From an archaeon HR01 (GTDB lineage Archaea; Thermoproteota; Nitrososphaeria_A; Caldarchaeales; Caldarchaeaceae): DNA of 64,000 nt. This document shows, in pieces, positions 1-64,000 of the stretch. Each line of letters opens with the position of its first letter. Position 1 is the first letter of the stretch. The notes beneath the pieces were generated by a model, which saw only the letters and a list, made by a program, of their open reading frames with translations, ran no database searches and was not told where the DNA came from. The position numbers were made by a program, and so were the translations under genes. The stretch is taken from contig BEHD01000002.1 in assembly GCA_002898355.1 (NCBI GenBank), positions 62,001 to 126,000 on the forward strand. The letters are read 5' to 3'.

Positions 1-463
1 ATCCACTCCTAGTGAATAGTTTGAAATCTCTAGGAGTTTCTATTCCCTCTGGGGCTAGTGTAGCTATTATCCTGTTCTTCACCCTAGTCCTGATCCCTAC
101 TAGGAAGGCCCTCCTCCTCACCAGCTCTCTCATCCCAGCTACATCACCCGCAGGTATGTATGAGCTAGGCAAGGCCCCCAGCCTAGCGAGCTCCGCTAAA
201 CATTTAGAATCGCTCCCATCGCCCTTAAGCCTGTTCTCAGCAATCAACCTAGTCTTCCTGGGATGAGCAACTAACACCTCCAAACCCATATCTACTATAC
301 ATCGGATGAACATAGCTACTAGAGATACTTTCCTGCTAGAGAGGAATGAATAGACGACATCCCTAGATATCCTCCTAGACTCCACTACATTACCAAACCA
401 GTCTACTTTCGTAGCATCGCAACAGCCCTTATGGACATCTAGACCACAGACAAAACCGCTCAT
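1..463 (-). mobile_element. IS110-family transposase, N-terminal part, runs off the window edge
   Basis: Reverse-strand reading from ATG at 463: MSGFVCGLDVHKGCCDATKVDWFGNVVESRR...VLVAHPRKTRLIAENRLKGDGSDSKCLAELARLG...ELVRRRAFLVGIRTRVKN, typical of the IS110 DEDD/RuvC-like domain. Missing from the ORF track because no stop lies in the window. Confidence 0.85.
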
Positions 464-543
464 AACATGCCCTGAACGATTCTTAGAATTAAGCCTAGCC
501 CCACATCGCATCAGTATCTGCGAACCACATGTAGAGGTATTTG

Positions 544-1116
544 CTATACTTTGAAGGCTTTAGCCCATATCTGATCGTAGTCGTAGTGGTATGGGCTTAT
601 TCCCAAGCTAATGTTGAACTTATTGTAGGCCGCGAAGTTGTTTACTGCGTGAACGATCTGGACTATGCCCTTATCCGATATCCCATGCTGCCTTAAACGT
701 TCAACATCCTTATCTGTAACATTCAACCAATCGCTATTTACTTTTAGCGCGAAGTTAATTATATCGCGTTCCCTTTCTGCCAGTTCTGCTTTACGCCAAT
801 CACGTATGAGCTGAACTACTTTGTCCTCAGGTTGATTAGCCGCTCGTGTAAGCCATGTACCCCATGCCCCTACGCAGTACTCACACTTGTTAGCTTTTGA
901 AACGGCAGCTCCTATGTAGAGTACTTCAGGTAACGGTAGCTCTCCTTCAGTCCACAAAACTAGAGTAGTTCTTAGCATAGCTTTAAGAAGTTGGGGGAAG
1001 TTAAATTCTGCCTTGAAGTGATTTGGAACTAGGCCCTCCACCTGTTGAATTCTCCTAACAAACCCCCTTAGTTCCTCATCTTCTGGTATATCTTGAATCA
1101 ATCTGACACGAGCCAT
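544..1116 (-). CDS. AhpD/carboxymuconolactone decarboxylase-family (peroxidase-related) protein
   Basis: KCEYCVGAWGTWL CxxC motif in an AhpD-like helical context. Confidence 0.8.
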   Translation of the reverse strand: MARVRLIQDIPEDEELRGFVRRIQQVEGLVPNHFKAEFNFPQLLKAMLRTTLVLWTEGELPLPEVLYIGAAVSKANKCEYCVGAWGTWLTRAANQPEDKVVQLIRDWRKAELAERERDIINFALKVNSDWLNVTDKDVERLRQHGISDKGIVQIVHAVNNFAAYNKFNISLGISPYHYDYDQIWAKAFKV

Positions 1117-1354
1117 GCTGTTAAGCTGCCATTAACCCTTTTTAAGAATTAACTTGAACTATTAAAACATTAGGACGCTCTTAATCCTTACGTTGTGGGT
1201 GTTTATACTCTTATGTCCTCTGTTATATAGATTCGCCGAGGCTAATCTTCGATATTCGCCAGTGGCATCAGGATAGCCTTATGCATGCCTATGTTGGTCT
1301 TTGGCATCCCGTTCCTCCACCCCCTCCGGGCTGTAACATTATGAGATTAGGTCT

Positions 1355-2590
1355 TTAGGGTTTAACTATGTATTTTGCCAGCTCAGAGACTTGGGCATGT
1401 CTACGCGATGTTATCAACTGTCTAACTCCATCTGCATCAACGTTTCTATTCACCAGTAAGACACCATCGACAATACCGTTACGTAAGTAAAATTTTGCGA
1501 ACCCGCTCGCATCCTTATCGACGGTAACGATGGAGTCGTAGATGTCGGTGACGCCGTAGACCTTTATATGGAGGCCAGGCATTATGGAGAAGAAATAGGG
1601 CGGCAGGCTGTAGGGTTTTCTCTGGCCAGCCATGTTGGAGCCTGCTATCTCGCCGTGTCGCACAGCCACATCGTAGTGCTCAACCCTTATGTATCTCCCA
1701 TATATCGGGCTATAGAAACGTGCTACATCACCGGCAGCATAAACATTCTCAGCCGATGTTTCGAGGTATTCGTTGACAACCACTCCATTCTCCACCTTTA
1801 GACCTGCCTTCTCAGCCAGTTCCGTGTTGGGGGCTATGCCTACGCCGACGACAACCACATCCGTATCCAAAACCTCGCCTCCAGATGTCACGACTGCGGA
1901 AACCTTACCATAACTTCCTAGAAATCGCGTTACTGATATGCCTGTCCTCACTTTGACACCCATCTCCCGGAAGCGTGATGTTATCCAACTTGCTGTTTCT
2001 TGGTCAAGGGCTCTAGATAGGAGGTCATTGGAGACCTCTACAATTGTAACTTCCAACCCCCTCTCATATAGGGCTGAGGCGACTTCACAGCCTATGAAGC
2101 CGCCTCCAACGACGACCGCCTTACCGGCACTTGCCAGAGCTGCTTTTATTCGTTCCGAATCCTCTATTGTCCTGAGATAGTATATGCCGTCCAAGTCTCC
2201 CCCCTCCACAGCGAGTTTCCTAACTCTCCCACCCGTGGCTAGGAGTAGCTTACCATAGTTTATTTTTCGACCATCAGCCAGCGTGACAGTTTTCTCACTC
2301 ACGTTAATCTCCACCGCCCTATTACCAAGAAGCATATCTACATTATTCTGCAAATAATGCACTTCACGTCTTATGTAGAGTCGCTCTCTCTTCATGACAC
2401 CTCTAAGATAGGTCTTGGAGAGCGGAACCCTGTCATATGGCCTATGGTTCTCATCTGAGACAAGCACTATCGCACCAACCTTGTCTATGGACCTTATAGC
2501 TTCAACCGCATACCCTCCAGCCAACCCTCCGCCCACAATCAAATAGTCAGCCCTCACGATGCACCACCACTCATCCGACCAACTCCCCAA
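1355..2590 (-). CDS. FAD-dependent pyridine nucleotide-disulfide oxidoreductase (ferredoxin/rubredoxin reductase-like)
   Basis: DYLIVGGGLAGGYA, VVVGGGFIGCEVA, VYAAGDVA motifs. True start probably just before RADYLIVGGG. Confidence 0.9.
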   Translation of the reverse strand: MGSWSDEWWCIVRADYLIVGGGLAGGYAVEAIRSIDKVGAIVLVSDENHRPYDRVPLSKTYLRGVMKRERLYIRREVHYLQNNVDMLLGNRAVEINVSEKTVTLADGRKINYGKLLLATGGRVRKLAVEGGDLDGIYYLRTIEDSERIKAALASAGKAVVVGGGFIGCEVASALYERGLEVTIVEVSNDLLSRALDQETASWITSRFREMGVKVRTGISVTRFLGSYGKVSAVVTSGGEVLDTDVVVVGVGIAPNTELAEKAGLKVENGVVVNEYLETSAENVYAAGDVARFYSPIYGRYIRVEHYDVAVRHGEIAGSNMAGQRKPYSLPPYFFSIMPGLHIKVYGVTDIYDSIVTVDKDASGFAKFYLRNGIVDGVLLVNRNVDADGVRQLITSRRHAQVSELAKYIVKP

Positions 2591-2792
2591 GCGCTACAGC
2601 GTTATTATACTTGCAGCCCCTAGCTGCGTAAAGAGGTGTCACCCCACCATGTGCAGACATGGATAATATCACACGTACCCGCCCCTCCCTATTTTCCATT
2701 TCCAGCCAACGCCTTCCCAGCGTATTGCTGGAAGCTAGAGCACGCATCCAGACATCAACCTCGGCCTCTTTCTTCTTGAAAACGTGTGACAA
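2571..2792 (-). pseudogene. possible ankyrin-repeat fragment
   Basis: SAHGGVTPLYAARGCKYNNAVALGELV resembles one ankyrin repeat; short orphan ORF. Confidence 0.3.
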
Positions 2793-3312
2793 TAGGCTGC
2801 AACGAGGAAGTGTACCCCGTCATTCATGGCGGGTTTTTAATAGACCTTCTAACATGAATGTCGCCCATGTGCTCTAGCCCGCATCCCAATATAAATCTGT
2901 AGCGTATCGTATCAGATACTGTCCGGATAATCATCTCTACCCATCTCCGCTCCTCACCGCTTGATAGTAGATTGTGAATAGGTTCAGGAATAGGTTTAGG
3001 TTCTTTATTCCTTGTTCGTAGTTTTTTTGTGCTCAGCTACATCCAGCAGGAAAATATGCGCCATACTTCAACTACCATCAGAGATCTCGGATGGAGACTG
3101 GAGGCAAGACAACGAACTTTAACCGTTAGCCTAGATGATGTAGCCGTTCTACGACTACTGTGTAGATGGACCTGCCCTATTCTGGCAATCGTCTAAAGCC
3201 ATAACCCAATCCTCATCAGAGTGTAAAAACTGCTTAACTGGATTGAACAGGTAAAAGCCCTCGTCGGGCTGTTCTTTAAATATTTATATGTGACATACAC
3301 TCGCTCGTCTTC

Positions 3313-3543
3313 ATGGTTGAGATTATTAAGGCTGGGGTACCGAATCCAGTAGCCAAGAGATTCAGGAAAAAAGCGATGGACCAATATGGCTACAGGAAGG
3401 GTGCTGTGAAGAGAGCTATGCAAGACTTGATAACCCGATATATTTCAGCCGGGACGGCTGACTGGAAATCTCTAAAGGGTGTAATACGCTCAGAGCTATC
3501 ATCAATAGAGCTACAGCATAGACTCTGGAAAAGAACAGACTAG
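3313..3543 (+). CDS. small VapB-like antitoxin candidate
   Basis: 76-aa basic protein immediately upstream of a degraded PIN-domain frame. Confidence 0.45.
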   Translation: MVEIIKAGVPNPVAKRFRKKAMDQYGYRKGAVKRAMQDLITRYISAGTADWKSLKGVIRSELSSIELQHRLWKRTD

Positions 3544-3548
3544 CCAGC

Positions 3549-3710
3549 ATGACCTAATAGACACCAACATCTTCCTAGGATTATTCCTAGGTTAGGTAAA
3601 CTCACATGAGTATGAGGAATTTCTAAACGAGGTCTAGCGGGGAGAGATAGAGGCGGCGGTAACAATGTTTACTATTCATGCATGTGAAGCAGTTCTTCAC
3701 CTAACAAAAT
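3549..3710 (+). pseudogene. decayed PIN-domain (VapC-like) toxin
   Basis: Conceptual translation HDLIDTNIFLGLFLG*VNSHEYEEFLNEV*RGEIEAAVTMFTIHACEAVLHLTK*; PIN-like LIDTNIFLGLF start with in-frame TAG, TAG, TGA. Confidence 0.7.
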
Positions 3711-3728
3711 GAGACATAGTTTGCTCCT

Positions 3729-4142
3729 TCACTCGCTGAGTATTTTTATCCCTAGTAGCTTTGATAATGTTTCAGATATTGACGCTATCTCCCTGTCCAG
3801 GGTGGCGATTTTTTCTGCTTTTATCAGATGGCATGTAGCCACATGTAGCAGGTGTAGGGTTTTCAGCCGGATTGATGGCGCTAGTCTAAATGATTGCTTC
3901 AGGGCCTCGTTGAAATCTATCTCCACTCGCTCGGCCCCTATGAGCTCCGCAGAATACATTGCCAGTTGTAGAGGTTTTTCGAGTCCTGCGCGAGAATAGA
4001 CTGACTCCAGCTCGGTCAGGACCAAGGAGGTCACGACGAGCTTCTCTGTTTTGATGTCTTGAATGAGTTTCTCGGCCACTGCGTGTTGAGGGTCCCTCTC
4101 ATCCGCATATGATATTATGAGGCTTGTGTCTACATATATCAA
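3729..4142 (-). CDS. vapC: PIN-domain toxin, VapC family
   Basis: MIYVDTSLIISYADERDPQH...TELESVYSR; overlaps the upstream antitoxin by 4 bp. Confidence 0.85.
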   Translation of the reverse strand: MIYVDTSLIISYADERDPQHAVAEKLIQDIKTEKLVVTSLVLTELESVYSRAGLEKPLQLAMYSAELIGAERVEIDFNEALKQSFRLAPSIRLKTLHLLHVATCHLIKAEKIATLDREIASISETLSKLLGIKILSE

Positions 4143-4393
4143 CGCTCAGCCCGCCCTTCTCTAAGAATCTCTCCCAGCCCACCATGTCTTATCCTATAGC
4201 CCGACCTCCGGAGCCTCTCAACACCAGTGTGTAGGTCTTCCCAGAACCTCACCTCATCAACGGCCTTCTCCAGCCCTTTCTCGATCATCAGGTTTATCGC
4301 ATGAGACCTGCTTCTAGCAATGCCGTAGCCTACCATCTTCTCAGCCAGCTCAAGAACCTCTTTCCTTACCTTTATAGTAATGGGGGTGGACAC
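4139..4393 (-). CDS. vapB: ribbon-helix-helix antitoxin, VapB-like
   Basis: MSTPITIKVRKEVLELAEKMVGYGIARSRSHAINLMIEKGLEKA; coupled to vapC. Confidence 0.8.
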   Translation of the reverse strand: MSTPITIKVRKEVLELAEKMVGYGIARSRSHAINLMIEKGLEKAVDEVRFWEDLHTGVERLRRSGYRIRHGGLGEILREGRAER

Positions 4394-4652
4394 CTATGTG
4401 GACCAAAGAATACTATTCTATACAGCGGCTAATAAACACTCGCTGCCTCTCAACCAGCTGTAGACAACGTAGACCGCGACCAAGACAAACCCTGCCACCA
4501 TAAGTCGACGAACTGCTCGAGAGACATCCAGAAACCTTATCCACACAAGGCGGTATTAGAGGTAGCGGCTGCAACGTTGCAAAGCTTTTGCTTTAGTACC
4601 CCGGGACTGGTGTTATTATATTCTTGGTTCGAGGTATGAGGCAGATTAATTG

Positions 4653-6509
4653 TCAATGGTCTTCAGCCTGCTGGTGTCTGAGCAGGTTCTCGAGACCTGT
4701 CTTGTAGCCATGACTAACATCGCTGCGTGATACTATGCCCACTATGCGTCCTCCGTCTGGGCTGTTCAGCACTGGGAGTCTGCCGATGCCATAGCTTGTC
4801 ATCTTCTCGAAAACTTGATGCAGCGGCTCATCGGGATAAGTCACTATTACATTTTTGCTCATGATTTCCCCCACTTTAACGGAGTCCTGCATCTCGGGAC
4901 GGACTCTCAACACATCTGAGAGCGTGACCATGCCGACGAGCTTCTCCCCATCTCCGACAACGGGGATTCCTCTGAACCCGTTTTCAGACATCATCTTCAA
5001 AGCTTCTTTGACAGTCTTCTCAGGCCTTATCGTCTTCACTTTTCTTGTCATCACGTCTCTAACCCTGATTCTTGACAGGAGCGGGACAGTGTACTCAGCC
5101 ATGTGGGCTGGTGACTCGGCCCGCGTTCTCACCTGACTCGAGTATATTGTGTGTCTACCGGTGACTACGTAGGCGATGACCGTGGATATCATGGAGGGGA
5201 CGAGGAGGCTGTATGTTCCCGTCATCTCGCTGACCATGAGTATGACGGCTATCGGTGCTTTTCCAACACCGCCAAAGAAAGACATCATCCCCACTATGAC
5301 GAAGGGGGCTGGGCCTATGTCGACTGTCAGCCGAAGACTGTCCAAAATCATCCACGTGACTCCGCCCAGCATCCCGCCTATTACGAGAGAAGGGGCGAAA
5401 ACGCCTCCACTGCCACCCGAGCCAACCGTTAAGGAGGTTGCGAGAATCTTCAACGGTACCAAGATCATGAGCACAAGTAGAGGTAACATGGTGAAGTCTC
5501 CCTGAATCATCATCTGGAGCCATCCATAGCCTGTTCCAAGGATTTGTGGGAAGAATATGCCCAACACGCCTAATGCAAGCCCGCCTAATGCTGGCTTGAG
5601 TTGTTTCGGCATGTCGAGTGATGTGAAAAACCGCTTAAACCTGTAGAAAGATTTCACGTAGACTATGCCCACCAAGCCGCAGACAACGCCTAGTAGGCCG
5701 AAGAACACTAGATTAGCGGGGTTGTGGAATGTGTATTGTCCGGTGCTTATGAAGATGGGTTGCCATCCAAAGACAGAAGCGTAGACGCTGTAGCCAATCA
5801 CAGATGATATGAAGGCGGGCACGAGAGCTTGGACTTCGAAGTCCTCCCTGTAGAGGATTTCACCTGCTAGTATAGCGGCGCCCAGAGGTGCTTTGAATAT
5901 TGCACCTATGCCTGCTCCCAGACCTGCTGCGAGAGCGGTTCTTCTATCGCTGGGTGACATTCTCAAGAGTTTGCCTAAGACGGAGGCGAACCCCGCTGAC
6001 GTGAGGGCTATCGGACCCTCCCTCCCAGCGCTGCCTCCAGAGCCTATGGTGACGGCTGAAGCGATTATCTTGAGCAGCGGAACTCTCGCCCTTATCACAC
6101 CCTCCTTGTTGTGGAAAGCATCCACAGCAGCATCTGTCCCATGGCCCTCTGCCTCTGGGGCGAAGGTGTAGACAAGGATGCCGCTGACAAGGCCGCCTAA
6201 TGCCGTGACCAGAGGTATCATGAGCAGGTTTTTGGCTGGAGTGAATTCTTCACCTCCTTCTCCAGCCGGGGACGGTGAAGTGAACCCCGCCAGTCCTTTC
6301 AAGAAAAAAGATGTGGAGAGCTGGAGAGCTATTGTGAACCCTATGGCGGCTAAGCTGGCTACAACGCCTATAGCTATAGCTATCGGAACCCATTTACGCA
6401 GATATCCACGAGAAGGTAGAAGACCCTCAGCGAGCCTCAGAAGCCTCTCCACCATAGTCCCCATGACCACCTGTTTGGACCAATAAACACTATTTTTGGT
6501 TGCTCCCAT
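4653..6509 (-). CDS. ClC-family chloride channel/transporter with C-terminal CBS pair
   Basis: GSGGSAGREGPIALTSAG and GSGGSGGVFAPSL ClC motifs; two CBS repeats (VRDVMTRKVKTI..., VGEIMSKNVIVT...). Confidence 0.93.
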   Translation of the reverse strand: MGATKNSVYWSKQVVMGTMVERLLRLAEGLLPSRGYLRKWVPIAIAIGVVASLAAIGFTIALQLSTSFFLKGLAGFTSPSPAGEGGEEFTPAKNLLMIPLVTALGGLVSGILVYTFAPEAEGHGTDAAVDAFHNKEGVIRARVPLLKIIASAVTIGSGGSAGREGPIALTSAGFASVLGKLLRMSPSDRRTALAAGLGAGIGAIFKAPLGAAILAGEILYREDFEVQALVPAFISSVIGYSVYASVFGWQPIFISTGQYTFHNPANLVFFGLLGVVCGLVGIVYVKSFYRFKRFFTSLDMPKQLKPALGGLALGVLGIFFPQILGTGYGWLQMMIQGDFTMLPLLVLMILVPLKILATSLTVGSGGSGGVFAPSLVIGGMLGGVTWMILDSLRLTVDIGPAPFVIVGMMSFFGGVGKAPIAVILMVSEMTGTYSLLVPSMISTVIAYVVTGRHTIYSSQVRTRAESPAHMAEYTVPLLSRIRVRDVMTRKVKTIRPEKTVKEALKMMSENGFRGIPVVGDGEKLVGMVTLSDVLRVRPEMQDSVKVGEIMSKNVIVTYPDEPLHQVFEKMTSYGIGRLPVLNSPDGGRIVGIVSRSDVSHGYKTGLENLLRHQQAEDH

Positions 6510-6529
6510 TAAGAACTGGCTAAACCTTG

Positions 6530-6638
6530 GGTAGTGTCTGAATAGGGAAGGTATTTAAAGGCTTGACTACCTTTCCCTTCACTGTGATGCCTTCCCCCCT
6601 ATGTTTAGATATTTTTAAGGCGTTATCCGGACACTACC
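6530..6638. mobile_element. MITE-like element with ~15-bp imperfect terminal inverted repeats
   Basis: Left end ggtagtgtctgaata; right end tatccggacactacc (reverse complement ggtagtgtccggata), about 109 bp apart, noncoding between. Confidence 0.6.
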
Positions 6639-6805
6639 AGTCTTCTGTGGGTTCTAAGCCCTCTTCAAGCAGTGACATACTAGGCATATCCACCCACCTA
6701 CAACCCGTGAATGATACATAGGGGACTTTAGAGAATAGGTATGAGCTTATCGAGAACACCTATCATCACTAAACTCCCTAAAACCCCACATACCGAGAGA
6801 AGCCT

Positions 6806-7117
6806 TTACCTAACTCTGATTAGGCTTTCGCGGATGTGGTTTATGTAGGTCACTGCCTCCTCTCTATCAACTATGTGGATCTCGAAGGGATGTGTTTTTG
6901 GGAGCCCAGCTTTCCTCTCGATTTCTAGCTTTATCTCCGTCCTATTTGATTTTTCCGAAGGAACATTCTCCTTGACTATCAGTATGTCTACATCGGAGGC
7001 GGCTATAGCTTCTCCCCTAGGGGCACTTCCGAAGACATACACCTCTACATCGTCTCCTAGTACATCGGCCGCTGCATCGGCTATCTTTCTCGACCACCCC
7101 CTCCATCCCTCAATCAT
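6806..7117 (-). CDS. MNT-type minimal nucleotidyltransferase (HEPN-MNT system)
   Basis: VYVFGSAPRGEAIAASDVDILIV = GSx(n)DxD signature. Start likely the internal Met (MIEGWRGW), slightly overlapping the HEPN stop; ORF track start is 7252. Confidence 0.85.
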   Translation of the reverse strand: MIEGWRGWSRKIADAAADVLGDDVEVYVFGSAPRGEAIAASDVDILIVKENVPSEKSNRTEIKLEIERKAGLPKTHPFEIHIVDREEAVTYINHIRESLIRVR

Positions 7118-7571
7118 CTTCGCTCTCTCTACCCACTCGTCCAATACCCTCAAGTATGCTGATAAGCTCTGAGGCGATGTCAACCAGGTCCTCTGCGTCT
7201 CTCTTCTCATAGCTGCTATAAAAATATCTGCTGGATAAGTAAGCCTCTTCAAGCCGCCTCAGCTCGCTCCACCTCTCATCGATGAACCTCTCTAGCCGCA
7301 GGTCTTTAGCAGCCGCCATTAGGAGTCTCAAGAGGTTTATCACCGAGTATGTCGTGGGATAATCCCCGACCACCTCAAGTAGTTTGGACTTGAGGTATAG
7401 TTGGACTGCCTGCTCAGCGCTAAAGCTAGACAAGTCATAGACCCCACGCCCTAAGAGATACCTCGCGTTATCGAGGAAATCCAGCGCCCTTCTTCTGAGG
7501 AGTTTCGCCTCGTCGATCTTCCCCATGCACTTACTATTTGAAGGCGCAGTGATCCTAGATAAGTTTGTCAT
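7110..7571 (-). CDS. HEPN-domain protein (HEPN-MNT system)
   Basis: AKLLRRRALDFLDNARYLLGRGVYDLSSFSAEQAVQLYLKSKLL, HEPN-like; adjacent to MNT. Confidence 0.85.
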   Translation of the reverse strand: MTNLSRITAPSNSKCMGKIDEAKLLRRRALDFLDNARYLLGRGVYDLSSFSAEQAVQLYLKSKLLEVVGDYPTTYSVINLLRLLMAAAKDLRLERFIDERWSELRRLEEAYLSSRYFYSSYEKRDAEDLVDIASELISILEGIGRVGRESEDD

Positions 7572-8480
7572 CCGAAGTTCTTTTAACTTATCTTTTTGTC
7601 TTGTGGTTTATCCCTTTGGTCGTTAAGCCCTTCTCGAACGCGTAGTTCCTACAAACCTATCGTCATAACCATCTAGAACGCTCAACTGGTCACAAAAACC
7701 CCGACAGTCAAACGGCTCGCCGGTAAGCATCGGCACACCTCTCAGCCATACTTCTTCATCTCCGGCGAAGCATTCTATTAATCGGGAAACTTATTGAGTG
7801 ACCATGTAACCCAAGATCTTTCCCAACAAAGCTTACCCCCGATACTAACCTAAATCGGCAAACCCCCGTTTCTTCTCTGATTTTTCTAGAAATTGTTCCA
7901 CCACAATGTACTCACATGTTGCAGGGGATATAAATGATGTCCTTTCTTGCAAAGCGTCGAAACGTTTTCGGACAAGTTAGGGACGGCTCATTAGGAGCTT
8001 AACCACCCTAACACTCGCGCAGCCTCAGTCATTGAGAGTCTTAAATCTAAGAATGCTCAAGGCTTAGAACCATTTAACAATCAACCAAAAACACCAACAC
8101 TAAGCATGGGGCTCCATTTTTCAGACCTTCCACAATGAAATTGGCCGCGTTTCGTGATGATATGATTGTAGATAGGTGCGTCTGGCTGGGTATTCCTAGC
8201 GTCAGGCTTAGGTGACCGGTTCTGAATCGGAGTTAGCGAACGTCCCATTTATATTTGAGACAGCCGATGGCCAGAGGTTTGAACGTTAAATGAAAAAATA
8301 TGAGAATCTTGGTTCTCTCAGGGATTTTAGGAATATACATTGTGGGCAGATAACTGGATATGGGCCCCTCCCCAGCATCATCGCCTCACTAGCCATCAAC
8401 ACTCCAGTCACTACACGGAATAAATCTCTTCGCTCTTAGGCTTAGCTTTGATATCAAAATCTAGATGTTGATGAAATGGA

Positions 8481-9194
8481 TTGACCGCTGATCGGATATG
8501 TTTTCCCTCAATAGTTCTTGTAAGGCCAGCCGTCAGTAAAAAATTCAAATACTTTAGAGACAAGTTCAAAAAAGAAGAATTGGCTTCCAATCCAAGCTGC
8601 CTGAAGTTTTGGACGATATACGGCCTATACCTATTCAGCTCCATAGTGCTTTTCATCTGGTATGATTCAGCGGTGATATCTTCTCTGGGAGGAATATCTA
8701 GGGATAGTGCGGGAAACATAGTCTTAACACATAACGGGCAGCCAATCTATCCTTTTACATTCCTCGCAGCCATAATAGGTGTCCTAGGCACTGCTTACTA
8801 TGTATGGAGGGCTGTTGGCGGGGTCAAAGGCGTGGTGTTAGGTCTTATAGTTGGTAGGGCTGCGACCCTAGCGTTTTTCGAAATATACTAGTTCACGTTT
8901 ACGGGGCTGGGTGAGGCTTTTTACGGCTGGTCAGCTTGGACTGCTAATTATTTGAACACTACGATTCTATGGTTCCTGCTTAAGGCAAGCTATCTCGGGG
9001 TCCTCATCCCTTGGATGAAGCGCAAAAACTCAAAGATCACATTAATAACATTGCTATGTTCGGTCGTAGCATTTCTCATATGGGCGTCTTCTGGCTTGAA
9101 GCTACCCGAATCCGGTGACCCTATCTCATACGGCCTAAACGCTTCCACAAGGATATTGTTCGCCATGCTTCCAGTCGTAATCGTTAAACGGTAA
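8481..9194 (+). pseudogene. polytopic membrane protein interrupted by a single in-frame TAG (8889-8891)
   Basis: Frame continues through the TAG: ...AATLAFFEIY*FTFTGLGEAFYGWSAWTANYLNTTILWFLLKASYLGVLIPW...; both halves (8481-8891, 8952-9194) share one frame. Confidence 0.65.
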
Positions 9195-9541
9195 ACGAGA
9201 TTTCCCCACATTTCTGTAGGATTGTCTACTCACAATTATCCTGTAGCTGCGGCTAGCGTTCTCTTTATGCGACTCTTTTTGTAAACCCGTGATTAGAATA
9301 GAAGGACAACCTTAATTCGGACAAGCATGTCTTGATTGTTTGGTTGTCTTAGTCAAAGCATCGAGGAGGTAGACACAGCCAAACCTTCGCAAACAACCTA
9401 CTACCCAAAACCAAAGCAGAAGAGGGCGTAGTGCTTGGTTGACGATGCCAAAATTGAGACCCAAGGCAATCCACCTATCCTTAAATTACATGGAGTCAAA
9501 ATACCACAGAATCTAAATATTTGTTCGTTAGTCCAATTTTC

Positions 9542-10474
9542 TTATAGTTGTAGGATTTTTTCCAGGTCGCCCTCTTTTATATTAAATAAACCTGTTCTGA
9601 AGAGAGATTTTAGAACGATCTTCCAATCACTATTCCTTAAGAATACTTTCTTAAAGATTTCTTCAGCTTCTGTCTGTCTATTGTGTAGATACATGGTTAA
9701 GGCTTGCCAGAATTTCAATTCTATCTTATCAGGTGCAAGCTCCGAGGCTTTTCTATATTCTTCCAAGGCTTCATTAATCTTTCCTTCCGCCACAAAACCA
9801 TCCCCTCTATTAGCATGTTCATAAGCTTCGTGAAGTGTAACAAGCCTCCTTAGTTCTTTTAATGGTTCAGGATGATCTTCTACTCGGAGGTCAATAATTT
9901 TATCTTTCCAGATGGAGCCTGTTGTGCTGGTTTTAACAACTAATATACATGCTGACTGTCTTCCTCTTATATCTCCTCCAGCGGCTTCTGCAGCTTCAAG
10001 GGCCGTCAAGAGTCTTCCGTGCAAAGGTTCTCTACTATTCTTGAATGCTTCAGCCATCTCCTCCCAAACCCTACTACTCCGCATTAGATTTGCCTGAACA
10101 CTAAATCCGTCTCCAATGATATGGCCGGCCTCGGGGATACACTTATTACCAGTATGAACTGCTACGATTCCATTCTTATCAAGCATTGCCACTTGTCTGA
10201 CCTCTGGTAACTGGTCAACGCTTAATAATGCTTTAAGAGCTTGCTCAGCCCTCATCCCCCCACGCATTAACGCTAAACCTAGGGGACCATAGCTAGCTTC
10301 GACTATTGACTGGGTTGCAACTACCCCTACTCCCGGCTCAGCCCATGCAACTATCGATCCCACTGAGAACCAGTGAGATTGGACGGCGACACCCATTACC
10401 CCATCTTCCTTATCCATAGCTACTATCGAGTATGTAGATAAAGGTCTAAACATGGTACTTGTAAAACCCAACAA
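9542..10474 (-). CDS. DUF1028-family Ntn-hydrolase-like protein with C-terminal TPR-like region
   Basis: FRPLSTYSIVAMDKEDGVMGVAVQSHWFSVGSIVAWAEPGVGVVATQSIVEASYGPLGL; C-terminal helical repeats. Confidence 0.85.
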   Translation of the reverse strand: MLGFTSTMFRPLSTYSIVAMDKEDGVMGVAVQSHWFSVGSIVAWAEPGVGVVATQSIVEASYGPLGLALMRGGMRAEQALKALLSVDQLPEVRQVAMLDKNGIVAVHTGNKCIPEAGHIIGDGFSVQANLMRSSRVWEEMAEAFKNSREPLHGRLLTALEAAEAAGGDIRGRQSACILVVKTSTTGSIWKDKIIDLRVEDHPEPLKELRRLVTLHEAYEHANRGDGFVAEGKINEALEEYRKASELAPDKIELKFWQALTMYLHNRQTEAEEIFKKVFLRNSDWKIVLKSLFRTGLFNIKEGDLEKILQL

Positions 10475-10957
10475 GTTTAGACGAGGAGGTGAACCTTAAA
10501 AACCTTGAGGTTGACGCAGACTTAGTTCTGGATGAGAGATGCGAAGAGCCAGAAGATATCAATAGAATAGTCGACAAGATAATCCTTGCAACCAAGGGCA
10601 ACACGCAACAGAGTAGGAGCTAACTATCCCAAGATATCCCAATTCTGACCTTCAACCCTTCCTTTTCAAGCTCTGTACGACCGGACGATTCAGCATAGGC
10701 GACCTCTTGATACCACCCTTTAGCTCTTAATCCAGTTTCTACTGTTCCGGCAGATAGTAGGGATGCACAAGCCTTACAAACTCCTCTCTCCTAAAGGAGT
10801 TTCCACCCACGGGAACAGGACTTGTTATGAAAACTGAAAAGCGAAGCAACCGCTCAAGTATAAATACATGTATTGCTACGGGAGGTTGAAAAAGTTCACA
10901 GGCTTTAGGCTGGAGAGGGCAAATATATCGCCATTAATATCCTAGTGTACGGTTGGC

Positions 10958-11674
10958 TTGCGGGTAATCCCAGTAATGGAGGTTAGGGTGAATAACGTTG
11001 TTCTAGGTCACGCCGTCGCCGATGACTTCTTCAACAAGTATGGAAACTGCGACGGGGATAACGTCGTCGGTTTGGTGGCTGAAGCTCATCTCGTGAAGAG
11101 GCTGAGAAGCATGGGCTACGAAGTAATGCTGGTGTTAAGCCACAATCTTGAGATAAGGAGCATTAAGAGGCAGGGGTTCTCCTACGATTGTGTTGGCGAA
11201 TATGGTAAAGTCTTGGAGAAGATGCCTGCTGAGTTAAAGGCAGTTGTAGAGGAGATGTGCGAGAAAGGGGTTGATATCGAGATAGAGGATGACGGCGACG
11301 TGCCTATATACCTAGAGGGGAGAATGCTGTTTAAAACCAGCTTCAAAAGGACACTTCTAAAGCTTATCGCTGATTATGGGGACAAATATCTCTCACGTCT
11401 AATAATCTTTAATTCGGAATTAGAGCCTCTCCTCGCGGCCCTCAGCTACGAATCGGTCCTCATGCTGGAGTATGGATGTGGGGTCCCCATTCGGGGCCTA
11501 CCCTCTAGCAGTGTTGAAACTCTTCTTGACGGTATAGAAAAGATACTTGCGTCGAAAGGCCTTAGGCTTGAAAGAGACTTCTTTGACGGTCTGAAAATCT
11601 CTAACGAGAGCGAGCTAATCAAAGACATACATGGGTTGTGGAGGGCTCAGGAGGGCAAAGACCGCCTAGACTGA
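10958..11674 (+). CDS. hypothetical protein
   Basis: 238-aa ORF with TATA-like upstream sequence; no recognised family. Confidence 0.6.
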   Translation: MRVIPVMEVRVNNVVLGHAVADDFFNKYGNCDGDNVVGLVAEAHLVKRLRSMGYEVMLVLSHNLEIRSIKRQGFSYDCVGEYGKVLEKMPAELKAVVEEMCEKGVDIEIEDDGDVPIYLEGRMLFKTSFKRTLLKLIADYGDKYLSRLIIFNSELEPLLAALSYESVLMLEYGCGVPIRGLPSSSVETLLDGIEKILASKGLRLERDFFDGLKISNESELIKDIHGLWRAQEGKDRLD

Positions 11675-11690
11675 ACAGCGCCAACGCATG

Positions 11691-12488
11691 CTAACTTATG
11701 AAATCATTGATGAAAGCCGAAACGGTCTTAGGTTCCTCTAAAGCAGGAAAATGTGTGTTGGCGTCTAGTCTATAAACACTGAACCACTGGTGGTTTTTGG
11801 CGAATTCATTCTGAGCTCTCAGATAAGCCTCGTCCTTTGGCAAGGAGAATAGATGTAGAACATGGGGAGGAGGCTCAAGCTCACTTAACGCTTTCAAAGG
11901 ACTTCCGAAACGTTCATAGCTTGCGCTTATTTCACGCCCCGCACGCGCCCACATCTCAAAGCCGTAAGACCCCATTTCACCTCGCACATGCTGAACAATT
12001 CTATCGTCAACAACTCCTGAGAGCCACATCGAGAAAAGACTCTCTCGTACCCGCTCCCAATGCTCGCGGGACTGCAGTCCTCTTAAGGCTTCGAGGAAAG
12101 GTTGTGGCGGCTCAAGAACCAGCCAATCAAGCAGCACAAGTTTCTGAATTTTTTCAAGAAGTTGACGCCTCAGCTCTATGGCAACCCACCCTGCGTGAGC
12201 GGTCGATACCGTGACTATTCTCCGTGCTCCACTCCCCTCGATAACGGACATCGCCGCCGCCACAAGTTCCTTCTCACCAAAATCCACCGCCGGCGTGTCT
12301 GACTCTCCATGCCCAGGCCAGTCGATGACGAGGCAGCGCGAACGTGATGAGCAGAACGGCACTAGGTCACGATACTGTGTGCGGTTATCACACCAGCCGG
12401 GCATGAATAGAAGCTCCGGTTCTCCGCGTCCGTGGTCTTCGTAAGCTATCTTCAAACCACTGGATAATGCATATAGAAGCCTGCCCAT
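11691..12488 (-). CDS. alpha/beta-hydrolase-fold protein resembling cofactor-free 2,4-dioxygenases (Hod/QDO)
   Basis: VSTAHAGWVAIEL, LLDWLVLEPP, GEMGSYGFEMWARAGREISASYERFGSPL, THFPALEEP resemble the Hod/QDO family as remembered; nucleophile position is Ala. Confidence 0.7.
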   Translation of the reverse strand: MGRLLYALSSGLKIAYEDHGRGEPELLFMPGWCDNRTQYRDLVPFCSSRSRCLVIDWPGHGESDTPAVDFGEKELVAAAMSVIEGSGARRIVTVSTAHAGWVAIELRRQLLEKIQKLVLLDWLVLEPPQPFLEALRGLQSREHWERVRESLFSMWLSGVVDDRIVQHVRGEMGSYGFEMWARAGREISASYERFGSPLKALSELEPPPHVLHLFSLPKDEAYLRAQNEFAKNHQWFSVYRLDANTHFPALEEPKTVSAFINDFIS

Positions 12489-12553
12489 TCTGACTTGAAG
12501 CGGATAGCCCCAATAAATGGCTTGCGTATCTACAGCGTGGGTATTGTCAACAT

Positions 12554-12913
12554 TTGTTTGTGTTGTTTGTTATGCCTATGGATTGGATGTCTTGGTGGTT
12601 TGTAATATTTATTAGACAGAAGCGTATTACAAGAAACGTGAGCGTTATAAGCTTCCGAGTTGATAAGAGGCTTAAAGCTAGGATAGACAGGCTTCGCCAC
12701 ATAAACTGGAGCGAGCTCCTTAGGAGATATGTTGAAACTATTGTGGAGCAGGAGGAGCGAAGAATGAGGTCCACTAAAGATCCTACAGCCATTAGGCGTG
12801 CGATCGAGGAGATGGATAGGCTGGCTAAGTTATCTGAGGGGTCTGACTGGATAGCTGAGGAGGAGGTGGTCAGATGGAGGAGGAGAAGATTCTCGTACTT
12901 GATGCAAGTGTAG
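12554..12913 (+). CDS. vapB: VapB-like antitoxin
   Basis: VSVISFRVDKRLKARIDRLRHINWSELLRRYVETIVEQEE, RHH-like; overlaps a PIN gene. N-terminus may be over-extended. Confidence 0.75.
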   Translation: MFVLFVMPMDWMSWWFVIFIRQKRITRNVSVISFRVDKRLKARIDRLRHINWSELLRRYVETIVEQEERRMRSTKDPTAIRRAIEEMDRLAKLSEGSDWIAEEEVVRWRRRRFSYLMQV

Positions 12914-13296
12914 CGGTGAAATGGTTCAACGTCGAGTCACTACGGAAGGAGGCATTAACAATAAGGAGCAAATATGCCAACGGTGAGATAGATTTGATAG
13001 CGCCGGATCTTCTACACTACGAGGTGGCTAATGCTTTAAGGTATAATCCAAGATTTGGGATTGAGGATGTTAAGACAGCTCTCAAAGCTCTACAAGACAT
13101 GAGCATAACCACCTATGAGTTTAAAGGAGAATTGCTGGAAAGAGCGGTGGAACTGGCATATAAGTTCGGCATACCGCTATATGATGCAGTTTATGTTTCC
13201 CTAGCTTTGTTACAGAATGCAACCCTCTATACAGCCGACAAAGAGGTTGTAGCAAAAGTCCCATTAACAAATGTAAAACATCTCTCCGAAGTCTAG
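12874..13296 (+). CDS. vapC: PIN-domain toxin, VapC family
   Basis: ILVLDASVAVKWFNVESLRKEA...DLLHYEVANALRY...LYDAVYVSLAL. Confidence 0.9.
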   Translation: MEEEKILVLDASVAVKWFNVESLRKEALTIRSKYANGEIDLIAPDLLHYEVANALRYNPRFGIEDVKTALKALQDMSITTYEFKGELLERAVELAYKFGIPLYDAVYVSLALLQNATLYTADKEVVAKVPLTNVKHLSEV

Positions 13297-13694
13297 AAAC
13301 GGATATTGTAAATGTTTTCACCAAAAATCTGTCTACAGATTCTTTACTCAAAATTAAGCTACCTCAATATGCTATTCTGTCGTATAGGATATGAACGATT
13401 CCATCCTAATAAGCACCAGTAAACAGTTTTGGAACAAGCTTTGTAACGGCTAACCTTCTGAATCGCCGCCTCCAACTCGCCTTAGTCATCGGCGGTCTTG
13501 AATCCGCCCCATGTCGAGTGTTCTGCAACATGCTGAAAATCCAATGTAATCTCCGCAGTTTTCACTTGTTTTCAGCCTAAGCGGAAATTTGCCGCATTTT
13601 GCAAAAACATAAGCACCGGTATCGTTTTCACCCCTCCAGAATTTTAGAAAGCCCCTGGGCGACTTGTAGCGATATTGACCCGAGGCAGTAAACG

Positions 13695-13838
13695 GTGATT
13701 ATAACCTATATTGAGGCAGCTGGGTTCGCCGGACCAAAGGCGGTTCATGAAAATAAAATATGGGGAGCCAAGCTCCGAGATGCATCGGTCTATCTCGCTA
13801 ACGCTGTGGCGTCACCGCCTGTATCGCGAGTGTTGTAA
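13695..13838 (+). pseudogene. 3' remnant of an unidentified gene
   Basis: VIITYIEAAGFAGPKAVHENKIWGAKLRDASVYLANAVASPPVSRVL*, protein-like; in-frame TAA just upstream (WATCSDIDPRQ*). Confidence 0.35.
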
Positions 13839-13880
13839 CGCTCTTTTTCGGCTATTTCAGGAAACAAGGCCATTGGTGGG

Positions 13881-14306
13881 TTGGTTGTTAAAGTTTTTAA
13901 ACACTTTGCGGAGTGTTCTGGCATGCGTATATCAAGGCTGGATGAGGTTGGGTTTGAGGATTTTGTGGAAAGGGGGTCTAGGAGCGCTTCTAGGAAGACT
14001 CTTGTCATGGAGAAGTTTTTCAGGCTACGCTACTATTCCCTCGAGCCCGGTGGCCAGACACCTTTCGACATACATGACTACGAGCATGTGGTTGTGGTGG
14101 TGAAGGGGAGGGGCTCTATAATCTCTAGGGAGGACGAAGCACCACGCATATATCATGTCGCGGAAGGTGATGTGATCCACATAGGCCCGAGGGACCCGCA
14201 CCAATTCGTTAACACAGGCAACACACCTTTCGAGTTCCTCTGCTTCAGCACATCATCCGAGCTGTATGTGGGTAAGGTGCAAGAGGCCCTTGGAGGGAAG
14301 ACGTGA
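13881..14306 (+). CDS. cupin-domain protein
   Basis: DIHDYEHVVVVVKGRGSI...YHVAEGDVIHIGPRDPHQFVNTGNTPFEFLCF. Confidence 0.85.
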   Translation: MVVKVFKHFAECSGMRISRLDEVGFEDFVERGSRSASRKTLVMEKFFRLRYYSLEPGGQTPFDIHDYEHVVVVVKGRGSIISREDEAPRIYHVAEGDVIHIGPRDPHQFVNTGNTPFEFLCFSTSSELYVGKVQEALGGKT

Positions 14307-14991
14307 AGCCTCCGTTAAGGAGCTCACGGATAGGAACTTCGCCGAGGCATCTCTACAATCCAACCTCATGGTCATCGAATCTTACGAGGTAAGGGCCAGG
14401 GCAGCGCTGCTTGGAAGAGTTGAACTACCCACCTCGCTCCAAGAGAATCTTTCCCAGTCATTAGTAGAAGACGCACATCACCTACATGCCATGGCCACAG
14501 CATCGTCAGGCTGGGTCAGCCAAGACCTAACCCATTCCTTGGAATCATCCCTCCGCGACAGAAACGCGGTCCTCGTGGAGCTGGGCCACATACTTCTAGT
14601 CGAGCCAGCGGTAAAAGCATTGGCGGAGCTTTTGGCCCCAGCCCGCTTAAAGGTTGAAAACATTCTCTCTAAGATGGCTGTAGAAGAGGAGAAACATTAC
14701 CGAGTCTACTCAGAGTTATCAACCTTGGTAGCAGACTTGGACAAAGCTTTCGCCGAGTATGTGGCGGCCAGCGGGCTACTGCTATACGTAACCGTCTTCC
14801 CCTCGGACGAGGGTAGGACAATGCTCCTAACATTGTTGGGACGCCCGGCGGACGAGCATAGCTTTCTCAGAACATTCTACTCCACTGTGGATAAGCTTCG
14901 TATGGAAGCAGTCTCAAACCTCTTCGGCCCAGACTCAGCGAGCTTCGGAGAAGTTAAGGGATATGGCTTGGCCCGGTCGGGTCTATGCTGA
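14266..14991 (+). CDS. hypothetical helical protein
   Basis: Long ORF after the cupin gene; true start probably near 14300. Confidence 0.6.
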   Translation: MWVRCKRPLEGRREASVKELTDRNFAEASLQSNLMVIESYEVRARAALLGRVELPTSLQENLSQSLVEDAHHLHAMATASSGWVSQDLTHSLESSLRDRNAVLVELGHILLVEPAVKALAELLAPARLKVENILSKMAVEEEKHYRVYSELSTLVADLDKAFAEYVAASGLLLYVTVFPSDEGRTMLLTLLGRPADEHSFLRTFYSTVDKLRMEAVSNLFGPDSASFGEVKGYGLARSGLC

Positions 14992-15016
14992 TACACGGCC
15001 AAATCGTTGCAGAAGC

Positions 15017-16186
15017 TTAGGCGTATTTCGCCCTTAGCTTCTCCGCCGCTTTAACCATTACCTCCAGCTTCTGAAACGCTGTGGACGATGTGTTGACGGG
15101 TGATTCTGCGAATGTGCCGAAGCCGCAGTCTGGGTTGAGGTATATTTTTTCTGGGTCGAAATAGCGTATGGCCTCCTCAACCTTCGAGACTATTTGCTCC
15201 GAGTTCTCAACCTCTGAAGTTCTCGGATTCACAACACCCAACCCCAGCTCTTTAAAGCTGGACACATCGGCGAAGACCGATAGCTCGCCCGCACGCTGGG
15301 TGGCAAACTCTAGGACCAGCTGATCAACTTTCATCTCCTGAAAGTAGGGGATTAAGGGGCCGTAGTCACCCTTCAACAGCGACTCCTCCTTCCTGCTCCA
15401 GTTCCCTCTGCACACGTGGACGCCGAGCTTCACGCCGGAGAGCCCTTTAACAGTCCTGTTGATAAGCTCCGTGGCGAACTCCAGCTCCTCCTTCGGGTCG
15501 ACTTTCGAGAATATCGCGGCGCACATGAATGTCTGTTTAGAGGCCTGGCCGTAAACTATCTCGGTGAGGGTGGGCTCGTCAAGCTGTATGAATGATGCTC
15601 CACCATCACGTAGCTGGGTTATCTCTTCTCTGAGCAGCCTCACATACTCTGTGGCCAGCTCCTCCCTATCCCAGTAGGCGTATCGCGAGACCGGGTCTAT
15701 CCAGCTGGCTCGTGTGAGCATGTAGGGGCCAGGCAAAGGTATCTTTATCTGCTTGCGTGTATGTCTCCGGAGAAACTGCATCTCATCCAACGCTATGGAT
15801 CTCTTTTTCTTGATGGGCCCAACTGCTACCGGGCTTTTGATGGCGAAGGCTGGGACATCTAAGGCCCTTAGCATCTGCTCATATCTTGACTTATCCTCCA
15901 CATAGTCCATAACCTCAGCCACGGTCATCAGCTTTAGCCCATCAAGCTTATCGGCTACGAAGGAGTAGAAGTTATCACGCCGTTGCTCCCCATCAGTTAT
16001 TATGTCTATGCCTGCGTCTTCTTGATATTTCACCGCCAGCAGGACCGCCTCATCGGCTACTGAGCTGAACTCATCATACGATATCTCGCCCCTGTTTTTC
16101 CGCTTAAGCTCTGCGAGCAGCCATGAGGGTCTGGGCCAGCTGCCCACGACTGTCGTTGGAAAGAGGTCCGCCATGTGCTCAGTCAA
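15017..16186 (-). CDS. cobalamin-independent methionine synthase-like (MetE C-terminal domain family)
   Basis: PTTVVGSWPRPSWLLAELKR...DIITDGEQRRDNF...FIQLDEPTLTE...NPDCGFGTFAES. Confidence 0.85.
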   Translation of the reverse strand: MTEHMADLFPTTVVGSWPRPSWLLAELKRKNRGEISYDEFSSVADEAVLLAVKYQEDAGIDIITDGEQRRDNFYSFVADKLDGLKLMTVAEVMDYVEDKSRYEQMLRALDVPAFAIKSPVAVGPIKKKRSIALDEMQFLRRHTRKQIKIPLPGPYMLTRASWIDPVSRYAYWDREELATEYVRLLREEITQLRDGGASFIQLDEPTLTEIVYGQASKQTFMCAAIFSKVDPKEELEFATELINRTVKGLSGVKLGVHVCRGNWSRKEESLLKGDYGPLIPYFQEMKVDQLVLEFATQRAGELSVFADVSSFKELGLGVVNPRTSEVENSEQIVSKVEEAIRYFDPEKIYLNPDCGFGTFAESPVNTSSTAFQKLEVMVKAAEKLRAKYA

Positions 16187-16709
16187 CCACAGACACTTCC
16201 GGAACTATTTTGACGTTTCGTGAAAGTGTGTTCCCGACGGGCGAGGTCTCCAAGGTTTTGCTCCAGATGTCTTGGATGGTCTTTGGATCTGCGGGGGAGC
16301 GGACGTAGAGCTTGGCCTTTATCTCACGGTATCCAGGATGTCCTTGATCGCTCAAACCTAGGAATGTGAGGATGTTGTCTATCCTACCCTCAAGACTCAC
16401 CTCCAAGTCGTCTATCTTGACGTTGTTCTTTGTTGCGTTGAGGATGAAGCCTACAGTAAGGCATCCGCCCAGAGCAGACAGAACATACTCAACCGCGTTC
16501 GGCGCAGTATCAACGCCGGCTAGGTCCGAAGGCTCGTCTATGATGAAGGTGTGGTCCCTCACATAGGCCCTTCCCCGGAACCCTCCCAGCCACCTTACAC
16601 GCGCCCTCCAGACATTCAGCTCCTCCGCCTTCTCCGGCTGAGAAGCTACCTCCTTCACTATCTCCTTCAGCCTCTCGAGATTCAAACCGTTAAGCGTAGC
16701 CTCAGCCAT
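16179..16709 (-). CDS. OsmC-family protein
   Basis: GVDTAPNAVEYVLSALGGCLTVGFILNA...LEVSLEGRID. Confidence 0.85.
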   Translation of the reverse strand: MAEATLNGLNLERLKEIVKEVASQPEKAEELNVWRARVRWLGGFRGRAYVRDHTFIIDEPSDLAGVDTAPNAVEYVLSALGGCLTVGFILNATKNNVKIDDLEVSLEGRIDNILTFLGLSDQGHPGYREIKAKLYVRSPADPKTIQDIWSKTLETSPVGNTLSRNVKIVPEVSVVD

Positions 16710-17161
16710 TTTACCTCACCCAAGTAAACGATATACGTGAATATATGTGCAATATAAGGTTTTACTAATACCAGTATAATGGTAATCAAATCACATGCCT
16801 CCTGCAGTGTTTCCAATGTTCGGCAACTGCGCCAAAGATATGGAATCGCTGCAACTCTTGAATTAACCCTCGCGTGGACATGGTTAGCATGCATTGTCGC
16901 ACCACTCTTTAGAAAAAGGTTTTGTTCATCTATAATCCGACGACCCGTGTTGTACATGATGCTGCAGCAAGATAGGAGCAAATTTACGGAAAAGATGTTT
17001 TAGGGCGAGGCGGCGCAAAGGCTGGAAAACCCTTTTCAGAAATTGATGCCTCGGTGCTGTGGGGAGTGAGATGCTGAGACAGGGGAAAGGACTATAGGCT
17101 TAGACGGCCACCTCCTCTGCAGAAAGACGATTTATACCATGGCAGCGTAGTCATATTTCTT

Positions 17162-17548
17162 GTGGACAGGTCTAGGGACTTGTTGATTGATGCGGAGGAT
17201 TTCCTAGGGACGGCTAGGGACCTTATGGAAAAGGGGAGGTGGAGCAAGGTCTGCTTCAACGCGCAGCAGGCGGCTGAGCTGGCTCTCAAGGCTGTGTTGC
17301 AGAGGATGGGCGTTGAGAGACGGACTCATTCGCTAGTTGACCTCTTGCGGGAACTCGTTACCCACCTTCCCGAATCTGGGAGGTTCTGGGACGACGTAAA
17401 AATCCTAGACCAATACTACATCCCCACGAGGTATGCTAATGCATTCGCCTCGGGCCCTGCCAAAGATAAGTATACAGAAAACCAGGCACGCGATGCTGTG
17501 GAGAGGGCTAAGCGGATAGTAGAGTGGGCTGGTAAACATGTCCTATAA
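17162..17548 (+). CDS. HEPN-domain protein (HEPN-MNT pair)
   Basis: SRDLLIDAEDFLGTARDLMEKGRWSKVCFNAQQAAELALKAVLQ. Confidence 0.88.
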   Translation: MDRSRDLLIDAEDFLGTARDLMEKGRWSKVCFNAQQAAELALKAVLQRMGVERRTHSLVDLLRELVTHLPESGRFWDDVKILDQYYIPTRYANAFASGPAKDKYTENQARDAVERAKRIVEWAGKHVL

Positions 17549-17966
17549 GTCGGAGCTTAAGGCCGCCGCTCTGCAGAGGGTGAATGAGTACATTGACAAG
17601 CTTGTAGACGCTGGCATAAAGCCCCGCTCGGTCATACTCTTCGGCTCCTACGCAAAAGATAGCTTCACGGAAGAAAGTGACATAGACATCTGTGTGATAG
17701 CTGAGAACCTGCCGGAAGAAGAATCCGCACGCCGCTCCCTCTCCTCCCACCTGCCACACAGGGGTGTCCAAGCAATCAGCTACTTTCCACACGAATTTCT
17801 AGAACTGCTGGAAAAGCTGAACGTCATGGTCCTGGAAATAGTGGAGTACGGTCTCCCGGTCATCGACGATAGTACATTTGCAAAGGCTAAGGTAATTCTG
17901 GAGAGACTCAAGAGCGAGGGCGTGGTAAAGCCTGAAAGAGATGGATGGAGAGTAACCAAGCCTTGA
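17538..17966 (+). CDS. MNT-type nucleotidyltransferase (HEPN-MNT pair)
   Basis: SVILFGSYAKDSFTEESDIDICVIA. Confidence 0.9.
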   Translation: MSYKSELKAAALQRVNEYIDKLVDAGIKPRSVILFGSYAKDSFTEESDIDICVIAENLPEEESARRSLSSHLPHRGVQAISYFPHEFLELLEKLNVMVLEIVEYGLPVIDDSTFAKAKVILERLKSEGVVKPERDGWRVTKP

Positions 17967-18621
17967 CCACACTCCGATTCACAAATTTGATGTGGAAAAA
18001 GAAAGCAAAATCGCGGGAGAATGCATCAATATTGATTTTGAGGAGCTGGCGCAGGTGTTGCGTATAGCGATGGTTGAGCAGAACAGCTAACGCATCCACA
18101 CTTTTATCAAGTGCCCCAAACTAGTCCAGCGTGGATGGTGCCATGACTATAATCATGGAAGACAATCTTTTGGCCGCAGTTGGTAGTGTCACGATTTTCA
18201 TCATTGTTTTACTGGGGATGTTGTGAAGGTGCAGGCCTTACCATAAACAGTAACAGAGCCATAAGATGAGACATGCTATGCGCCACATTTACTAATCCAT
18301 TTTTCCCAGCAGAACAAGATACTAGTTCTGATAACACCATCTTTCACTTCGTTGAAGAGGATTCGAGAGTCTCCCTCCCCAGAGAGATACGCCTCCGATA
18401 GGTTTGTCGAATACATGTGTCGTCTTAGCTGTAGCTGTTCTCAGCAGCTTCATCCTCAGCTGGTTGATCATGGAATATCTCAGCCCGACGTCAGCGGGTA
18501 GACTATCCGCAACATCCAACATAAGGGCTGACTAGGGCTCCGGCTTAGGTGTTTATATGTAGTTTTCGGATGGGTTACGATGAAGCTTTGGTTAGGCGTT
18601 GTGGGTACGGCTTGCTGAGGT

Positions 18622-19080
18622 CTATGTAGGCGCATTCAACAGGTAGCTAATGGATACGGTCTCCGTGCTTATTACGACCTCGTATGTCAACCCCTTTTCC
18701 CATAACAGGCCAACGTATATTCTTCCAACCGAGTTTCCCGGTATCTTGCAGAGGCTTGCTAGGCAGTAGTATGTGCCAGCCGGTGGGAATAGGGCTGAAA
18801 TAGAGTCGTTGCCGGCGGTGCCGGTGCCGTAGGTGGATGTCTTTAACAACGTCTCCCTGTAATATACTCCATTTATGATAACGGCTTTTATTACGATGCT
18901 TTCGGGTCTAGGGTTATAGAGGCTTACAGTCAGGGTTGGTAAGTCATTGCTAAAGTTATACCCAATCAGATGTAATTCATCTGTCTGGATAGTATGTTGA
19001 GATGCAAGGGGCGTGAAGATGATTGCTAATATTACTATGACGAAGGGAAAAATAATAACATATTTAGAAGGCTCTCCCAT
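18622..19080 (-). CDS. membrane-anchored extracytoplasmic hypothetical protein
   Basis: N-terminal hydrophobic segment; overlaps the cupredoxin-like gene. Confidence 0.65.
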   Translation of the reverse strand: MGEPSKYVIIFPFVIVILAIIFTPLASQHTIQTDELHLIGYNFSNDLPTLTVSLYNPRPESIVIKAVIINGVYYRETLLKTSTYGTGTAGNDSISALFPPAGTYYCLASLCKIPGNSVGRIYVGLLWEKGLTYEVVISTETVSISYLLNAPT

Positions 19081-20086
19081 TCTCCCTAGCCTCGCTCTTA
19101 ATCCGTGACAGAGTCCCTACTGTGTACAGGATTATACCCCATGCAGTCATCACGACAGATGAAACCAACACTATCAGAACCGTGTTGGCTTCGATAGGCG
19201 CACTCACCAGCCTCGGATCCGGCCAATAATTCTGAGACACAACATTTGTCTGAGGAAGTTCGAGCGGAGAGAAACCCTTAGAACTCACCAGAGCCAGTGT
19301 TACATTAGACTGTGTTAGGTCACCGCCACCAGCCACGACATGGATAATGTATCTTCCAGCGCTGGGTGGCTTATACAGTAGTGATGCATTTCCAGAATGG
19401 TCGGTTGTCGCTGAGCCAAGGCTCACCATGCCAAATGATGTCTCTACTAGGAACTCTATCAAGACACCTTCAGCAGGTTCCCCATTCTCCAGCGAGGCCA
19501 CAGCACCTATCAAATAGCCTGACTGGCTGGGGACCATCCATGGGCTCAGTCTTACGTGCTTGACAGCTTGTGAGGATGGTCTCACTTCGAGCAACCCTTC
19601 CTGCAGATTTTCATGACCCCTACATCGCAGAGTGCATCTGATCTTGAAGGCGCCGGGCTTGTTCGCCGTCAGTTCAACTTCTCCAGACTTACTGTCCCGG
19701 TTCAGCCTCACCACGATACCGTATTCGGGTATCTCGATTCTATGGGGATTGTCTATCTGTAGGTCATCGTCACCGTACATAAATTTCAGCCTAATGATGT
19801 CTCCTTGCTCGACTACCACCTGTAGATCCCTTGAACCATTAAAACCGTTTCTAGATACGATTATAAGAAACTCTTTGACTGAGGGTTGCCCATTACTCTG
19901 CTGGATCCTCACTTCAACGGATGATGCGTCACTGAGGGCTAATGGTAGGCTGAGTAGGATTAGCCATAGTATCAGGAGGATGGTTATAGGTCTCAAGGTA
20001 TCAGCGACCTCGCCTGTTCCGCTGTTTTGCTGAGATATTCCCGTCCAGCTTTTGCGAAGACCGTGACCTTGTATCCGCTGCGCCAT
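19064..20086 (-). CDS. membrane-anchored cupredoxin-like protein with CuA/N2OR-like Cys-His motif
   Basis: NPHRIEIPEYGIVVR ... GAFKIRCTLRCRGHENLQEGLLEV; C-terminal TM. Probable TTG start (LRPITILLILWL), making the CDS shorter than the ORF. Confidence 0.65.
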   Translation of the reverse strand: MAQRIQGHGLRKSWTGISQQNSGTGEVADTLRPITILLILWLILLSLPLALSDASSVEVRIQQSNGQPSVKEFLIIVSRNGFNGSRDLQVVVEQGDIIRLKFMYGDDDLQIDNPHRIEIPEYGIVVRLNRDSKSGEVELTANKPGAFKIRCTLRCRGHENLQEGLLEVRPSSQAVKHVRLSPWMVPSQSGYLIGAVASLENGEPAEGVLIEFLVETSFGMVSLGSATTDHSGNASLLYKPPSAGRYIIHVVAGGGDLTQSNVTLALVSSKGFSPLELPQTNVVSQNYWPDPRLVSAPIEANTVLIVLVSSVVMTAWGIILYTVGTLSRIKSEARENGRAF

Positions 20087-21885
20087 AGCTCAAGTTTCGA
20101 CTGTTTAGGTGTGTAAACCAGCGTCGAACCATCCTCTCTATACGACACCTCTAGGCCAGGGAGTGGGTTCTCCGGCGGGGCTTGAGGATACTCAAGCCTC
20201 TGGAGCAGCACCATAACCTTGACAGGCTCGGTATAGAAGCCGATATCCTCCAATTGTGGGTGATCAAAGAGTATGGTGATGAGTCGGGCTTGGACATTGT
20301 AGAAAAGCCCCTTAACATTCCAACCCGCTGCTAATAAGCCCTCGGGCTTCAGCCCCAGTCTCCTAGCATCCCCTAGACTCAGCGGGGAGCCGAGTACCGC
20401 CAAGCTTGGCCGGTAAACTCTTGATGTCTCACGGATGAATTGGCTTAGATACCTGCTTCCTAGCCATCCCAGTGCGAAGCCGGCGAGAGAGCCGACAACC
20501 ATACGTAGGTATGTTCTTCTCTCGGATAAACGCCGCTCCCCCACAGCTCTCTGGGGAACTATTAGCCTCATGGCCGCTGGCGCTTTTTCAAGCTCCTCTG
20601 CCCTCACCTCATGACCAACTGTCTCCCAGATCGAAACTATTGGGAATAGTTTTGCGAATATTGTATATATGAGCATGAAAAGGGCGAAGGCGCCTGCCAT
20701 GATCGACCACTCCACCCAAGTCGGTGTATAGGTCCCCCATGGATATGGTAACTGTGGGACAGAGAGGGTTGGAACAACTATGTTCCATCTCTCCAGCCAC
20801 ATCCCAACATTTATCAGTATTGCCGCGATTACATACTTCACGTCGGAGGTTGAGGAGGAGGCTAAGAGTATGGCCGGTAATATCAGGCCTGCTACTACCT
20901 GAATCCAGAACGTTGTTGCATATGGTCCCCAAAAGAGGGCGGCAAGCCACATCCCCTCCAACTCCGATGTACCTAGGTACTTGTAGCCTGTCACCAAGAA
21001 CTCGTTTATCGTGAAATATATGACGATAATATCTAATGCGAGGAGGAGTTTGGCCATTGTACTGATATGCTTGTCAGAAATAGCCCATCCAATTCCTAGA
21101 ACTCGTCTGGCCAACACCATAATTAACAGTACTGTTGCCACGCCTGAAAGCACAGCTCCCGCTACGAAGTAGGGGCCAAATATCGTGCTATTCCAACCCA
21201 CCCTTAGCGTCATGGCGAAATCCCATGAAACGACTGTGTGGACGGTTATGACCATGAAGACTATGAGGTAAGTGAGAAGCCTCATAAGCCTCTCTAGTAT
21301 CTCCCACTGTTTTGGTGCTCCAGACCAACCAAGTGATAGAATTCTATACAACTTATACTGTATGGAGCCTTTATTTCTCATGGAGTCTCGGAGAAGTGCG
21401 AGGTCAGGTATCATCGGAACGTATAGGTAGAGGGTGGATGTTACAAAGTAAGTGCCTATGCTTATGAGATCCCACACGAGAGGTGACTGAATACGGCCGA
21501 AGAGGAATAGGTTGAGAACCCTGTCTGGTCTCCCTAGGTCTATGAACGGCATCGTCATAGCCACCAGTAGGCTTGCGAATGTGACGGCCTCAGCCATTCT
21601 AGTAACAGGCCTGCGCCACTCACTGCCTGTTAGTCTTAGTATAGCTGAGATCAACGCTCCAACGTGGCTAATCCCTATGAAGAATACGAAATTTATGATG
21701 TATGTCCCCCAGATAACTGTCCGCATGCCTGTAACTCCTAGACCTGTGTTGAGTTGGACGACCCAAGCATAGACACCCCATGCCACGATAGATGTGAGTA
21801 TTGAAAGGGTCAGGTAGAACCAGAAGCCATGTCTTCTCGTAGGTGCTATCAAAGCCTCAGCCTTTAGGTTGAGTTCCATGCTCAT
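19993..21885 (-). CDS. NrfD/PsrC-family polytopic membrane quinone-interacting subunit with long C-terminal extension
   Basis: Many TM segments; NrfD-like order next to an FeS subunit; roughly 190-residue soluble tail. Confidence 0.85.
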   Translation of the reverse strand: MSMELNLKAEALIAPTRRHGFWFYLTLSILTSIVAWGVYAWVVQLNTGLGVTGMRTVIWGTYIINFVFFIGISHVGALISAILRLTGSEWRRPVTRMAEAVTFASLLVAMTMPFIDLGRPDRVLNLFLFGRIQSPLVWDLISIGTYFVTSTLYLYVPMIPDLALLRDSMRNKGSIQYKLYRILSLGWSGAPKQWEILERLMRLLTYLIVFMVITVHTVVSWDFAMTLRVGWNSTIFGPYFVAGAVLSGVATVLLIMVLARRVLGIGWAISDKHISTMAKLLLALDIIVIYFTINEFLVTGYKYLGTSELEGMWLAALFWGPYATTFWIQVVAGLILPAILLASSSTSDVKYVIAAILINVGMWLERWNIVVPTLSVPQLPYPWGTYTPTWVEWSIMAGAFALFMLIYTIFAKLFPIVSIWETVGHEVRAEELEKAPAAMRLIVPQRAVGERRLSERRTYLRMVVGSLAGFALGWLGSRYLSQFIRETSRVYRPSLAVLGSPLSLGDARRLGLKPEGLLAAGWNVKGLFYNVQARLITILFDHPQLEDIGFYTEPVKVMVLLQRLEYPQAPPENPLPGLEVSYREDGSTLVYTPKQSKLELWRSGYKVTVFAKAGREYLSKTAEQARSLIP

Positions 21886-22670
21886 ACAGTAGCCCCCCTT
21901 GGTGGAAGATAGAGGACACGTGTCTCCGTCCCAAGCTCTTCCTTCAGCCTATATGCCCCTCTGCCCTTCAGCATCTCTGTTAGGCGCACAGTCTCATCAC
22001 CATTTGAGACGGCATCTTCAGCCGCATCGCCGAAGAAGAGCGCCCTATGCCCAGCCGCTGTGCATGCCTCGACACATGCAGGCAGCTTGCCTTCTTTGAT
22101 CCTATGTCTGCACCATATACACTTCTCGGCGACCCCTCTCCTATGGGGAATATTGTAATCGGGTGAATAGGGTATGTTTCTTTCTTCCTCTGATACAGGG
22201 GGATCAAACCAGTTGAAGAACCGTCTCTCATAAGGACATGCTGTCAAGCATATTCTACAGCCTATACATCTCTCCTGATCTATCAGAACAACCCCATCCT
22301 CCGAGTAGAAAGTAGCACCCACGGGGCATACTTTAGCGCAGGGAGCGTTTTGACAGTTCTGGCAAAGAACGGGTAGAAAGTGATCTCCCATGTCGAAAAC
22401 CTCTATCCAGGGCTGTCGCCCGCCGTAGCTATGCTCTCCCCATGCCGGAGGCACCCTCATCTCCTCTTGGCAGGCCTCAACACACTTCATACAGCCGTTG
22501 CATCTATCGGTATCTACTACGAAAACCCACTGTCTCCCTCTAGGTGATCCTGCTGCATGGAGGGCAACCTCAGCGGTGTACTGGGGCGTTTCCATTAAAG
22601 GTGATGAGACAGCCCCTGCGACTGCCGTGAGACCTAAGGTAAGGAGGTCACGTCTCGTGAGAGGCTGCAT
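21882..22670 (-). CDS. 4Fe-4S ferredoxin-type subunit (DmsB/HybA/PsrB-like), Tat signal
   Basis: RRDLLTLG twin-arginine start; CNGCMKCVEAC, CQNCQNAPCAKVCP, CIGCRICLTACP, CIWCRHR clusters. Confidence 0.95.
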   Translation of the reverse strand: MQPLTRRDLLTLGLTAVAGAVSSPLMETPQYTAEVALHAAGSPRGRQWVFVVDTDRCNGCMKCVEACQEEMRVPPAWGEHSYGGRQPWIEVFDMGDHFLPVLCQNCQNAPCAKVCPVGATFYSEDGVVLIDQERCIGCRICLTACPYERRFFNWFDPPVSEEERNIPYSPDYNIPHRRGVAEKCIWCRHRIKEGKLPACVEACTAAGHRALFFGDAAEDAVSNGDETVRLTEMLKGRGAYRLKEELGTETRVLYLPPRGATV

Positions 22671-22743
22671 ATCCCGCGCTATTTCTCCTCACCTCCATCT
22701 ACGACAAAAAAAGATGATTGGTGGGGACGCTGATGCATCATAT

Positions 22744-23307
22744 TCATTCAATCACGATAACGTATCCAACTATGTATTCATGGTCAGGTGCGCAGTCATT
22801 TTTATCGTGGTCGAAAGGAATGCCGCACTCGAACTTGAAGACACCAGCTCTGTCAGCTACAAAGCTCACCGTCCTAGTTCTAGCCCCCGGGTCAGGCGCC
22901 TCTTTCTCACCCGGGATCCTCCCCGTATCCACATTGAATGCATCAAGCACTAGGGAGTGGGCGTGCTCATCACTGTTTACTACAGTCAACTGCACTGTGT
23001 CACCCTTCTTCACAACAATAACCGCTGGCTCAAACCTATGGAATTCACCTGCAAGAGTATCCATCTCATCAACCTCCTCAACCACACGTGCCTCATGTAT
23101 CGTCACAGTAAACTTCTGCGTTGTCGGCTCCAATCCCTTACCAGGCGGACCCTGCGGACCGGCGGGACCCTGAGGACCTGGAGGTCCTGGCGGACCTGGG
23201 ACGATAAGGTTGACCGCTATCGCAGTTGCTGCTAGTATCATCGCTACAACAGCCAAAGCCGCTATGGCATTAACTCTTGCCGCCCTTTTTTTCTCCATCG
23301 CAATCAC
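22744..23307 (-). CDS. cupredoxin-like protein with N-terminal TM and collagen-like Gly-X-Y linker
   Basis: Hydrophobic anchor, then GPPGPPGPQGPAGPQGPPGKG, then cupredoxin-like DEHAHSLVLDAF...FKFECGIPFDHDKNDCAPDHEYIVGYVIVIE. Confidence 0.85.
   Translation of the reverse strand: MIAMEKKRAARVNAIAALAVVAMILAATAIAVNLIVPGPPGPPGPQGPAGPQGPPGKGLEPTTQKFTVTIHEARVVEEVDEMDTLAGEFHRFEPAVIVVKKGDTVQLTVVNSDEHAHSLVLDAFNVDTGRIPGEKEAPDPGARTRTVSFVADRAGVFKFECGIPFDHDKNDCAPDHEYIVGYVIVIE
23138..23200 (-). repeat. seven collagen-like Gly-X-Y triplets within the cupredoxin ORF
   Basis: ggt ccg cca / gga cct cca / ggt cct cag / ggt ccc gcc / ggt ccg cag / ggt ccg cct / ggt aag gga on the minus strand. Confidence 0.9.
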
Positions 23308-23452
23308 ACTTATAGTGACGTAGACCGCAACAAAGATGTTTCAACAGTAGCGGCTTTAGAGCTAAGGACAGAGCAAATGTTATTGGCTAACTTCCAGACA
23401 GAAGATCTTTTCTGCTTGAACCTTAATAAGTATATGGACAAGAAATAGGTGG

Positions 23453-24199
23453 ATGGATCCGGATAGGGGTAGGAAAAATGACGGGGATAAGATTAGTGAT
23501 CTTTTTAAGGTGTTGAACCATCCCGTAAGGAGGGAGATAATAAAACTTCTTCATGAGCGGATCGATCTCTCATATACAGAGCTTCTAAGCGAGCTGAAGA
23601 TAGATGAGGGACAGTTCAACTTCCATCTTCGTACCATGAAGGAATTAGTTAATCGCATGGAAGATGGCAGGTATAAGCTAAGCCAGCTTGGCGAGGCCGC
23701 CTACCACATTATAAGCGACGCTGTCCGATCCTTAGGCGCAGTTGACCATCTAGCTAAGCCGTCCATGGGATGGAGAATCGTTCTAAGACGTGTTGCTGCC
23801 TTCATACTAGATGTATCCATCTTCATGATAGCTACTGGTGCGTTTCTCGACGAGAATATCTGGCATCTGGCCCAACTTCACATGACCGATATAAGCAGGC
23901 ACATGACCGAGATCATCAGCGCCTATGCACACATTTTCTTTGCGGCCTTCATAATTTTCACACTGCTAGAAGCATATAAGGGCCAGACCCTCGGAAAATA
24001 CGTGATGGGCATAAGGGCTACAACCATTACCGGTCGTAGGCTTACCATTGTAGAATCGGGGATAAGAAACGCTGGAAAGGTTTTCCTACTGCCGATAGAC
24101 CTGCTGGTCGGGATAATCTTTCTACGGGGGAGGGGTTATCTGAGATTTTTTGACTACTACACGAGGAGTATGGTAAGCCTAGTGGAGGACAGCCGGTAG
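23453..24199 (+). CDS. HTH (ArsR-like) transcriptional regulator fused to RDD membrane domain
   Basis: VLNHPVRREIIKLLHERIDLSYTELLSELKIDEGQFNFHLRTM + GQTLGKYVMGIRATTITGRRLTIVESGIRN. Confidence 0.85.
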   Translation: MDPDRGRKNDGDKISDLFKVLNHPVRREIIKLLHERIDLSYTELLSELKIDEGQFNFHLRTMKELVNRMEDGRYKLSQLGEAAYHIISDAVRSLGAVDHLAKPSMGWRIVLRRVAAFILDVSIFMIATGAFLDENIWHLAQLHMTDISRHMTEIISAYAHIFFAAFIIFTLLEAYKGQTLGKYVMGIRATTITGRRLTIVESGIRNAGKVFLLPIDLLVGIIFLRGRGYLRFFDYYTRSMVSLVEDSR

Positions 24200-24298
24200 A
24201 CATAGCAACGGATGCGTAGACTTCCCCCCTCAAGGTTTGTTGGATAATTCTTAATCTGACCTTCAGCACGTACAGGGGGCTGTGCTCGCTCTCGTCGC

Positions 24299-24361
24299 TA
24301 GACCGCCTCTCCGTGGCTTCTGGCCCTTTGTTAGGGGTCTATAGTCCCTCTGGTAAGAGGG
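24299..24361. other. two adjacent potential hairpins in an intergenic region
   Basis: TAGACC(24299-24304)/GGTCTA(24336-24341), then CCCTC(24346-24350)-tggtaa-GAGGG(24357-24361). Confidence 0.35.
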
Positions 24362-24449
24362 TTCAATATTGTGGATCGGCTCATTACAGGCTCTAGGTCA
24401 TAAACTTCCCGGTTTTCCATCCTTTTAAGATAGAAGCCTTATTAGATGG

Positions 24450-26402
24450 ATGGTCAACCGCCCGTCGGCGAGTACCGGCTTGGCGGATGTCTCCCGGCTC
24501 TCAGTCGGGGACAAATGGAAAGTCCACCTCGAGCAACGCTTGGACCCAGAATGGTGGGCAAAGCTTTTCGGCAGAATCTATCTATTGACGGACTCTGACG
24601 TGGTCCTCAACGAGCAGCTAACAAATTATGAGGTCGATCTGATGATACAGTTACTTGGGCTTGAGAAAGATGATTCAATATTGGACCTCTGCTGCGGCAA
24701 CGGGAGACATTCGCTGGAACTGGCTAGGAGAGGGTTTAGGAACGTAACCGGGCTTGACTACTCGGAGGAACTTCTCAAAATTGCTCGGGAGAAAGCAGAG
24801 GCCGAACACCTCAAGGTGAGGTTTGCGAGGGGCGACGCACGTAGCCTGCCGTTTCAAGCTAACAGCTTCGACGCTGTGGTCATGATGGGCAACAGCTTCG
24901 GCTACTTCCGCAACCCCCTCGACGACTTTATCGTCCTCAAGCAGGTTCATAGAATCCTGCGTCCCTACGGCAAGTTCATGATAGACATAGCCGACGGCAA
25001 ATACCTCAGGCACAACTATCAGCCGGTGAGCACAGAATCCAAGACGGATGGTACCCTGATAATTAGGGAGAGGGAACTCTCTAGAGACCGTGGCAGGCTC
25101 GTGACACGAGAACTCGTGATAGGGAGAGACGGCGCAGTTGTAGCAGATAACCTATACGCCGTGAGGCTCTACGGGTTTGAGGATATCAAGGCGCTTCTCG
25201 AGAGGGCAGGCTTTACAGGGGTGCTTCTAAGGACTCGGCTAGCCTACGAACCTGAGAGCAACGACCCAGGGATGATGCGGATAAGGATGATCATCACTGC
25301 TTACGCTCAAAAAGAGGAGATGACAAACCATCAACACCGGAGCGAAAAGGTTGTCGTCGTCCTTCTCGGCGACCCGCGTCTCCCGAACCCCGTCAAACCT
25401 AATAGAATCTTCGACGAGGACGACGCCTATGCGGTGTACGAGCTGAAGAGCAGCCTCCACGGAATAAGAGAATACAAGTTCATCTTCGTTGACGACCACT
25501 CAAAGATGATAGAGTTCCTAACGAAAAATAGGGCCAGTATTCATATGGTCTTCAACTTATGCGATGACGGCTTCAAAAACAATCCTGAGATGGAGGCATA
25601 TGTCCCCGCCCTCCTCGAGATGCTTGGTGTTAGATACACAGGAGCAAGGCCGCGTTGTCTCACACTTTGCTACGACAAGGCCAAGGTGAAGGCTATTGCA
25701 TCCTCTATGGGGATACCTGTTCCACACCACACAACTCTATTCAACGGCGACAATGGCCTCACTAAACACGTGAAGTACCCAGTGATAGTCAAGCCTAACT
25801 ACGGTGATAACAGCTGGGGGATCACTGAGAGAAACGTGGTCAGGGACAGGGATGAGCTGGTTTCAGCGATTAGAGAACTCAGGCTGAAGTGGGGTTATTC
25901 TGGGCCTATATTGGTTGAGGAGTTTGTAGAGGGCATGGATCTTACCGTCTCGATACTGGGCAACCCGCCACACGAAGTTGTGCTGCCGATTCTGACAGAG
26001 GATTACTCGAAATTACCTGACGGGCTCCCCAAGATACTTACCTACGCTGCAAAATGGTGTCCTGACTCGCCGTACCGGTTTGTCAACTCGATCCCCGTAG
26101 AGATACCTCATAGGTTGAGGGAGCAGCTTATGCGATGGTGCAGGAGGCTCTTCACAACGTTAGAATGCAGGGACTACGCGCGCTTCGACTGGAGACTGGG
26201 CACAGACGGAGTTCCGAGACTGTTAGAGGTTAACCCCAACCCCGGATGGGTGTGGGACGGACATTTCGCAAAAGCCTGCTTGTCCTTAGGATGGAGCTAT
26301 AGAAGGATGCTGCATGAGATTCTCCGGGCCGCTGAGAAGAGGTATGTGGAAGAGGCCCACGTCACCCAAGAGCTGGCCACCCGTGCTATAGTTCATCCAT
26401 AG
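24450..26402 (+). CDS. fusion: SAM-dependent methyltransferase + D-Ala-D-Ala-ligase-like ATP-grasp
   Basis: ILDLCCGNGRHSLELARRGF (SAM motif I) in the N-half; VIVKPNYGDNSWGI, LVEEFVEGMDL, YARFDWRLGTDGVPRLLEVNPNPGW in the C-half, one frame. Confidence 0.9.
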   Translation: MVNRPSASTGLADVSRLSVGDKWKVHLEQRLDPEWWAKLFGRIYLLTDSDVVLNEQLTNYEVDLMIQLLGLEKDDSILDLCCGNGRHSLELARRGFRNVTGLDYSEELLKIAREKAEAEHLKVRFARGDARSLPFQANSFDAVVMMGNSFGYFRNPLDDFIVLKQVHRILRPYGKFMIDIADGKYLRHNYQPVSTESKTDGTLIIRERELSRDRGRLVTRELVIGRDGAVVADNLYAVRLYGFEDIKALLERAGFTGVLLRTRLAYEPESNDPGMMRIRMIITAYAQKEEMTNHQHRSEKVVVVLLGDPRLPNPVKPNRIFDEDDAYAVYELKSSLHGIREYKFIFVDDHSKMIEFLTKNRASIHMVFNLCDDGFKNNPEMEAYVPALLEMLGVRYTGARPRCLTLCYDKAKVKAIASSMGIPVPHHTTLFNGDNGLTKHVKYPVIVKPNYGDNSWGITERNVVRDRDELVSAIRELRLKWGYSGPILVEEFVEGMDLTVSILGNPPHEVVLPILTEDYSKLPDGLPKILTYAAKWCPDSPYRFVNSIPVEIPHRLREQLMRWCRRLFTTLECRDYARFDWRLGTDGVPRLLEVNPNPGWVWDGHFAKACLSLGWSYRRMLHEILRAAEKRYVEEAHVTQELATRAIVHP

Positions 26403-26548
26403 CACAGCTACAATGGCCATCCATCCTCTGCTGAAATGTATGAGGTTTCCGAAATAATCCGTGTCTAATACACGGGTTTACGGCCCCCAGAAACTGTCCA
26501 ACACCTATTTGACGTTTTCATGCCAGTTGCTTGGCCAGGTTCATGTAA

Positions 26549-26743
26549 TCAATTCATCTTTTGATACATTCCTTGAGATGAGTTTGATGTGGATGTAAAG
26601 TGGTTTCCCAGTGTTTTTTCAACCTTTTTACTCCATTCACCCATCCAGCGGGAGAGATGCTCGCTGTGGAACTTTCGCCGGGCCTCGCAGCATATTTTAG
26701 CGGCTTCGGTGTTGGAGCTTTCATGCAGCAGCATCTCCTTCAC
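26549..26743 (-). pseudogene. possible TorD/NarJ-type chaperone remnant
   Basis: ARRKFHSEHLSRWMGEWSKKVEKTLG resembles the TorD-family HLxxW region; short orphan. Confidence 0.3.
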
Positions 26744-26889
26744 CGAGACTAGCCATAAACTCTAGCTCAGACTTTCCGGTGTACCGGTAATTAATTATAT
26801 GCGGATAGTTTCATTTTATGCCAGATGATGGTAAAATAGTTTTCCTATCTCCATTTTTGCAAAGCATATCGAGGGAACCATCCCCAGCT

Positions 26890-29340
26890 TCACCCTCTGA
26901 TGTTGCGGGGTTTTCTCCGGAAAGGTTCTAATTGAGCGGCTAGCTTTCTACGTTTTACAATAAATATGCTTATCGCTGCTATAAATGCTAAAATGACCAG
27001 TATGATTGTTGGTTGCACCCACCCCTCTTGGAGTGGGTTTTTAATCTCAGTCCAAACAGCCTCTACTGTTTTCGGTCCGTCAACCCTTATTGTAATTGTT
27101 GGTTCCTCACCTACATAATCACCTTTCCATCCTGTAAATATCCACCTACCTGGAGCGCCTGTGGTGTTTAGATAAATGCTGGACACTGCGCCTGCTTCAT
27201 ACCATTTCTGAAAACGCTGTTCACCATCTATAAAGGTCTCCCCAAATCTCGATGTGACGACAACCCGGTATAATGTTTTCCATACCGCAATTACGTTTTT
27301 CGGCCTATCCATAACAACATGTTCCAATAATTTGTTGCTGGAGAGATCGCCTGCAAAACCAACGAATTTTCGTGCAGTCCCATTCCCATGGTCTATGTAA
27401 TTTTCTGCTACCTTAATTACGGCTGCTTCATTTCTTGGATACCAGCCAGACCCATATATTTTACCGTAGGGTGTATCAACTGTTAGAAGGTACTCGGTAA
27501 CCCATTGAGCAGATATTTTCTTAGGACCGTCTACAACAATCTTCTTTGGGTTATCTTTTCCTTCAATATCGCCAACCCACTGAACAAACACATGTCTGGT
27601 TCTATTATTGGACTCGCTGTATTCCGCCTTAAGCTCAACTATAGAGCCGGCGTCATACCAGCCCGTACCTACTACCCTCCCTACACTAGAGCTCACAGTA
27701 ATAAAATACTGCGTCTTCCAAACGGACACTACATTAATCGGCCTGCTTATTATCAGCTCAATCTCAGTACTATTGCTAACAACGTCACCTCTCCATCCTA
27801 TGAACACCCTTCGCGTAGCATTGGGTAGCTCCACCATTTTATTCGATACCTTGAATGTTACGGTTTGGTTGGCGTCGTACCAGTCAGCTCCCTTGACCTG
27901 ACCAGCTACTTCATTGTATGGATAGGAGATGTTTATGTAAAATTGTCTTGTAAAGGTAGGTTCAAGATGCAGGTCCTTATCGAGCACTATTTTTAATGTG
28001 GTAGTTTCAGAGCCCTCATATCTGCTATTCCAAGATGTGAATTTTAATCTTTCAGCTGGGGAGATGTAGGTGTATTGTGGCACTTGGAATGTGTATTCTC
28101 CGTTCTTCAACACAACATCAAGATTTCCGCCTTCTTCAAGTTTTACTTCTTTCCCGTTAAGCATTATGTGAGAGAGCCTGTCGGGGAAGTTAGCTCTCAC
28201 TCTATAGTATGGCTGATATTCGACAACCACTAATTCACCGAAAGGAAGTATTGTGCTTCCAAGCTTTCCTATGATGAAGGATGGTGTTCTAATGAGTTCA
28301 CAGCAAATATCTTCGCCCAGTACTTCCAAGTTGATCTTCAGGTAGAAGCTTAACCCAACGTCTGCTTCCAAGACACCGCTAAACCTACCCAAAACCTGGC
28401 CCGGGCCATCATTGGTGAATGGGAAATACAGCGTCATTTGTTTATTTCGCTCCCATTCAAAAGTTGTAAACTCTTGGCTCTCTTCTTGGAAACCTATGTA
28501 GGAAAAGTCGGAGCTAATTTTGCTTAAGGTTAATCCCAAATTCGGCGTTACACCCACTTCGAGTTCAGCTTCCACATAATCGGGTACGGCTGTGGCTGAC
28601 ACATCTCCTAACGGTATGTCTAATATGTTTATTTGAGATCGTTCTCCCAGGTTGAGACTGAAATTTCTAGAATATTCTCTGCTTAGTACGAATCTGACTG
28701 TTCCTATTGCTGGCACATTTTCAACCACCGCCTCTAGATACGCTCTTAAACTGAAAATGCCTGTGGACCCTGAAGGTGACATGCTTAGATATGCTGGGGT
28801 ACCCGCTCGCCCCGCCCCCCAAGACTCTATATTTAAGGTCTGGGGTAAATGAGTAATCCAGTCAACCCCTGCTCTTATCTTCAGCTTCATCCCAGCACGT
28901 AGATCTTTTGACCAGGGTATATCTTTGCTCCACGTGGTATGATACCCAATCACCTTCTCATATTTCTGTGGCATAACATAGCGTGTGTTAACAATGCCAT
29001 GGCGATAGTCCATTACTCTTATCTGGCCCTGATCTAAAATCCCGTGAACAAACACGACATCTCCTACTTGGGTTCCACCTAATAGAATGTTAGAATTTTC
29101 ATCGTTGTAAAGGACTTTTACGGTGCTAGATGGGTCAAAAGTAGCTTTGCCTGAGTGCAATGATAGATCAGAGAGAAGAATGTAGTTAGACCCTATCTCA
29201 CGCACCGTGCCCGACATAATGATATCTTCATTGGGTTGTTGCGTGTTTGCATAGGATAGGAAGCCATTTAAGAGGAAGGGTAACAGTATGAGTGATACTA
29301 GAAACTGCCCCCTGCCCAACGTATAGATGGTGAAGAACAA
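26890..29340 (-). CDS. secreted, C-terminally membrane-anchored protein with InlB_B/Flg_new-like repeats
   Basis: Signal-like N-terminus, repeated (Y)xVxxxxGxVxGxGWYxxG...FxxWxGDxxxxxxxxxVxxDxPKxxxAxW units, C-terminal TM + basic tail. Confidence 0.8.
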   Translation of the reverse strand: MFFTIYTLGRGQFLVSLILLPFLLNGFLSYANTQQPNEDIIMSGTVREIGSNYILLSDLSLHSGKATFDPSSTVKVLYNDENSNILLGGTQVGDVVFVHGILDQGQIRVMDYRHGIVNTRYVMPQKYEKVIGYHTTWSKDIPWSKDLRAGMKLKIRAGVDWITHLPQTLNIESWGAGRAGTPAYLSMSPSGSTGIFSLRAYLEAVVENVPAIGTVRFVLSREYSRNFSLNLGERSQINILDIPLGDVSATAVPDYVEAELEVGVTPNLGLTLSKISSDFSYIGFQEESQEFTTFEWERNKQMTLYFPFTNDGPGQVLGRFSGVLEADVGLSFYLKINLEVLGEDICCELIRTPSFIIGKLGSTILPFGELVVVEYQPYYRVRANFPDRLSHIMLNGKEVKLEEGGNLDVVLKNGEYTFQVPQYTYISPAERLKFTSWNSRYEGSETTTLKIVLDKDLHLEPTFTRQFYINISYPYNEVAGQVKGADWYDANQTVTFKVSNKMVELPNATRRVFIGWRGDVVSNSTEIELIISRPINVVSVWKTQYFITVSSSVGRVVGTGWYDAGSIVELKAEYSESNNRTRHVFVQWVGDIEGKDNPKKIVVDGPKKISAQWVTEYLLTVDTPYGKIYGSGWYPRNEAAVIKVAENYIDHGNGTARKFVGFAGDLSSNKLLEHVVMDRPKNVIAVWKTLYRVVVTSRFGETFIDGEQRFQKWYEAGAVSSIYLNTTGAPGRWIFTGWKGDYVGEEPTITIRVDGPKTVEAVWTEIKNPLQEGWVQPTIILVILAFIAAISIFIVKRRKLAAQLEPFRRKPRNIRG

Positions 29341-29663
29341 TCACGCATAAAAGCTTTTTTAACGTAAGGGTGCCTTTCAAGTATTACATCCTCTTGTGCA
29401 TGTTTACATAGCAGGGGGGAGGGCTGGGGAGCAGAAGGGGGGATGACTAGTCGGATAACCCAAGCTATCAAAAAGTCGATAAATCCACGAAATTCCCTGG
29501 AGAAACATATCTATAGACGGTGAATCGAAGGGGTAAAGAAAACCACTCTCTATCCTTTCCATACTTATTTTCAAATGGGTCTGTACATCACTCTAAGAGG
29601 GATTCTACGTTTTTGCGAAGGGATGCGGCTATAGGCCGTTGATAATGGGCCGTGAAGATCAAG

Positions 29664-29756
29664 ATGGAGAGGTTTTATAATGACATAAACATGAAGACAG
29701 CGAGGAGCGTAGAAGAGATATCTACGATAATAGCGCTAATACACAACCTAAGCTAG
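29664..29756 (+). mobile_element. DDE transposase 3' remnant
   Basis: MERFYNDINMKTARSVEEISTIIALIHNLS* resembles the C-terminal ERF...TARS region of archaeal DDE transposases; stop codons immediately upstream. Confidence 0.5.
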
Positions 29757-29891
29757 GGGGAGGTGGAGGTGTAATACCTTTTGACGGTGCCCTCTAAGCA
29801 AATACATGTTTAGAAAGAGAGGTGGTGTACTCTAGTTAGTTCGCGGGCTTAGAGTTAATATTTTTATCCTATAAGGTTTAATGCCACTTGT

Positions 29892-30596
29892 ACGAGGACT
29901 ACCCTTTCCGTCATAAAGGCTGATGTGGGTAGTGTTGCCGGTCATCATAGGCCTCATCAGGAGATGCTGAATTACGCATCGAGAAAGCTGAAGGAAGCTG
30001 AGGAGACTGGTTTATTGGGCTCTGGCTACGTAACCCACTGCGGAGACGACATAATCTTAGTCATGACGCATACTAAGGGAGAAAACAATCCCGAGATACA
30101 TGGACTTGCTTGGACGATATTCAAGGAAGTTACGGAGAAGGTGTCTAAGAAATTGAAGCTCTATGGTGCTGGTCAGGACCTATTGAGTGATGCTTTCAGC
30201 GGAAACGTTAGGGGATTGGGACCCGGTGTTGCAGAGATCGAGTTTAACGAGCGTGGTTCTGATCCTATAGTCATCTTCGCTGCTGATAAGACGGAGCCTG
30301 GTGCTTGGAACATTCCGTTGTATAGGATATTCGCATCACCAGACAATACTGCTGGATTGGTCATAGACCCAAAGCTCCATAATGGGTTCAAATTCGAAGT
30401 TCTAGACTTAATCGAATCGCAAGTCGTGACGTTGAAGACGCCCGAAGAGATGTATGACTTGATTGGTCTGATCGGAACGCCAGGCAGGTATGCGATTTCT
30501 AAGGTTTATCGGGCAATCGATGACGAACCCGCAACCGCAGCCAGCACCACCCGTTTGAGCTTGATAGCAGGCAGGTATGTCGGTAAAGAGAATTAA
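29892..30596 (+). pseudogene. truncated duplicate of FBP aldolase/phosphatase
   Basis: About 93% aa identity by eye to 32155-33300 over ~220 aa; ATG position reads ACG (29892); ends ...GRYVGKEN*. Confidence 0.85.
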
Positions 30597-30669
30597 TATT
30601 GACAGTTAGTCAGTAAAGGGGGCGGGTAATTGTTTAAAAATAGTTATGGTGTATTGTTTTGAGTGATGG

Positions 30670-30975
30670 TTGTTGGATTTAATACTTTCTAGGCATGCTG
30701 GTGAGAAGATTAGGCTTAGAGGGTTGAGTATGGAGCTTATTAAGCAGGTATTAAATAGTCCTGAACAGATTTACTTTGACGTTGTTACGAGGCTTTACGT
30801 AGCTATGGGACACGTCGCCTTTCATGGAGAAAAGATTCCTATGGTGGTTATTTACAGAGCAGAGAGGGGAAGTCATTATATCGCTACAGTGTATCCCTGC
30901 AAAGAGTTCAAAGAGGAAGCTGAGAGAAAGGTTAAAAAGGGAAGGTGGATAAAAGTAGGGAGGAGAGAAGCATGA
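30670..30975 (+). CDS. DUF4258-like protein (putative toxin)
   Basis: LSRHAGEKIRLRGLSMELIKQVLNSPEQIY...YIATVYP. Confidence 0.7.
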   Translation: MLDLILSRHAGEKIRLRGLSMELIKQVLNSPEQIYFDVVTRLYVAMGHVAFHGEKIPMVVIYRAERGSHYIATVYPCKEFKEEAERKVKKGRWIKVGRREA

Positions 30976-31190
30976 AGGTAACATATGACCCCGAAACAGA
31001 CATCATCTACATAGTTCTAAGAGACGGCGAGGTCTATGATAGCAAGGAGGAGAATGAGGACATTAGATTGGAATACGGTAAGAAGGGGGAGCTTATAGGA
31101 ATAGAGATAATGAACGCAAGAGCAAACCTCATAACGTCTATTGCAAAGGAAATATCACGTGAAATAAACAGCACGCTAGAGATAAAATAA
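30972..31190 (+). CDS. DUF2283 protein (putative antitoxin partner)
   Basis: MKVTYDPETDIIYIVLRDGEVYDSKEENEDIRLEYGKKGELIGIEIMNA; start overlaps the upstream stop. Confidence 0.85.
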   Translation: MKVTYDPETDIIYIVLRDGEVYDSKEENEDIRLEYGKKGELIGIEIMNARANLITSIAKEISREINSTLEIK

Positions 31191-31397
31191 TTTTACACAA
31201 CATAAACCCTTTAACTCTTTTCATCCAGGATGGAATCTAGAAGGATATATATTGCGTTATTATGGCTTCTTCTGTCTTTAATGTCCTCATTCACTGTTTC
31301 TTTTTCACAGTGTTGATGACGTGTAAAGGTTTGCCCAATAAACCATAATGGCTAAAGGCTGATAGTTTTACTTTACGACCAAATAATGTTTAGCCAC

Positions 31398-31625
31398 TTA
31401 ATAGCTTGAACAACCCTTCCCAGCTAACTCGTCTTCTTCCTCTATAGCTCTTCTTTCCTCTTCCGTTGGCTCCTCCACCTTAACCAGCCTATCTACTAGA
31501 TTCCCATACAGGGCCCTAAGCTCGCGGAGCTCATCTCTAATCTCATCAAGGACAGCAGACAACTCTTTATGCTCCATTTCAGTAAACAATATATTCCCCC
31601 TATATAAATACTGAAAACTCGCCAA
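31398..31625 (-). CDS. small acidic antitoxin-like protein
   Basis: LDEIRDELRELRALYGNLVDRLVKVEEPTEEERRAIEEEDELAGKG. Confidence 0.45.
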   Translation of the reverse strand: MASFQYLYRGNILFTEMEHKELSAVLDEIRDELRELRALYGNLVDRLVKVEEPTEEERRAIEEEDELAGKGCSSY

Positions 31626-31639
31626 GGTTCATAGGATAA

Positions 31640-31777
31640 ATGGCCGCTGTTGGTGAGAGGGAGGTCACGCAAGGTAGTTTTAGTCCTGACATTATTACAC
31701 AGATGGAGCTTCGTGAACTTAAGGAGCTGGTAAAGCTTCTTTTGCTTAGGGTGGAGGCTATGAAGAGGCTCTTATGA
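31640..31777 (+). CDS. small antitoxin-like ORF upstream of decayed RelE
   Basis: MAAVGEREVTQGSFSPDIITQMELRELKELVKLLLLRVEAMKRLL*; ATGA overlap with next frame. Confidence 0.45.
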   Translation: MAAVGEREVTQGSFSPDIITQMELRELKELVKLLLLRVEAMKRLL

Positions 31778-32040
31778 AATTTGAGGTAAGATTGTCTAAG
31801 AAGGCTTATAGCTAGTTCGAATCGCTTGATAAGCAAGTTTCTCAAGGAATATCTGAGAAGTTGCGTGAGCTTGAAGAATACCCACTTCCTAGGGGTGTGT
31901 TAAAGCTATGCTGCGAGGAAGACTCCAGAATAAGAGTAGGCGACTACACGATGAGAACATATTCAGAGAAACATTTGATAGGTATATCCGTAATCTTGAG
32001 GAAAGCCATGGCCTTCGAAATAAATTTAAAGATGCGTTAG
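31774..32040 (+). pseudogene. RelE/ParE-like toxin with in-frame TAG
   Basis: MKFEVRLSKKAYS*FESLDKQVSQGISEKLRELEEYPLPRGVLKLCCEEDSRIRVGDYTMRTYSEKHLIGISVILRKAMAFEINLKMR*. Confidence 0.75.
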
Positions 32041-32118
32041 GGTAGGTGTATAATCTAGTCCACTTTTAGAGTAGTGAAGGGTAAAAATGGGTAAAAGGAC
32101 ATGCGGTATTGTGATGCT

Positions 32119-32133
32119 TAATCTTTTTATCCT
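32119..32133 (+). promoter_or_regulatory. TATA-like promoter of fbp (leaderless arrangement)
   Basis: ttaatctttttatcc ~25 bp upstream of ATG 32155; conserved ahead of the duplicate (ttaatatttttatcc). Confidence 0.55.
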
Positions 32134-32154
32134 ACAAGGCTTGTTCTGCCTTGT

Positions 32155-33300
32155 ATGAGGACTACGGTATCGGTCATAAAGGCGGATGTTGGTAGTGTGG
32201 CTGGCCATCACAGGCCGCATCAAGAAATGCTTGACTATGCTGCTAGAAAGCTGAAGGAAGCTGAGGGGACAGGTCTATTGGGGTCTGGCTACGTAACCCA
32301 CTGCGGCGATGACATCATATTGGTTATGACCCATACGAAGGGAGAGAACAATCCTGAGATACATGGCCTTGCCTGGTCTATATTCAAAGAGGTTACTGAT
32401 AAAGTATCTAAGAAGCTCATACTATATGGCGCTGGCCAGGACCTGCTCAGCGATGCATTCAGCGGAAACGTTAGAGGTCTTGGACCTGGTGTAGCTGAGC
32501 TAGAGTTTGATGAAAGAGGTTCTGACCCGGTTGTTGTATTCGCAGCAGATAAGACAGAGCCAGGCGCGTGGAACATCCCACTATACAGAATCTTCGCATC
32601 ACCAGACAACACGGCAGGCCTAGTCATAGACCCAAAACTACATGATGGGTTCAAGTTTGAGGTATTAGACCTGATAGAATCTCAAGTCGTAACTTTGAAG
32701 ACTCCTGAGGAGATGTATGACTTGATTGGGTTGATTGGGACGCCAGGCCGCTACGCCATAAGCAAGATCTATCGTGCAATCGACGACGAGCCAGCAGCAG
32801 CCGCAAGCACCACGCGTTTAAGCCTAATCGCTGGCCGCTATGTCGGTAAAGATGACCCAGTTCTGGTTATTCGTTGTCAAGCCGGTTTTCCTGCTGTGGG
32901 GGAGGTGTTGAGTGCGTTCGCTGTACCACCCCTTGTTTCTGGCTGGATGAGGGGTAGTCATAGGGGGCCTTTAATGCCTGTCTCCTTCCGTAAAGGCCAG
33001 AATGTGGTAAGTTTCTTCGACGGCCCGCCGAGGGTCATGGCTATGGGCTGGCAGGTTTCGAACGGGCGCTTGGTCGGTGTGGATGGTGTTGAGCCCGCCG
33101 ACCTCTTTGAAGATCCCTTCTGGGAGTACGCCAGACAAAAGGCCGCTGAGCTTGCTGTCTATCTGAGGACGATGGGTGAATTCGAGCCCGCTAGACTCGG
33201 CCACGAGGAGATGGAATATACAACGCTTCCGCAGATACTGGAGAGGCTAAAACCACGTTTCAGGCCGGTGGAGGAGAAGCATGCGGCAAAGTCTGCCTAA
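32155..33300 (+). CDS. fbp: archaeal fructose-1,6-bisphosphate aldolase/phosphatase
   Basis: MRTTVSVIKADVGSVAGHHRPH...THTKGENNPEIHGLAW...GRYVGKDDPVLVI. Confidence 0.95.
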   Translation: MRTTVSVIKADVGSVAGHHRPHQEMLDYAARKLKEAEGTGLLGSGYVTHCGDDIILVMTHTKGENNPEIHGLAWSIFKEVTDKVSKKLILYGAGQDLLSDAFSGNVRGLGPGVAELEFDERGSDPVVVFAADKTEPGAWNIPLYRIFASPDNTAGLVIDPKLHDGFKFEVLDLIESQVVTLKTPEEMYDLIGLIGTPGRYAISKIYRAIDDEPAAAASTTRLSLIAGRYVGKDDPVLVIRCQAGFPAVGEVLSAFAVPPLVSGWMRGSHRGPLMPVSFRKGQNVVSFFDGPPRVMAMGWQVSNGRLVGVDGVEPADLFEDPFWEYARQKAAELAVYLRTMGEFEPARLGHEEMEYTTLPQILERLKPRFRPVEEKHAAKSA

Positions 33301-33430
33301 ACTCCATTTATTCTAGATACCATCGACCACCCAAAAGCTGAGGCGATATCGCTCCCCAAAATTTTTTGCCGACAGCCTCTAAAAGAACTGCCATCGCATA
33401 AACTAACTCTTCTCCTCTGACGTGAGAGTG

Positions 33431-33454
33431 GATGGGAATCCCTCAATTCCCGTC
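33431..33454. other. 9-bp-stem hairpin downstream of fbp
   Basis: GATGGGAAT-ccctca-ATTCCCGTC (one G-T wobble); a competing outer stem TGGATGG(33429-33435)/CCATCCA(33474-33480). Confidence 0.5.
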
Positions 33455-33540
33455 CCTTGGAGAACGGCTCAGACCATCCATTGCGATACTATCCTCTCGA
33501 CCATGTAAAAAATATACGGGTTACGGCCGCTCCCACCTGT

Positions 33541-33801
33541 TTAGAAGTCTTCCTTGATGAGTGTTTTTCTGCCGTTGGACTGGCATCTCTTGACGGCCTT
33601 GCTGACCAGCTCTCGGACGGCGGCATCCAGTCCCTCCAAGGCGTCGGAGCTGAGCCGTGTACCCTCGGGCAGTAACTCTCTAATCCTGGACTCCACTATC
33701 ACGTATTCCTTGGCCATTTTTCTTCGGCTAGATGCTTTCAGAAAGCCCTTAAGAGCTTTTCTCTGTAAAACGGGGGAGACTTCCCTATAGCTTATATCCA
33801 T
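33541..33801 (-). CDS. histone-fold-like small basic protein
   Basis: YVIVESRIRELLPEGTRLSSDALEGLDAAVRELVSKAVKRCQSNGRKTLIKEDF resembles histone alpha1-L1-alpha2-L2. Confidence 0.5.
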   Translation of the reverse strand: MDISYREVSPVLQRKALKGFLKASSRRKMAKEYVIVESRIRELLPEGTRLSSDALEGLDAAVRELVSKAVKRCQSNGRKTLIKEDF

Positions 33802-33831
33802 GTGTACGCCGGGTTTTTTAGGGTATTACCC

Positions 33832-34156
33832 AGCCATGAGATACTACGACGCAGTGAAGAAGGGGGAGTTTAATGCGGCCAAGTCTCAGGAGAGGCTAGC
33901 CTCCTATACCGGCCAGGCCTATGCTGCGATGATTGTGAAGGAGGTGGAGGGTGGCTGGAGGCCGGTGGGCGAGGAGGACTTTTACGCCGTGGTCAAGAAA
34001 GATTCTGGGGGCTATGTGGTGGTTTTATGCGATGCGGACGGATACGCCAAAGCCCTCTCCCCTGAGATGTCGAGGTTCGCAGCGGAGAAGTGTGTTGAAA
34101 AGATGAAGCTGGACGGGATTCAAGAGTATAGCGGCCGGCTCGTCCTACCCCTCTAG
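33832..34156 (+). CDS. hypothetical protein
   Basis: Likely Met start MRYYDAVKKGEFNAAKSQERL; ORF track start is 33800. Confidence 0.6.
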
Positions 34157-34891
34157 AATCCTAGTGAATTTTGCGGCGTCCTCAGCCATGGATATGTTGT
34201 TGAACATGAGGTAGGCTTCATCCCAGCCAATCTCAGAGGCTAGAACATCCTTCAGCCTCTCTAGGTCCTCGAGGGTGTAGCGGTAGGAGTAGTTCACCTC
34301 CCCATGGCCTAGCCCGTGGAGTCTAGCGTATATTGTGGGCGTGGATACTGCCGGCCTCCTCTTCAGGAGGTCGACAACGTGTATGAGGCCGTATTTACCG
34401 CATATCTTGGCCGCCAGCTCGGCCTTCTCCAGCCACTCACCCCTCGGCTCCCAGCCTAGCCTGAACTCACCCCAGGATATGAGGCGGAAAAACCTCTCCG
34501 CATTCTCCACGTTCTTGGGTGTGGCCTTGAAGGAGGGCGGTGTCTGAATAACTACAACCCTGGGCCTGAGGGCTTCAGCCATATCCAAGACCGTCTCCCA
34601 CGCCTTCAGATTCTCCCTCGTGGGTTTGAGGTGTCCGTAGCGGGCCAGATCTCCCGGAGGTTTTTTCATTTTCCTCCATGTGGGGCTGTCGGATGGATGT
34701 GTTACAGCCTGCCAGGCCTTCATGTTAAAGACGAAGCCGGCGGGCGCCTCCCTCCTCATCCTCTCCAATGTCTCCAGCCTAGGAACCCTGTAGAATGTTT
34801 CTTGAAGCTCCACAGTCCTAAAAATCCTGTAGTAGGCCTTCCTCCCACCCCTGACAGCCCAGCCGCAGCAGCCCACGTAGACCGAGGCCAA
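34145..34891 (-). CDS. DUF72 family protein
   Basis: LASVYVGCCGWAVRGGRKAYYRIFRTVELQETFYRVP...PAGFVFNMKAWQAVTHP. TTG start at 34891 preferred; the ORF extension to 35197 is antisense to the SRP RNA. Confidence 0.85.
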   Translation of the reverse strand: MASVYVGCCGWAVRGGRKAYYRIFRTVELQETFYRVPRLETLERMRREAPAGFVFNMKAWQAVTHPSDSPTWRKMKKPPGDLARYGHLKPTRENLKAWETVLDMAEALRPRVVVIQTPPSFKATPKNVENAERFFRLISWGEFRLGWEPRGEWLEKAELAAKICGKYGLIHVVDLLKRRPAVSTPTIYARLHGLGHGEVNYSYRYTLEDLERLKDVLASEIGWDEAYLMFNNISMAEDAAKFTRILEG

Positions 34892-34945
34892 TACATTGTA
34901 AAATATTCCTACATCCTTAAAAGCACATCCAAGCCATCTGTCTAT

Positions 34946-35269
34946 GGTGGCGGCGGGAAAGGCCGGGGAGCTAGCCCTTCCCTGTAACCTGAAATGGGCT
35001 ACATGCAGGGGCCTGATAACCCGTGGTGCGCCTGAGGCTGCCCACATGGAGGCTGGGTGTAGGCCGTGAGGATACGCCGGGATGGGGCGGCGTAGGGGTG
35101 TAAGGCCCTTGTAGGAGGGCCCCAGACCCCTCACACACCGAACCGTGTCAGGCCCGGGAGGGAGCAGCACTAAGGTGTGGCGCCGCAGCCATTCCATAAG
35201 CGTGTCCGAGCTGAAACCCAGAACAACATGTGGGTAAGTGCTTGCCAGCCACGGGGGCCGCCGCCACCT
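34946..35269 (+). ncRNA. archaeal signal recognition particle RNA (7S RNA)
   Basis: Helix-8 motif GTGTCAGGCCCGGGAGGGAGCAGCACTAAG (~35145-35174); 5' Alu-like CCCTGTAACCTGAAATGGGC; terminal helix ggtggcggcgg (34946) / ccgccgccacc (ends 35269); A/T-rich ttaaaag just upstream. Confidence 0.93.
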
Positions 35270-35287
35270 AATAAAAAATAAATGGGG

Positions 35288-35920
35288 TTAGAGTTTACGC
35301 CGCCATGTTATGACATATCCTAGACCGCCTAGGAGGACCCCTATGGCCAGCAGTATGATGGAGCCGGCTATCCAGAAGGGGTAGCCGAGTGGAACGCCGT
35401 AGAAGATGTTGGTATGGACCTGTCCAGCGTTCCAGCCAAGCCCGCCCACCTCGGGAGGCAGCATGGCTGCGCCGCCCTGGTATCCAGCCGTCATCATCAG
35501 CCATGTGGCACCTATAACACCCACATTCATTAGTATGAGGTGAATCCATGCTAGGATGTTGGCGGCTCCGGTGTAGACCTTTCCTAAGACGTTTTCTATG
35601 TAGTGGTAGAAGAGGGCGGTCACAGCCACCCCAAGAACACCGATCACAAGGTATAGGGCGTATCCAAGGGTGAACCATGTGCCGGCGCTGCCGAAGGCTA
35701 TCACCCTGCTGACCTCAGGCCTGAGGAACCACAGCTGGCCCAGCACCACGTAAAGTGTCAGGATTGTCGCCAGAGCGCCTTGGAATATTGCAGCTCCAAT
35801 GAACCTTGAGGCCCATTTTCCCCTTAAAACTGTCTGTGTCATACCACAGTATTGGAGGAGGTGCCCCAGTATATAAGTAATGTAATATGATGACATAAAA
35901 ATGTCTATATATTTATACAT
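35288..35920 (-). CDS. multi-pass membrane protein
   Basis: Several TM segments with HYIENVLGKVYTGAANILAWIHLILMNVGVIGA; probable start MTQTVLRGKW. Loose resemblance to heme-copper oxidase subunit I segments. Confidence 0.65.
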   Translation of the reverse strand: MYKYIDIFMSSYYITYILGHLLQYCGMTQTVLRGKWASRFIGAAIFQGALATILTLYVVLGQLWFLRPEVSRVIAFGSAGTWFTLGYALYLVIGVLGVAVTALFYHYIENVLGKVYTGAANILAWIHLILMNVGVIGATWLMMTAGYQGGAAMLPPEVGGLGWNAGQVHTNIFYGVPLGYPFWIAGSIILLAIGVLLGGLGYVITWRRKL

Positions 35921-36057
35921 GGCTGCTGTTGGAAAAGGATTTTTCCTGCATGTTATGCGTTTTTGATGGGGGTCGAGAGGCTGTTCCTGAGCTTTAGGTA
36001 TCCGACATGGCTTACCCCATCATCCCCGCCCTGTCCCTCTATTGTGGTGTAGGAGGT

Positions 36058-37239
36058 ATGCGGGTTCTACTGCTGGGTGTGGGGTCGGTGGGTGAGGTGA
36101 TAGCACGCCATCTACACAGGGAGAGTAAGATATCGCTGACGGCGGTCGATAGGGACTGGCAGAGGCTCCGGAAGGTTAGGAGAGCCATCAGGGAGCGGAA
36201 GGTCGTGCTTGAGAAGATAGAGAGGATTGACGACCGATCATTCATAGAGGTTTTGAATGGCTCCGACATAGTGATTAACGCTGCCACACCAACAGTGAAT
36301 CTGGAGCTTATGAAACTCTGTCAGAGATACCGTGTGAACTATATGGACCTAGCCAGCGATGATTTGGATAGACAGCTGAAGATGGATGGGGTGTGGAGGC
36401 GGAGTGGTCTACTCGGCCTGATATGCATGGGTGAGGACCCGGGCCTCTCCAACCTTTACGCCAGATACGCATCCAACAAGCTTGACAAAATCTATGAGAT
36501 AAGGGTGCGGGACGGAGAATACTCCACCAGCAGCAAGTATCCCCTCATCTCCCTCTTCTCCCCGGAGATATACCTTAGCGAGATAACTTCCCCGGCCCAC
36601 GTCTTTCTGGATGGCCGGCTTAGGAGGCTGCCCTCCTTCAGCGGCTACGAGCTCTACAGCTTCCCAAACCCTGTAGGGACTCTGCCAGTATATCACGTCA
36701 GCCATGAGGAGGTCTACACGCTACCGAGATTCATCGGGAAGGGTCTTCAATATGTCGACTTTAAGCTGGTCATCCCCGATGAGGTTGTTAGAGCGGTTAG
36801 GCTGCTTAAACGGCTGGGGTTGTTGGCTGGGAGAAAGGTGAGGGTGGGTGATGCCAGTGTAGCTCCCAGAGACCTCCTCCTAACCCTTATTCCCAAGCCC
36901 TGGGAGATATCACGGGATATCAAGGGACATGCATGCCTGGTGGTGGATGTCGTCGGCGAGAAGAAGGGCCGGAGAGCCCTCTACTCCCTATACACACACC
37001 TCAGCCATGAGGAAGCCTATAAAATGTTCGGGTGCAATGCGACAGCCTATCTGACAGGAACCGTACCCGCCGTAGTGGCTAAGATGCTGGCTGAGGGAAA
37101 AATAGAGGGCCAGGGTGTTCTGACACCTGAGCTTCTACACCCAGACCCGATAATCGAGGAAATAGCCAAGAAGCATGTGGACAGCTATCTAAAATCCTCA
37201 CAGGAGGGTAGGATTGAAAAAATCCCAAAACCAGATTAA
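36058..37239 (+). CDS. saccharopine dehydrogenase-like NAD(P)-binding protein
   Basis: MRVLLLGVGSVGEVIARHL...DIVINAATPTVNLELMKLC...GEDPGLSN. ORF track start 36007 likely too early. Confidence 0.85.
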   Translation: MRVLLLGVGSVGEVIARHLHRESKISLTAVDRDWQRLRKVRRAIRERKVVLEKIERIDDRSFIEVLNGSDIVINAATPTVNLELMKLCQRYRVNYMDLASDDLDRQLKMDGVWRRSGLLGLICMGEDPGLSNLYARYASNKLDKIYEIRVRDGEYSTSSKYPLISLFSPEIYLSEITSPAHVFLDGRLRRLPSFSGYELYSFPNPVGTLPVYHVSHEEVYTLPRFIGKGLQYVDFKLVIPDEVVRAVRLLKRLGLLAGRKVRVGDASVAPRDLLLTLIPKPWEISRDIKGHACLVVDVVGEKKGRRALYSLYTHLSHEEAYKMFGCNATAYLTGTVPAVVAKMLAEGKIEGQGVLTPELLHPDPIIEEIAKKHVDSYLKSSQEGRIEKIPKPD

Positions 37240-37332
37240 AAGACCTCATCTGATGGCGTGGTTCTGCATAAGCCATTACTGAGATGATGCATTCACGAAA
37301 AATATATCTATCCTCTCGGCCTGGGAAACTAC

Positions 37333-39603
37333 ATGCTAACGGGCCAGCCTGTTAAACGTATTAACGACCGTAAATTTATCACCGGCGGTGGGACATACAC
37401 CTCTGACATATGGTTTCCCGGAATGCTCCATGTTGTCTTCGTTAGGAGCCGCATGCCCCACTCGAGGATAAAGGACGTCGTTCTGCCGGCGAGGTATGAG
37501 GGCCGTGGTGTCTATCTCTACACTTTCGAGGATGTGGGTGAGCTGGGTGAGCTGGATGTGGAGGCGGCCGACGAATACTCCAAGCCTGTATACCAGAGGG
37601 TGTTGTGCGATGGAGAGGCCAACTTCTACTTGGAGCCGTTGGCGGCTGTGGTGGCTCAGAGCAGGTGGGAGGCCTTAGATGCTGCTGAGGCTGTTGAAGT
37701 GGATTACGAGCCATTACCCGCTGTCACAGACCCTGAGAAGGCCTTAGAGCCTGACTCAGCCCTAGTACACCAACATCTGGGCAGCAACATCTACTATCAC
37801 CAGACCTTCTCCTCAGGAGATGTCGAGTCAGCCTTCCGGAAGGCCTACAAAGTGGTCAGGGTTAGGCAGCGTATTCAAAGGATTGCGCCCGTAGCCTTGG
37901 AGACAAGGGCTGTAGTGGCCAAATATGACTCGGGGAACGATTTTCTAACGGTCTGGTCTACAACACAGAACCCCCACAGGCTTAGGAGTTTCCTCGCATC
38001 ACATCTGCAGAGGAGGGAGAGCACTATAAGGGTTATAGCGCCGGATGTGGGCGGCGGCTTCGGCTCCAAACTCAGCATCTATCCGGAGGAGCTCCTTATA
38101 CCCTATCTGGCGATTAAGCATTCAAGGCCTGTGGCATGGCATGAGGCGAGAAGTGAGAATTTCACCAACACCAGCCATGGAAGGGATATGGTGGGCTATA
38201 TCGAGGCGGCTGTGGATAGCCGGGGGAAGATACTTGGGATCAAGGCACGGGTGATAGCAGATATCGGAGCATACCCCTACGGGTTCACGAGGGAGATGGC
38301 CCAGCTGGCGGTCCAGATGATAACCGGATGCTACGACATCAGAGACGTTGAGGCGGAGGTCTTTTCGGCCTACACCAACAAGGCACCCATATCACCATAC
38401 AGGGGTGCGGGAAGGCCTGAAGCATCCTACTTTATCGAGAGGACTGTAGAGAGAATCGCTAAAACGCTCCAGATGGACCCTGCCGAGGTTAGGCTGCGTA
38501 ACTTCATAGCAGGCAGCCAGTTCCCCTACAGCACCGCCATAGGCTACACATACGACACCGGAGACTATGAGAGGGCCCTCAAGAAGGTTTTGGAGGTCGC
38601 AGACTATAGGAGCCTTCGTGAAGAGCAGAAAAGGATGAGGGAGAGGGGCGTGTTGATGGGGATAGGCTTTTCATCATATGTGGAGGTCTGTACCTTCGCG
38701 GAGCAGCCGGCATCCGTCAGGGTGGCTCCCGACGGCTCAGTAACAGTTTACTCAGGAACGTCACCCCACGGCCAGGGTGACGAGACAGCTTTCGCCCAGA
38801 TAGTATCCGACATACTCGGCGTCCCCCTGGATAGGATAACCATACTCCACAGCGATACATCTCTGGGGCTTCCGGGGCAGGGTACAGCCGGTAGCTGGAC
38901 TCTGGCGTCGGGCGGGAACGCTATATTGTCGGCCTGCAAAAAGGTGCTGGAGAAGATGCGTCAAATAGCGGCCCACCTCCTAGAGGTGAGGTATGAGGAT
39001 ATAGAGTACGGGGATGGGAATTTCTACGTGAAGGATGACCCGTCGAGGAGAATGGGCTTCAAAGATGTGGCATCAGCCGCCTACAGTGTGGGTAGGCTGC
39101 CTCCAGAGATATCTCCAGGGCTTGAGGCCTCGGATTTTTACGTGCCGGAGCTGACCTTTCCATTTGGCTCCTACATCGCCGTGGTGGAGGTTGACCCGGA
39201 GACTGGGTATGTGAGGGTGAGGAAGGCTTTCATGGTGGATGACTGTGGAAGAATAGTCAACCCCCTCCTAGTTGATGGGCAGATCGTGGGTGGCGCTGTT
39301 CAGGCCTTGGGCCAGGCTCTGTATGAGGAGCTGGTCTATGGCGAGGATGGGACGTTGATAACCTCCAACCTCTCAGACTATCTCATACCCTCATCCACTG
39401 AAGCCCCAGTCTTCATCCTAGAGAAGACCACCACACCGGCCACCAACCCGCTAGGAGCCAAAGGTGTCGGAGAAGCATCTACGGTAGGCTTCACACAGGC
39501 CGTGGTGAACGCCATCGAAGATGCTGTGGGCGTCGAGATAGATGAGACCCCTGTAACACCCTACAGGCTCTGGAAAGCGATAAGAAGGAATAAACACCTT
39601 TAG
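37333..39603 (+). CDS. xanthine dehydrogenase/CO dehydrogenase-family molybdenum hydroxylase large subunit
   Basis: VIAPDVGGGFGSKLSIYPEE, PYRGAGRPEASYFIER, SPHGQGDETAFAQI, NPLGAKGVGEAST. Confidence 0.92.
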   Translation: MLTGQPVKRINDRKFITGGGTYTSDIWFPGMLHVVFVRSRMPHSRIKDVVLPARYEGRGVYLYTFEDVGELGELDVEAADEYSKPVYQRVLCDGEANFYLEPLAAVVAQSRWEALDAAEAVEVDYEPLPAVTDPEKALEPDSALVHQHLGSNIYYHQTFSSGDVESAFRKAYKVVRVRQRIQRIAPVALETRAVVAKYDSGNDFLTVWSTTQNPHRLRSFLASHLQRRESTIRVIAPDVGGGFGSKLSIYPEELLIPYLAIKHSRPVAWHEARSENFTNTSHGRDMVGYIEAAVDSRGKILGIKARVIADIGAYPYGFTREMAQLAVQMITGCYDIRDVEAEVFSAYTNKAPISPYRGAGRPEASYFIERTVERIAKTLQMDPAEVRLRNFIAGSQFPYSTAIGYTYDTGDYERALKKVLEVADYRSLREEQKRMRERGVLMGIGFSSYVEVCTFAEQPASVRVAPDGSVTVYSGTSPHGQGDETAFAQIVSDILGVPLDRITILHSDTSLGLPGQGTAGSWTLASGGNAILSACKKVLEKMRQIAAHLLEVRYEDIEYGDGNFYVKDDPSRRMGFKDVASAAYSVGRLPPEISPGLEASDFYVPELTFPFGSYIAVVEVDPETGYVRVRKAFMVDDCGRIVNPLLVDGQIVGGAVQALGQALYEELVYGEDGTLITSNLSDYLIPSSTEAPVFILEKTTTPATNPLGAKGVGEASTVGFTQAVVNAIEDAVGVEIDETPVTPYRLWKAIRRNKHL

Positions 39604-39642
39604 AGAAAGCTTATATCCATAAATCAGCCCAACGTTTTCGGG

Positions 39643-40707
39643 ATGAAAAATGAGGTTATACTTCAGTCGGTCAGCAAGTCCTACGACCGGATACAGGCGG
39701 TGAGGGATGTCTCCCTAAACATCGGAGGGAACGAGTTCTTCTCTATTCTGGGACCGAGTGGATGTGGTAAGACCACCCTTCTGAGACTTGTGGCGGGTCT
39801 TGAGTCACCTGACAGCGGCGTAATATCCATAGGTGATAGGGTTGTGAATAATCTACCGCCCCACAAGCGGGAGGTGGGGCTGGTCTTCCAGGGGACAGCC
39901 CTATTCCCCCACATGAATGTCTTCGAAAACATCGCCTTCGGCCTCAGGATGAGGTCCTACCCGAAAGGCGAGATTAGGGAGAGGGTTATGGAGGTGCTGC
40001 GGATGATGAATATGCCTCCGGAGATTTTCGCCCATAAGAGGGTGGACCAGCTGAGCGGAGGCGAGAGGCAGAGGGTGGAGATTGCCAGGTCACTAGTCTT
40101 TGAGCCCCGGGTCCTCCTCCTCGACGAGCCCCTCGGACCGCTGGACCTTAAGATAAGGCAGAAGATGCAGCAGGAGCTGAAGAGAATCCAGAGGATGGTG
40201 GGCACAACCTTCATATACGTAACCCATGACCAGACCGAGGCCCTTATAATGTCGGATAGGATAGCTGTGATGAACCGTGGAGAGGTTTTGCAGGTGGGGA
40301 CGCCTGAGGAGATATACTCGTCACCCGCCAACAAATTCGTAGCCGACTTCATCGGGGAGTCCAACCTCATAGAGGGCGAGGTGGGTGAAGACGGCCTCTT
40401 CCACATTGACGGGCTCCCACCCATCATGGTCTCGGACATGGATAAGAATTCAGGTGTGAGGGGGAGGGCGTTCCTCTGTATAAGGCCTGAGAAAATCTCC
40501 ATATATGCCGAGGCGGAGCACGACAACTCCGTATCCGGGATAGTCCTGGACAAGTCCTATGTCGGAACCCACGTCGTGTACAGGGTGGAGGTAGGTGATA
40601 GATACGTCTTCACAGTATATTCAAACACTTCGTCAAGAAGTTTCAGGTTGGGTGAGAGGATATCGCTGGGCTGGAGGTCCAGCGACGGTGTTCTGGTGAA
40701 GGGGTGA
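39643..40707 (+). CDS. potA: spermidine/putrescine-type ABC transporter ATP-binding protein
   Basis: LGPSGCGKTTLLRLVAG, LSGGERQRVEIARSL, C-terminal TOBE-like domain. Confidence 0.9.
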   Translation: MKNEVILQSVSKSYDRIQAVRDVSLNIGGNEFFSILGPSGCGKTTLLRLVAGLESPDSGVISIGDRVVNNLPPHKREVGLVFQGTALFPHMNVFENIAFGLRMRSYPKGEIRERVMEVLRMMNMPPEIFAHKRVDQLSGGERQRVEIARSLVFEPRVLLLDEPLGPLDLKIRQKMQQELKRIQRMVGTTFIYVTHDQTEALIMSDRIAVMNRGEVLQVGTPEEIYSSPANKFVADFIGESNLIEGEVGEDGLFHIDGLPPIMVSDMDKNSGVRGRAFLCIRPEKISIYAEAEHDNSVSGIVLDKSYVGTHVVYRVEVGDRYVFTVYSNTSSRSFRLGERISLGWRSSDGVLVKG

Positions 40708-41572
40708 TGCATCCCTGAAGAAAATAGGTGGGAGGAATCTGGCCATAATACTGGCGCCGCCTGCCATCTTCTACCTCATATTCTTCATCCTTCCCTTCCT
40801 AAACACGGTGGCCGTCAGCTTCGGCGTCATCCTACCCAGCCAGTCCCAGATAGTGCGTGGGGAGGTTTTCACCCTATCATATTATCAGCAGGCCTTGGAC
40901 CCGCTCTTCCTAAAAATACTAGCCCGCTCTCTCCTACTTGCCCTCTCCACGACGGTAGCCTGCATTTTAATCGGGTATCCCGCAGCCTACTACATAGCCT
41001 TCAAAGGTGGCAGATACAAGAACCTCCTACTCCTCCTCTTCATCCTCCCGCTGTGGGTTACATTCCTTCTGAGGGGATACGCACTTCTCACCCTACTAGG
41101 CCCCGAGGGCGTCCTAAACTCCATCCTCCTCAACCTTGGACTCATCAGAGAACCCCTCTACATGATCTACAACGAGTTCGCAGTCTTGCAGGGAATGGTA
41201 TATGGATACCTGCCCTTCATGATACTGCCCCTCTACGCCAGCCTCGAGAAAGTGAGGAAGATCTACATAGAGGCATCCCGTGTGATGGGTGCGTCCAGCC
41301 TCAAAGCCTTCTGGAAGATAACCCTACCCCTAAGCCGGCCAGGCCTCGTGGCAGGCTCCCTCCTCACCTTCATCCCCGCTGCAGGCGAATTCATAATCCC
41401 CTCATTCCTCGGAGGACCCTCAGAGGTTTACATCGGCACCATGATATACTCAGCCTTTATCAGCGCCCGGAACTGGAACTGGGGGGCTGCGCTCTCCATG
41501 GTCTACATAGTGATGATACTGGTGGGCGTGCTCCTTTACATGAAGTATTCGAGGGAGGAGTTGAGGATTTGA
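40707..41572 (+). CDS. potB: ABC transporter permease, PotB-like, with apparent frameshift near the start
   Basis: TM1 (LAIILAPPAIFYLIFFILPFL) lies upstream of the called start 40808; ATG at 40707 needs -1 shift at CCC (MHP-LKKIGGRNLAI...). EASRVMGASSLKAFWKITLPLSRPGL = EAA loop. Confidence 0.85.
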
Positions 41573-42348
41573 GACGGCTAGGTGACTTAGCCCTGAAGGT
41601 CTACGTAGCCCTAGTCCTCGCAGTCCTCTACATCCCCCTCTTTGCGATGGCGGCCGCATCCTTCAACCATGGGAGGTCGCTGCTGAGATGGGAGGGCTTG
41701 TCACTGGAATGGTATTTGAGGGCCTTAACCAACGATAGAATCCTGACAGCCCTCCTGAACAGCTTCTGGGTGGCCTCGGCTGTATCTCTCCTGGCTGTGG
41801 GTCTAGCCCTCCTGGCCGCCATCTCTGTTGATAAGCTATCATCCCGCATCAGAACATCCCTCCACAACATCTTCTATCTCTCGATTATTGTTCCGGAGAT
41901 TGCCGAAGCCTTAACCCTGGCGGTTTTCTTCATCTCGGTAAACGCCCCCCTAGGCTCGGCGACGGTGGTGTTGGGGCATCTGGTATGGTTTCCCCTCGTG
42001 TATGTAGTATTGAGGGCCCGGATGGCCGGCCTCCCACCCACATACGAGGAGGCGGCTAGAGTGCTGGGGGCTTCAGGCTTCAGGACATTCTTCCACGTAA
42101 CACTACCCCTTCTGGGCCCGGGGATTGTAACAGGCGGCCTCCTCATCTTCACCTGGTCCTGGGACAGCTTCATCAAAACCCAGTTCACCAGGGGTCCTGG
42201 TTTCGAGACCCTTCCCGTCTATATATGGAACGCAGTGGGCGGACGTGGGCGTGGTCTCTCTCCGGAGGTCAACGCGGTAGCAACCCTATCCATCATCGTC
42301 TCAATAGTTCTGGCAGTACTCTACTCAAGGTATAGGAGCAGGCTATGA
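41569..42348 (+). CDS. potC: ABC transporter permease, PotC-like
   Basis: TTG start overlapping potB stop (LRRLGDLALKVYVALVLAVLYIPLF); EEAARVLGASGFRTFFHVTLPLLGPGI. The ORF-track start 41053 is out of frame with real potB and spurious. Confidence 0.88.
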   Translation: MRRLGDLALKVYVALVLAVLYIPLFAMAAASFNHGRSLLRWEGLSLEWYLRALTNDRILTALLNSFWVASAVSLLAVGLALLAAISVDKLSSRIRTSLHNIFYLSIIVPEIAEALTLAVFFISVNAPLGSATVVLGHLVWFPLVYVVLRARMAGLPPTYEEAARVLGASGFRTFFHVTLPLLGPGIVTGGLLIFTWSWDSFIKTQFTRGPGFETLPVYIWNAVGGRGRGLSPEVNAVATLSIIVSIVLAVLYSRYRSRL

Positions 42349-43536
42349 GGCCAGAATCTCAAGCCACGCCCTAGTCAGCATCTCCTTCTGCTCCGGGGTT
42401 CTGTTAAGCCACATCTCATGTCTATCTATAACTTCAGGGGGAGGATAGATGCTTTCATCATTTTTAACGTCTTCAGGTAGCATCTCGTAGGCGAGGCTGT
42501 TGGGGGTGGCCAAGCTGTTGAAGAGAACGTGTGCGACCTGGACGGCTGGCTCAAGCATGTAGTTTATGAAGGCGTAGGCCGCCTCCACGTTCTGAGCCGA
42601 TTTGGGAATCACTAGCGAGTCCTCCCATATCTCAGCCCCCTCCCGGGCCGCAACATACTCCACATTATTGGTGGAGTCCTGCCAAGTCCATGACTCGCTC
42701 ACCCAGAACCTGTCCTCGGCAAGTCCTGGGATGTACTCGGATGGCCCTGCATAGGTGGCCAGATAGGGCTTCTGCTGAATCATCACCTCCTTGGCCTCTT
42801 CGACGTTTTCAGGTGTTATGTCGTTGATTGATTTTCCGAGGATTGTCTTGATAACCACGGGGATGGTTTCGACGCCTCCCGGTATCATGGTGGCCCGTCT
42901 AACTCCGTCTCTGGGGCTGTATTTGGGTAGGAAGTGGTCGAAGTCGAAGAGGGAGTCTCTGAAGCCTGTAGGCCAGTCCTCCTCCGCAATCCTATCGGTT
43001 CTGAAGGAGATTCCGGTGGTCCCCATCTCCACAGGTACGGAGAACCTGCGTTGTGGGTCGAAGGGTGGTGAGAGGATGTTTTTGATGAATCCTGTGAAGG
43101 CATATCTTTTGAAGTTGGGTATGCGGTCCAGGTCTAGCTCCAGAAGATATTTCTCATGCTCCTCCCGAGTTAGGCCACCCATCGTGACCGAGGTCACGTC
43201 ATAGGGCATCTGCCCCGTGAGAAGTTTGGCGAAGACCTCATCGCTGGACTCGAAGGTGTCGAAGATGACCCTTATCCCAGTCTTCTCCTCGAAGAAGGTT
43301 ATCAGCTGTTCCGGAATCGTCTCAGACCAGAAATATATCCTCACCTCCCTGTCCCTTATCTCATACTGGGCCAGCTTCTCCCTCAGATCCCTGATCTCCG
43401 CCTCCAGACCGGCCACAACATCCCTGGACACTCCTCCCGTGGAAGACCCTAGGACGTAGCCTCCTGCAACCCCTGCAATCGCTCCTGCGACCGCTGCGCC
43501 CACCGTTTTGAAGAAGGACCTGCGACCTCCCGCCAT
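42343..43536 (-). CDS. potD: Tat-exported spermidine/putrescine-type substrate-binding protein, PotD-like
   Basis: GGRRSFFKTVGAAVAGAIAG Tat signal; IYFWSETIPEQLITFFEEKTGIRV...YDVTSVTM. Confidence 0.88.
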   Translation of the reverse strand: MAGGRRSFFKTVGAAVAGAIAGVAGGYVLGSSTGGVSRDVVAGLEAEIRDLREKLAQYEIRDREVRIYFWSETIPEQLITFFEEKTGIRVIFDTFESSDEVFAKLLTGQMPYDVTSVTMGGLTREEHEKYLLELDLDRIPNFKRYAFTGFIKNILSPPFDPQRRFSVPVEMGTTGISFRTDRIAEEDWPTGFRDSLFDFDHFLPKYSPRDGVRRATMIPGGVETIPVVIKTILGKSINDITPENVEEAKEVMIQQKPYLATYAGPSEYIPGLAEDRFWVSESWTWQDSTNNVEYVAAREGAEIWEDSLVIPKSAQNVEAAYAFINYMLEPAVQVAHVLFNSLATPNSLAYEMLPEDVKNDESIYPPPEVIDRHEMWLNRTPEQKEMLTRAWLEILAS

Positions 43537-43719
43537 ACGAATATCCTAAAATAGTGAGTCCAATGTCAAATAAATCTTTTCCTGGAAGAGATACGATTAA
43601 ATACTTAAAAAAACACGCAATTTAAATATTCTACGTATTAAGTTGTTTTCTGACATTTATATCCAGAAAAAGATATTTTCCACCAAAAAGTTATATCCAC
43701 CGCCCCCCACATCTAAGAC

Positions 43720-45057
43720 ATGGCCGTGGAGACTCAAATCAATAACACCTTAATGAGGCATGGGAAGAGTCTGGAATATCTCGCCAGTGCTAGAAATCTG
43801 ATCCCGTCAGGTGTCTCATCCCTTATGCGGGTGATGACACCTTATCCTATCGTAGCCTCCCATGCCAGCGGCTCGAGGCTCTGGGACATAGATGGCAACT
43901 GCTACATCGACTATCTCCTCGGGTTTGGAGCCCTCATCAACGGCCACAGCCATCCCAAGATAGTTGAAGCCGTCGTGCGGCAGGCCGAGAAACTCCTTCT
44001 GGCGGGGACGCCCTTGGAGCTGGAGTATGAGGTGGCCAAGAAGATAGCGAAGATGGTCCCCAACGCCGAGAGAGTTTTGTTCACCACCTCGGGCACCGAG
44101 GCCACCATGGAGGCGATAAGGATAGCGAGGGCTGTAACCGGAAAAACCAAGATATTGAAATTTGAGGGGGCGTACCATGGACACCATGACTACGTCCTCT
44201 GGAATGTCGACTCCTACAGCCCGGGCCTGGAGATTAACCCATACCACCTACCCGGCTATCCGGGAATCCCCTCGGTGGTGAGCAGAACAGTCCTTATAGC
44301 TCCGTGGAACCAGCCCGACATCGTCAGGAGAATTGTGAGGCGTAACCGCAGCTCTTTGGCAGCCATAATTGCGGAACCCATCATGGCCAACTGCGGCGTC
44401 ATAATGCCCAAGGAGGGCTTCTTAAAGGAGCTGAGGGAGATAGCCGACGAATACGAGGCCCTCCTCATCTTCGACGAGGTCTTGACAGGCTTTAGGATAG
44501 CCCCCGGAGGTGCCCAGGAGTATTTCGGCGTCAAACCCCACCTCGCCACCTTCGGAAAGGCTTTGGGAGGCGGTGTACCCATAGCAGCCATAACCGGGGA
44601 CGCAGAAATCCTCGACAACGTGGCGCCTGGGAGGATTGGGTTCGGTGGGACCTACAACGCCCACCCGCTAGCTCTGGCAGGCGCCGCCGCAAACCTAGAC
44701 CTCCTCATGAGGAATGAGTATGAGGCATTCAGGAAGTTATACGAGGTGGGGGAGAGGCTGATAAGAGGCCTCCGGGATGTTATAGAGGATTCGAGGGTAT
44801 CGGCGATCATACAGGGCTTAGGCCCTATGTTCCAGGTTTTCTTCACAGAGCTCCCCGAGATAACTAACAGCCGTCAGACCGTGGAGGGTGTGGATAAACA
44901 AGCCTTCACCCGTTGGCAGAACAACCTGTTGAGAAACGGCGTCCTAATCCACTCCTCATGGTTTGAGAGAATAACCATATCAACCCAGCACACACTGGAA
45001 GATGTGGACAAGACGGTTGAGGCAGCCCAGATATCCTTCAAGGCCTTGGGAAGTTAG
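43720..45057 (+). CDS. glutamate-1-semialdehyde aminomutase-like class III aminotransferase
   Basis: FTTSGTEATMEAIRIARAVTGKTKILKFEGAYHGHHD; LIFDEVLTGFR; TFGKALGGGVPIAA. Confidence 0.88.
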   Translation: MAVETQINNTLMRHGKSLEYLASARNLIPSGVSSLMRVMTPYPIVASHASGSRLWDIDGNCYIDYLLGFGALINGHSHPKIVEAVVRQAEKLLLAGTPLELEYEVAKKIAKMVPNAERVLFTTSGTEATMEAIRIARAVTGKTKILKFEGAYHGHHDYVLWNVDSYSPGLEINPYHLPGYPGIPSVVSRTVLIAPWNQPDIVRRIVRRNRSSLAAIIAEPIMANCGVIMPKEGFLKELREIADEYEALLIFDEVLTGFRIAPGGAQEYFGVKPHLATFGKALGGGVPIAAITGDAEILDNVAPGRIGFGGTYNAHPLALAGAAANLDLLMRNEYEAFRKLYEVGERLIRGLRDVIEDSRVSAIIQGLGPMFQVFFTELPEITNSRQTVEGVDKQAFTRWQNNLLRNGVLIHSSWFERITISTQHTLEDVDKTVEAAQISFKALGS

Positions 45058-45063
45058 GATGGT

Positions 45064-46233
45064 ATGAGGCTGGCGGTTTTAGGAGGGGCAGGCCTGACAG
45101 GACAGTGTATAGTGAGGATACTGTCGGCCTCCAGAGATGTCGAGGAGGTTGTGGTATGTGACATCAGCAGGGAAAAGCTGGAAAAACTCTCTGAACAACT
45201 CGACAGCGGGAAGATAGAAACATTCCAGGTTGATGTAAGGGATGTGGAGAAGACAGCAAAGGCGGTAGCCGGCGTTGATGTTGTCGTAAACGCTGTCCAG
45301 TACTACTTCAACTTGGAGGTGATGAAGGCTGCCTTGAAGGCTGGAGCCCACTACCTAGACCTTGGAGGCCTATACCACATGACCCTACGGCAGCTGGAGT
45401 TCAGCCAGCAGTTTAGAGACGCCGGATTAGCAGCCATCATCGGGTTGGGAGCCCAGCCAGGCATATCCAACATTATGGCAAGGCTCGCATGCGAGAACCT
45501 CGATAAGGTAACATCAATCACAATACGTGATGGGTATAGAGATCTTTCAGCCTCATCAGGGTTTAGGGTTACATGGTCTCTACAGACGCTGATGGATGAG
45601 ATGGTGATGGATGCCATCATCTACGAAGACGGTGAGCTAAGGGCAGTACCGGCTCTGAGCCGGTGGGAGGAGGTATCCTTCCCCGAGCCTGTGGGGCCGA
45701 TGAGGACCTATGTGACCATCCACTCCGAGGTGGCCACCCTCCCCACTTCTTTCAGAGATAAGGGGTTGAGGAGATGTGACTGGATGGAGGGGGGAGAGGA
45801 CCTTCTAAAGCTCAAGTTTCTGGCAGACCTAGGGTTCGGCCTCACCGAGATTGAGGCGGCCGGCTCCAAGCTCAGGCCTAGAGCCTTCTTGGCGGACCTG
45901 CTGGAGTCTAGGGGGTTGGTGGGCTATAGCTCCGGTGAGACGCCCAACGACTGGGAGGTGACGAGGGTTGTGGTGGAGGGTGAGCGTCTTGGGGCAAGGA
46001 GTGTGTGGGTCCTGGATGCGGTGATTCCGCCGAAGCCTGAGTGGGGGATGAGCTGCTCCCAATACGGTGTAGGTGTCCCAGCAGCCCTCGGAGCATTGAT
46101 GCTTGCCGGCGGGGAGATAGAGGGTAGTGGTGTCCTACCGCCAGAGAGATGCGTCGACCCACAAAAATTTATAGAAAGGCTGGGGAAGTATGGGGTGAAG
46201 GTGAGGCTGAATAGGAGCGAGGACCTTAACTAG
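45064..46233 (+). CDS. saccharopine dehydrogenase-like protein (second copy)
   Basis: MRLAVLGGAGLTGQCIVRILS...VVVNAVQYYFNLEVMKAALKAGAHYLDLGG...GAQPGISN. Confidence 0.88.
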   Translation: MRLAVLGGAGLTGQCIVRILSASRDVEEVVVCDISREKLEKLSEQLDSGKIETFQVDVRDVEKTAKAVAGVDVVVNAVQYYFNLEVMKAALKAGAHYLDLGGLYHMTLRQLEFSQQFRDAGLAAIIGLGAQPGISNIMARLACENLDKVTSITIRDGYRDLSASSGFRVTWSLQTLMDEMVMDAIIYEDGELRAVPALSRWEEVSFPEPVGPMRTYVTIHSEVATLPTSFRDKGLRRCDWMEGGEDLLKLKFLADLGFGLTEIEAAGSKLRPRAFLADLLESRGLVGYSSGETPNDWEVTRVVVEGERLGARSVWVLDAVIPPKPEWGMSCSQYGVGVPAALGALMLAGGEIEGSGVLPPERCVDPQKFIERLGKYGVKVRLNRSEDLN

Positions 46234-47642
46234 AGAACCTCCTCCACGGATATCTTGGGCGTGCCCCTCCTGATTTCGGGGACAGCCTTCTTCATGGCCT
46301 CCAAGGCATCTTCGATATCTTGTTCGCTATGCTGTGTCGAGATTGTCCACTGCTCGTCATACCCCAGCGCCTGCGGAATAACGCCGTGATTCACCATGGC
46401 TACAACCCATGAATACCACCTCCCGAAATCGTTCAACCTTACAAAGTCCCGCCAATTCCTTACCCTCTTATCGGTGAAGTAGACCGTCCCACTGTTGGCG
46501 AAGGTGGCTATGTTGAACTTGATACCCGCATCCGACAAGATGTCAGAGTATCCCGACGCCAGCTTATCGCTGAGGTCTTGACATCTTCTCAGGGCTTCCT
46601 CGGTGAGGATTTCCCTCAATGTGATATATGCGGCCGATACCGAGAGTATGTTGGAGTTGAAGGTTCCCCCATGGGCTGTCTTCTTCGGGCCTATCGTCTC
46701 CATTATCTCCCTTCCTGCGAGAACGGCTGATAAGGGATAGCCGCCGGCTATAGCCTTGGCCACCACGATTATATCCGCCCTAACGCCGCACCAGTCCTGC
46801 ACACCTCTAAACATCTTCCCACCCGTCTTCACCTCGTCAAAGATTAGGAGGGAGTTGTACTCGTCGGCCAGCTCCCTCAACCCCTTGATAAACTCGATAT
46901 CGGGCACGACAACACCCATATTCATGGCCACAGGCTCCAGGATGATGCCTCCCACCTCGTTGCCATATTCCCGCATCAGCTTCTCCACACCATCCAAGTC
47001 GTTGTAGGACGCAACCAGGGTGTATTCTTTCAGAGACTCTGGATATCCCCATGAGGCTGGGACAGGCAGTGGCGAGGATTGGTGGCCGGCCCTATAGATG
47101 TCGGGCTTGACGCTAACCATAACCATCTCATGGGAGCCGTGAAAACATCCTTCAAACTTGAGGATTTTAGGCCTGCCCGTGAAAGCCCTGGCCAGCCTAA
47201 CTGCCAGCAGGGTCCCCTCCAGTCCCGTGGTGGAGAACCTTACCATGTCATAGCCATAACGTGACGTGATAAGTTTAGCCAGCAGGACAGACCTCTCAGT
47301 CTCGAAACCGTAGATGGTGCCTTCCTCTATAACGTTTCTCAGCTCCTCCACAAGTCTCGGATGGGCGTGGCCTACACCCAAAGCCCCAAAGGCCATGTTA
47401 AAGTCGATATACTCGTTGCCGTCAGCATCCCATATCCTAGAGCCCCTACCCCTCCTCATGAAGAGGGGGTATGGGTCGAAGATTCTCCAGTTGCTGTGGA
47501 CACCATAGGGTGTATATCTCAAGGCCTCATGATACAGCATCCTCGAGCTCTTTGTCTTCTCCGAAAACTGGCTGGCTGAAGGGGCTTCGGGATACATACG
47601 GCACTGAAGGGCCTTATCACGCATATAAGCGTTTATCGGCAT
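46230..47642 (-). CDS. class III aminotransferase, GSAM-like (second copy)
   Basis: FSTTGLEGTLLAVRLARAFTGRPKILKFEGCFHGSHE; LIFDEVKTGGKM; VVAKAIAGGYPLSA. Confidence 0.88.
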   Translation of the reverse strand: MPINAYMRDKALQCRMYPEAPSASQFSEKTKSSRMLYHEALRYTPYGVHSNWRIFDPYPLFMRRGRGSRIWDADGNEYIDFNMAFGALGVGHAHPRLVEELRNVIEEGTIYGFETERSVLLAKLITSRYGYDMVRFSTTGLEGTLLAVRLARAFTGRPKILKFEGCFHGSHEMVMVSVKPDIYRAGHQSSPLPVPASWGYPESLKEYTLVASYNDLDGVEKLMREYGNEVGGIILEPVAMNMGVVVPDIEFIKGLRELADEYNSLLIFDEVKTGGKMFRGVQDWCGVRADIIVVAKAIAGGYPLSAVLAGREIMETIGPKKTAHGGTFNSNILSVSAAYITLREILTEEALRRCQDLSDKLASGYSDILSDAGIKFNIATFANSGTVYFTDKRVRNWRDFVRLNDFGRWYSWVVAMVNHGVIPQALGYDEQWTISTQHSEQDIEDALEAMKKAVPEIRRGTPKISVEEVL

Positions 47643-47724
47643 CCCTGCAATGTTTTAAGGGCTGATGGCAAGATATAGGCTCTGGACGATGTACTATGGC
47701 TTGTTGTTGAGACGGCTGCGGCTC

Positions 47725-49332
47725 TTATCCTTCCACCACGTTGGTCTGGGACTGCTCTCTGAGGAAGGTGAGAAGGTAGTGGGGTCCTCCGATACCTTTC
47801 CCTGTTGCGCCGCTGGCCTTCCATCCGACGAATGTCTGGGCGCCCGGCCATGCACCGGTCGTGGCTCCCCCTCTCCTGTTGGCGTATGCTACACCGAACT
47901 CGATTTTGTTGAAGAAAAACTCCACCTCCCTAGGGTCTTCCGAGAATATCCCCGCTGTGAGGCCGTATTCCGTGTTGTTCGCCTCCCTCAAGGCCTCTTC
48001 AAGGGTCTCAAATTCGCTGACGAGGAGTATGGGTAGGAAGAGCTCCTGCTTGAATAGGATGTGGTCTCGGGGTAGCTTGTCTATTATGGTGGGCTGGACA
48101 TAATATCCCTTCTCCCATTCACCGCCGGACAATACTTCCCCGCCGTAGAGTATCTCTCCTCCATCCCTTTTAGCCATCTCCACATAGCGTCTAAAATTCT
48201 CCACGGCCCTCCTGTTTATCACAGGACCCATAAAGACCTCCCTTCTCCTGGGGTCTCCGACCTTCAGGGCGCTGGCCTCTCTAACCAGCTCCTCTAGAAA
48301 CCGGCTCTTTATCCCTTTCTGAAGGTATAGCCTCGACGTCGCAGAGCATTTCTGCCCGCAGTATCCAAAGGCAGCCCTCACCACACCCTGCACACCTTTC
48401 CTGATGTCGGCTTTATCAGTGACTATTGTTGGGTTCTTACTCCCCATCTCCAGCACGATGGGCTTGGGGTATGGCTGGGAAGATGTGAATCTGCGGTAGA
48501 GCCTCATCCCCACATCCTTCGAACCTGTGAAAGCTATCCCTGCCACGTCGGGGTTTGAGGTTATCTCCCCTTCGAAGGCTTCACCTGGCCCTGTAACGTA
48601 GTTGATGGCTCCCGCAGGGACTCCCGCATCTCTGAAGACTTGGTAAAGTAGGAGGCCTGAGAGGGGTGTCTCGCTGGTGGGTTTGAAGACCACAGTGTTA
48701 CCTGTTATCAACGCGCCTAGGATCATCCCGTTGGCCAGCATGAAGGGGAAGTTGAAGGGGGAGATGACGACCCAGACGCCGTATGGTCTAGCCACCATCT
48801 TACACCGCTCTCCAGGGCCTCCAGGCCCCATATCCCTGACATATCCCCTATTCTCCTCCATTATGCCTGCATAGTATCTTAGGGCGTCAATCGCCTCCCA
48901 GCACTCGGCAAGAGCCTCGGTCCTGTTTTTACCAGCCTCATATGTGATGACGGCCGCTATCTCGAACTTCCTCTCATCTATGAGTTGGGCCGCCTTCCTC
49001 ATGATATTCACCCTCTCCCGCCAGTCTAGGCCAGACCATTCGGCGAACCTAGCCTTGGCCTCCTCTATGGCCTGCGACATGTGTACGGCGTTACCCTTCT
49101 GGAAATACCCAACAACGATAGACGAGTCTATGGGGCTTCTCTCCTCGAACTCCCCATCGCCTGAGAAGACCTCCCTCCCACCAATATACATGGGATAGTG
49201 TCTCCCAAAATATCGGTCAGCCACATCTTTTAGAGCTCTCTCGTAGGCTGGATGGATGCTCTCATCGGCGAATAGGGAGACGTAGGTTATTTTCCCAGTT
49301 CCCGAGGACATCGGAAAACCCATGCCCATCAT
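47725..49332 (-). CDS. aldehyde dehydrogenase, 1-pyrroline-5-carboxylate dehydrogenase-like
   Basis: VVISPFNFPFMLANGMILGALITGNTVVFKPTSETP; GKNRTEALAE; FGYCGQKCSATSRLYL. Confidence 0.9.
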   Translation of the reverse strand: MMGMGFPMSSGTGKITYVSLFADESIHPAYERALKDVADRYFGRHYPMYIGGREVFSGDGEFEERSPIDSSIVVGYFQKGNAVHMSQAIEEAKARFAEWSGLDWRERVNIMRKAAQLIDERKFEIAAVITYEAGKNRTEALAECWEAIDALRYYAGIMEENRGYVRDMGPGGPGERCKMVARPYGVWVVISPFNFPFMLANGMILGALITGNTVVFKPTSETPLSGLLLYQVFRDAGVPAGAINYVTGPGEAFEGEITSNPDVAGIAFTGSKDVGMRLYRRFTSSQPYPKPIVLEMGSKNPTIVTDKADIRKGVQGVVRAAFGYCGQKCSATSRLYLQKGIKSRFLEELVREASALKVGDPRRREVFMGPVINRRAVENFRRYVEMAKRDGGEILYGGEVLSGGEWEKGYYVQPTIIDKLPRDHILFKQELFLPILLVSEFETLEEALREANNTEYGLTAGIFSEDPREVEFFFNKIEFGVAYANRRGGATTGAWPGAQTFVGWKASGATGKGIGGPHYLLTFLREQSQTNVVEG

Positions 49333-49532
49333 CTAATTTAAGCCTTCCCACATCCCGATTCTTTTATGGTGTGGAGGGTTATGGGGTGTAGAGAGGCTTG
49401 GAATCCTCTATTATGCGGGGCTCTACTCTCTTGAGGGAGATGTAGTATGGGGAGAGGCTTAGCAGGGCTTGATGGGTTGTCCCGGAGTAAAATCTGAGAT
49501 TGGAGACACCGGCTCTCTCAGCCTTCTATCTA

Positions 49533-50048
49533 TCACCTCTTCATAAGAAGGGTTTCTGTGGCTTTCAAGATGATGAGCACCGAGTCTCCAGGGGAAATTT
49601 TAAGACGTTTTAGGCTATCAGTCGTTATAACGGACTTCACTTCCTGGCGGTCGTCCAGGTCGACGCTAACCATGCTTATCACGTCTCCTTCAGTCACATC
49701 CTTCACACGGCCTGTGAGTATGTTTCTAGCGCTGAGTCTAAGTTCTATGAAGGATTTGACGAATCCTGGCCTGCGGATTGATTGGGCGGAGTAGTATGCT
49801 TCGAGGAGCTTGCGTCCCAGCTCCGTGAGATGCGTCATACCTTTGTATCTTCCTCCCCGGAAGGATTGGACGGGTTTGCCGCCTGCCCTCCTCTCAATAT
49901 CCTTCAACCAGTTTAGGGCTGTTCTGTAGCTGATACCCATCTGGAGAGAGGCTGAGGATATGCTGGATGTTCTGCTTATAGACTCGAGAAGCTCAAACCT
50001 ATCCTGTTCGAGGCTGAGGATCTTCCCCTCTAAGTTGATGACCACCAT
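49533..50048 (-). CDS. modE: ModE-like molybdate-responsive regulator (HTH + Mop/TOBE)
   Basis: LLESISRTSSISSASLQMGISYRTALNWLKDIER...LSARNILTGRVKDVTEGDVISMVSVDL. Confidence 0.88.
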   Translation of the reverse strand: MVVINLEGKILSLEQDRFELLESISRTSSISSASLQMGISYRTALNWLKDIERRAGGKPVQSFRGGRYKGMTHLTELGRKLLEAYYSAQSIRRPGFVKSFIELRLSARNILTGRVKDVTEGDVISMVSVDLDDRQEVKSVITTDSLKRLKISPGDSVLIILKATETLLMKR

Positions 50049-50050
50049 GG

Positions 50051-50068
50051 CCGATATGCACCGATATG
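50051..50068. promoter_or_regulatory. tandem ccgatatg repeats, candidate ModE operator
   Basis: ccgatatgca-ccgatatgaa, 10-bp period, between modE start (50048) and TATA-like ctatataagg of the divergent operon. Confidence 0.5.
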
Positions 50069-50093
50069 AATCACTAGGTCAAGCTATATAAGG

Positions 50094-50969
50094 ATGAGGA
50101 GTTTTTCCGGAGTTGTGATGAGTAGGAAATTCATTTTATCCCTCACATTGGTTATATTCGCATCGGCCGCCACCGCCCTATACGCGGCTACTCCAAGCCA
50201 GAAACCCATCGTTATCTACTCCGCACCAACCTTGAGGAACGTCTCAAACCAGCTAGCCATCCTGGCCGGAGAGCCGGTAGATATCCGAGTCTTTGGCAGC
50301 GTCGCCGCAGCCAACCTCATAAAGTCGGGGCGCATCCCCGACCTCTTCCTCACAGTTGACAGCGAGCTGAAGCACGGACTCAGCTATCGTAGGGAATACT
50401 TGTTAGGCCATTTCAGGCTGACCCTTGTCTGCCAGAAAGGTATTGAAAGCCTTGATACGTTAAAGACAGCGAAGATTGGGTTGGCAGACCCCAATCAAGC
50501 ACCCATCGGGTACAGGGCTTTAGCCGCAATATACCTGATAGCGAGAGAACATTTTCCAGAGCTCATAAACGAGGTCCAGCGGGACCTAAACATACGCTTT
50601 CAACATTCTGGAGACACCCTACTCATGGAGCTCTCGGAGATATCCGCTTCTGGGAGGTTCTTCTTGAGGCCAAACTTGGACATCGTGGGAACACTACTTG
50701 AGTCCAAGGGCGTAGACTGTATCTTCGCCCACTATCCATTCATAATAGTAAGAAACTACACCCAAACATACAGTATTATTGAACTGCCTACGAATCTGAA
50801 CTTCGAGACAGACCCGCCGTTCAAAATCGTGGCCAAGCTTGAAACCGGTGATATCGAGGTGAGACGGTTCGAAGCCTCGGCCCTCAGCTTTAGTGAGAGG
50901 GGCGATAGGCTGATCGAGGTGTTGAGGCTGGTTAACCTAGCCAGTGCTGGAATAAAGCCTGCTGGTTGA
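50094..50969 (+). CDS. molybdate/tungstate-type substrate-binding protein
   Basis: Signal peptide, IVIYSAPTLRNVSNQLAI...VFGSVAAANLIKSGRIPDLFLTVD; first gene of a Mod/Wtp-like ABC operon. Confidence 0.82.
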   Translation: MRSFSGVVMSRKFILSLTLVIFASAATALYAATPSQKPIVIYSAPTLRNVSNQLAILAGEPVDIRVFGSVAAANLIKSGRIPDLFLTVDSELKHGLSYRREYLLGHFRLTLVCQKGIESLDTLKTAKIGLADPNQAPIGYRALAAIYLIAREHFPELINEVQRDLNIRFQHSGDTLLMELSEISASGRFFLRPNLDIVGTLLESKGVDCIFAHYPFIIVRNYTQTYSIIELPTNLNFETDPPFKIVAKLETGDIEVRRFEASALSFSERGDRLIEVLRLVNLASAGIKPAG

Positions 50970-50975
50970 TGAGCT

Positions 50976-51671
50976 ATGAGTGGCTTTATGAAAACTGCCA
51001 TCGTAGCACTTGCTGGAGTCTATGTCGCCGTGCTCTATCTACCTCCGCTATTCTACCAACGTCTAACACTCCCCCCAGACCCCTTCACCTCTCTAGCGAA
51101 CACAGCATTGGCTGCGTCGGCGGCGTCGCTGCTGGCTTTTCCTCTGGCCGTATTGCTGGGGTTCTACATCGCTGCCAGAGGCCTAGCAGCAATCCTCCCC
51201 TTTCTGATGTTCGCGACTGCGATACCTCACATCGCTGTAGGGCTTATGCTTCTGCCGCTCTTTATAGCCCTCAACCTCGTGGACACATGGCCTGCCGTCA
51301 TCTTAACAATGATGTTTGTTTCGCTGCCGTTGGGTGTTGGCTCTATAGCTTCAGGGCTCTCCACCTCCGTCAAGTCTCTTGACGAATTCCTCACCTCGCT
51401 GGGTGTTGGAGAGCTTAGCAACGTCTGGATACATCTAAGGGCTATGGGGGTGGGAGGCGCAGTCTCATTCCTCCTTATGTGGTTGAGAGCGTTCTCGGAG
51501 CTTGGGGCACTCCTGATCGTGGGAAACAGGCCCCCGACGGTGGGCGTGTACATGTTCGAGCTTTTCCAGTCAAGCGGGGCTGAGACATCTGTTCCCTACG
51601 CCTTAATCGTGGCAACCATAGGCATAGCCTTCAGCGGATTACTTTACATCATTTCATGGAGGAGGGGTTAG
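50976..51671 (+). CDS. molybdate/tungstate-type ABC permease
   Basis: Multi-TM; FLTSLGVGELSNVWIHLRAMGVGG permease loop; RAFSELGALLIVGNRPPTVGVYMFELF. Confidence 0.85.
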   Translation: MSGFMKTAIVALAGVYVAVLYLPPLFYQRLTLPPDPFTSLANTALAASAASLLAFPLAVLLGFYIAARGLAAILPFLMFATAIPHIAVGLMLLPLFIALNLVDTWPAVILTMMFVSLPLGVGSIASGLSTSVKSLDEFLTSLGVGELSNVWIHLRAMGVGGAVSFLLMWLRAFSELGALLIVGNRPPTVGVYMFELFQSSGAETSVPYALIVATIGIAFSGLLYIISWRRG

Positions 51672-51672
51672 C

Positions 51673-52359
51673 TTGCTTGTTGTCGAGGGACTTGAGGTCG
51701 AGAGGAGAGGGCTCAAGCTGAAAGTCGATAGGCTTGTTTCATCGAGGGTAACCGTCATACTCGGGCGGAACGGTTCAGGAAAAACCACCCTCCTGAGAAC
51801 CATAGCGGGATATATAAAGCCTCGGAGAGGAGTCATAACGTTGAACGGCCGCGACATCACCAACCTCCCGCCGGCTGAGAGGGGGGTCGGCTACATGCCT
51901 CAACACCCGGTCAGACTCCCCTTCAAACCAAGAGACGCAATCCAGTACTTCGCCAAAGTTTTCAAAGTAAACCCGGAACCAGTAATAGATAAAATGTGTT
52001 TGGAGCCTATCCTGCGTAAAGAGAGACTGTCCGGTGGGGAGGGCCAGATACTGGCCCTAGCCATCCTCTTACTGAGGGGTGCGGGTCTGCTTCTGCTGGA
52101 TGAGCCGACTACAGGCCTTGACTTCCCCAACAGCGTCAATTTCTGGAATCTCGTCAAGTCCCTCAACATTCCGATGGTTTACGTCACCCATAGCCCCGTT
52201 GAGGCGGCTTCCGTAGGTGATGAAATATACCTCGTCGAGAACGGCATACTCAAGGGGCCTTTCGAGAACAAGCTGCGGAACAGGATTGAGGAGATGGTGG
52301 AGGAGCTTAACCTATACAAGAAGATGGCCGGAGAAGTAGAGTGGAGCCGTCTGGACTAG
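51673..52359 (+). CDS. molybdate/tungstate-type ABC ATPase
   Basis: ILGRNGSGKTTLLRTIAG, LSGGEGQILALAILL, LLLLDEPTTGLD. Confidence 0.88.
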   Translation: MLVVEGLEVERRGLKLKVDRLVSSRVTVILGRNGSGKTTLLRTIAGYIKPRRGVITLNGRDITNLPPAERGVGYMPQHPVRLPFKPRDAIQYFAKVFKVNPEPVIDKMCLEPILRKERLSGGEGQILALAILLLRGAGLLLLDEPTTGLDFPNSVNFWNLVKSLNIPMVYVTHSPVEAASVGDEIYLVENGILKGPFENKLRNRIEEMVEELNLYKKMAGEVEWSRLD

Positions 52360-52431
52360 AAGAGATAAACCGGGAATAAAGCAACCTCGGGGGTTTCTTG
52401 AGACGGCCACCGCCCTGATGGCTGAACCCCT

Positions 52432-53304
52432 CTACCTGGCCAGTTTGACGTTTTTCTCCCTACCAACCCTTGTCCGCACGACCTTGCCCTCGTTCTCGAG
52501 GTATTTGAGGACGGCGCTAACAGTTGACTTTGGTAGCCCGCTCTCCCTAACTATCTCTGACTGAGGTACGGAGCCTCCATGTTTTCTAATTATCTCCAAG
52601 ACCTTCTGGACGTCTCCATGTCCGGAGGGACTTTTCACCAACCGTTTTCCGAGGACGAAGGCCGCCACCGCTCCGGAGGCACCTGTGCCAGCCAGAATAA
52701 CGGCCAGCCCTCCAGCCGCCCAGCCGTCGGATTTCGCAGTCTCTACTGGTTTTAGGATGAGCCTCGGCTCTCCGTCGGAGAAAGACCTCTTACCCACCCA
52801 TTCTACATATCCGGGCCCCAAGCCGTCAGGTGGCGGTCCCACCTCTGAGAGAGACATTTTGGCCGGGTAGTCTATTCGCAGCCTCTCACCATCGAGGAGA
52901 AACAGGCCGCCCACGAAGACATCACCTACTCTCACCTCTCCATCCTGTGTAACTATAGCAAAACCCACCCACTTGAACTTCAGAGTTATGATTGCAACGC
53001 TCCCGCTCAACGTCTCTCCAAGTCGGACGCCCACTGTGAAGTTTTCCACAGCCATCTCCCTCCCGGTCAGGTTGGACGCCTCAGCCACTATCGTCCTTAT
53101 TCTATCGGCATAGCCTGCAGCTGTCTCGTTTAAACGGTCTACGGCCATCCTGAAAAGCTGCTCATCCCCCTCCCTCACAGGATATCTGTATTCGACGGCC
53201 CATTCAGCCGAGCCGTCGGGTGAGAGGGCAATCTTGTAGTAGGTGAACTGTGGGCTTGCCTGAAGAGGTACAGCCAGCAGAAGTAGGAGAGCCATCGACA
53301 GCAT
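52432..53304 (-). CDS. secreted/membrane protein with C-terminal cytoplasmic winged-HTH domain
   Basis: Signal-like start, TM, then VQKVLEIIRKHGGSVPQSEIVRESGLPKSTVSAVLKYLENEGKVVR. Confidence 0.8.
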   Translation of the reverse strand: MLSMALLLLLAVPLQASPQFTYYKIALSPDGSAEWAVEYRYPVREGDEQLFRMAVDRLNETAAGYADRIRTIVAEASNLTGREMAVENFTVGVRLGETLSGSVAIITLKFKWVGFAIVTQDGEVRVGDVFVGGLFLLDGERLRIDYPAKMSLSEVGPPPDGLGPGYVEWVGKRSFSDGEPRLILKPVETAKSDGWAAGGLAVILAGTGASGAVAAFVLGKRLVKSPSGHGDVQKVLEIIRKHGGSVPQSEIVRESGLPKSTVSAVLKYLENEGKVVRTRVGREKNVKLAR

Positions 53305-53364
53305 TCCGAGTAGGGTTAGGGTAAGCCTGCATGTAAATTTGTCTGCTCGACTTTTTTCGATTCG

Positions 53365-54300
53365 TCAGCTGTTTCTGCTGCCTCTGCCGTTTTGCCGGCC
53401 CCTCCCATCTTCTGCTACGTGGTTTTGGTCTCGTGGAGTTGTTTCAGGGGGGTGTTGGCTGTCTCCCCTTCCATTCCCACACCCCTCGCCAGCGATGTTG
53501 TCCTGCCGATGTCCTTGTCCATGCCTCCCATCTCCTCCTTCGGGGAATGTCTGGCTGCCGTCCATGTTCGGGGGGATACCTCCACCGCTCCTATTTTCAG
53601 ATGGGCCCCTCCATCCGTCTTCGCTTGCCTGGCTTGCGGTGCTGTTCCCCTCCTCACCGTACACCCTCCTCGACTCTCTGAATTCTTCAGCCAAACTCCT
53701 AGCGGCCTCCGAAACGTTTTCTCCGAACTCCCTGCCCAACTCCCTCAGCCTCTCGACCTTCTCCTTCACAACGTCTCGCAGCCCGGACCGCATCTCTTGG
53801 ATGAGATGGCCAAGCTTCTCGGACATTTTCACCGCAGCTTTCAGCTGGGCCCGTAGGTCGGCCAGCCCTGCAAGAAACTCTACACGGGATATGTTTCCGG
53901 CTGCGTAGGATTCTCTGAGCTCTTCAATCCGCTGCATTATCTCCTGAACCCTACTGAGACGTTCCTCGACGAAGTCCATTATCAGCTTGGTCTTATCCTC
54001 GAGGAGGGTGTGTAGCCTGACCCTAAACTCTAAGATTGTCTCGTTGATGAGCTCTTTATGCTCCTCTATTATTGACTTCAGCTCCTCTTTTAGCCTTAGG
54101 CCGAGGCTCGGCCGCTCGTCAGGGGATGCGCTAACCTGCGCCACCATCAATAATGGGAGTACGGCTGAAGATAGCGTAAGCAGAAGAACGAGAGAAATAG
54201 CCGGGAATCTCACCACGTACATGGCAGGGAAAACCTTGGAGAGCCGTCCTTTAAACTGCTCCATTTTGGAGACGCCATAATAAAGCCCTAGAAGCTTCAA
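53365..54300 (-). CDS. secreted coiled-coil protein with low-complexity G/N/Q/H-rich tail
   Basis: Signal-like N-terminus, long charged helical region, tail GGDGRHGQGHRQDNIAGEGCGNGRGD.... Confidence 0.65.
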   Translation of the reverse strand: MKLLGLYYGVSKMEQFKGRLSKVFPAMYVVRFPAISLVLLLTLSSAVLPLLMVAQVSASPDERPSLGLRLKEELKSIIEEHKELINETILEFRVRLHTLLEDKTKLIMDFVEERLSRVQEIMQRIEELRESYAAGNISRVEFLAGLADLRAQLKAAVKMSEKLGHLIQEMRSGLRDVVKEKVERLRELGREFGENVSEAARSLAEEFRESRRVYGEEGNSTASQASEDGWRGPSENRSGGGIPPNMDGSQTFPEGGDGRHGQGHRQDNIAGEGCGNGRGDSQHPPETTPRDQNHVAEDGRGRQNGRGSRNS

Positions 54301-54393
54301 AACGGTTCAGGACCGTTCTAACGTTTTTATGGCATACGGTTTAGGATAGCTTATACCGCCTAACGCTACATGGGCTGACGAGCTCCTACAGGT

Positions 54394-56745
54394 TCATAAA
54401 TGCTCCGGGTCAGGCTTTTTGACTATCTTCCAAAGCCTCCCCGGGTTTAGCGGTGTGCTGACTATCTCGATGTTGAAGCCCTTGAGCGCATTCTCCACAG
54501 CCGACGCTATAGCTGCTGCTGAAGGGATTGTAGCTCCCTCGCCAGCCCCCCTAACTCCGAGAGGGTTTGCCGTGGAATAGGTCTCAACATGCTTTATTGT
54601 GAAGTTGGGGAGCTCCACCGCTGTGGGCAATGCATAATCCATGAACGAGGTTGTGAGAAGCTGGCCCCTCTCATCATATACAATCTCCTCGAGCAAGGTT
54701 CCCCCTATCCCCTGGGCGGCCCCTCCCTGTATCTGGCCGTCGACGACCGCCGGGTTAAGTATTCTCCCGCAGTCATGTACCACTAGATACCGGGGTATGC
54801 GTATGCTGCAGGTCTCCAGATCTATCTCTGCTTGGACTATGTGGGCTCCGTAGGATATTGTCCAGCCCCGGGGGTCGTAGAAAACGGTCACCTCTAACCC
54901 TGGCTCGACCTCTTCAGGAAGCCCGAGGCCAAGGTTCGCCAGCCTTGCCACATCCTTAATATGCACGGCCTTCTCCCTCGCCTCCTTAACGTAAAAAACT
55001 CCCGAGTCGTATTCCAGGTCCTCCTCATTTACTTCCAGCATGTGGGCTGCTATCTTTCGGGCCTTCTCCTTTATGGCGTTGACAGCTTTGAATATTGCGT
55101 TGGAGCCAACTACAGCGCTCCTGCTCCCGAAGGTCCCATGGCCGTATGGGCATTCCTCCGTGTTGCCGTATATTATTTTTACATCGTCCAGCTCAAGGCC
55201 TAGCAAATCAGCCGCCACCTGGGCCAGCGTGGTCTCAGCCCCCTGTCCATGGGGCATCAGCCCTGTGAATATCGAGACTCCCCCATCAGGGTCAAACCTC
55301 AGGGTAACGCTTTCATGTCCTCCGTGAACCGTGCCGAGTATGCTGGGAGTTTTAGCGGGCCCAAAACCAGTCACCTCCACATAAAAAGCCATACCCACTC
55401 CCCTAAGTTTGCCATCCTCACAAGGATTAGAGCCTCTGCTGTCAAAATCGATAGACTCCACCGCCTTCCTAAGAACTGATTGAAAGTCTCCGCTATCGTA
55501 GAGTAGGCCAGTCGCCGCCCTGTATGGGAACTGCTCCCTCTTTATCATGTTCCTCATCCTAACCTCCGCCGGCTCTAGGTTAAGCTCCCTAGCGATGATG
55601 TCGACTATCCTCTCCATAACGAAGTTTGCCTCAGGCTGGCCAAAACCCCTGTAGGCGCTGGAGGTTGACTTGTTAACGGCCACGCAGTATAGCTCTATGA
55701 GAACGTTCCTTATATCGTAGGGGCCTGGCAGCATTAAAGCGGTAACGAGTGGGGGAGCTGTAGTCTCACGGGCAAGGTAGGCTCCTACGGAGGCGTACAT
55801 TCTATCCTGCAACGCGAGTATCCTCCCCGACTTGTCGAAACCAACCTTAGCGTAGTGTACCTGCTCACGTGCATGGTAGCCTGATAGGAAGAGCTCACGG
55901 CGTGAAGCAACCCATTTAACAGGCAGCCCTGTCTTCATGGAGAGCAGGCAGACAGCTATGTCCTCTGGATGATATTTGTAGTTCCCAAAACCCCCTCCCA
56001 CATCTCTGGCTATGACCTTAATCTTCTGCTGGGGTATGTCCAAAGCTAGGGATAAAGCCATCCTGACGCCGTGTGGTATCTGGGTGGCTGACCAGACTGT
56101 TAGCGTCCCATCCAACCGGTCATAGTGGGCAACTATTCCATGGGGTTCAAGTGGTGCTCCAGCCTGCCTATGTATCCTAAACCTCTTCTCAACTACGAAG
56201 TCTGCGGAGTTAAGAGCCTCCTCCGGGTTCCCCGCCCTTATAATTTTATGTTGATAGACATTATCATCTATCTCCTCGTATATCTTGACATCAGTTTTTA
56301 CCGCCTCCTCGACATCCAGCACCGCAGGCAGGGGCTCATACTCGACGCTAACCAGTTCAGCAGCATCCAGAGCCATGTACCGGTCATCGGCAGCTAAAGC
56401 AACAACCGGCTCGCCCACATACCTAACCTTCCCCGCAGCTAGGCAAAACTGCCTTGGAACTCTGACGCCGGGAGGCCGGTAGAGTAGGGGGAAGGTTCTA
56501 CCATCCTTCACCACATCTTCACCCGTTAAGACAGCCTTGACACTTGATAGACGTGTTGCATCCTGCAAATCTATCCTCTTAATCAAGGCATGGGCATAAG
56601 GACTCCGTACAAACGAGGCATAAAGCATCGTAGGAAGCTTGACATCATCTAGGAAAAAACCTCTCCCCGCCACCAATCTTACACCATTCTTTCTTCTGAC
56701 GCTTCTACCGATAAGACGGTTCTCAGTCACCAAACAGGTCAACAA
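54394..56745 (-). CDS. molybdenum hydroxylase (CO/xanthine dehydrogenase family) large subunit, second copy
   Basis: VIARDVGGGFGNYKYHPEDIAV, SAYRGFGQPEANFVMERI, MPHGQGAETTLAQVAADLL, NPLGVRGAGEGATIPS. Confidence 0.92.
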   Translation of the reverse strand: MLTCLVTENRLIGRSVRRKNGVRLVAGRGFFLDDVKLPTMLYASFVRSPYAHALIKRIDLQDATRLSSVKAVLTGEDVVKDGRTFPLLYRPPGVRVPRQFCLAAGKVRYVGEPVVALAADDRYMALDAAELVSVEYEPLPAVLDVEEAVKTDVKIYEEIDDNVYQHKIIRAGNPEEALNSADFVVEKRFRIHRQAGAPLEPHGIVAHYDRLDGTLTVWSATQIPHGVRMALSLALDIPQQKIKVIARDVGGGFGNYKYHPEDIAVCLLSMKTGLPVKWVASRRELFLSGYHAREQVHYAKVGFDKSGRILALQDRMYASVGAYLARETTAPPLVTALMLPGPYDIRNVLIELYCVAVNKSTSSAYRGFGQPEANFVMERIVDIIARELNLEPAEVRMRNMIKREQFPYRAATGLLYDSGDFQSVLRKAVESIDFDSRGSNPCEDGKLRGVGMAFYVEVTGFGPAKTPSILGTVHGGHESVTLRFDPDGGVSIFTGLMPHGQGAETTLAQVAADLLGLELDDVKIIYGNTEECPYGHGTFGSRSAVVGSNAIFKAVNAIKEKARKIAAHMLEVNEEDLEYDSGVFYVKEAREKAVHIKDVARLANLGLGLPEEVEPGLEVTVFYDPRGWTISYGAHIVQAEIDLETCSIRIPRYLVVHDCGRILNPAVVDGQIQGGAAQGIGGTLLEEIVYDERGQLLTTSFMDYALPTAVELPNFTIKHVETYSTANPLGVRGAGEGATIPSAAAIASAVENALKGFNIEIVSTPLNPGRLWKIVKKPDPEHL

Positions 56746-57025
56746 GCACGGTATAGCTGTTCATATTTAGCCTTTGGTTCTGAACCCACGCGGCCCATCT
56801 ACTCCATGTGGTCCCCGCCAATCTAGTGATGTTGAAAGTCCATATCGAGGGATGCCAGAATTTGTAGCCGGGGCGTAGCAGAGTTAATTACTGCATGATG
56901 TGAGAATAAAGACTCATGTTTTTAACCATATACGCTCTATTCCCGGTATTATATCGAAATCTCCGTCCCACAGCGAACAGTTGCATCCTCCCATCCGGAT
57001 GTTATCTTGTTGATAGCCTCTTTCT

Positions 57026-58516
57026 CTATTTCCGTTTCTTCAACGCCATTTTGTAGAGCTGGTATGTGATGGCTATGGATAGGGCTACTGCGGCGGCCCT
57101 CATGGCTGAGAGCTGGGCTGGGTTCTCCAGGACCACTATCGTGGCCTCTTTGTCGGCGTCGAGGTTTACGGTGGCCGGTGTGAAGCTGGGAGGGTTGACG
57201 GCTTTCACCGTGTATTCGCCGGGTGGGAGGACCACGTATTCGCCCGTGTTCATAGTCTTTCTCACAGTGCCTATCTCCACCGTGACAGGGCCAGGGTATG
57301 GCCTGTTGTCGGGTCTGTGGAATGTGGTGGAGAGCTTGTAAAGCTGGACGGGGATGATGTAGCGTGTTCCAGGTGTGAAATAGATGTTTAGGGGCTTTGT
57401 GGGGAATCCGTTGACTGTGAGGGGGAAGCTGGCGTTCCTCACTGGCTTCAGCGACATACCTGCAGAGTATTCTGTGAAGGATGTGACCGACTCATAGACC
57501 ACCAACACCTCAGCCCCTAGACCCCTGTAGAGGGTGTTGGAGAGCTGTACACCCACATTTGCCACTGTCTCGTTGTGGACACTGTCCACAACCTTTATCC
57601 ATGCCAGAGGAGGATGGAGGAAGACCTCTGTTACACCCCCCTCCTCATCTCCCACCAAGACCTTGAATACCGACATACCTTCTACGGCATCGAATCTCGC
57701 CCTCGACGAGAGCCTGGAGACATCCAGCTCCCTGCTCACCACAGTTACCTCTGTCTCTTGGAGCGGTTCGTAGCCCGAGCCGGTGAAGGCCGATATCTGG
57801 ACAGTGTATCTGCCCAGCCCCAAAGGGACGAGCCCGCCAGGCCCTGTCTCACCCTCTCCGGGAAGCCTGAAGACCAGTAGGCGGCGCTGGTCTGGGTAGA
57901 GGAGCTGGCTGGCCACCAGCCTCGGCATCGTTAATGTGTAGGGTGTGCCTTGGAGGAGGCCGGTGTATGTTATGGCTTGCTGGGGTTCCAGAAGGTTGAC
58001 CATGTAAGGGCCTGTGGAGTTGGACTCTAGAGATATCTCCACCTCATCCCCTGGATGATGTATCTGTTCACCGCCTGCTCCCTCGAAGAAGGCATACCCC
58101 CTAGGCGGCTGCCGGAGAACCACCTCCACCGTCCCGTTGGAGAGTGGGGTTGTGAGAACCGTGATGGCCGGCTTCAAGACTGGCTGAACCCTGACTGTGA
58201 GCCGGTAGCCCTCGTCTGTGGTTAGGCCCCAGTCTCCCGGGCTGTCCAGTATGAAACTCTCTACGCCGCCGTCGATTATCTGGAGCTGGCGGAGGGGGCC
58301 GTCGGGTGGGTCGACTGTGAGGGAGCCGTTGCCCCCGAGAACCCTGACGCTCAAAGCCCAGCCGGTCCTCGCCTCCAGAACCCCGCCGTCGAGGTATGGC
58401 AGCATCAACTCACCGCCAAAACCCACCAGCCAGGTCTTGGCTCCGCCGCCTGCCTGGAAGGGGAGTACCAGCGTCGCAGCTAGGAGAAGTATGGGAGCTA
58501 TCACCACCTCCTCCAC
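57026..58516 (-). CDS. secreted membrane-anchored protein of MoxR/DUF58 operon
   Basis: Signal-like N-terminus, beta-rich repeats, C-terminal TM; start overlaps the upstream operon gene. Confidence 0.7.
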   Translation of the reverse strand: MEEVVIAPILLLAATLVLPFQAGGGAKTWLVGFGGELMLPYLDGGVLEARTGWALSVRVLGGNGSLTVDPPDGPLRQLQIIDGGVESFILDSPGDWGLTTDEGYRLTVRVQPVLKPAITVLTTPLSNGTVEVVLRQPPRGYAFFEGAGGEQIHHPGDEVEISLESNSTGPYMVNLLEPQQAITYTGLLQGTPYTLTMPRLVASQLLYPDQRRLLVFRLPGEGETGPGGLVPLGLGRYTVQISAFTGSGYEPLQETEVTVVSRELDVSRLSSRARFDAVEGMSVFKVLVGDEEGGVTEVFLHPPLAWIKVVDSVHNETVANVGVQLSNTLYRGLGAEVLVVYESVTSFTEYSAGMSLKPVRNASFPLTVNGFPTKPLNIYFTPGTRYIIPVQLYKLSTTFHRPDNRPYPGPVTVEIGTVRKTMNTGEYVVLPPGEYTVKAVNPPSFTPATVNLDADKEATIVVLENPAQLSAMRAAAVALSIAITYQLYKMALKKRK

Positions 58517-59235
58517 CTCCTCAGAGAGAGGGCCAGAAACCCGAGGACCGCTGATGCTGTTGCCATGGCAGCCAGCCCAGCTATTTCAGGCCATACAAGG
58601 GAGGTGGCTGCGGCCGGTGCGACTGTGGCTATCGCCGTTACTGCGGCTTTGAGGGTGTGGCCTGTGGCGAGTGGGCCGCCGTTCTTGGAGGATGTGAGGA
58701 GTAGGAGGCTGATGGTTGAGAGGGCTGTGGGTGTGGCCAGGAGCGCCGTCTCCGGATAGATGGGTGGGAGGAGGTTTAGGCTCTCGGATGAGCTGATGTA
58801 GGATAGGAGACCCCTCACGAGGAAGAGGAAGAGCCTTTCAGGTGTGGAGTATCCGCCGTATACGGCTCCGTAGAGCATGAGGGAGGAGATGTAGGCGGCG
58901 CAGTATGAGATGACGAGGCCGGACGGCGACTTGGCTGTTATCATGGAGATGGTGAAGACTATGGGTGTGGCTATTATGTAGCCTGCGGCCAGCGACACAA
59001 ACGGTGATGGGCTGGCCTCAACTATCAGAAGGTAGACCGAGTATATGGCGGGGACATAGACCATCACGAGGCCAACCCACTTAACCCTGTCGGCCCCCAC
59101 TATCATTAAGAGGGAGAGTGCGCCCAGCAGGGTGAAGGGGTTGGAGGAGTCGAAGACAGCTAGGTATAGGGCTGTAGCTATGAGGATTGGTGAGGAGGCG
59201 GCGGCCAGAGCCAGATATCTAGAGGTATTTGACAT
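58501..59235 (-). CDS. polytopic membrane protein of MoxR/DUF58 operon
   Basis: Multiple hydrophobic segments, overlapping neighbours. Confidence 0.7.
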   Translation of the reverse strand: MSNTSRYLALAAASSPILIATALYLAVFDSSNPFTLLGALSLLMIVGADRVKWVGLVMVYVPAIYSVYLLIVEASPSPFVSLAAGYIIATPIVFTISMITAKSPSGLVISYCAAYISSLMLYGAVYGGYSTPERLFLFLVRGLLSYISSSESLNLLPPIYPETALLATPTALSTISLLLLTSSKNGGPLATGHTLKAAVTAIATVAPAAATSLVWPEIAGLAAMATASAVLGFLALSLRRWRRW

Positions 59236-60493
59236 GTCTCGGCCTCCCGCTGTAGAGCCTGTAGAGGTTCAGCATCTGTGGTAGGAGGACGTGTTCGGGG
59301 AAGACCTGGATCTGTGGGACCTTCTCCCTGAGATGCCTAATCCTTGCCTCCTCAAGCTTGGCTAGGGTGGTGAAGAGTGGTCCTGGCCTGGAGGACTTGA
59401 CCGGGCATATTGGGAGGACAGAGGCCCCTGAGGTGGAGAGGTTTTTGAGAAGGGTTGCGAGCTCTCCGCCGCTCCAGTATGCGAACCTGCTCAGGATGAA
59501 TATTAGGTCTAGGTCTCCGAGTTCGTCCAGCTTCTCTGGCGGTGTATAGAAGCCTCCTGGCCGTATTCTCGAGACCTTGGATAGGACCTCCATGTAGTGG
59601 CTGCTGTATGATGTGGCTCTTAGGGAGATGTTGTCGGCCGCTCCCAAGGTTTTGACGTGTACTGTGTCGCCCTTCCTGAGGAAGGCAGATGTGAGGGAGA
59701 GGACCGTGGCCAGGCATCTGTCGAGTAGTGAGCCGACCGCCATGGATGGGCTGCAGTCGAGGATCAGGCCTATGCCTACACTGCTGAAGTGCTCGTATTG
59801 CTTGACCAGTATCTCATCCTCCATGCTCCTGGCTGTCCGCCTCCACGCTATCCTTCTAACCGGCTCGCCCTCCGTATACGGCTTCACCTGTCTGAAGACC
59901 TCGTCCGCACCCGTTAGCGGGTTAAGCCCCGAACCCCCCACGCCATCCCTACTTCTTATGATGCTCTCACCCAGCTTCAGACGGGTCTCCAACGCCGGCG
60001 ATGCCAGAATCCTTACAGGCTTGCCCGCCACCATCCTCCTAACCACCAGCATCGGCCCATCATATATTCTGACCACCGCAGGGCCTACGGTGTACTCTCC
60101 CCTCTTCTCCGCCTTCAGCCTGTATCTCAGGGTCAGGCTCCCGCCAGGCCCCAGCACGGCATATGTGGTGGGCGAGCCCTCCACCAGTACAAGCCCCTTG
60201 AAGACATCCTCCACCTCCACGTCAATTCCTTCATCCATCCTACTGCTGAGCTGGAGCACCACATCAACCGTCTGCCCCACCGATACCGCGGGAGGCGATA
60301 CCTGCCTCTCCACCGAAATCTTCTCCGGGCTTATCGAGGCCATCCTCCTAAAGGTCTGGACTATGTAGACTGCTAGGAAGACGGTGGTGGTGAGTAGGGA
60401 TAGGATGAGGGGTGGGTATACGAAGAAGGCTGTGGAGAGGGCTGTCAGGGAGTAGGCCGCCGCAAGGGCCCAGAGACCCCTAGAAGTCAGCAT
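59219..60493 (-). CDS. DUF58-domain protein
   Basis: GLNPLTGADEVFRQVKPYTEGEPVRRIAWRRTARSMEDEILVKQYE...LILDCSPSM. Confidence 0.9.
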   Translation of the reverse strand: MLTSRGLWALAAAYSLTALSTAFFVYPPLILSLLTTTVFLAVYIVQTFRRMASISPEKISVERQVSPPAVSVGQTVDVVLQLSSRMDEGIDVEVEDVFKGLVLVEGSPTTYAVLGPGGSLTLRYRLKAEKRGEYTVGPAVVRIYDGPMLVVRRMVAGKPVRILASPALETRLKLGESIIRSRDGVGGSGLNPLTGADEVFRQVKPYTEGEPVRRIAWRRTARSMEDEILVKQYEHFSSVGIGLILDCSPSMAVGSLLDRCLATVLSLTSAFLRKGDTVHVKTLGAADNISLRATSYSSHYMEVLSKVSRIRPGGFYTPPEKLDELGDLDLIFILSRFAYWSGGELATLLKNLSTSGASVLPICPVKSSRPGPLFTTLAKLEEARIRHLREKVPQIQVFPEHVLLPQMLNLYRLYSGRPRHVKYL

Positions 60494-61464
60494 TACCAGG
60501 GAACCTCTGCTCCTGCCAGGTAGTCCGAGACCACGGTCTGGAGGAGGTTGTAGTTGGGCGTTCTGGTGAGGCCCGAATACTCCGGCTTCAGTATTAGCCT
60601 ATGGTTTATGACTGGGAAGAAGCATCTCACCACATCGTCTGGTATGACGTATTTACGCCCCTCCATCGCAGCCCTGGCCTTGGCGGCGTAGAGTAGGGAT
60701 ATCTCAGCCCTCGGGCTTGCGCCTATGACGAGACGCTCATCCCTCCTCGAAGACTCCACAAGCCTCACGATGTAGTCTAGAATATCCTGGTGGACCTTCA
60801 CCGACTTGGCCTCCTCTATGGACCTCATGATGAGCTCGATGCCTACATAGTCGTTGATGGGTAGGCTGTCGCCGTGGATGTTCTTCAAGGCCAGTATCTT
60901 CTTCTCCTGTTCATGGCTGGGGTATGATAGGTTGATACGCATCATAAACCTGTCTATCTCCGCTTCGGGTAGGGGGTAGGTCCCCTCCAGCTCTATCGGG
61001 TTCTGCGTGGCCAGAACTAGGAACGGCTCCGGCAGCGGATATGTCTTACCCTCCACGGTCACCTGCCGCTCCTGCATAGCCTCCAGCAACGCAGACTGGC
61101 TTCTGGGTGGCGCCCTGTTAATCTCGTCTGCCAGGACTATGTTGGCGAATATGGGGCCTGCCCTAAACTCGAACTCGGAGGTCTTCCGGTTGAAGATGAA
61201 GCCCCCCAAAATATCGGATGGTAGTATGTCGGATGTGAACTGTATCCTACTGAAGCTGAGGCCTAGGACCATCGAGAAGGCCTTAGCCAGCATCGTCTTG
61301 GCAAGCCCTGGAACACCTTCGATGAGAAGGTGGCCGCCTGATAGAAGGGCTATCAGAAGCGCGTCAACGGCATCCTCCAGGCCCACGATAACCTTGGAGA
61401 GCTCAGCCCTCACCATCTCAGCCAGAACCGATGAATATGTCTTGGATTGGCTCCTCTCCATCAT
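60493..61464 (-). CDS. MoxR-family AAA ATPase
   Basis: HLLIEGVPGLAKTMLAKAFS, RIQFTSDILPSDILGGFIFN, LADEINRAPPRSQSALLEAMQERQVTVEG. Confidence 0.95.
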   Translation of the reverse strand: MMERSQSKTYSSVLAEMVRAELSKVIVGLEDAVDALLIALLSGGHLLIEGVPGLAKTMLAKAFSMVLGLSFSRIQFTSDILPSDILGGFIFNRKTSEFEFRAGPIFANIVLADEINRAPPRSQSALLEAMQERQVTVEGKTYPLPEPFLVLATQNPIELEGTYPLPEAEIDRFMMRINLSYPSHEQEKKILALKNIHGDSLPINDYVGIELIMRSIEEAKSVKVHQDILDYIVRLVESSRRDERLVIGASPRAEISLLYAAKARAAMEGRKYVIPDDVVRCFFPVINHRLILKPEYSGLTRTPNYNLLQTVVSDYLAGAEVPW

Positions 61465-61760
61465 CTCCCACCGCCAACCATCCTAGAGAACTCCTCCAAG
61501 GCCTTGATGGACTCAGCCGGGATGTCTGCCGGCCCTCTCCGCCTACGGTAGGCCTTCAAGAGCTTCCCGGCAGCTCGGCCAGCCTCGCCAAGCCTGCCCT
61601 CCTCCACCATATTCCAGAGGGTGGCGTAGGCATCCATACCCTCATACGGGCTCCCAGATGTTTTCTTCCGCCCTCCCCGCCTGTCACGGGGTGTGAAGGC
61701 CATGGATGATGCGCCCAACGCCACGAGGCCTGCTAGGATGTATAGGGCGGCCTCAGACAT
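61461..61760 (-). CDS. small membrane protein of MoxR operon
   Basis: N-terminal TM, charged helical remainder; translationally coupled to neighbours. Confidence 0.65.
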   Translation of the reverse strand: MSEAALYILAGLVALGASSMAFTPRDRRGGRKKTSGSPYEGMDAYATLWNMVEEGRLGEAGRAAGKLLKAYRRRRGPADIPAESIKALEEFSRMVGGGR

Positions 61761-62229
61761 TACTGGTCACGCTCCTCCAAACCCTCACATGGGCCACCAG
61801 GGACTCTAGGGATGACTTGAAGAGGTTCAGCTCCTCAGCCGTCGGCCTGTGGTCGCCGTACCTGACAGGCTCGTAGATATCGTACATCTTCCTAAGATGT
61901 TCAAGGACTTCGCCGCTTAGCCCCGGGCTGTTGGATACAAGCAGCTCCCTCAAGGTCTTCCCCTGGAATTTCTGCGGTGGGAGGACCTGTCTCAACACCT
62001 CTTGGAAGGAGTCGGTTACAGCCTTCTCCAGCTCCGTCTCGGCCAGCCTCTCCCGGAAGATTTTAAGGGAGTTGGAGAGGTCCAGCCCCAGAGCCTCATC
62101 CCCTTCCTCGGATGTTTTATTCTGCCGGCCTGCCAGATACTGCCTGTAGACAAGCCCCACAATCACGATTACCAAGATAATGTTGATGGCCAGCCAGAAA
62201 TTCGTCTCATACACCAGCGTCTCCAGCAT
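61753..62229 (-). CDS. DUF4129-like membrane-anchored protein
   Basis: TM then KAVTDSFQEVLRQVLPPQKFQGKTLRELLVSNSPGLSGEVLEHLRKMYDIYEPVRYG. Confidence 0.65.
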   Translation of the reverse strand: MLETLVYETNFWLAINIILVIVIVGLVYRQYLAGRQNKTSEEGDEALGLDLSNSLKIFRERLAETELEKAVTDSFQEVLRQVLPPQKFQGKTLRELLVSNSPGLSGEVLEHLRKMYDIYEPVRYGDHRPTAEELNLFKSSLESLVAHVRVWRSVTSNV

Positions 62230-62231
62230 CG

Positions 62232-62978
62232 CTAGCTCTTCACCACCATCTCCGCCTCCACATCAAAAACGGGGACATAGCTCTCGGGGAGAGAGACATA
62301 TAGGATAAGGCCGTCCACCACAACCCTCTCCTCCGCCTCGGCGCCGGCGAGGACCGTCTTGAATGGGCCCTGATATGGCCTGCGCATAGCCGTAAACCAT
62401 TCATAGACTACGTCTCCTTTGAAGGCCCTCATGTATAGGCTTTGGTCGACGAAGAAGATTACAGGTGTGCCCACGTAGTGGAATGAGCTGTTGGTGGCTG
62501 GTAGGCTGTAGCTGGCCTGGACCGTAGAGGTTCTGGAGGCGTGGTCAACCGAGATGGCCAGACCTGTGAGGCTCTGCCTGAACTCTCGGTATCTAACCCT
62601 CAGGATGACCTCAACACCCTCCACATCTATGTCGGTGAGCCATGTGGGTAGGAGGGAGAGGGGTGACGAGATTACAACCCTGTGAACACCCCTGGGAACC
62701 CTCAACTCCGCCACCCCATCCCTGTTGGTGAGGGCGGCCAGATCTCCCACCCTGACCAGAAGTGACTGGGCAGGCCTCCCAGTCCCCGCCGGCTGCATGG
62801 CCTCCAGCCACTCCACCTCAACCCTTAGGAGCCTTGCGAAGTCCGGTGTCGAAGCCTCCCCACCACCGCCTAGGGAGGGTGTGATTCTGGGGATGGGTGG
62901 GAGGATGTTGAAGATGTTAAAAAGGAGTACGGCTAGGGCTATAGCCGTAGCTAGGCCAGCCTTCTCAAGCCTGTTCAT
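62232..62978 (-). CDS. membrane-anchored extracytoplasmic protein of MoxR operon
   Basis: N-terminal TM, beta-rich ectodomain; operon context. Confidence 0.6.
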   Translation of the reverse strand: MNRLEKAGLATAIALAVLLFNIFNILPPIPRITPSLGGGGEASTPDFARLLRVEVEWLEAMQPAGTGRPAQSLLVRVGDLAALTNRDGVAELRVPRGVHRVVISSPLSLLPTWLTDIDVEGVEVILRVRYREFRQSLTGLAISVDHASRTSTVQASYSLPATNSSFHYVGTPVIFFVDQSLYMRAFKGDVVYEWFTAMRRPYQGPFKTVLAGAEAEERVVVDGLILYVSLPESYVPVFDVEAEMVVKS

Positions 62979-62984
62979 CCACCG

Positions 62985-63620
62985 TTGGGGTGTTCGGGTA
63001 TCCTATTAGTTTTTACGGAAATACCTAAAGAGGAGGCGGTCTCGATGGTCTTATTGGACGGCTTGGCTGACGAAGGCTCTGAGACAGTCGTAAAGCCTGT
63101 GAGGTTCAGGATTGGTCGGGAGGGTGTAGCGGAATCTGTAGGCGTTGATGTGGGGTGGTTTACGGCTAGGGGGTATGGGGAGCTGGAACCCGACGGCCTA
63201 CTACGGCTAAGCCCTGTGGAAGCCCTCTACCTCACCAAGTATGGGAGGGTGGCCGTTGAAGACGATTCGGGGCATGTTATGGGGTTTGAGGAGCTTTTCA
63301 GCCGTCTGGCCGAAAAGACAGCCAACCTCTGGCGGGACTACGTCATATACATGGACCTCAGGAACCGGCGATACGTGGTGAAGGAGGGGTTCAGCCCACA
63401 TCTGAGGTTCCGGGTCTTTGAGAGGGGGACATACCCTGAGTCGGCCGCCAAATACCTGATTATACCGGTCTATGAGGGGGATGACGTGGTTGTGGAGGAG
63501 CTGCTGGAGTATGTGAGGGCTTGCAGGGCCATGAATAAGACAGCTGTTGTGGCTGTGGTGGATAGGCGTAACGAGATAGTCTACTACACGGTCTCCCTCG
63601 TAAACCTGATAAACCCCTAG
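62985..63620 (+). CDS. endA: tRNA-splicing endonuclease-like protein, probably non-catalytic subunit
   Basis: VIYMDLRNRRYVVKEGFSPHLRFRVFERGTYPESAAKYLIIPVYEG...NKTAVVAVVDRRNEIVYYTV; start may be internal. Confidence 0.85.
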   Translation: MGCSGILLVFTEIPKEEAVSMVLLDGLADEGSETVVKPVRFRIGREGVAESVGVDVGWFTARGYGELEPDGLLRLSPVEALYLTKYGRVAVEDDSGHVMGFEELFSRLAEKTANLWRDYVIYMDLRNRRYVVKEGFSPHLRFRVFERGTYPESAAKYLIIPVYEGDDVVVEELLEYVRACRAMNKTAVVAVVDRRNEIVYYTVSLVNLINP

Positions 63621-64000
63621 GTGGATGTTTTGAATTGGGCCGCCTACATCCGGATGACCAGGCCCCCCAACTCCATCCTCATGTATCTGGCTGTTCTGGT
63701 GGGTGTCCTCTTCTCGGACAGCCGCAACCTAACACCTGCAACAGCAGTCCTATCCTTCGCCACAGCCTACGGCCTCAACGGAGCCTCGATGGTCGTCAAC
63801 GACTACTTCGACCGGGAGACCGACGCAGTAAACAGACCCGAGAGGCCCATACCATCTGGGGCTGTAAAACCCGCCGAGGCCATCCGCTATTCTATCCTAC
63901 TCACGGCGGTCGGTCTTGCGGCCTCAGCCCTCACATCACCGGCCTGCCTGGCTGTCGCATCGGCGGCCTACCTCACCTCCTTCCTATACAACTGGAGGCT
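63621..64000 (+). CDS. UbiA-family prenyltransferase (digeranylgeranylglyceryl phosphate synthase-like), partial
   Basis: VDVLNWAAYIRMTRPPNSILMYLAVLVGV...VVNDYFDRETDAVNRPERPIPSGAV; NDxxDxxxD motif; runs off the window. Confidence 0.9.
   Translation, partial: MDVLNWAAYIRMTRPPNSILMYLAVLVGVLFSDSRNLTPATAVLSFATAYGLNGASMVVNDYFDRETDAVNRPERPIPSGAVKPAEAIRYSILLTAVGLAASALTSPACLAVASAAYLTSFLYNWR

Follow-up and report, generated by a model that had tools for sequence, protein, structure and literature searches.

An FeS subunit paired with an NrfD-type membrane subunit normally serves a catalytic subunit, according to the initial annotation of this DNA, which lists alternative complex III (ACIII, ActABCDEF) among its examples. 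ACIII is itself, however, a quinol:electron-carrier oxidoreductase (quinol:cytochrome c/HiPIP). The locus described here, in the window (the whole stretch of 64,000 nucleotides that was analysed) from a Caldarchaeales archaeon of a hot spring, raises the question of what an NrfD/FeS pair does when it is accompanied by cupredoxin-like proteins and by no catalytic subunit. We read it, with a probability of roughly 0.6, as a minimal membrane quinol:copper-protein oxidoreductase, resembling a stripped-down complex III.

Five closely spaced genes, every one with an open and intact reading frame, occupy positions 18622-23307 on the minus strand in the order gene 1 (cupredoxin), gene 2 (FeS), gene 3 (NrfD), gene 4 and gene 5. 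The gene set and order first annotated (cupredoxin, Tat-signal FeS subunit, NrfD subunit with tail, protein with CTLRCRGH, small anchored protein, and a divergent HTH-RDD gene) were confirmed by open reading frames and Pfam, and no molybdopterin, multiheme or hydrogenase genes were found near the module. The divergent gene (23453..24199, plus strand; PF06271 and HTH models) encodes an HTH-RDD membrane regulator, which is likely to control the module; an HTH-RDD gene is also divergent at the orthologous locus of a second archaeal family (genome G024) and at an EB_dh-type locus (L106). Gene 5 (18622..19080, minus strand), which has a counterpart in G024, encodes a small protein with one N-terminal transmembrane segment (TM), an extracytoplasmic domain and two Cys, and was assigned no family on search. 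It was covered by the initial annotation, yet lies outside the interval quoted there (19064-24199).

Gene 3 (19993..21885, minus strand; 630 aa) encodes the NrfD-family (ActC/DsrP-like) subunit predicted to interact with quinone. Residues 52-374 match PF03916 (E 2e-31; 110 bits against a gathering score of 25.8), and the C-terminal extension of about 190 aa (residues ~440-630), which has no Pfam match, probably adds one TM. The closest solved relatives are four ActC chains, with E-values of 2e-59 to 2e-68 (6f0k_C, 2e-68), whereas the molybdopterin-linked NrfD paralogue of the same genome reaches only 3e-38 against ActC. Comparison with the published residue lists for the ActC quinol pocket and cytoplasmic half-channel (PMC5928083) gave identity at eight of nine pocket positions (W82, I86, F89, P136, L166, D169, V250 and D253) and at 13 of 14 half-channel residues; the ninth pocket position, H139 in ActC, is Asp in gene 3, as in most NrfD homologues of the set. 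An Asp at the D253 position was found in only 8 of 63 NrfD homologues: both cupredoxin loci have it, and otherwise only the four ActC chains and the ACIII-like loci L050 and L042. Retention of an ActC-type quinol pocket is supported by this residue conservation and, since the cytoplasmic proton half-channel residues are retained as well, proton movement coupled to gene 3 activity is possible.

The same subunit might also work in reverse, with some periplasmic donor reducing quinone through the copper proteins and the FeS clusters, as QrcABCD does with cytochrome c3. Copper sites are normally higher in potential than quinones, which counts against this direction, as does the extra pocket aspartate, common among the 63 homologues only to the quinol-oxidising ACIII group. 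In its favour, the related NrfD/FeS pair QrcCD reduces menaquinone with protons taken from the cytoplasm (PMC13059093), and the half-channel is conserved in gene 3. On balance we hold reverse flow to be unlikely.

Gene 2 (21882..22670, minus strand) was assigned from its Cys motifs, NCBIfam and a PDB match as a Tat-exported electron-transfer subunit of the DsrO/ActB FeS-like kind. It has an RR signal and 16 Cys in four [4Fe-4S] motifs, all 16 of which are kept across 21 homologues; the top NCBIfam model is DsrO (188.8 bits, below the cut-off of 200), and PDB chain 6f0k_B is matched at E 4e-27.

Gene 1 (22744..23307, minus strand) is built of an N-terminal TM, a collagen-like linker (GPPGPPGPQGPAGPQGPPG) and a cupredoxin domain, as judged from its open reading frame, Pfam and the ortholog alignment. 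It scores 28.2 bits against Pfam Cupredoxin_1, above the cut-off of 27, and the residues conserved in two orthologues are His115/His117, Cys161, His167 and Cys172-x3-His176-x2-Ile179, with Ile179 replaced by Met in G024; a fold model above cut-off together with ligands kept in both orthologues identifies it as a cupredoxin. Of the collagen-linked cupredoxin first described, the cupredoxin stands and the linker is to be seen as a spacer only: G024 has an unrelated linker without collagen repeat at this place, and a functional collagen repeat was rejected.

PDB sequence searches with gene 1 gave NirK and nitrosocyanin as the best relatives, and its low-confidence structure model, which resembles NirK, nitrosocyanin and NosZ, agrees with the cupredoxin fold. 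Gene 1 might accordingly be a catalytic copper enzyme of the nitrosocyanin/NirK/NosZ kind with a nitrogen oxide or an oxygen species as substrate, which would make the module a quinol-driven reductase; the unusual Cys161-x10-Cys172 loop and the conserved extra His167 would fit such a role. The protein has, however, a single cupredoxin domain and no second (type 2) copper domain, its similarity to these enzymes is at fold level (E ~1e-8, far under family cut-offs), the Cys-x3-His-x2-[Ile/Met] at its end looks like a CuA electron-transfer site, and no counterpart was seen on the short contigs that carry the DOMON-type loci described below. A catalytic gene 1 is distinctly unlikely, and we prefer to see it as a carrier of the quinol:copper-protein oxidoreductase.

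Measured from its first ATG, the open reading frame of gene 4 (19064..20086, minus strand) overlaps gene 3 by 94 nt, and translation probably starts further downstream. The label of cupredoxin-like protein given to it holds for the head, but the open reading frame, motif and stalk homology divide it into three parts, a putative CuA-like cupredoxin head, an Ig-like stalk and a C-terminal TM anchor. The head motif, which contains CTLRCRGH, is His115 and Cys151-x3-Cys155-x2-His158-x2-Leu161; the His and the C-x3-C-x2-H are present in both orthologues. Compared with the CuA consensus His ... C-x3-C-x3-H-x2-M, the spacing before the His is x2, and Leu takes the place of Met; the C-x2-H spacing is common to two solo cupredoxins (L121 and L122). 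As a cupredoxin the window protein scores weakly (E 0.036) and the G024 protein is not matched; the AlphaFold model is of low quality (pLDDT 46), and its matches in Foldseek (LacZ, tail-tip proteins) are uninformative. The head is therefore described as a putative CuA-like copper site, with ligands drawn from two sequences. Derivation from COX2 was considered and dropped, and only the motif is claimed, because L121 and L122, the nearest relatives of the head, adjoin beta-propeller genes and not COX1.

The stalk points to a wider family. It is homologous to that of a DOMON-headed protein at locus L105 (55 bits, E 6e-13; shuffled maximum 19.6), which the gene-4 profile matches at 1e-6. Across 398 Thermoproteota genomes, a full-length gene 4 was detected in two only. 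L105 and two further DOMON/EB_dh loci (L106 and L107), all from other Thermoproteota and without a description in the searchable literature, carry the nearest relatives of the FeS and NrfD subunits. L105 shares the Ig-TM stalk with gene 4 and L106 the HTH-RDD regulator; all three differ from the module in having a heme-b type DOMON or EB_dh head in place of the copper head, in lacking the NrfD extension and in showing no second cupredoxin, although their contigs are short and a further neighbour may lie beyond the contig ends. In a tree of concatenated FeS and NrfD sequences the cupredoxin and DOMON/EB_dh loci form one clade (support 100/99), as they do with FeS alone (98/96) and, at 70/58, with the NrfD sequences by themselves; one NrfD tree places the window pair separately, the joint clade not being rejected (AU p 0.32). 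The joint clade is thus backed by the FeS and concatenated data, and NrfD alone does not resolve it. Since loci of this clade carry a heme-b DOMON head on the same Ig stalk, it is probably gene 4 that accepts the electrons, through a head that can be exchanged.

No more than two loci with a cupredoxin head were found; the second, in G024, has all five genes and the regulator in unchanged order and shares the metE/OsmC flank; protein identities are 31-76% (31% for gene 5) and synonymous sites are saturated, so that the recurrence of order and flank indicates conservation beyond chance. The absence of a catalytic subunit noted at the outset was upheld: none is encoded at the host or the G024 locus, and a search of the whole G024 genome (95% complete) for PF00384 (molybdopterin oxidoreductase) found none, against 11 of 14 other genomes positive in the control. 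The module therefore needs no molybdopterin partner, and one encoded elsewhere was rejected as an explanation.

More broadly, the module might supply the membrane portion of some larger enzyme with its catalytic subunit, molybdopterin or other, encoded at a distance. Most NrfD/FeS pairs do adjoin a molybdopterin subunit, including distant homologues of the module at Chloroflexi loci and at two loci of the host itself (C12 and C11), and one host contig ends in a truncated type-II molybdopterin gene that stands alone (C28). The orthologous G024 locus has no such neighbour, however, and the persistence of the module in that genome largely refutes the molybdopterin version; each of the four remaining molybdopterin genes of the host comes with an FeS partner of its own and a membrane partner, and the C28 gene belongs to type II (NarG/EbdA-like), which NrfD does not normally serve. 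We regard a distant catalytic subunit as very improbable.

Among known complexes, the nearest working analogue is ACIII, which likewise has an ActC-type subunit (E 2e-68) with a pocket including Asp253 and Asp169, a relay of four [4Fe-4S] clusters, and a carrier rather than a substrate enzyme as electron recipient. The module differs from it in that gene 2 is FeS only, with no ActB molybdopterin-like domain fused or adjacent at the locus and none in G024; in that no ActA/ActE cytochromes, ActD or ActF were seen there, and neither cupredoxin locus has a CxxCH protein or a second NrfD/ActD-like gene; and in having Asp for the pocket His139, with copper proteins and the NrfD C-terminal extension instead. 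DsrMKJOP also combines an exported FeS and NrfD pair with a periplasmic carrier (DsrJ), which is a triheme protein and not a putative copper carrier as here. Least probable of all is a sulfur complex of the DsrMKJOP kind to which the module would contribute the DsrOP half, with copper proteins in place of DsrJ and with DsrMK encoded elsewhere: among NCBIfam models, genes 2 and 3 are matched best by DsrO (whose cut-off gene 2 just misses) and DsrP, and the archaeal DsrMKJOP-like cluster L109 includes a DsrP with 43% identity, but gene 3 falls short of the DsrP cut-off by a wide margin (101 against 350 bits), DsrM, DsrK and DsrJ are absent from the host and G024 loci, and L109 is without the pocket aspartate and outside the module clade. 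The menaquinone reductase QrcABCD similarly uses an NrfD/FeS dimer for electron exchange between quinone and a periplasmic carrier, in the opposite direction and with a multiheme QrcA and a molybdopterin-like QrcB that the module locus does not have; the QrcC and QrcD models score 130 against a cut-off of 400 and 55 against 570 bits. PsrABC, DmsABC and TtrABC share the FeS and NrfD architecture, but have a catalytic molybdopterin subunit, of which the module locus and the entire G024 genome are free. Membership in ACIII, DsrMKJOP, Qrc or Psr/Dms was rejected, as a defining feature fails in each, and the module is best read as a new form of the NrfD/FeS architecture, distinct from ACIII, Psr/Dms and DsrMKJOP. 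The literature searched held no description of an NrfD module with cupredoxin or DOMON proteins, in keeping with the early suggestion of a possibly undescribed quinol:cupredoxin oxidoreductase.

Electron transfer between quinone and periplasmic copper proteins, as first suggested, withstood the refuting conditions set for it at the outset and is supported by the predicted ActC-type pocket and by the stalk shared with DOMON-headed proteins; the direction of flow, the copper occupancy and the final acceptor are those that we infer. Quinol would bind in the ActC-type pocket at the outward-facing side of gene 3, as residue conservation suggests, and its electrons would enter the four [4Fe-4S] clusters of gene 2, by analogy with ACIII and Psr structures. 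Their next station would be gene 4, whose CuA-like head would sit above the complex on its Ig stalk and TM anchor, a step proposed because the stalk is shared with DOMON-headed homologues. Gene 4 would then reduce the flexibly tethered cupredoxin of gene 1, the order of the two being a guess, and gene 1 in turn would pass the electrons on, for example to the CuA subunit of a haem-copper oxidase; the host encodes such an oxidase elsewhere in its genome, with a CuA motif in subunit II (CAEFCGRGHYSM). As a Rieske protein and cytochrome b are also encoded, this host could in principle do without a second quinol oxidase.

Taken with the DOMON loci, the module may represent a new class of archaeal complex-III analogues, a tentative proposal to which we give somewhat less than even odds: quinol would be oxidised by an ActC-like/FeS core, and the electrons would go to a one-electron head, interchangeable on a shared Ig stalk. 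This head would be a CuA-like copper site in Caldarchaeales and a DOMON heme b in other Thermoproteota, and neither molybdopterin nor c-type cytochrome would take part. NrfD subunits occur throughout respiration, but how their quinone chemistry is linked to energy conservation is under debate, with ACIII viewed as a pump and Qrc as a redox loop. If the proposal is true, the module, reduced to copper carriers and single NrfD and FeS subunits, would rank as the smallest quinol:carrier complex of the NrfD kind and offer a simple test system for this question; the swap between heme-b and copper heads on a shared stalk would give a direct view of the modular rebuilding of respiratory complexes, and the host would have a route from quinol to oxygen in which copper carriers replace c-type cytochromes.

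The five genes of the module lie on the minus strand of contig C2 of the 1.76-Mb host genome, overlapping or separated by a single 73-nt gap. The closest named relative is a Calditenuaceae archaeon, which most likely places the host in the Caldarchaeales. Pfam and NCBIfam models confirmed the cupredoxin (gene 1, 22744-23307), the four-cluster ferredoxin subunit (gene 2, 21882-22670), the NrfD protein (gene 3, 19993-21885) and the HTH-RDD regulator of the initial annotation, and barely or not at all recognized genes 4 (19064-20086) and 5 (18622-19080); the range originally quoted for the five-gene redox locus leaves out gene 5. The 16 cysteines of gene 2, in four motifs, are all kept in 21 homologues. 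Elsewhere in the window, 24450-26402 encodes a D-Ala-D-Ala-ligase-type ATP-grasp domain fused to a methyltransferase, here in an archaeon, and the ORFs at 29925-30596 and 32155-33300 share the segment GSVAGHHRPHQEML, apparently as partial and full copies of one gene.

Conservation of the gene neighbourhood was found in G024, a genome from a different family of the same order, where the order of the five genes is identical, an HTH-RDD gene precedes them, and the same metE and OsmC genes are their neighbours. With protein identities of 52, 76, 61, 45 and 31% for genes 1 to 5 and saturated synonymous sites, the module has therefore stayed intact over a long time. As full-length gene 4 was not found outside this pair among 398 sampled Thermoproteota genomes, the copper-headed form is, by this sampling, rare.

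G024 also provided the decisive test for an absent molybdopterin partner, and here the proposed lack of a catalytic subunit held: the genome keeps the module, and a search that gave hits in 11 of 14 controls detected no PF00384 protein in it, although at 95% completeness a gene could, with low probability, have been missed. Homologues of gene 3 in Chloroflexi (35-46% identity) do typically adjoin a molybdopterin subunit, often together with multiheme cytochromes, and both further NrfD genes of the host have molybdopterin neighbours; the association does not extend to the module in G024. The five molybdopterin genes of the host comprise two beside NrfD, two with an FeS and a short membrane subunit, and one type-II (NarG/EbdA-like) gene, Tat-exported and truncated at the end of contig C28 (L082:5183-6979).

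Among solved structures, gene 3 is closest to the ActC subunit of alternative complex III (ACIII), of which four chains are known (E 2e-59 to 2e-68). Mapped onto Rhodothermus ActC using the residue list of PMC5928083, its quinol pocket is identical at W82, I86, F89, P136, L166, D169, V250 and D253, and Asp takes the place of H139; in the cytoplasmic half-channel, 13 of 14 residues are identical. Asp at position 253 is rare, occurring in 8 of 63 NrfD homologues (four ActC, two ACIII-like loci, two cupredoxin loci), and acidic pocket residues have been tied to quinol deprotonation (PMC5928083). These pocket residues, including Asp253, are the best sequence evidence that gene 3 may oxidize quinol. 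Its C-terminal ~190 residues are missing in relatives, match no Pfam family and probably contain an extra transmembrane helix (467-485 in G024). A Chloroflexota locus (L042:13113-16999) with genes for FeS, ActC-like NrfD, ActD-like and small c-type cytochrome proteins is seemingly a reduced ACIII; it has Asp253, and the available stretch stops at the FeS gene.

Genes 1 and 4 both appear CuA-like, by motif only. Gene 4 carries His115 and Cys151-Thr-Leu-Arg-Cys155-Arg-Gly-His158-Glu-Asn-Leu161, conserved in G024 with Thr152 replaced by Ile; the end of gene 1, Cys172-x3-His176-x2-Ile with Met for Ile in G024, resembles CuA, but its first Cys lies eleven residues upstream. The host oxidase subunit II, CAEFCGRGHYSM, has the classical CuA motif C-x3-C-x3-H-x2-M. 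Structure models, built from two-sequence alignments and too weak for geometry, match gene 1 to nitrite reductase, nitrosocyanin and nitrous-oxide reductase. The x2 spacing of gene 4, but with Met, occurs in two solo cupredoxins (C-x3-C-x2-H-x2-M; L121:1382-3337, L122:1339-3309) directly before Vgb-lyase/SGL-type beta-propeller genes, a combination reminiscent of a split, N2O-reductase-like arrangement.

The NrfD and FeS sequences that rank next in similarity come from three other Thermoproteota genomes. In L105, FeS and NrfD have a DOMON-Ig-TM protein upstream; L107 has a DOMON protein and, after it, an Ig-TM fragment; and L106 has an EB_dh protein and an HTH-RDD regulator. Heme b is the usual cofactor of such DOMON and EB_dh domains. 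On the contigs of these loci, which span 3.9-11.8 kb and partly end at the module, no molybdopterin gene was seen. The stalk and anchor of gene 4 share homology with their counterparts in the L105 DOMON protein (55 bits vs. a shuffled maximum of 19.6), its head being cupredoxin-like instead. Copper and DOMON/EB_dh loci form one clade in the combined FeS and NrfD tree (100/99), also without long rows, and with FeS alone (98/96); NrfD alone is weak (70/58), and a second NrfD tree lacks the clade yet does not reject it (p 0.32). A single protein joining a CuA-like cupredoxin domain to an EB_dh heme-b type domain (L135:1342-2436; G147, contig C3) may be a further sign that these carriers pair in archaea. 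In the genome of L106 there is also a gene for a CuA-motif protein and, after it, one for a Fer4_5 (NapH/NosR-like) membrane protein (L124:1375-3300; G319, contig C230).

Among known systems, the module would work most like ACIII, yet fails its subunit definition. DsrO and DsrP are the most similar NCBIfam models for genes 2 and 3, but scores lie below cut-offs, and DsrMKJ is not at the locus. In an archaeal DsrMKJOP-like cluster (L109:3490-8322), DsrM and DsrK are apparently one fused 668-aa protein. The words cupredoxin, copper and DOMON are absent from the main text of a survey of 4,545 NrfD-like sequences (PMC8076601), and literature searches found no description of an NrfD/FeS and copper-protein system of this kind; we therefore regard the module as an apparently undescribed variation on a known type.

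The data establish the parts and their order, their conservation, the residues of the quinol pocket and of the clusters, and the lack of a molybdopterin partner (the last at 95% completeness of G024). To these we add a proposed path: quinol would be oxidized at gene 3, and electrons relayed via gene 2 to genes 4 and 1 and delivered to an acceptor such as the host CuA oxidase. A reverse flow of electrons, as in Qrc, is less probable but compatible with the sequence. Since a Rieske protein and a cytochrome b are present in the host as well, the module would be an additional rather than the sole route of quinol oxidation.
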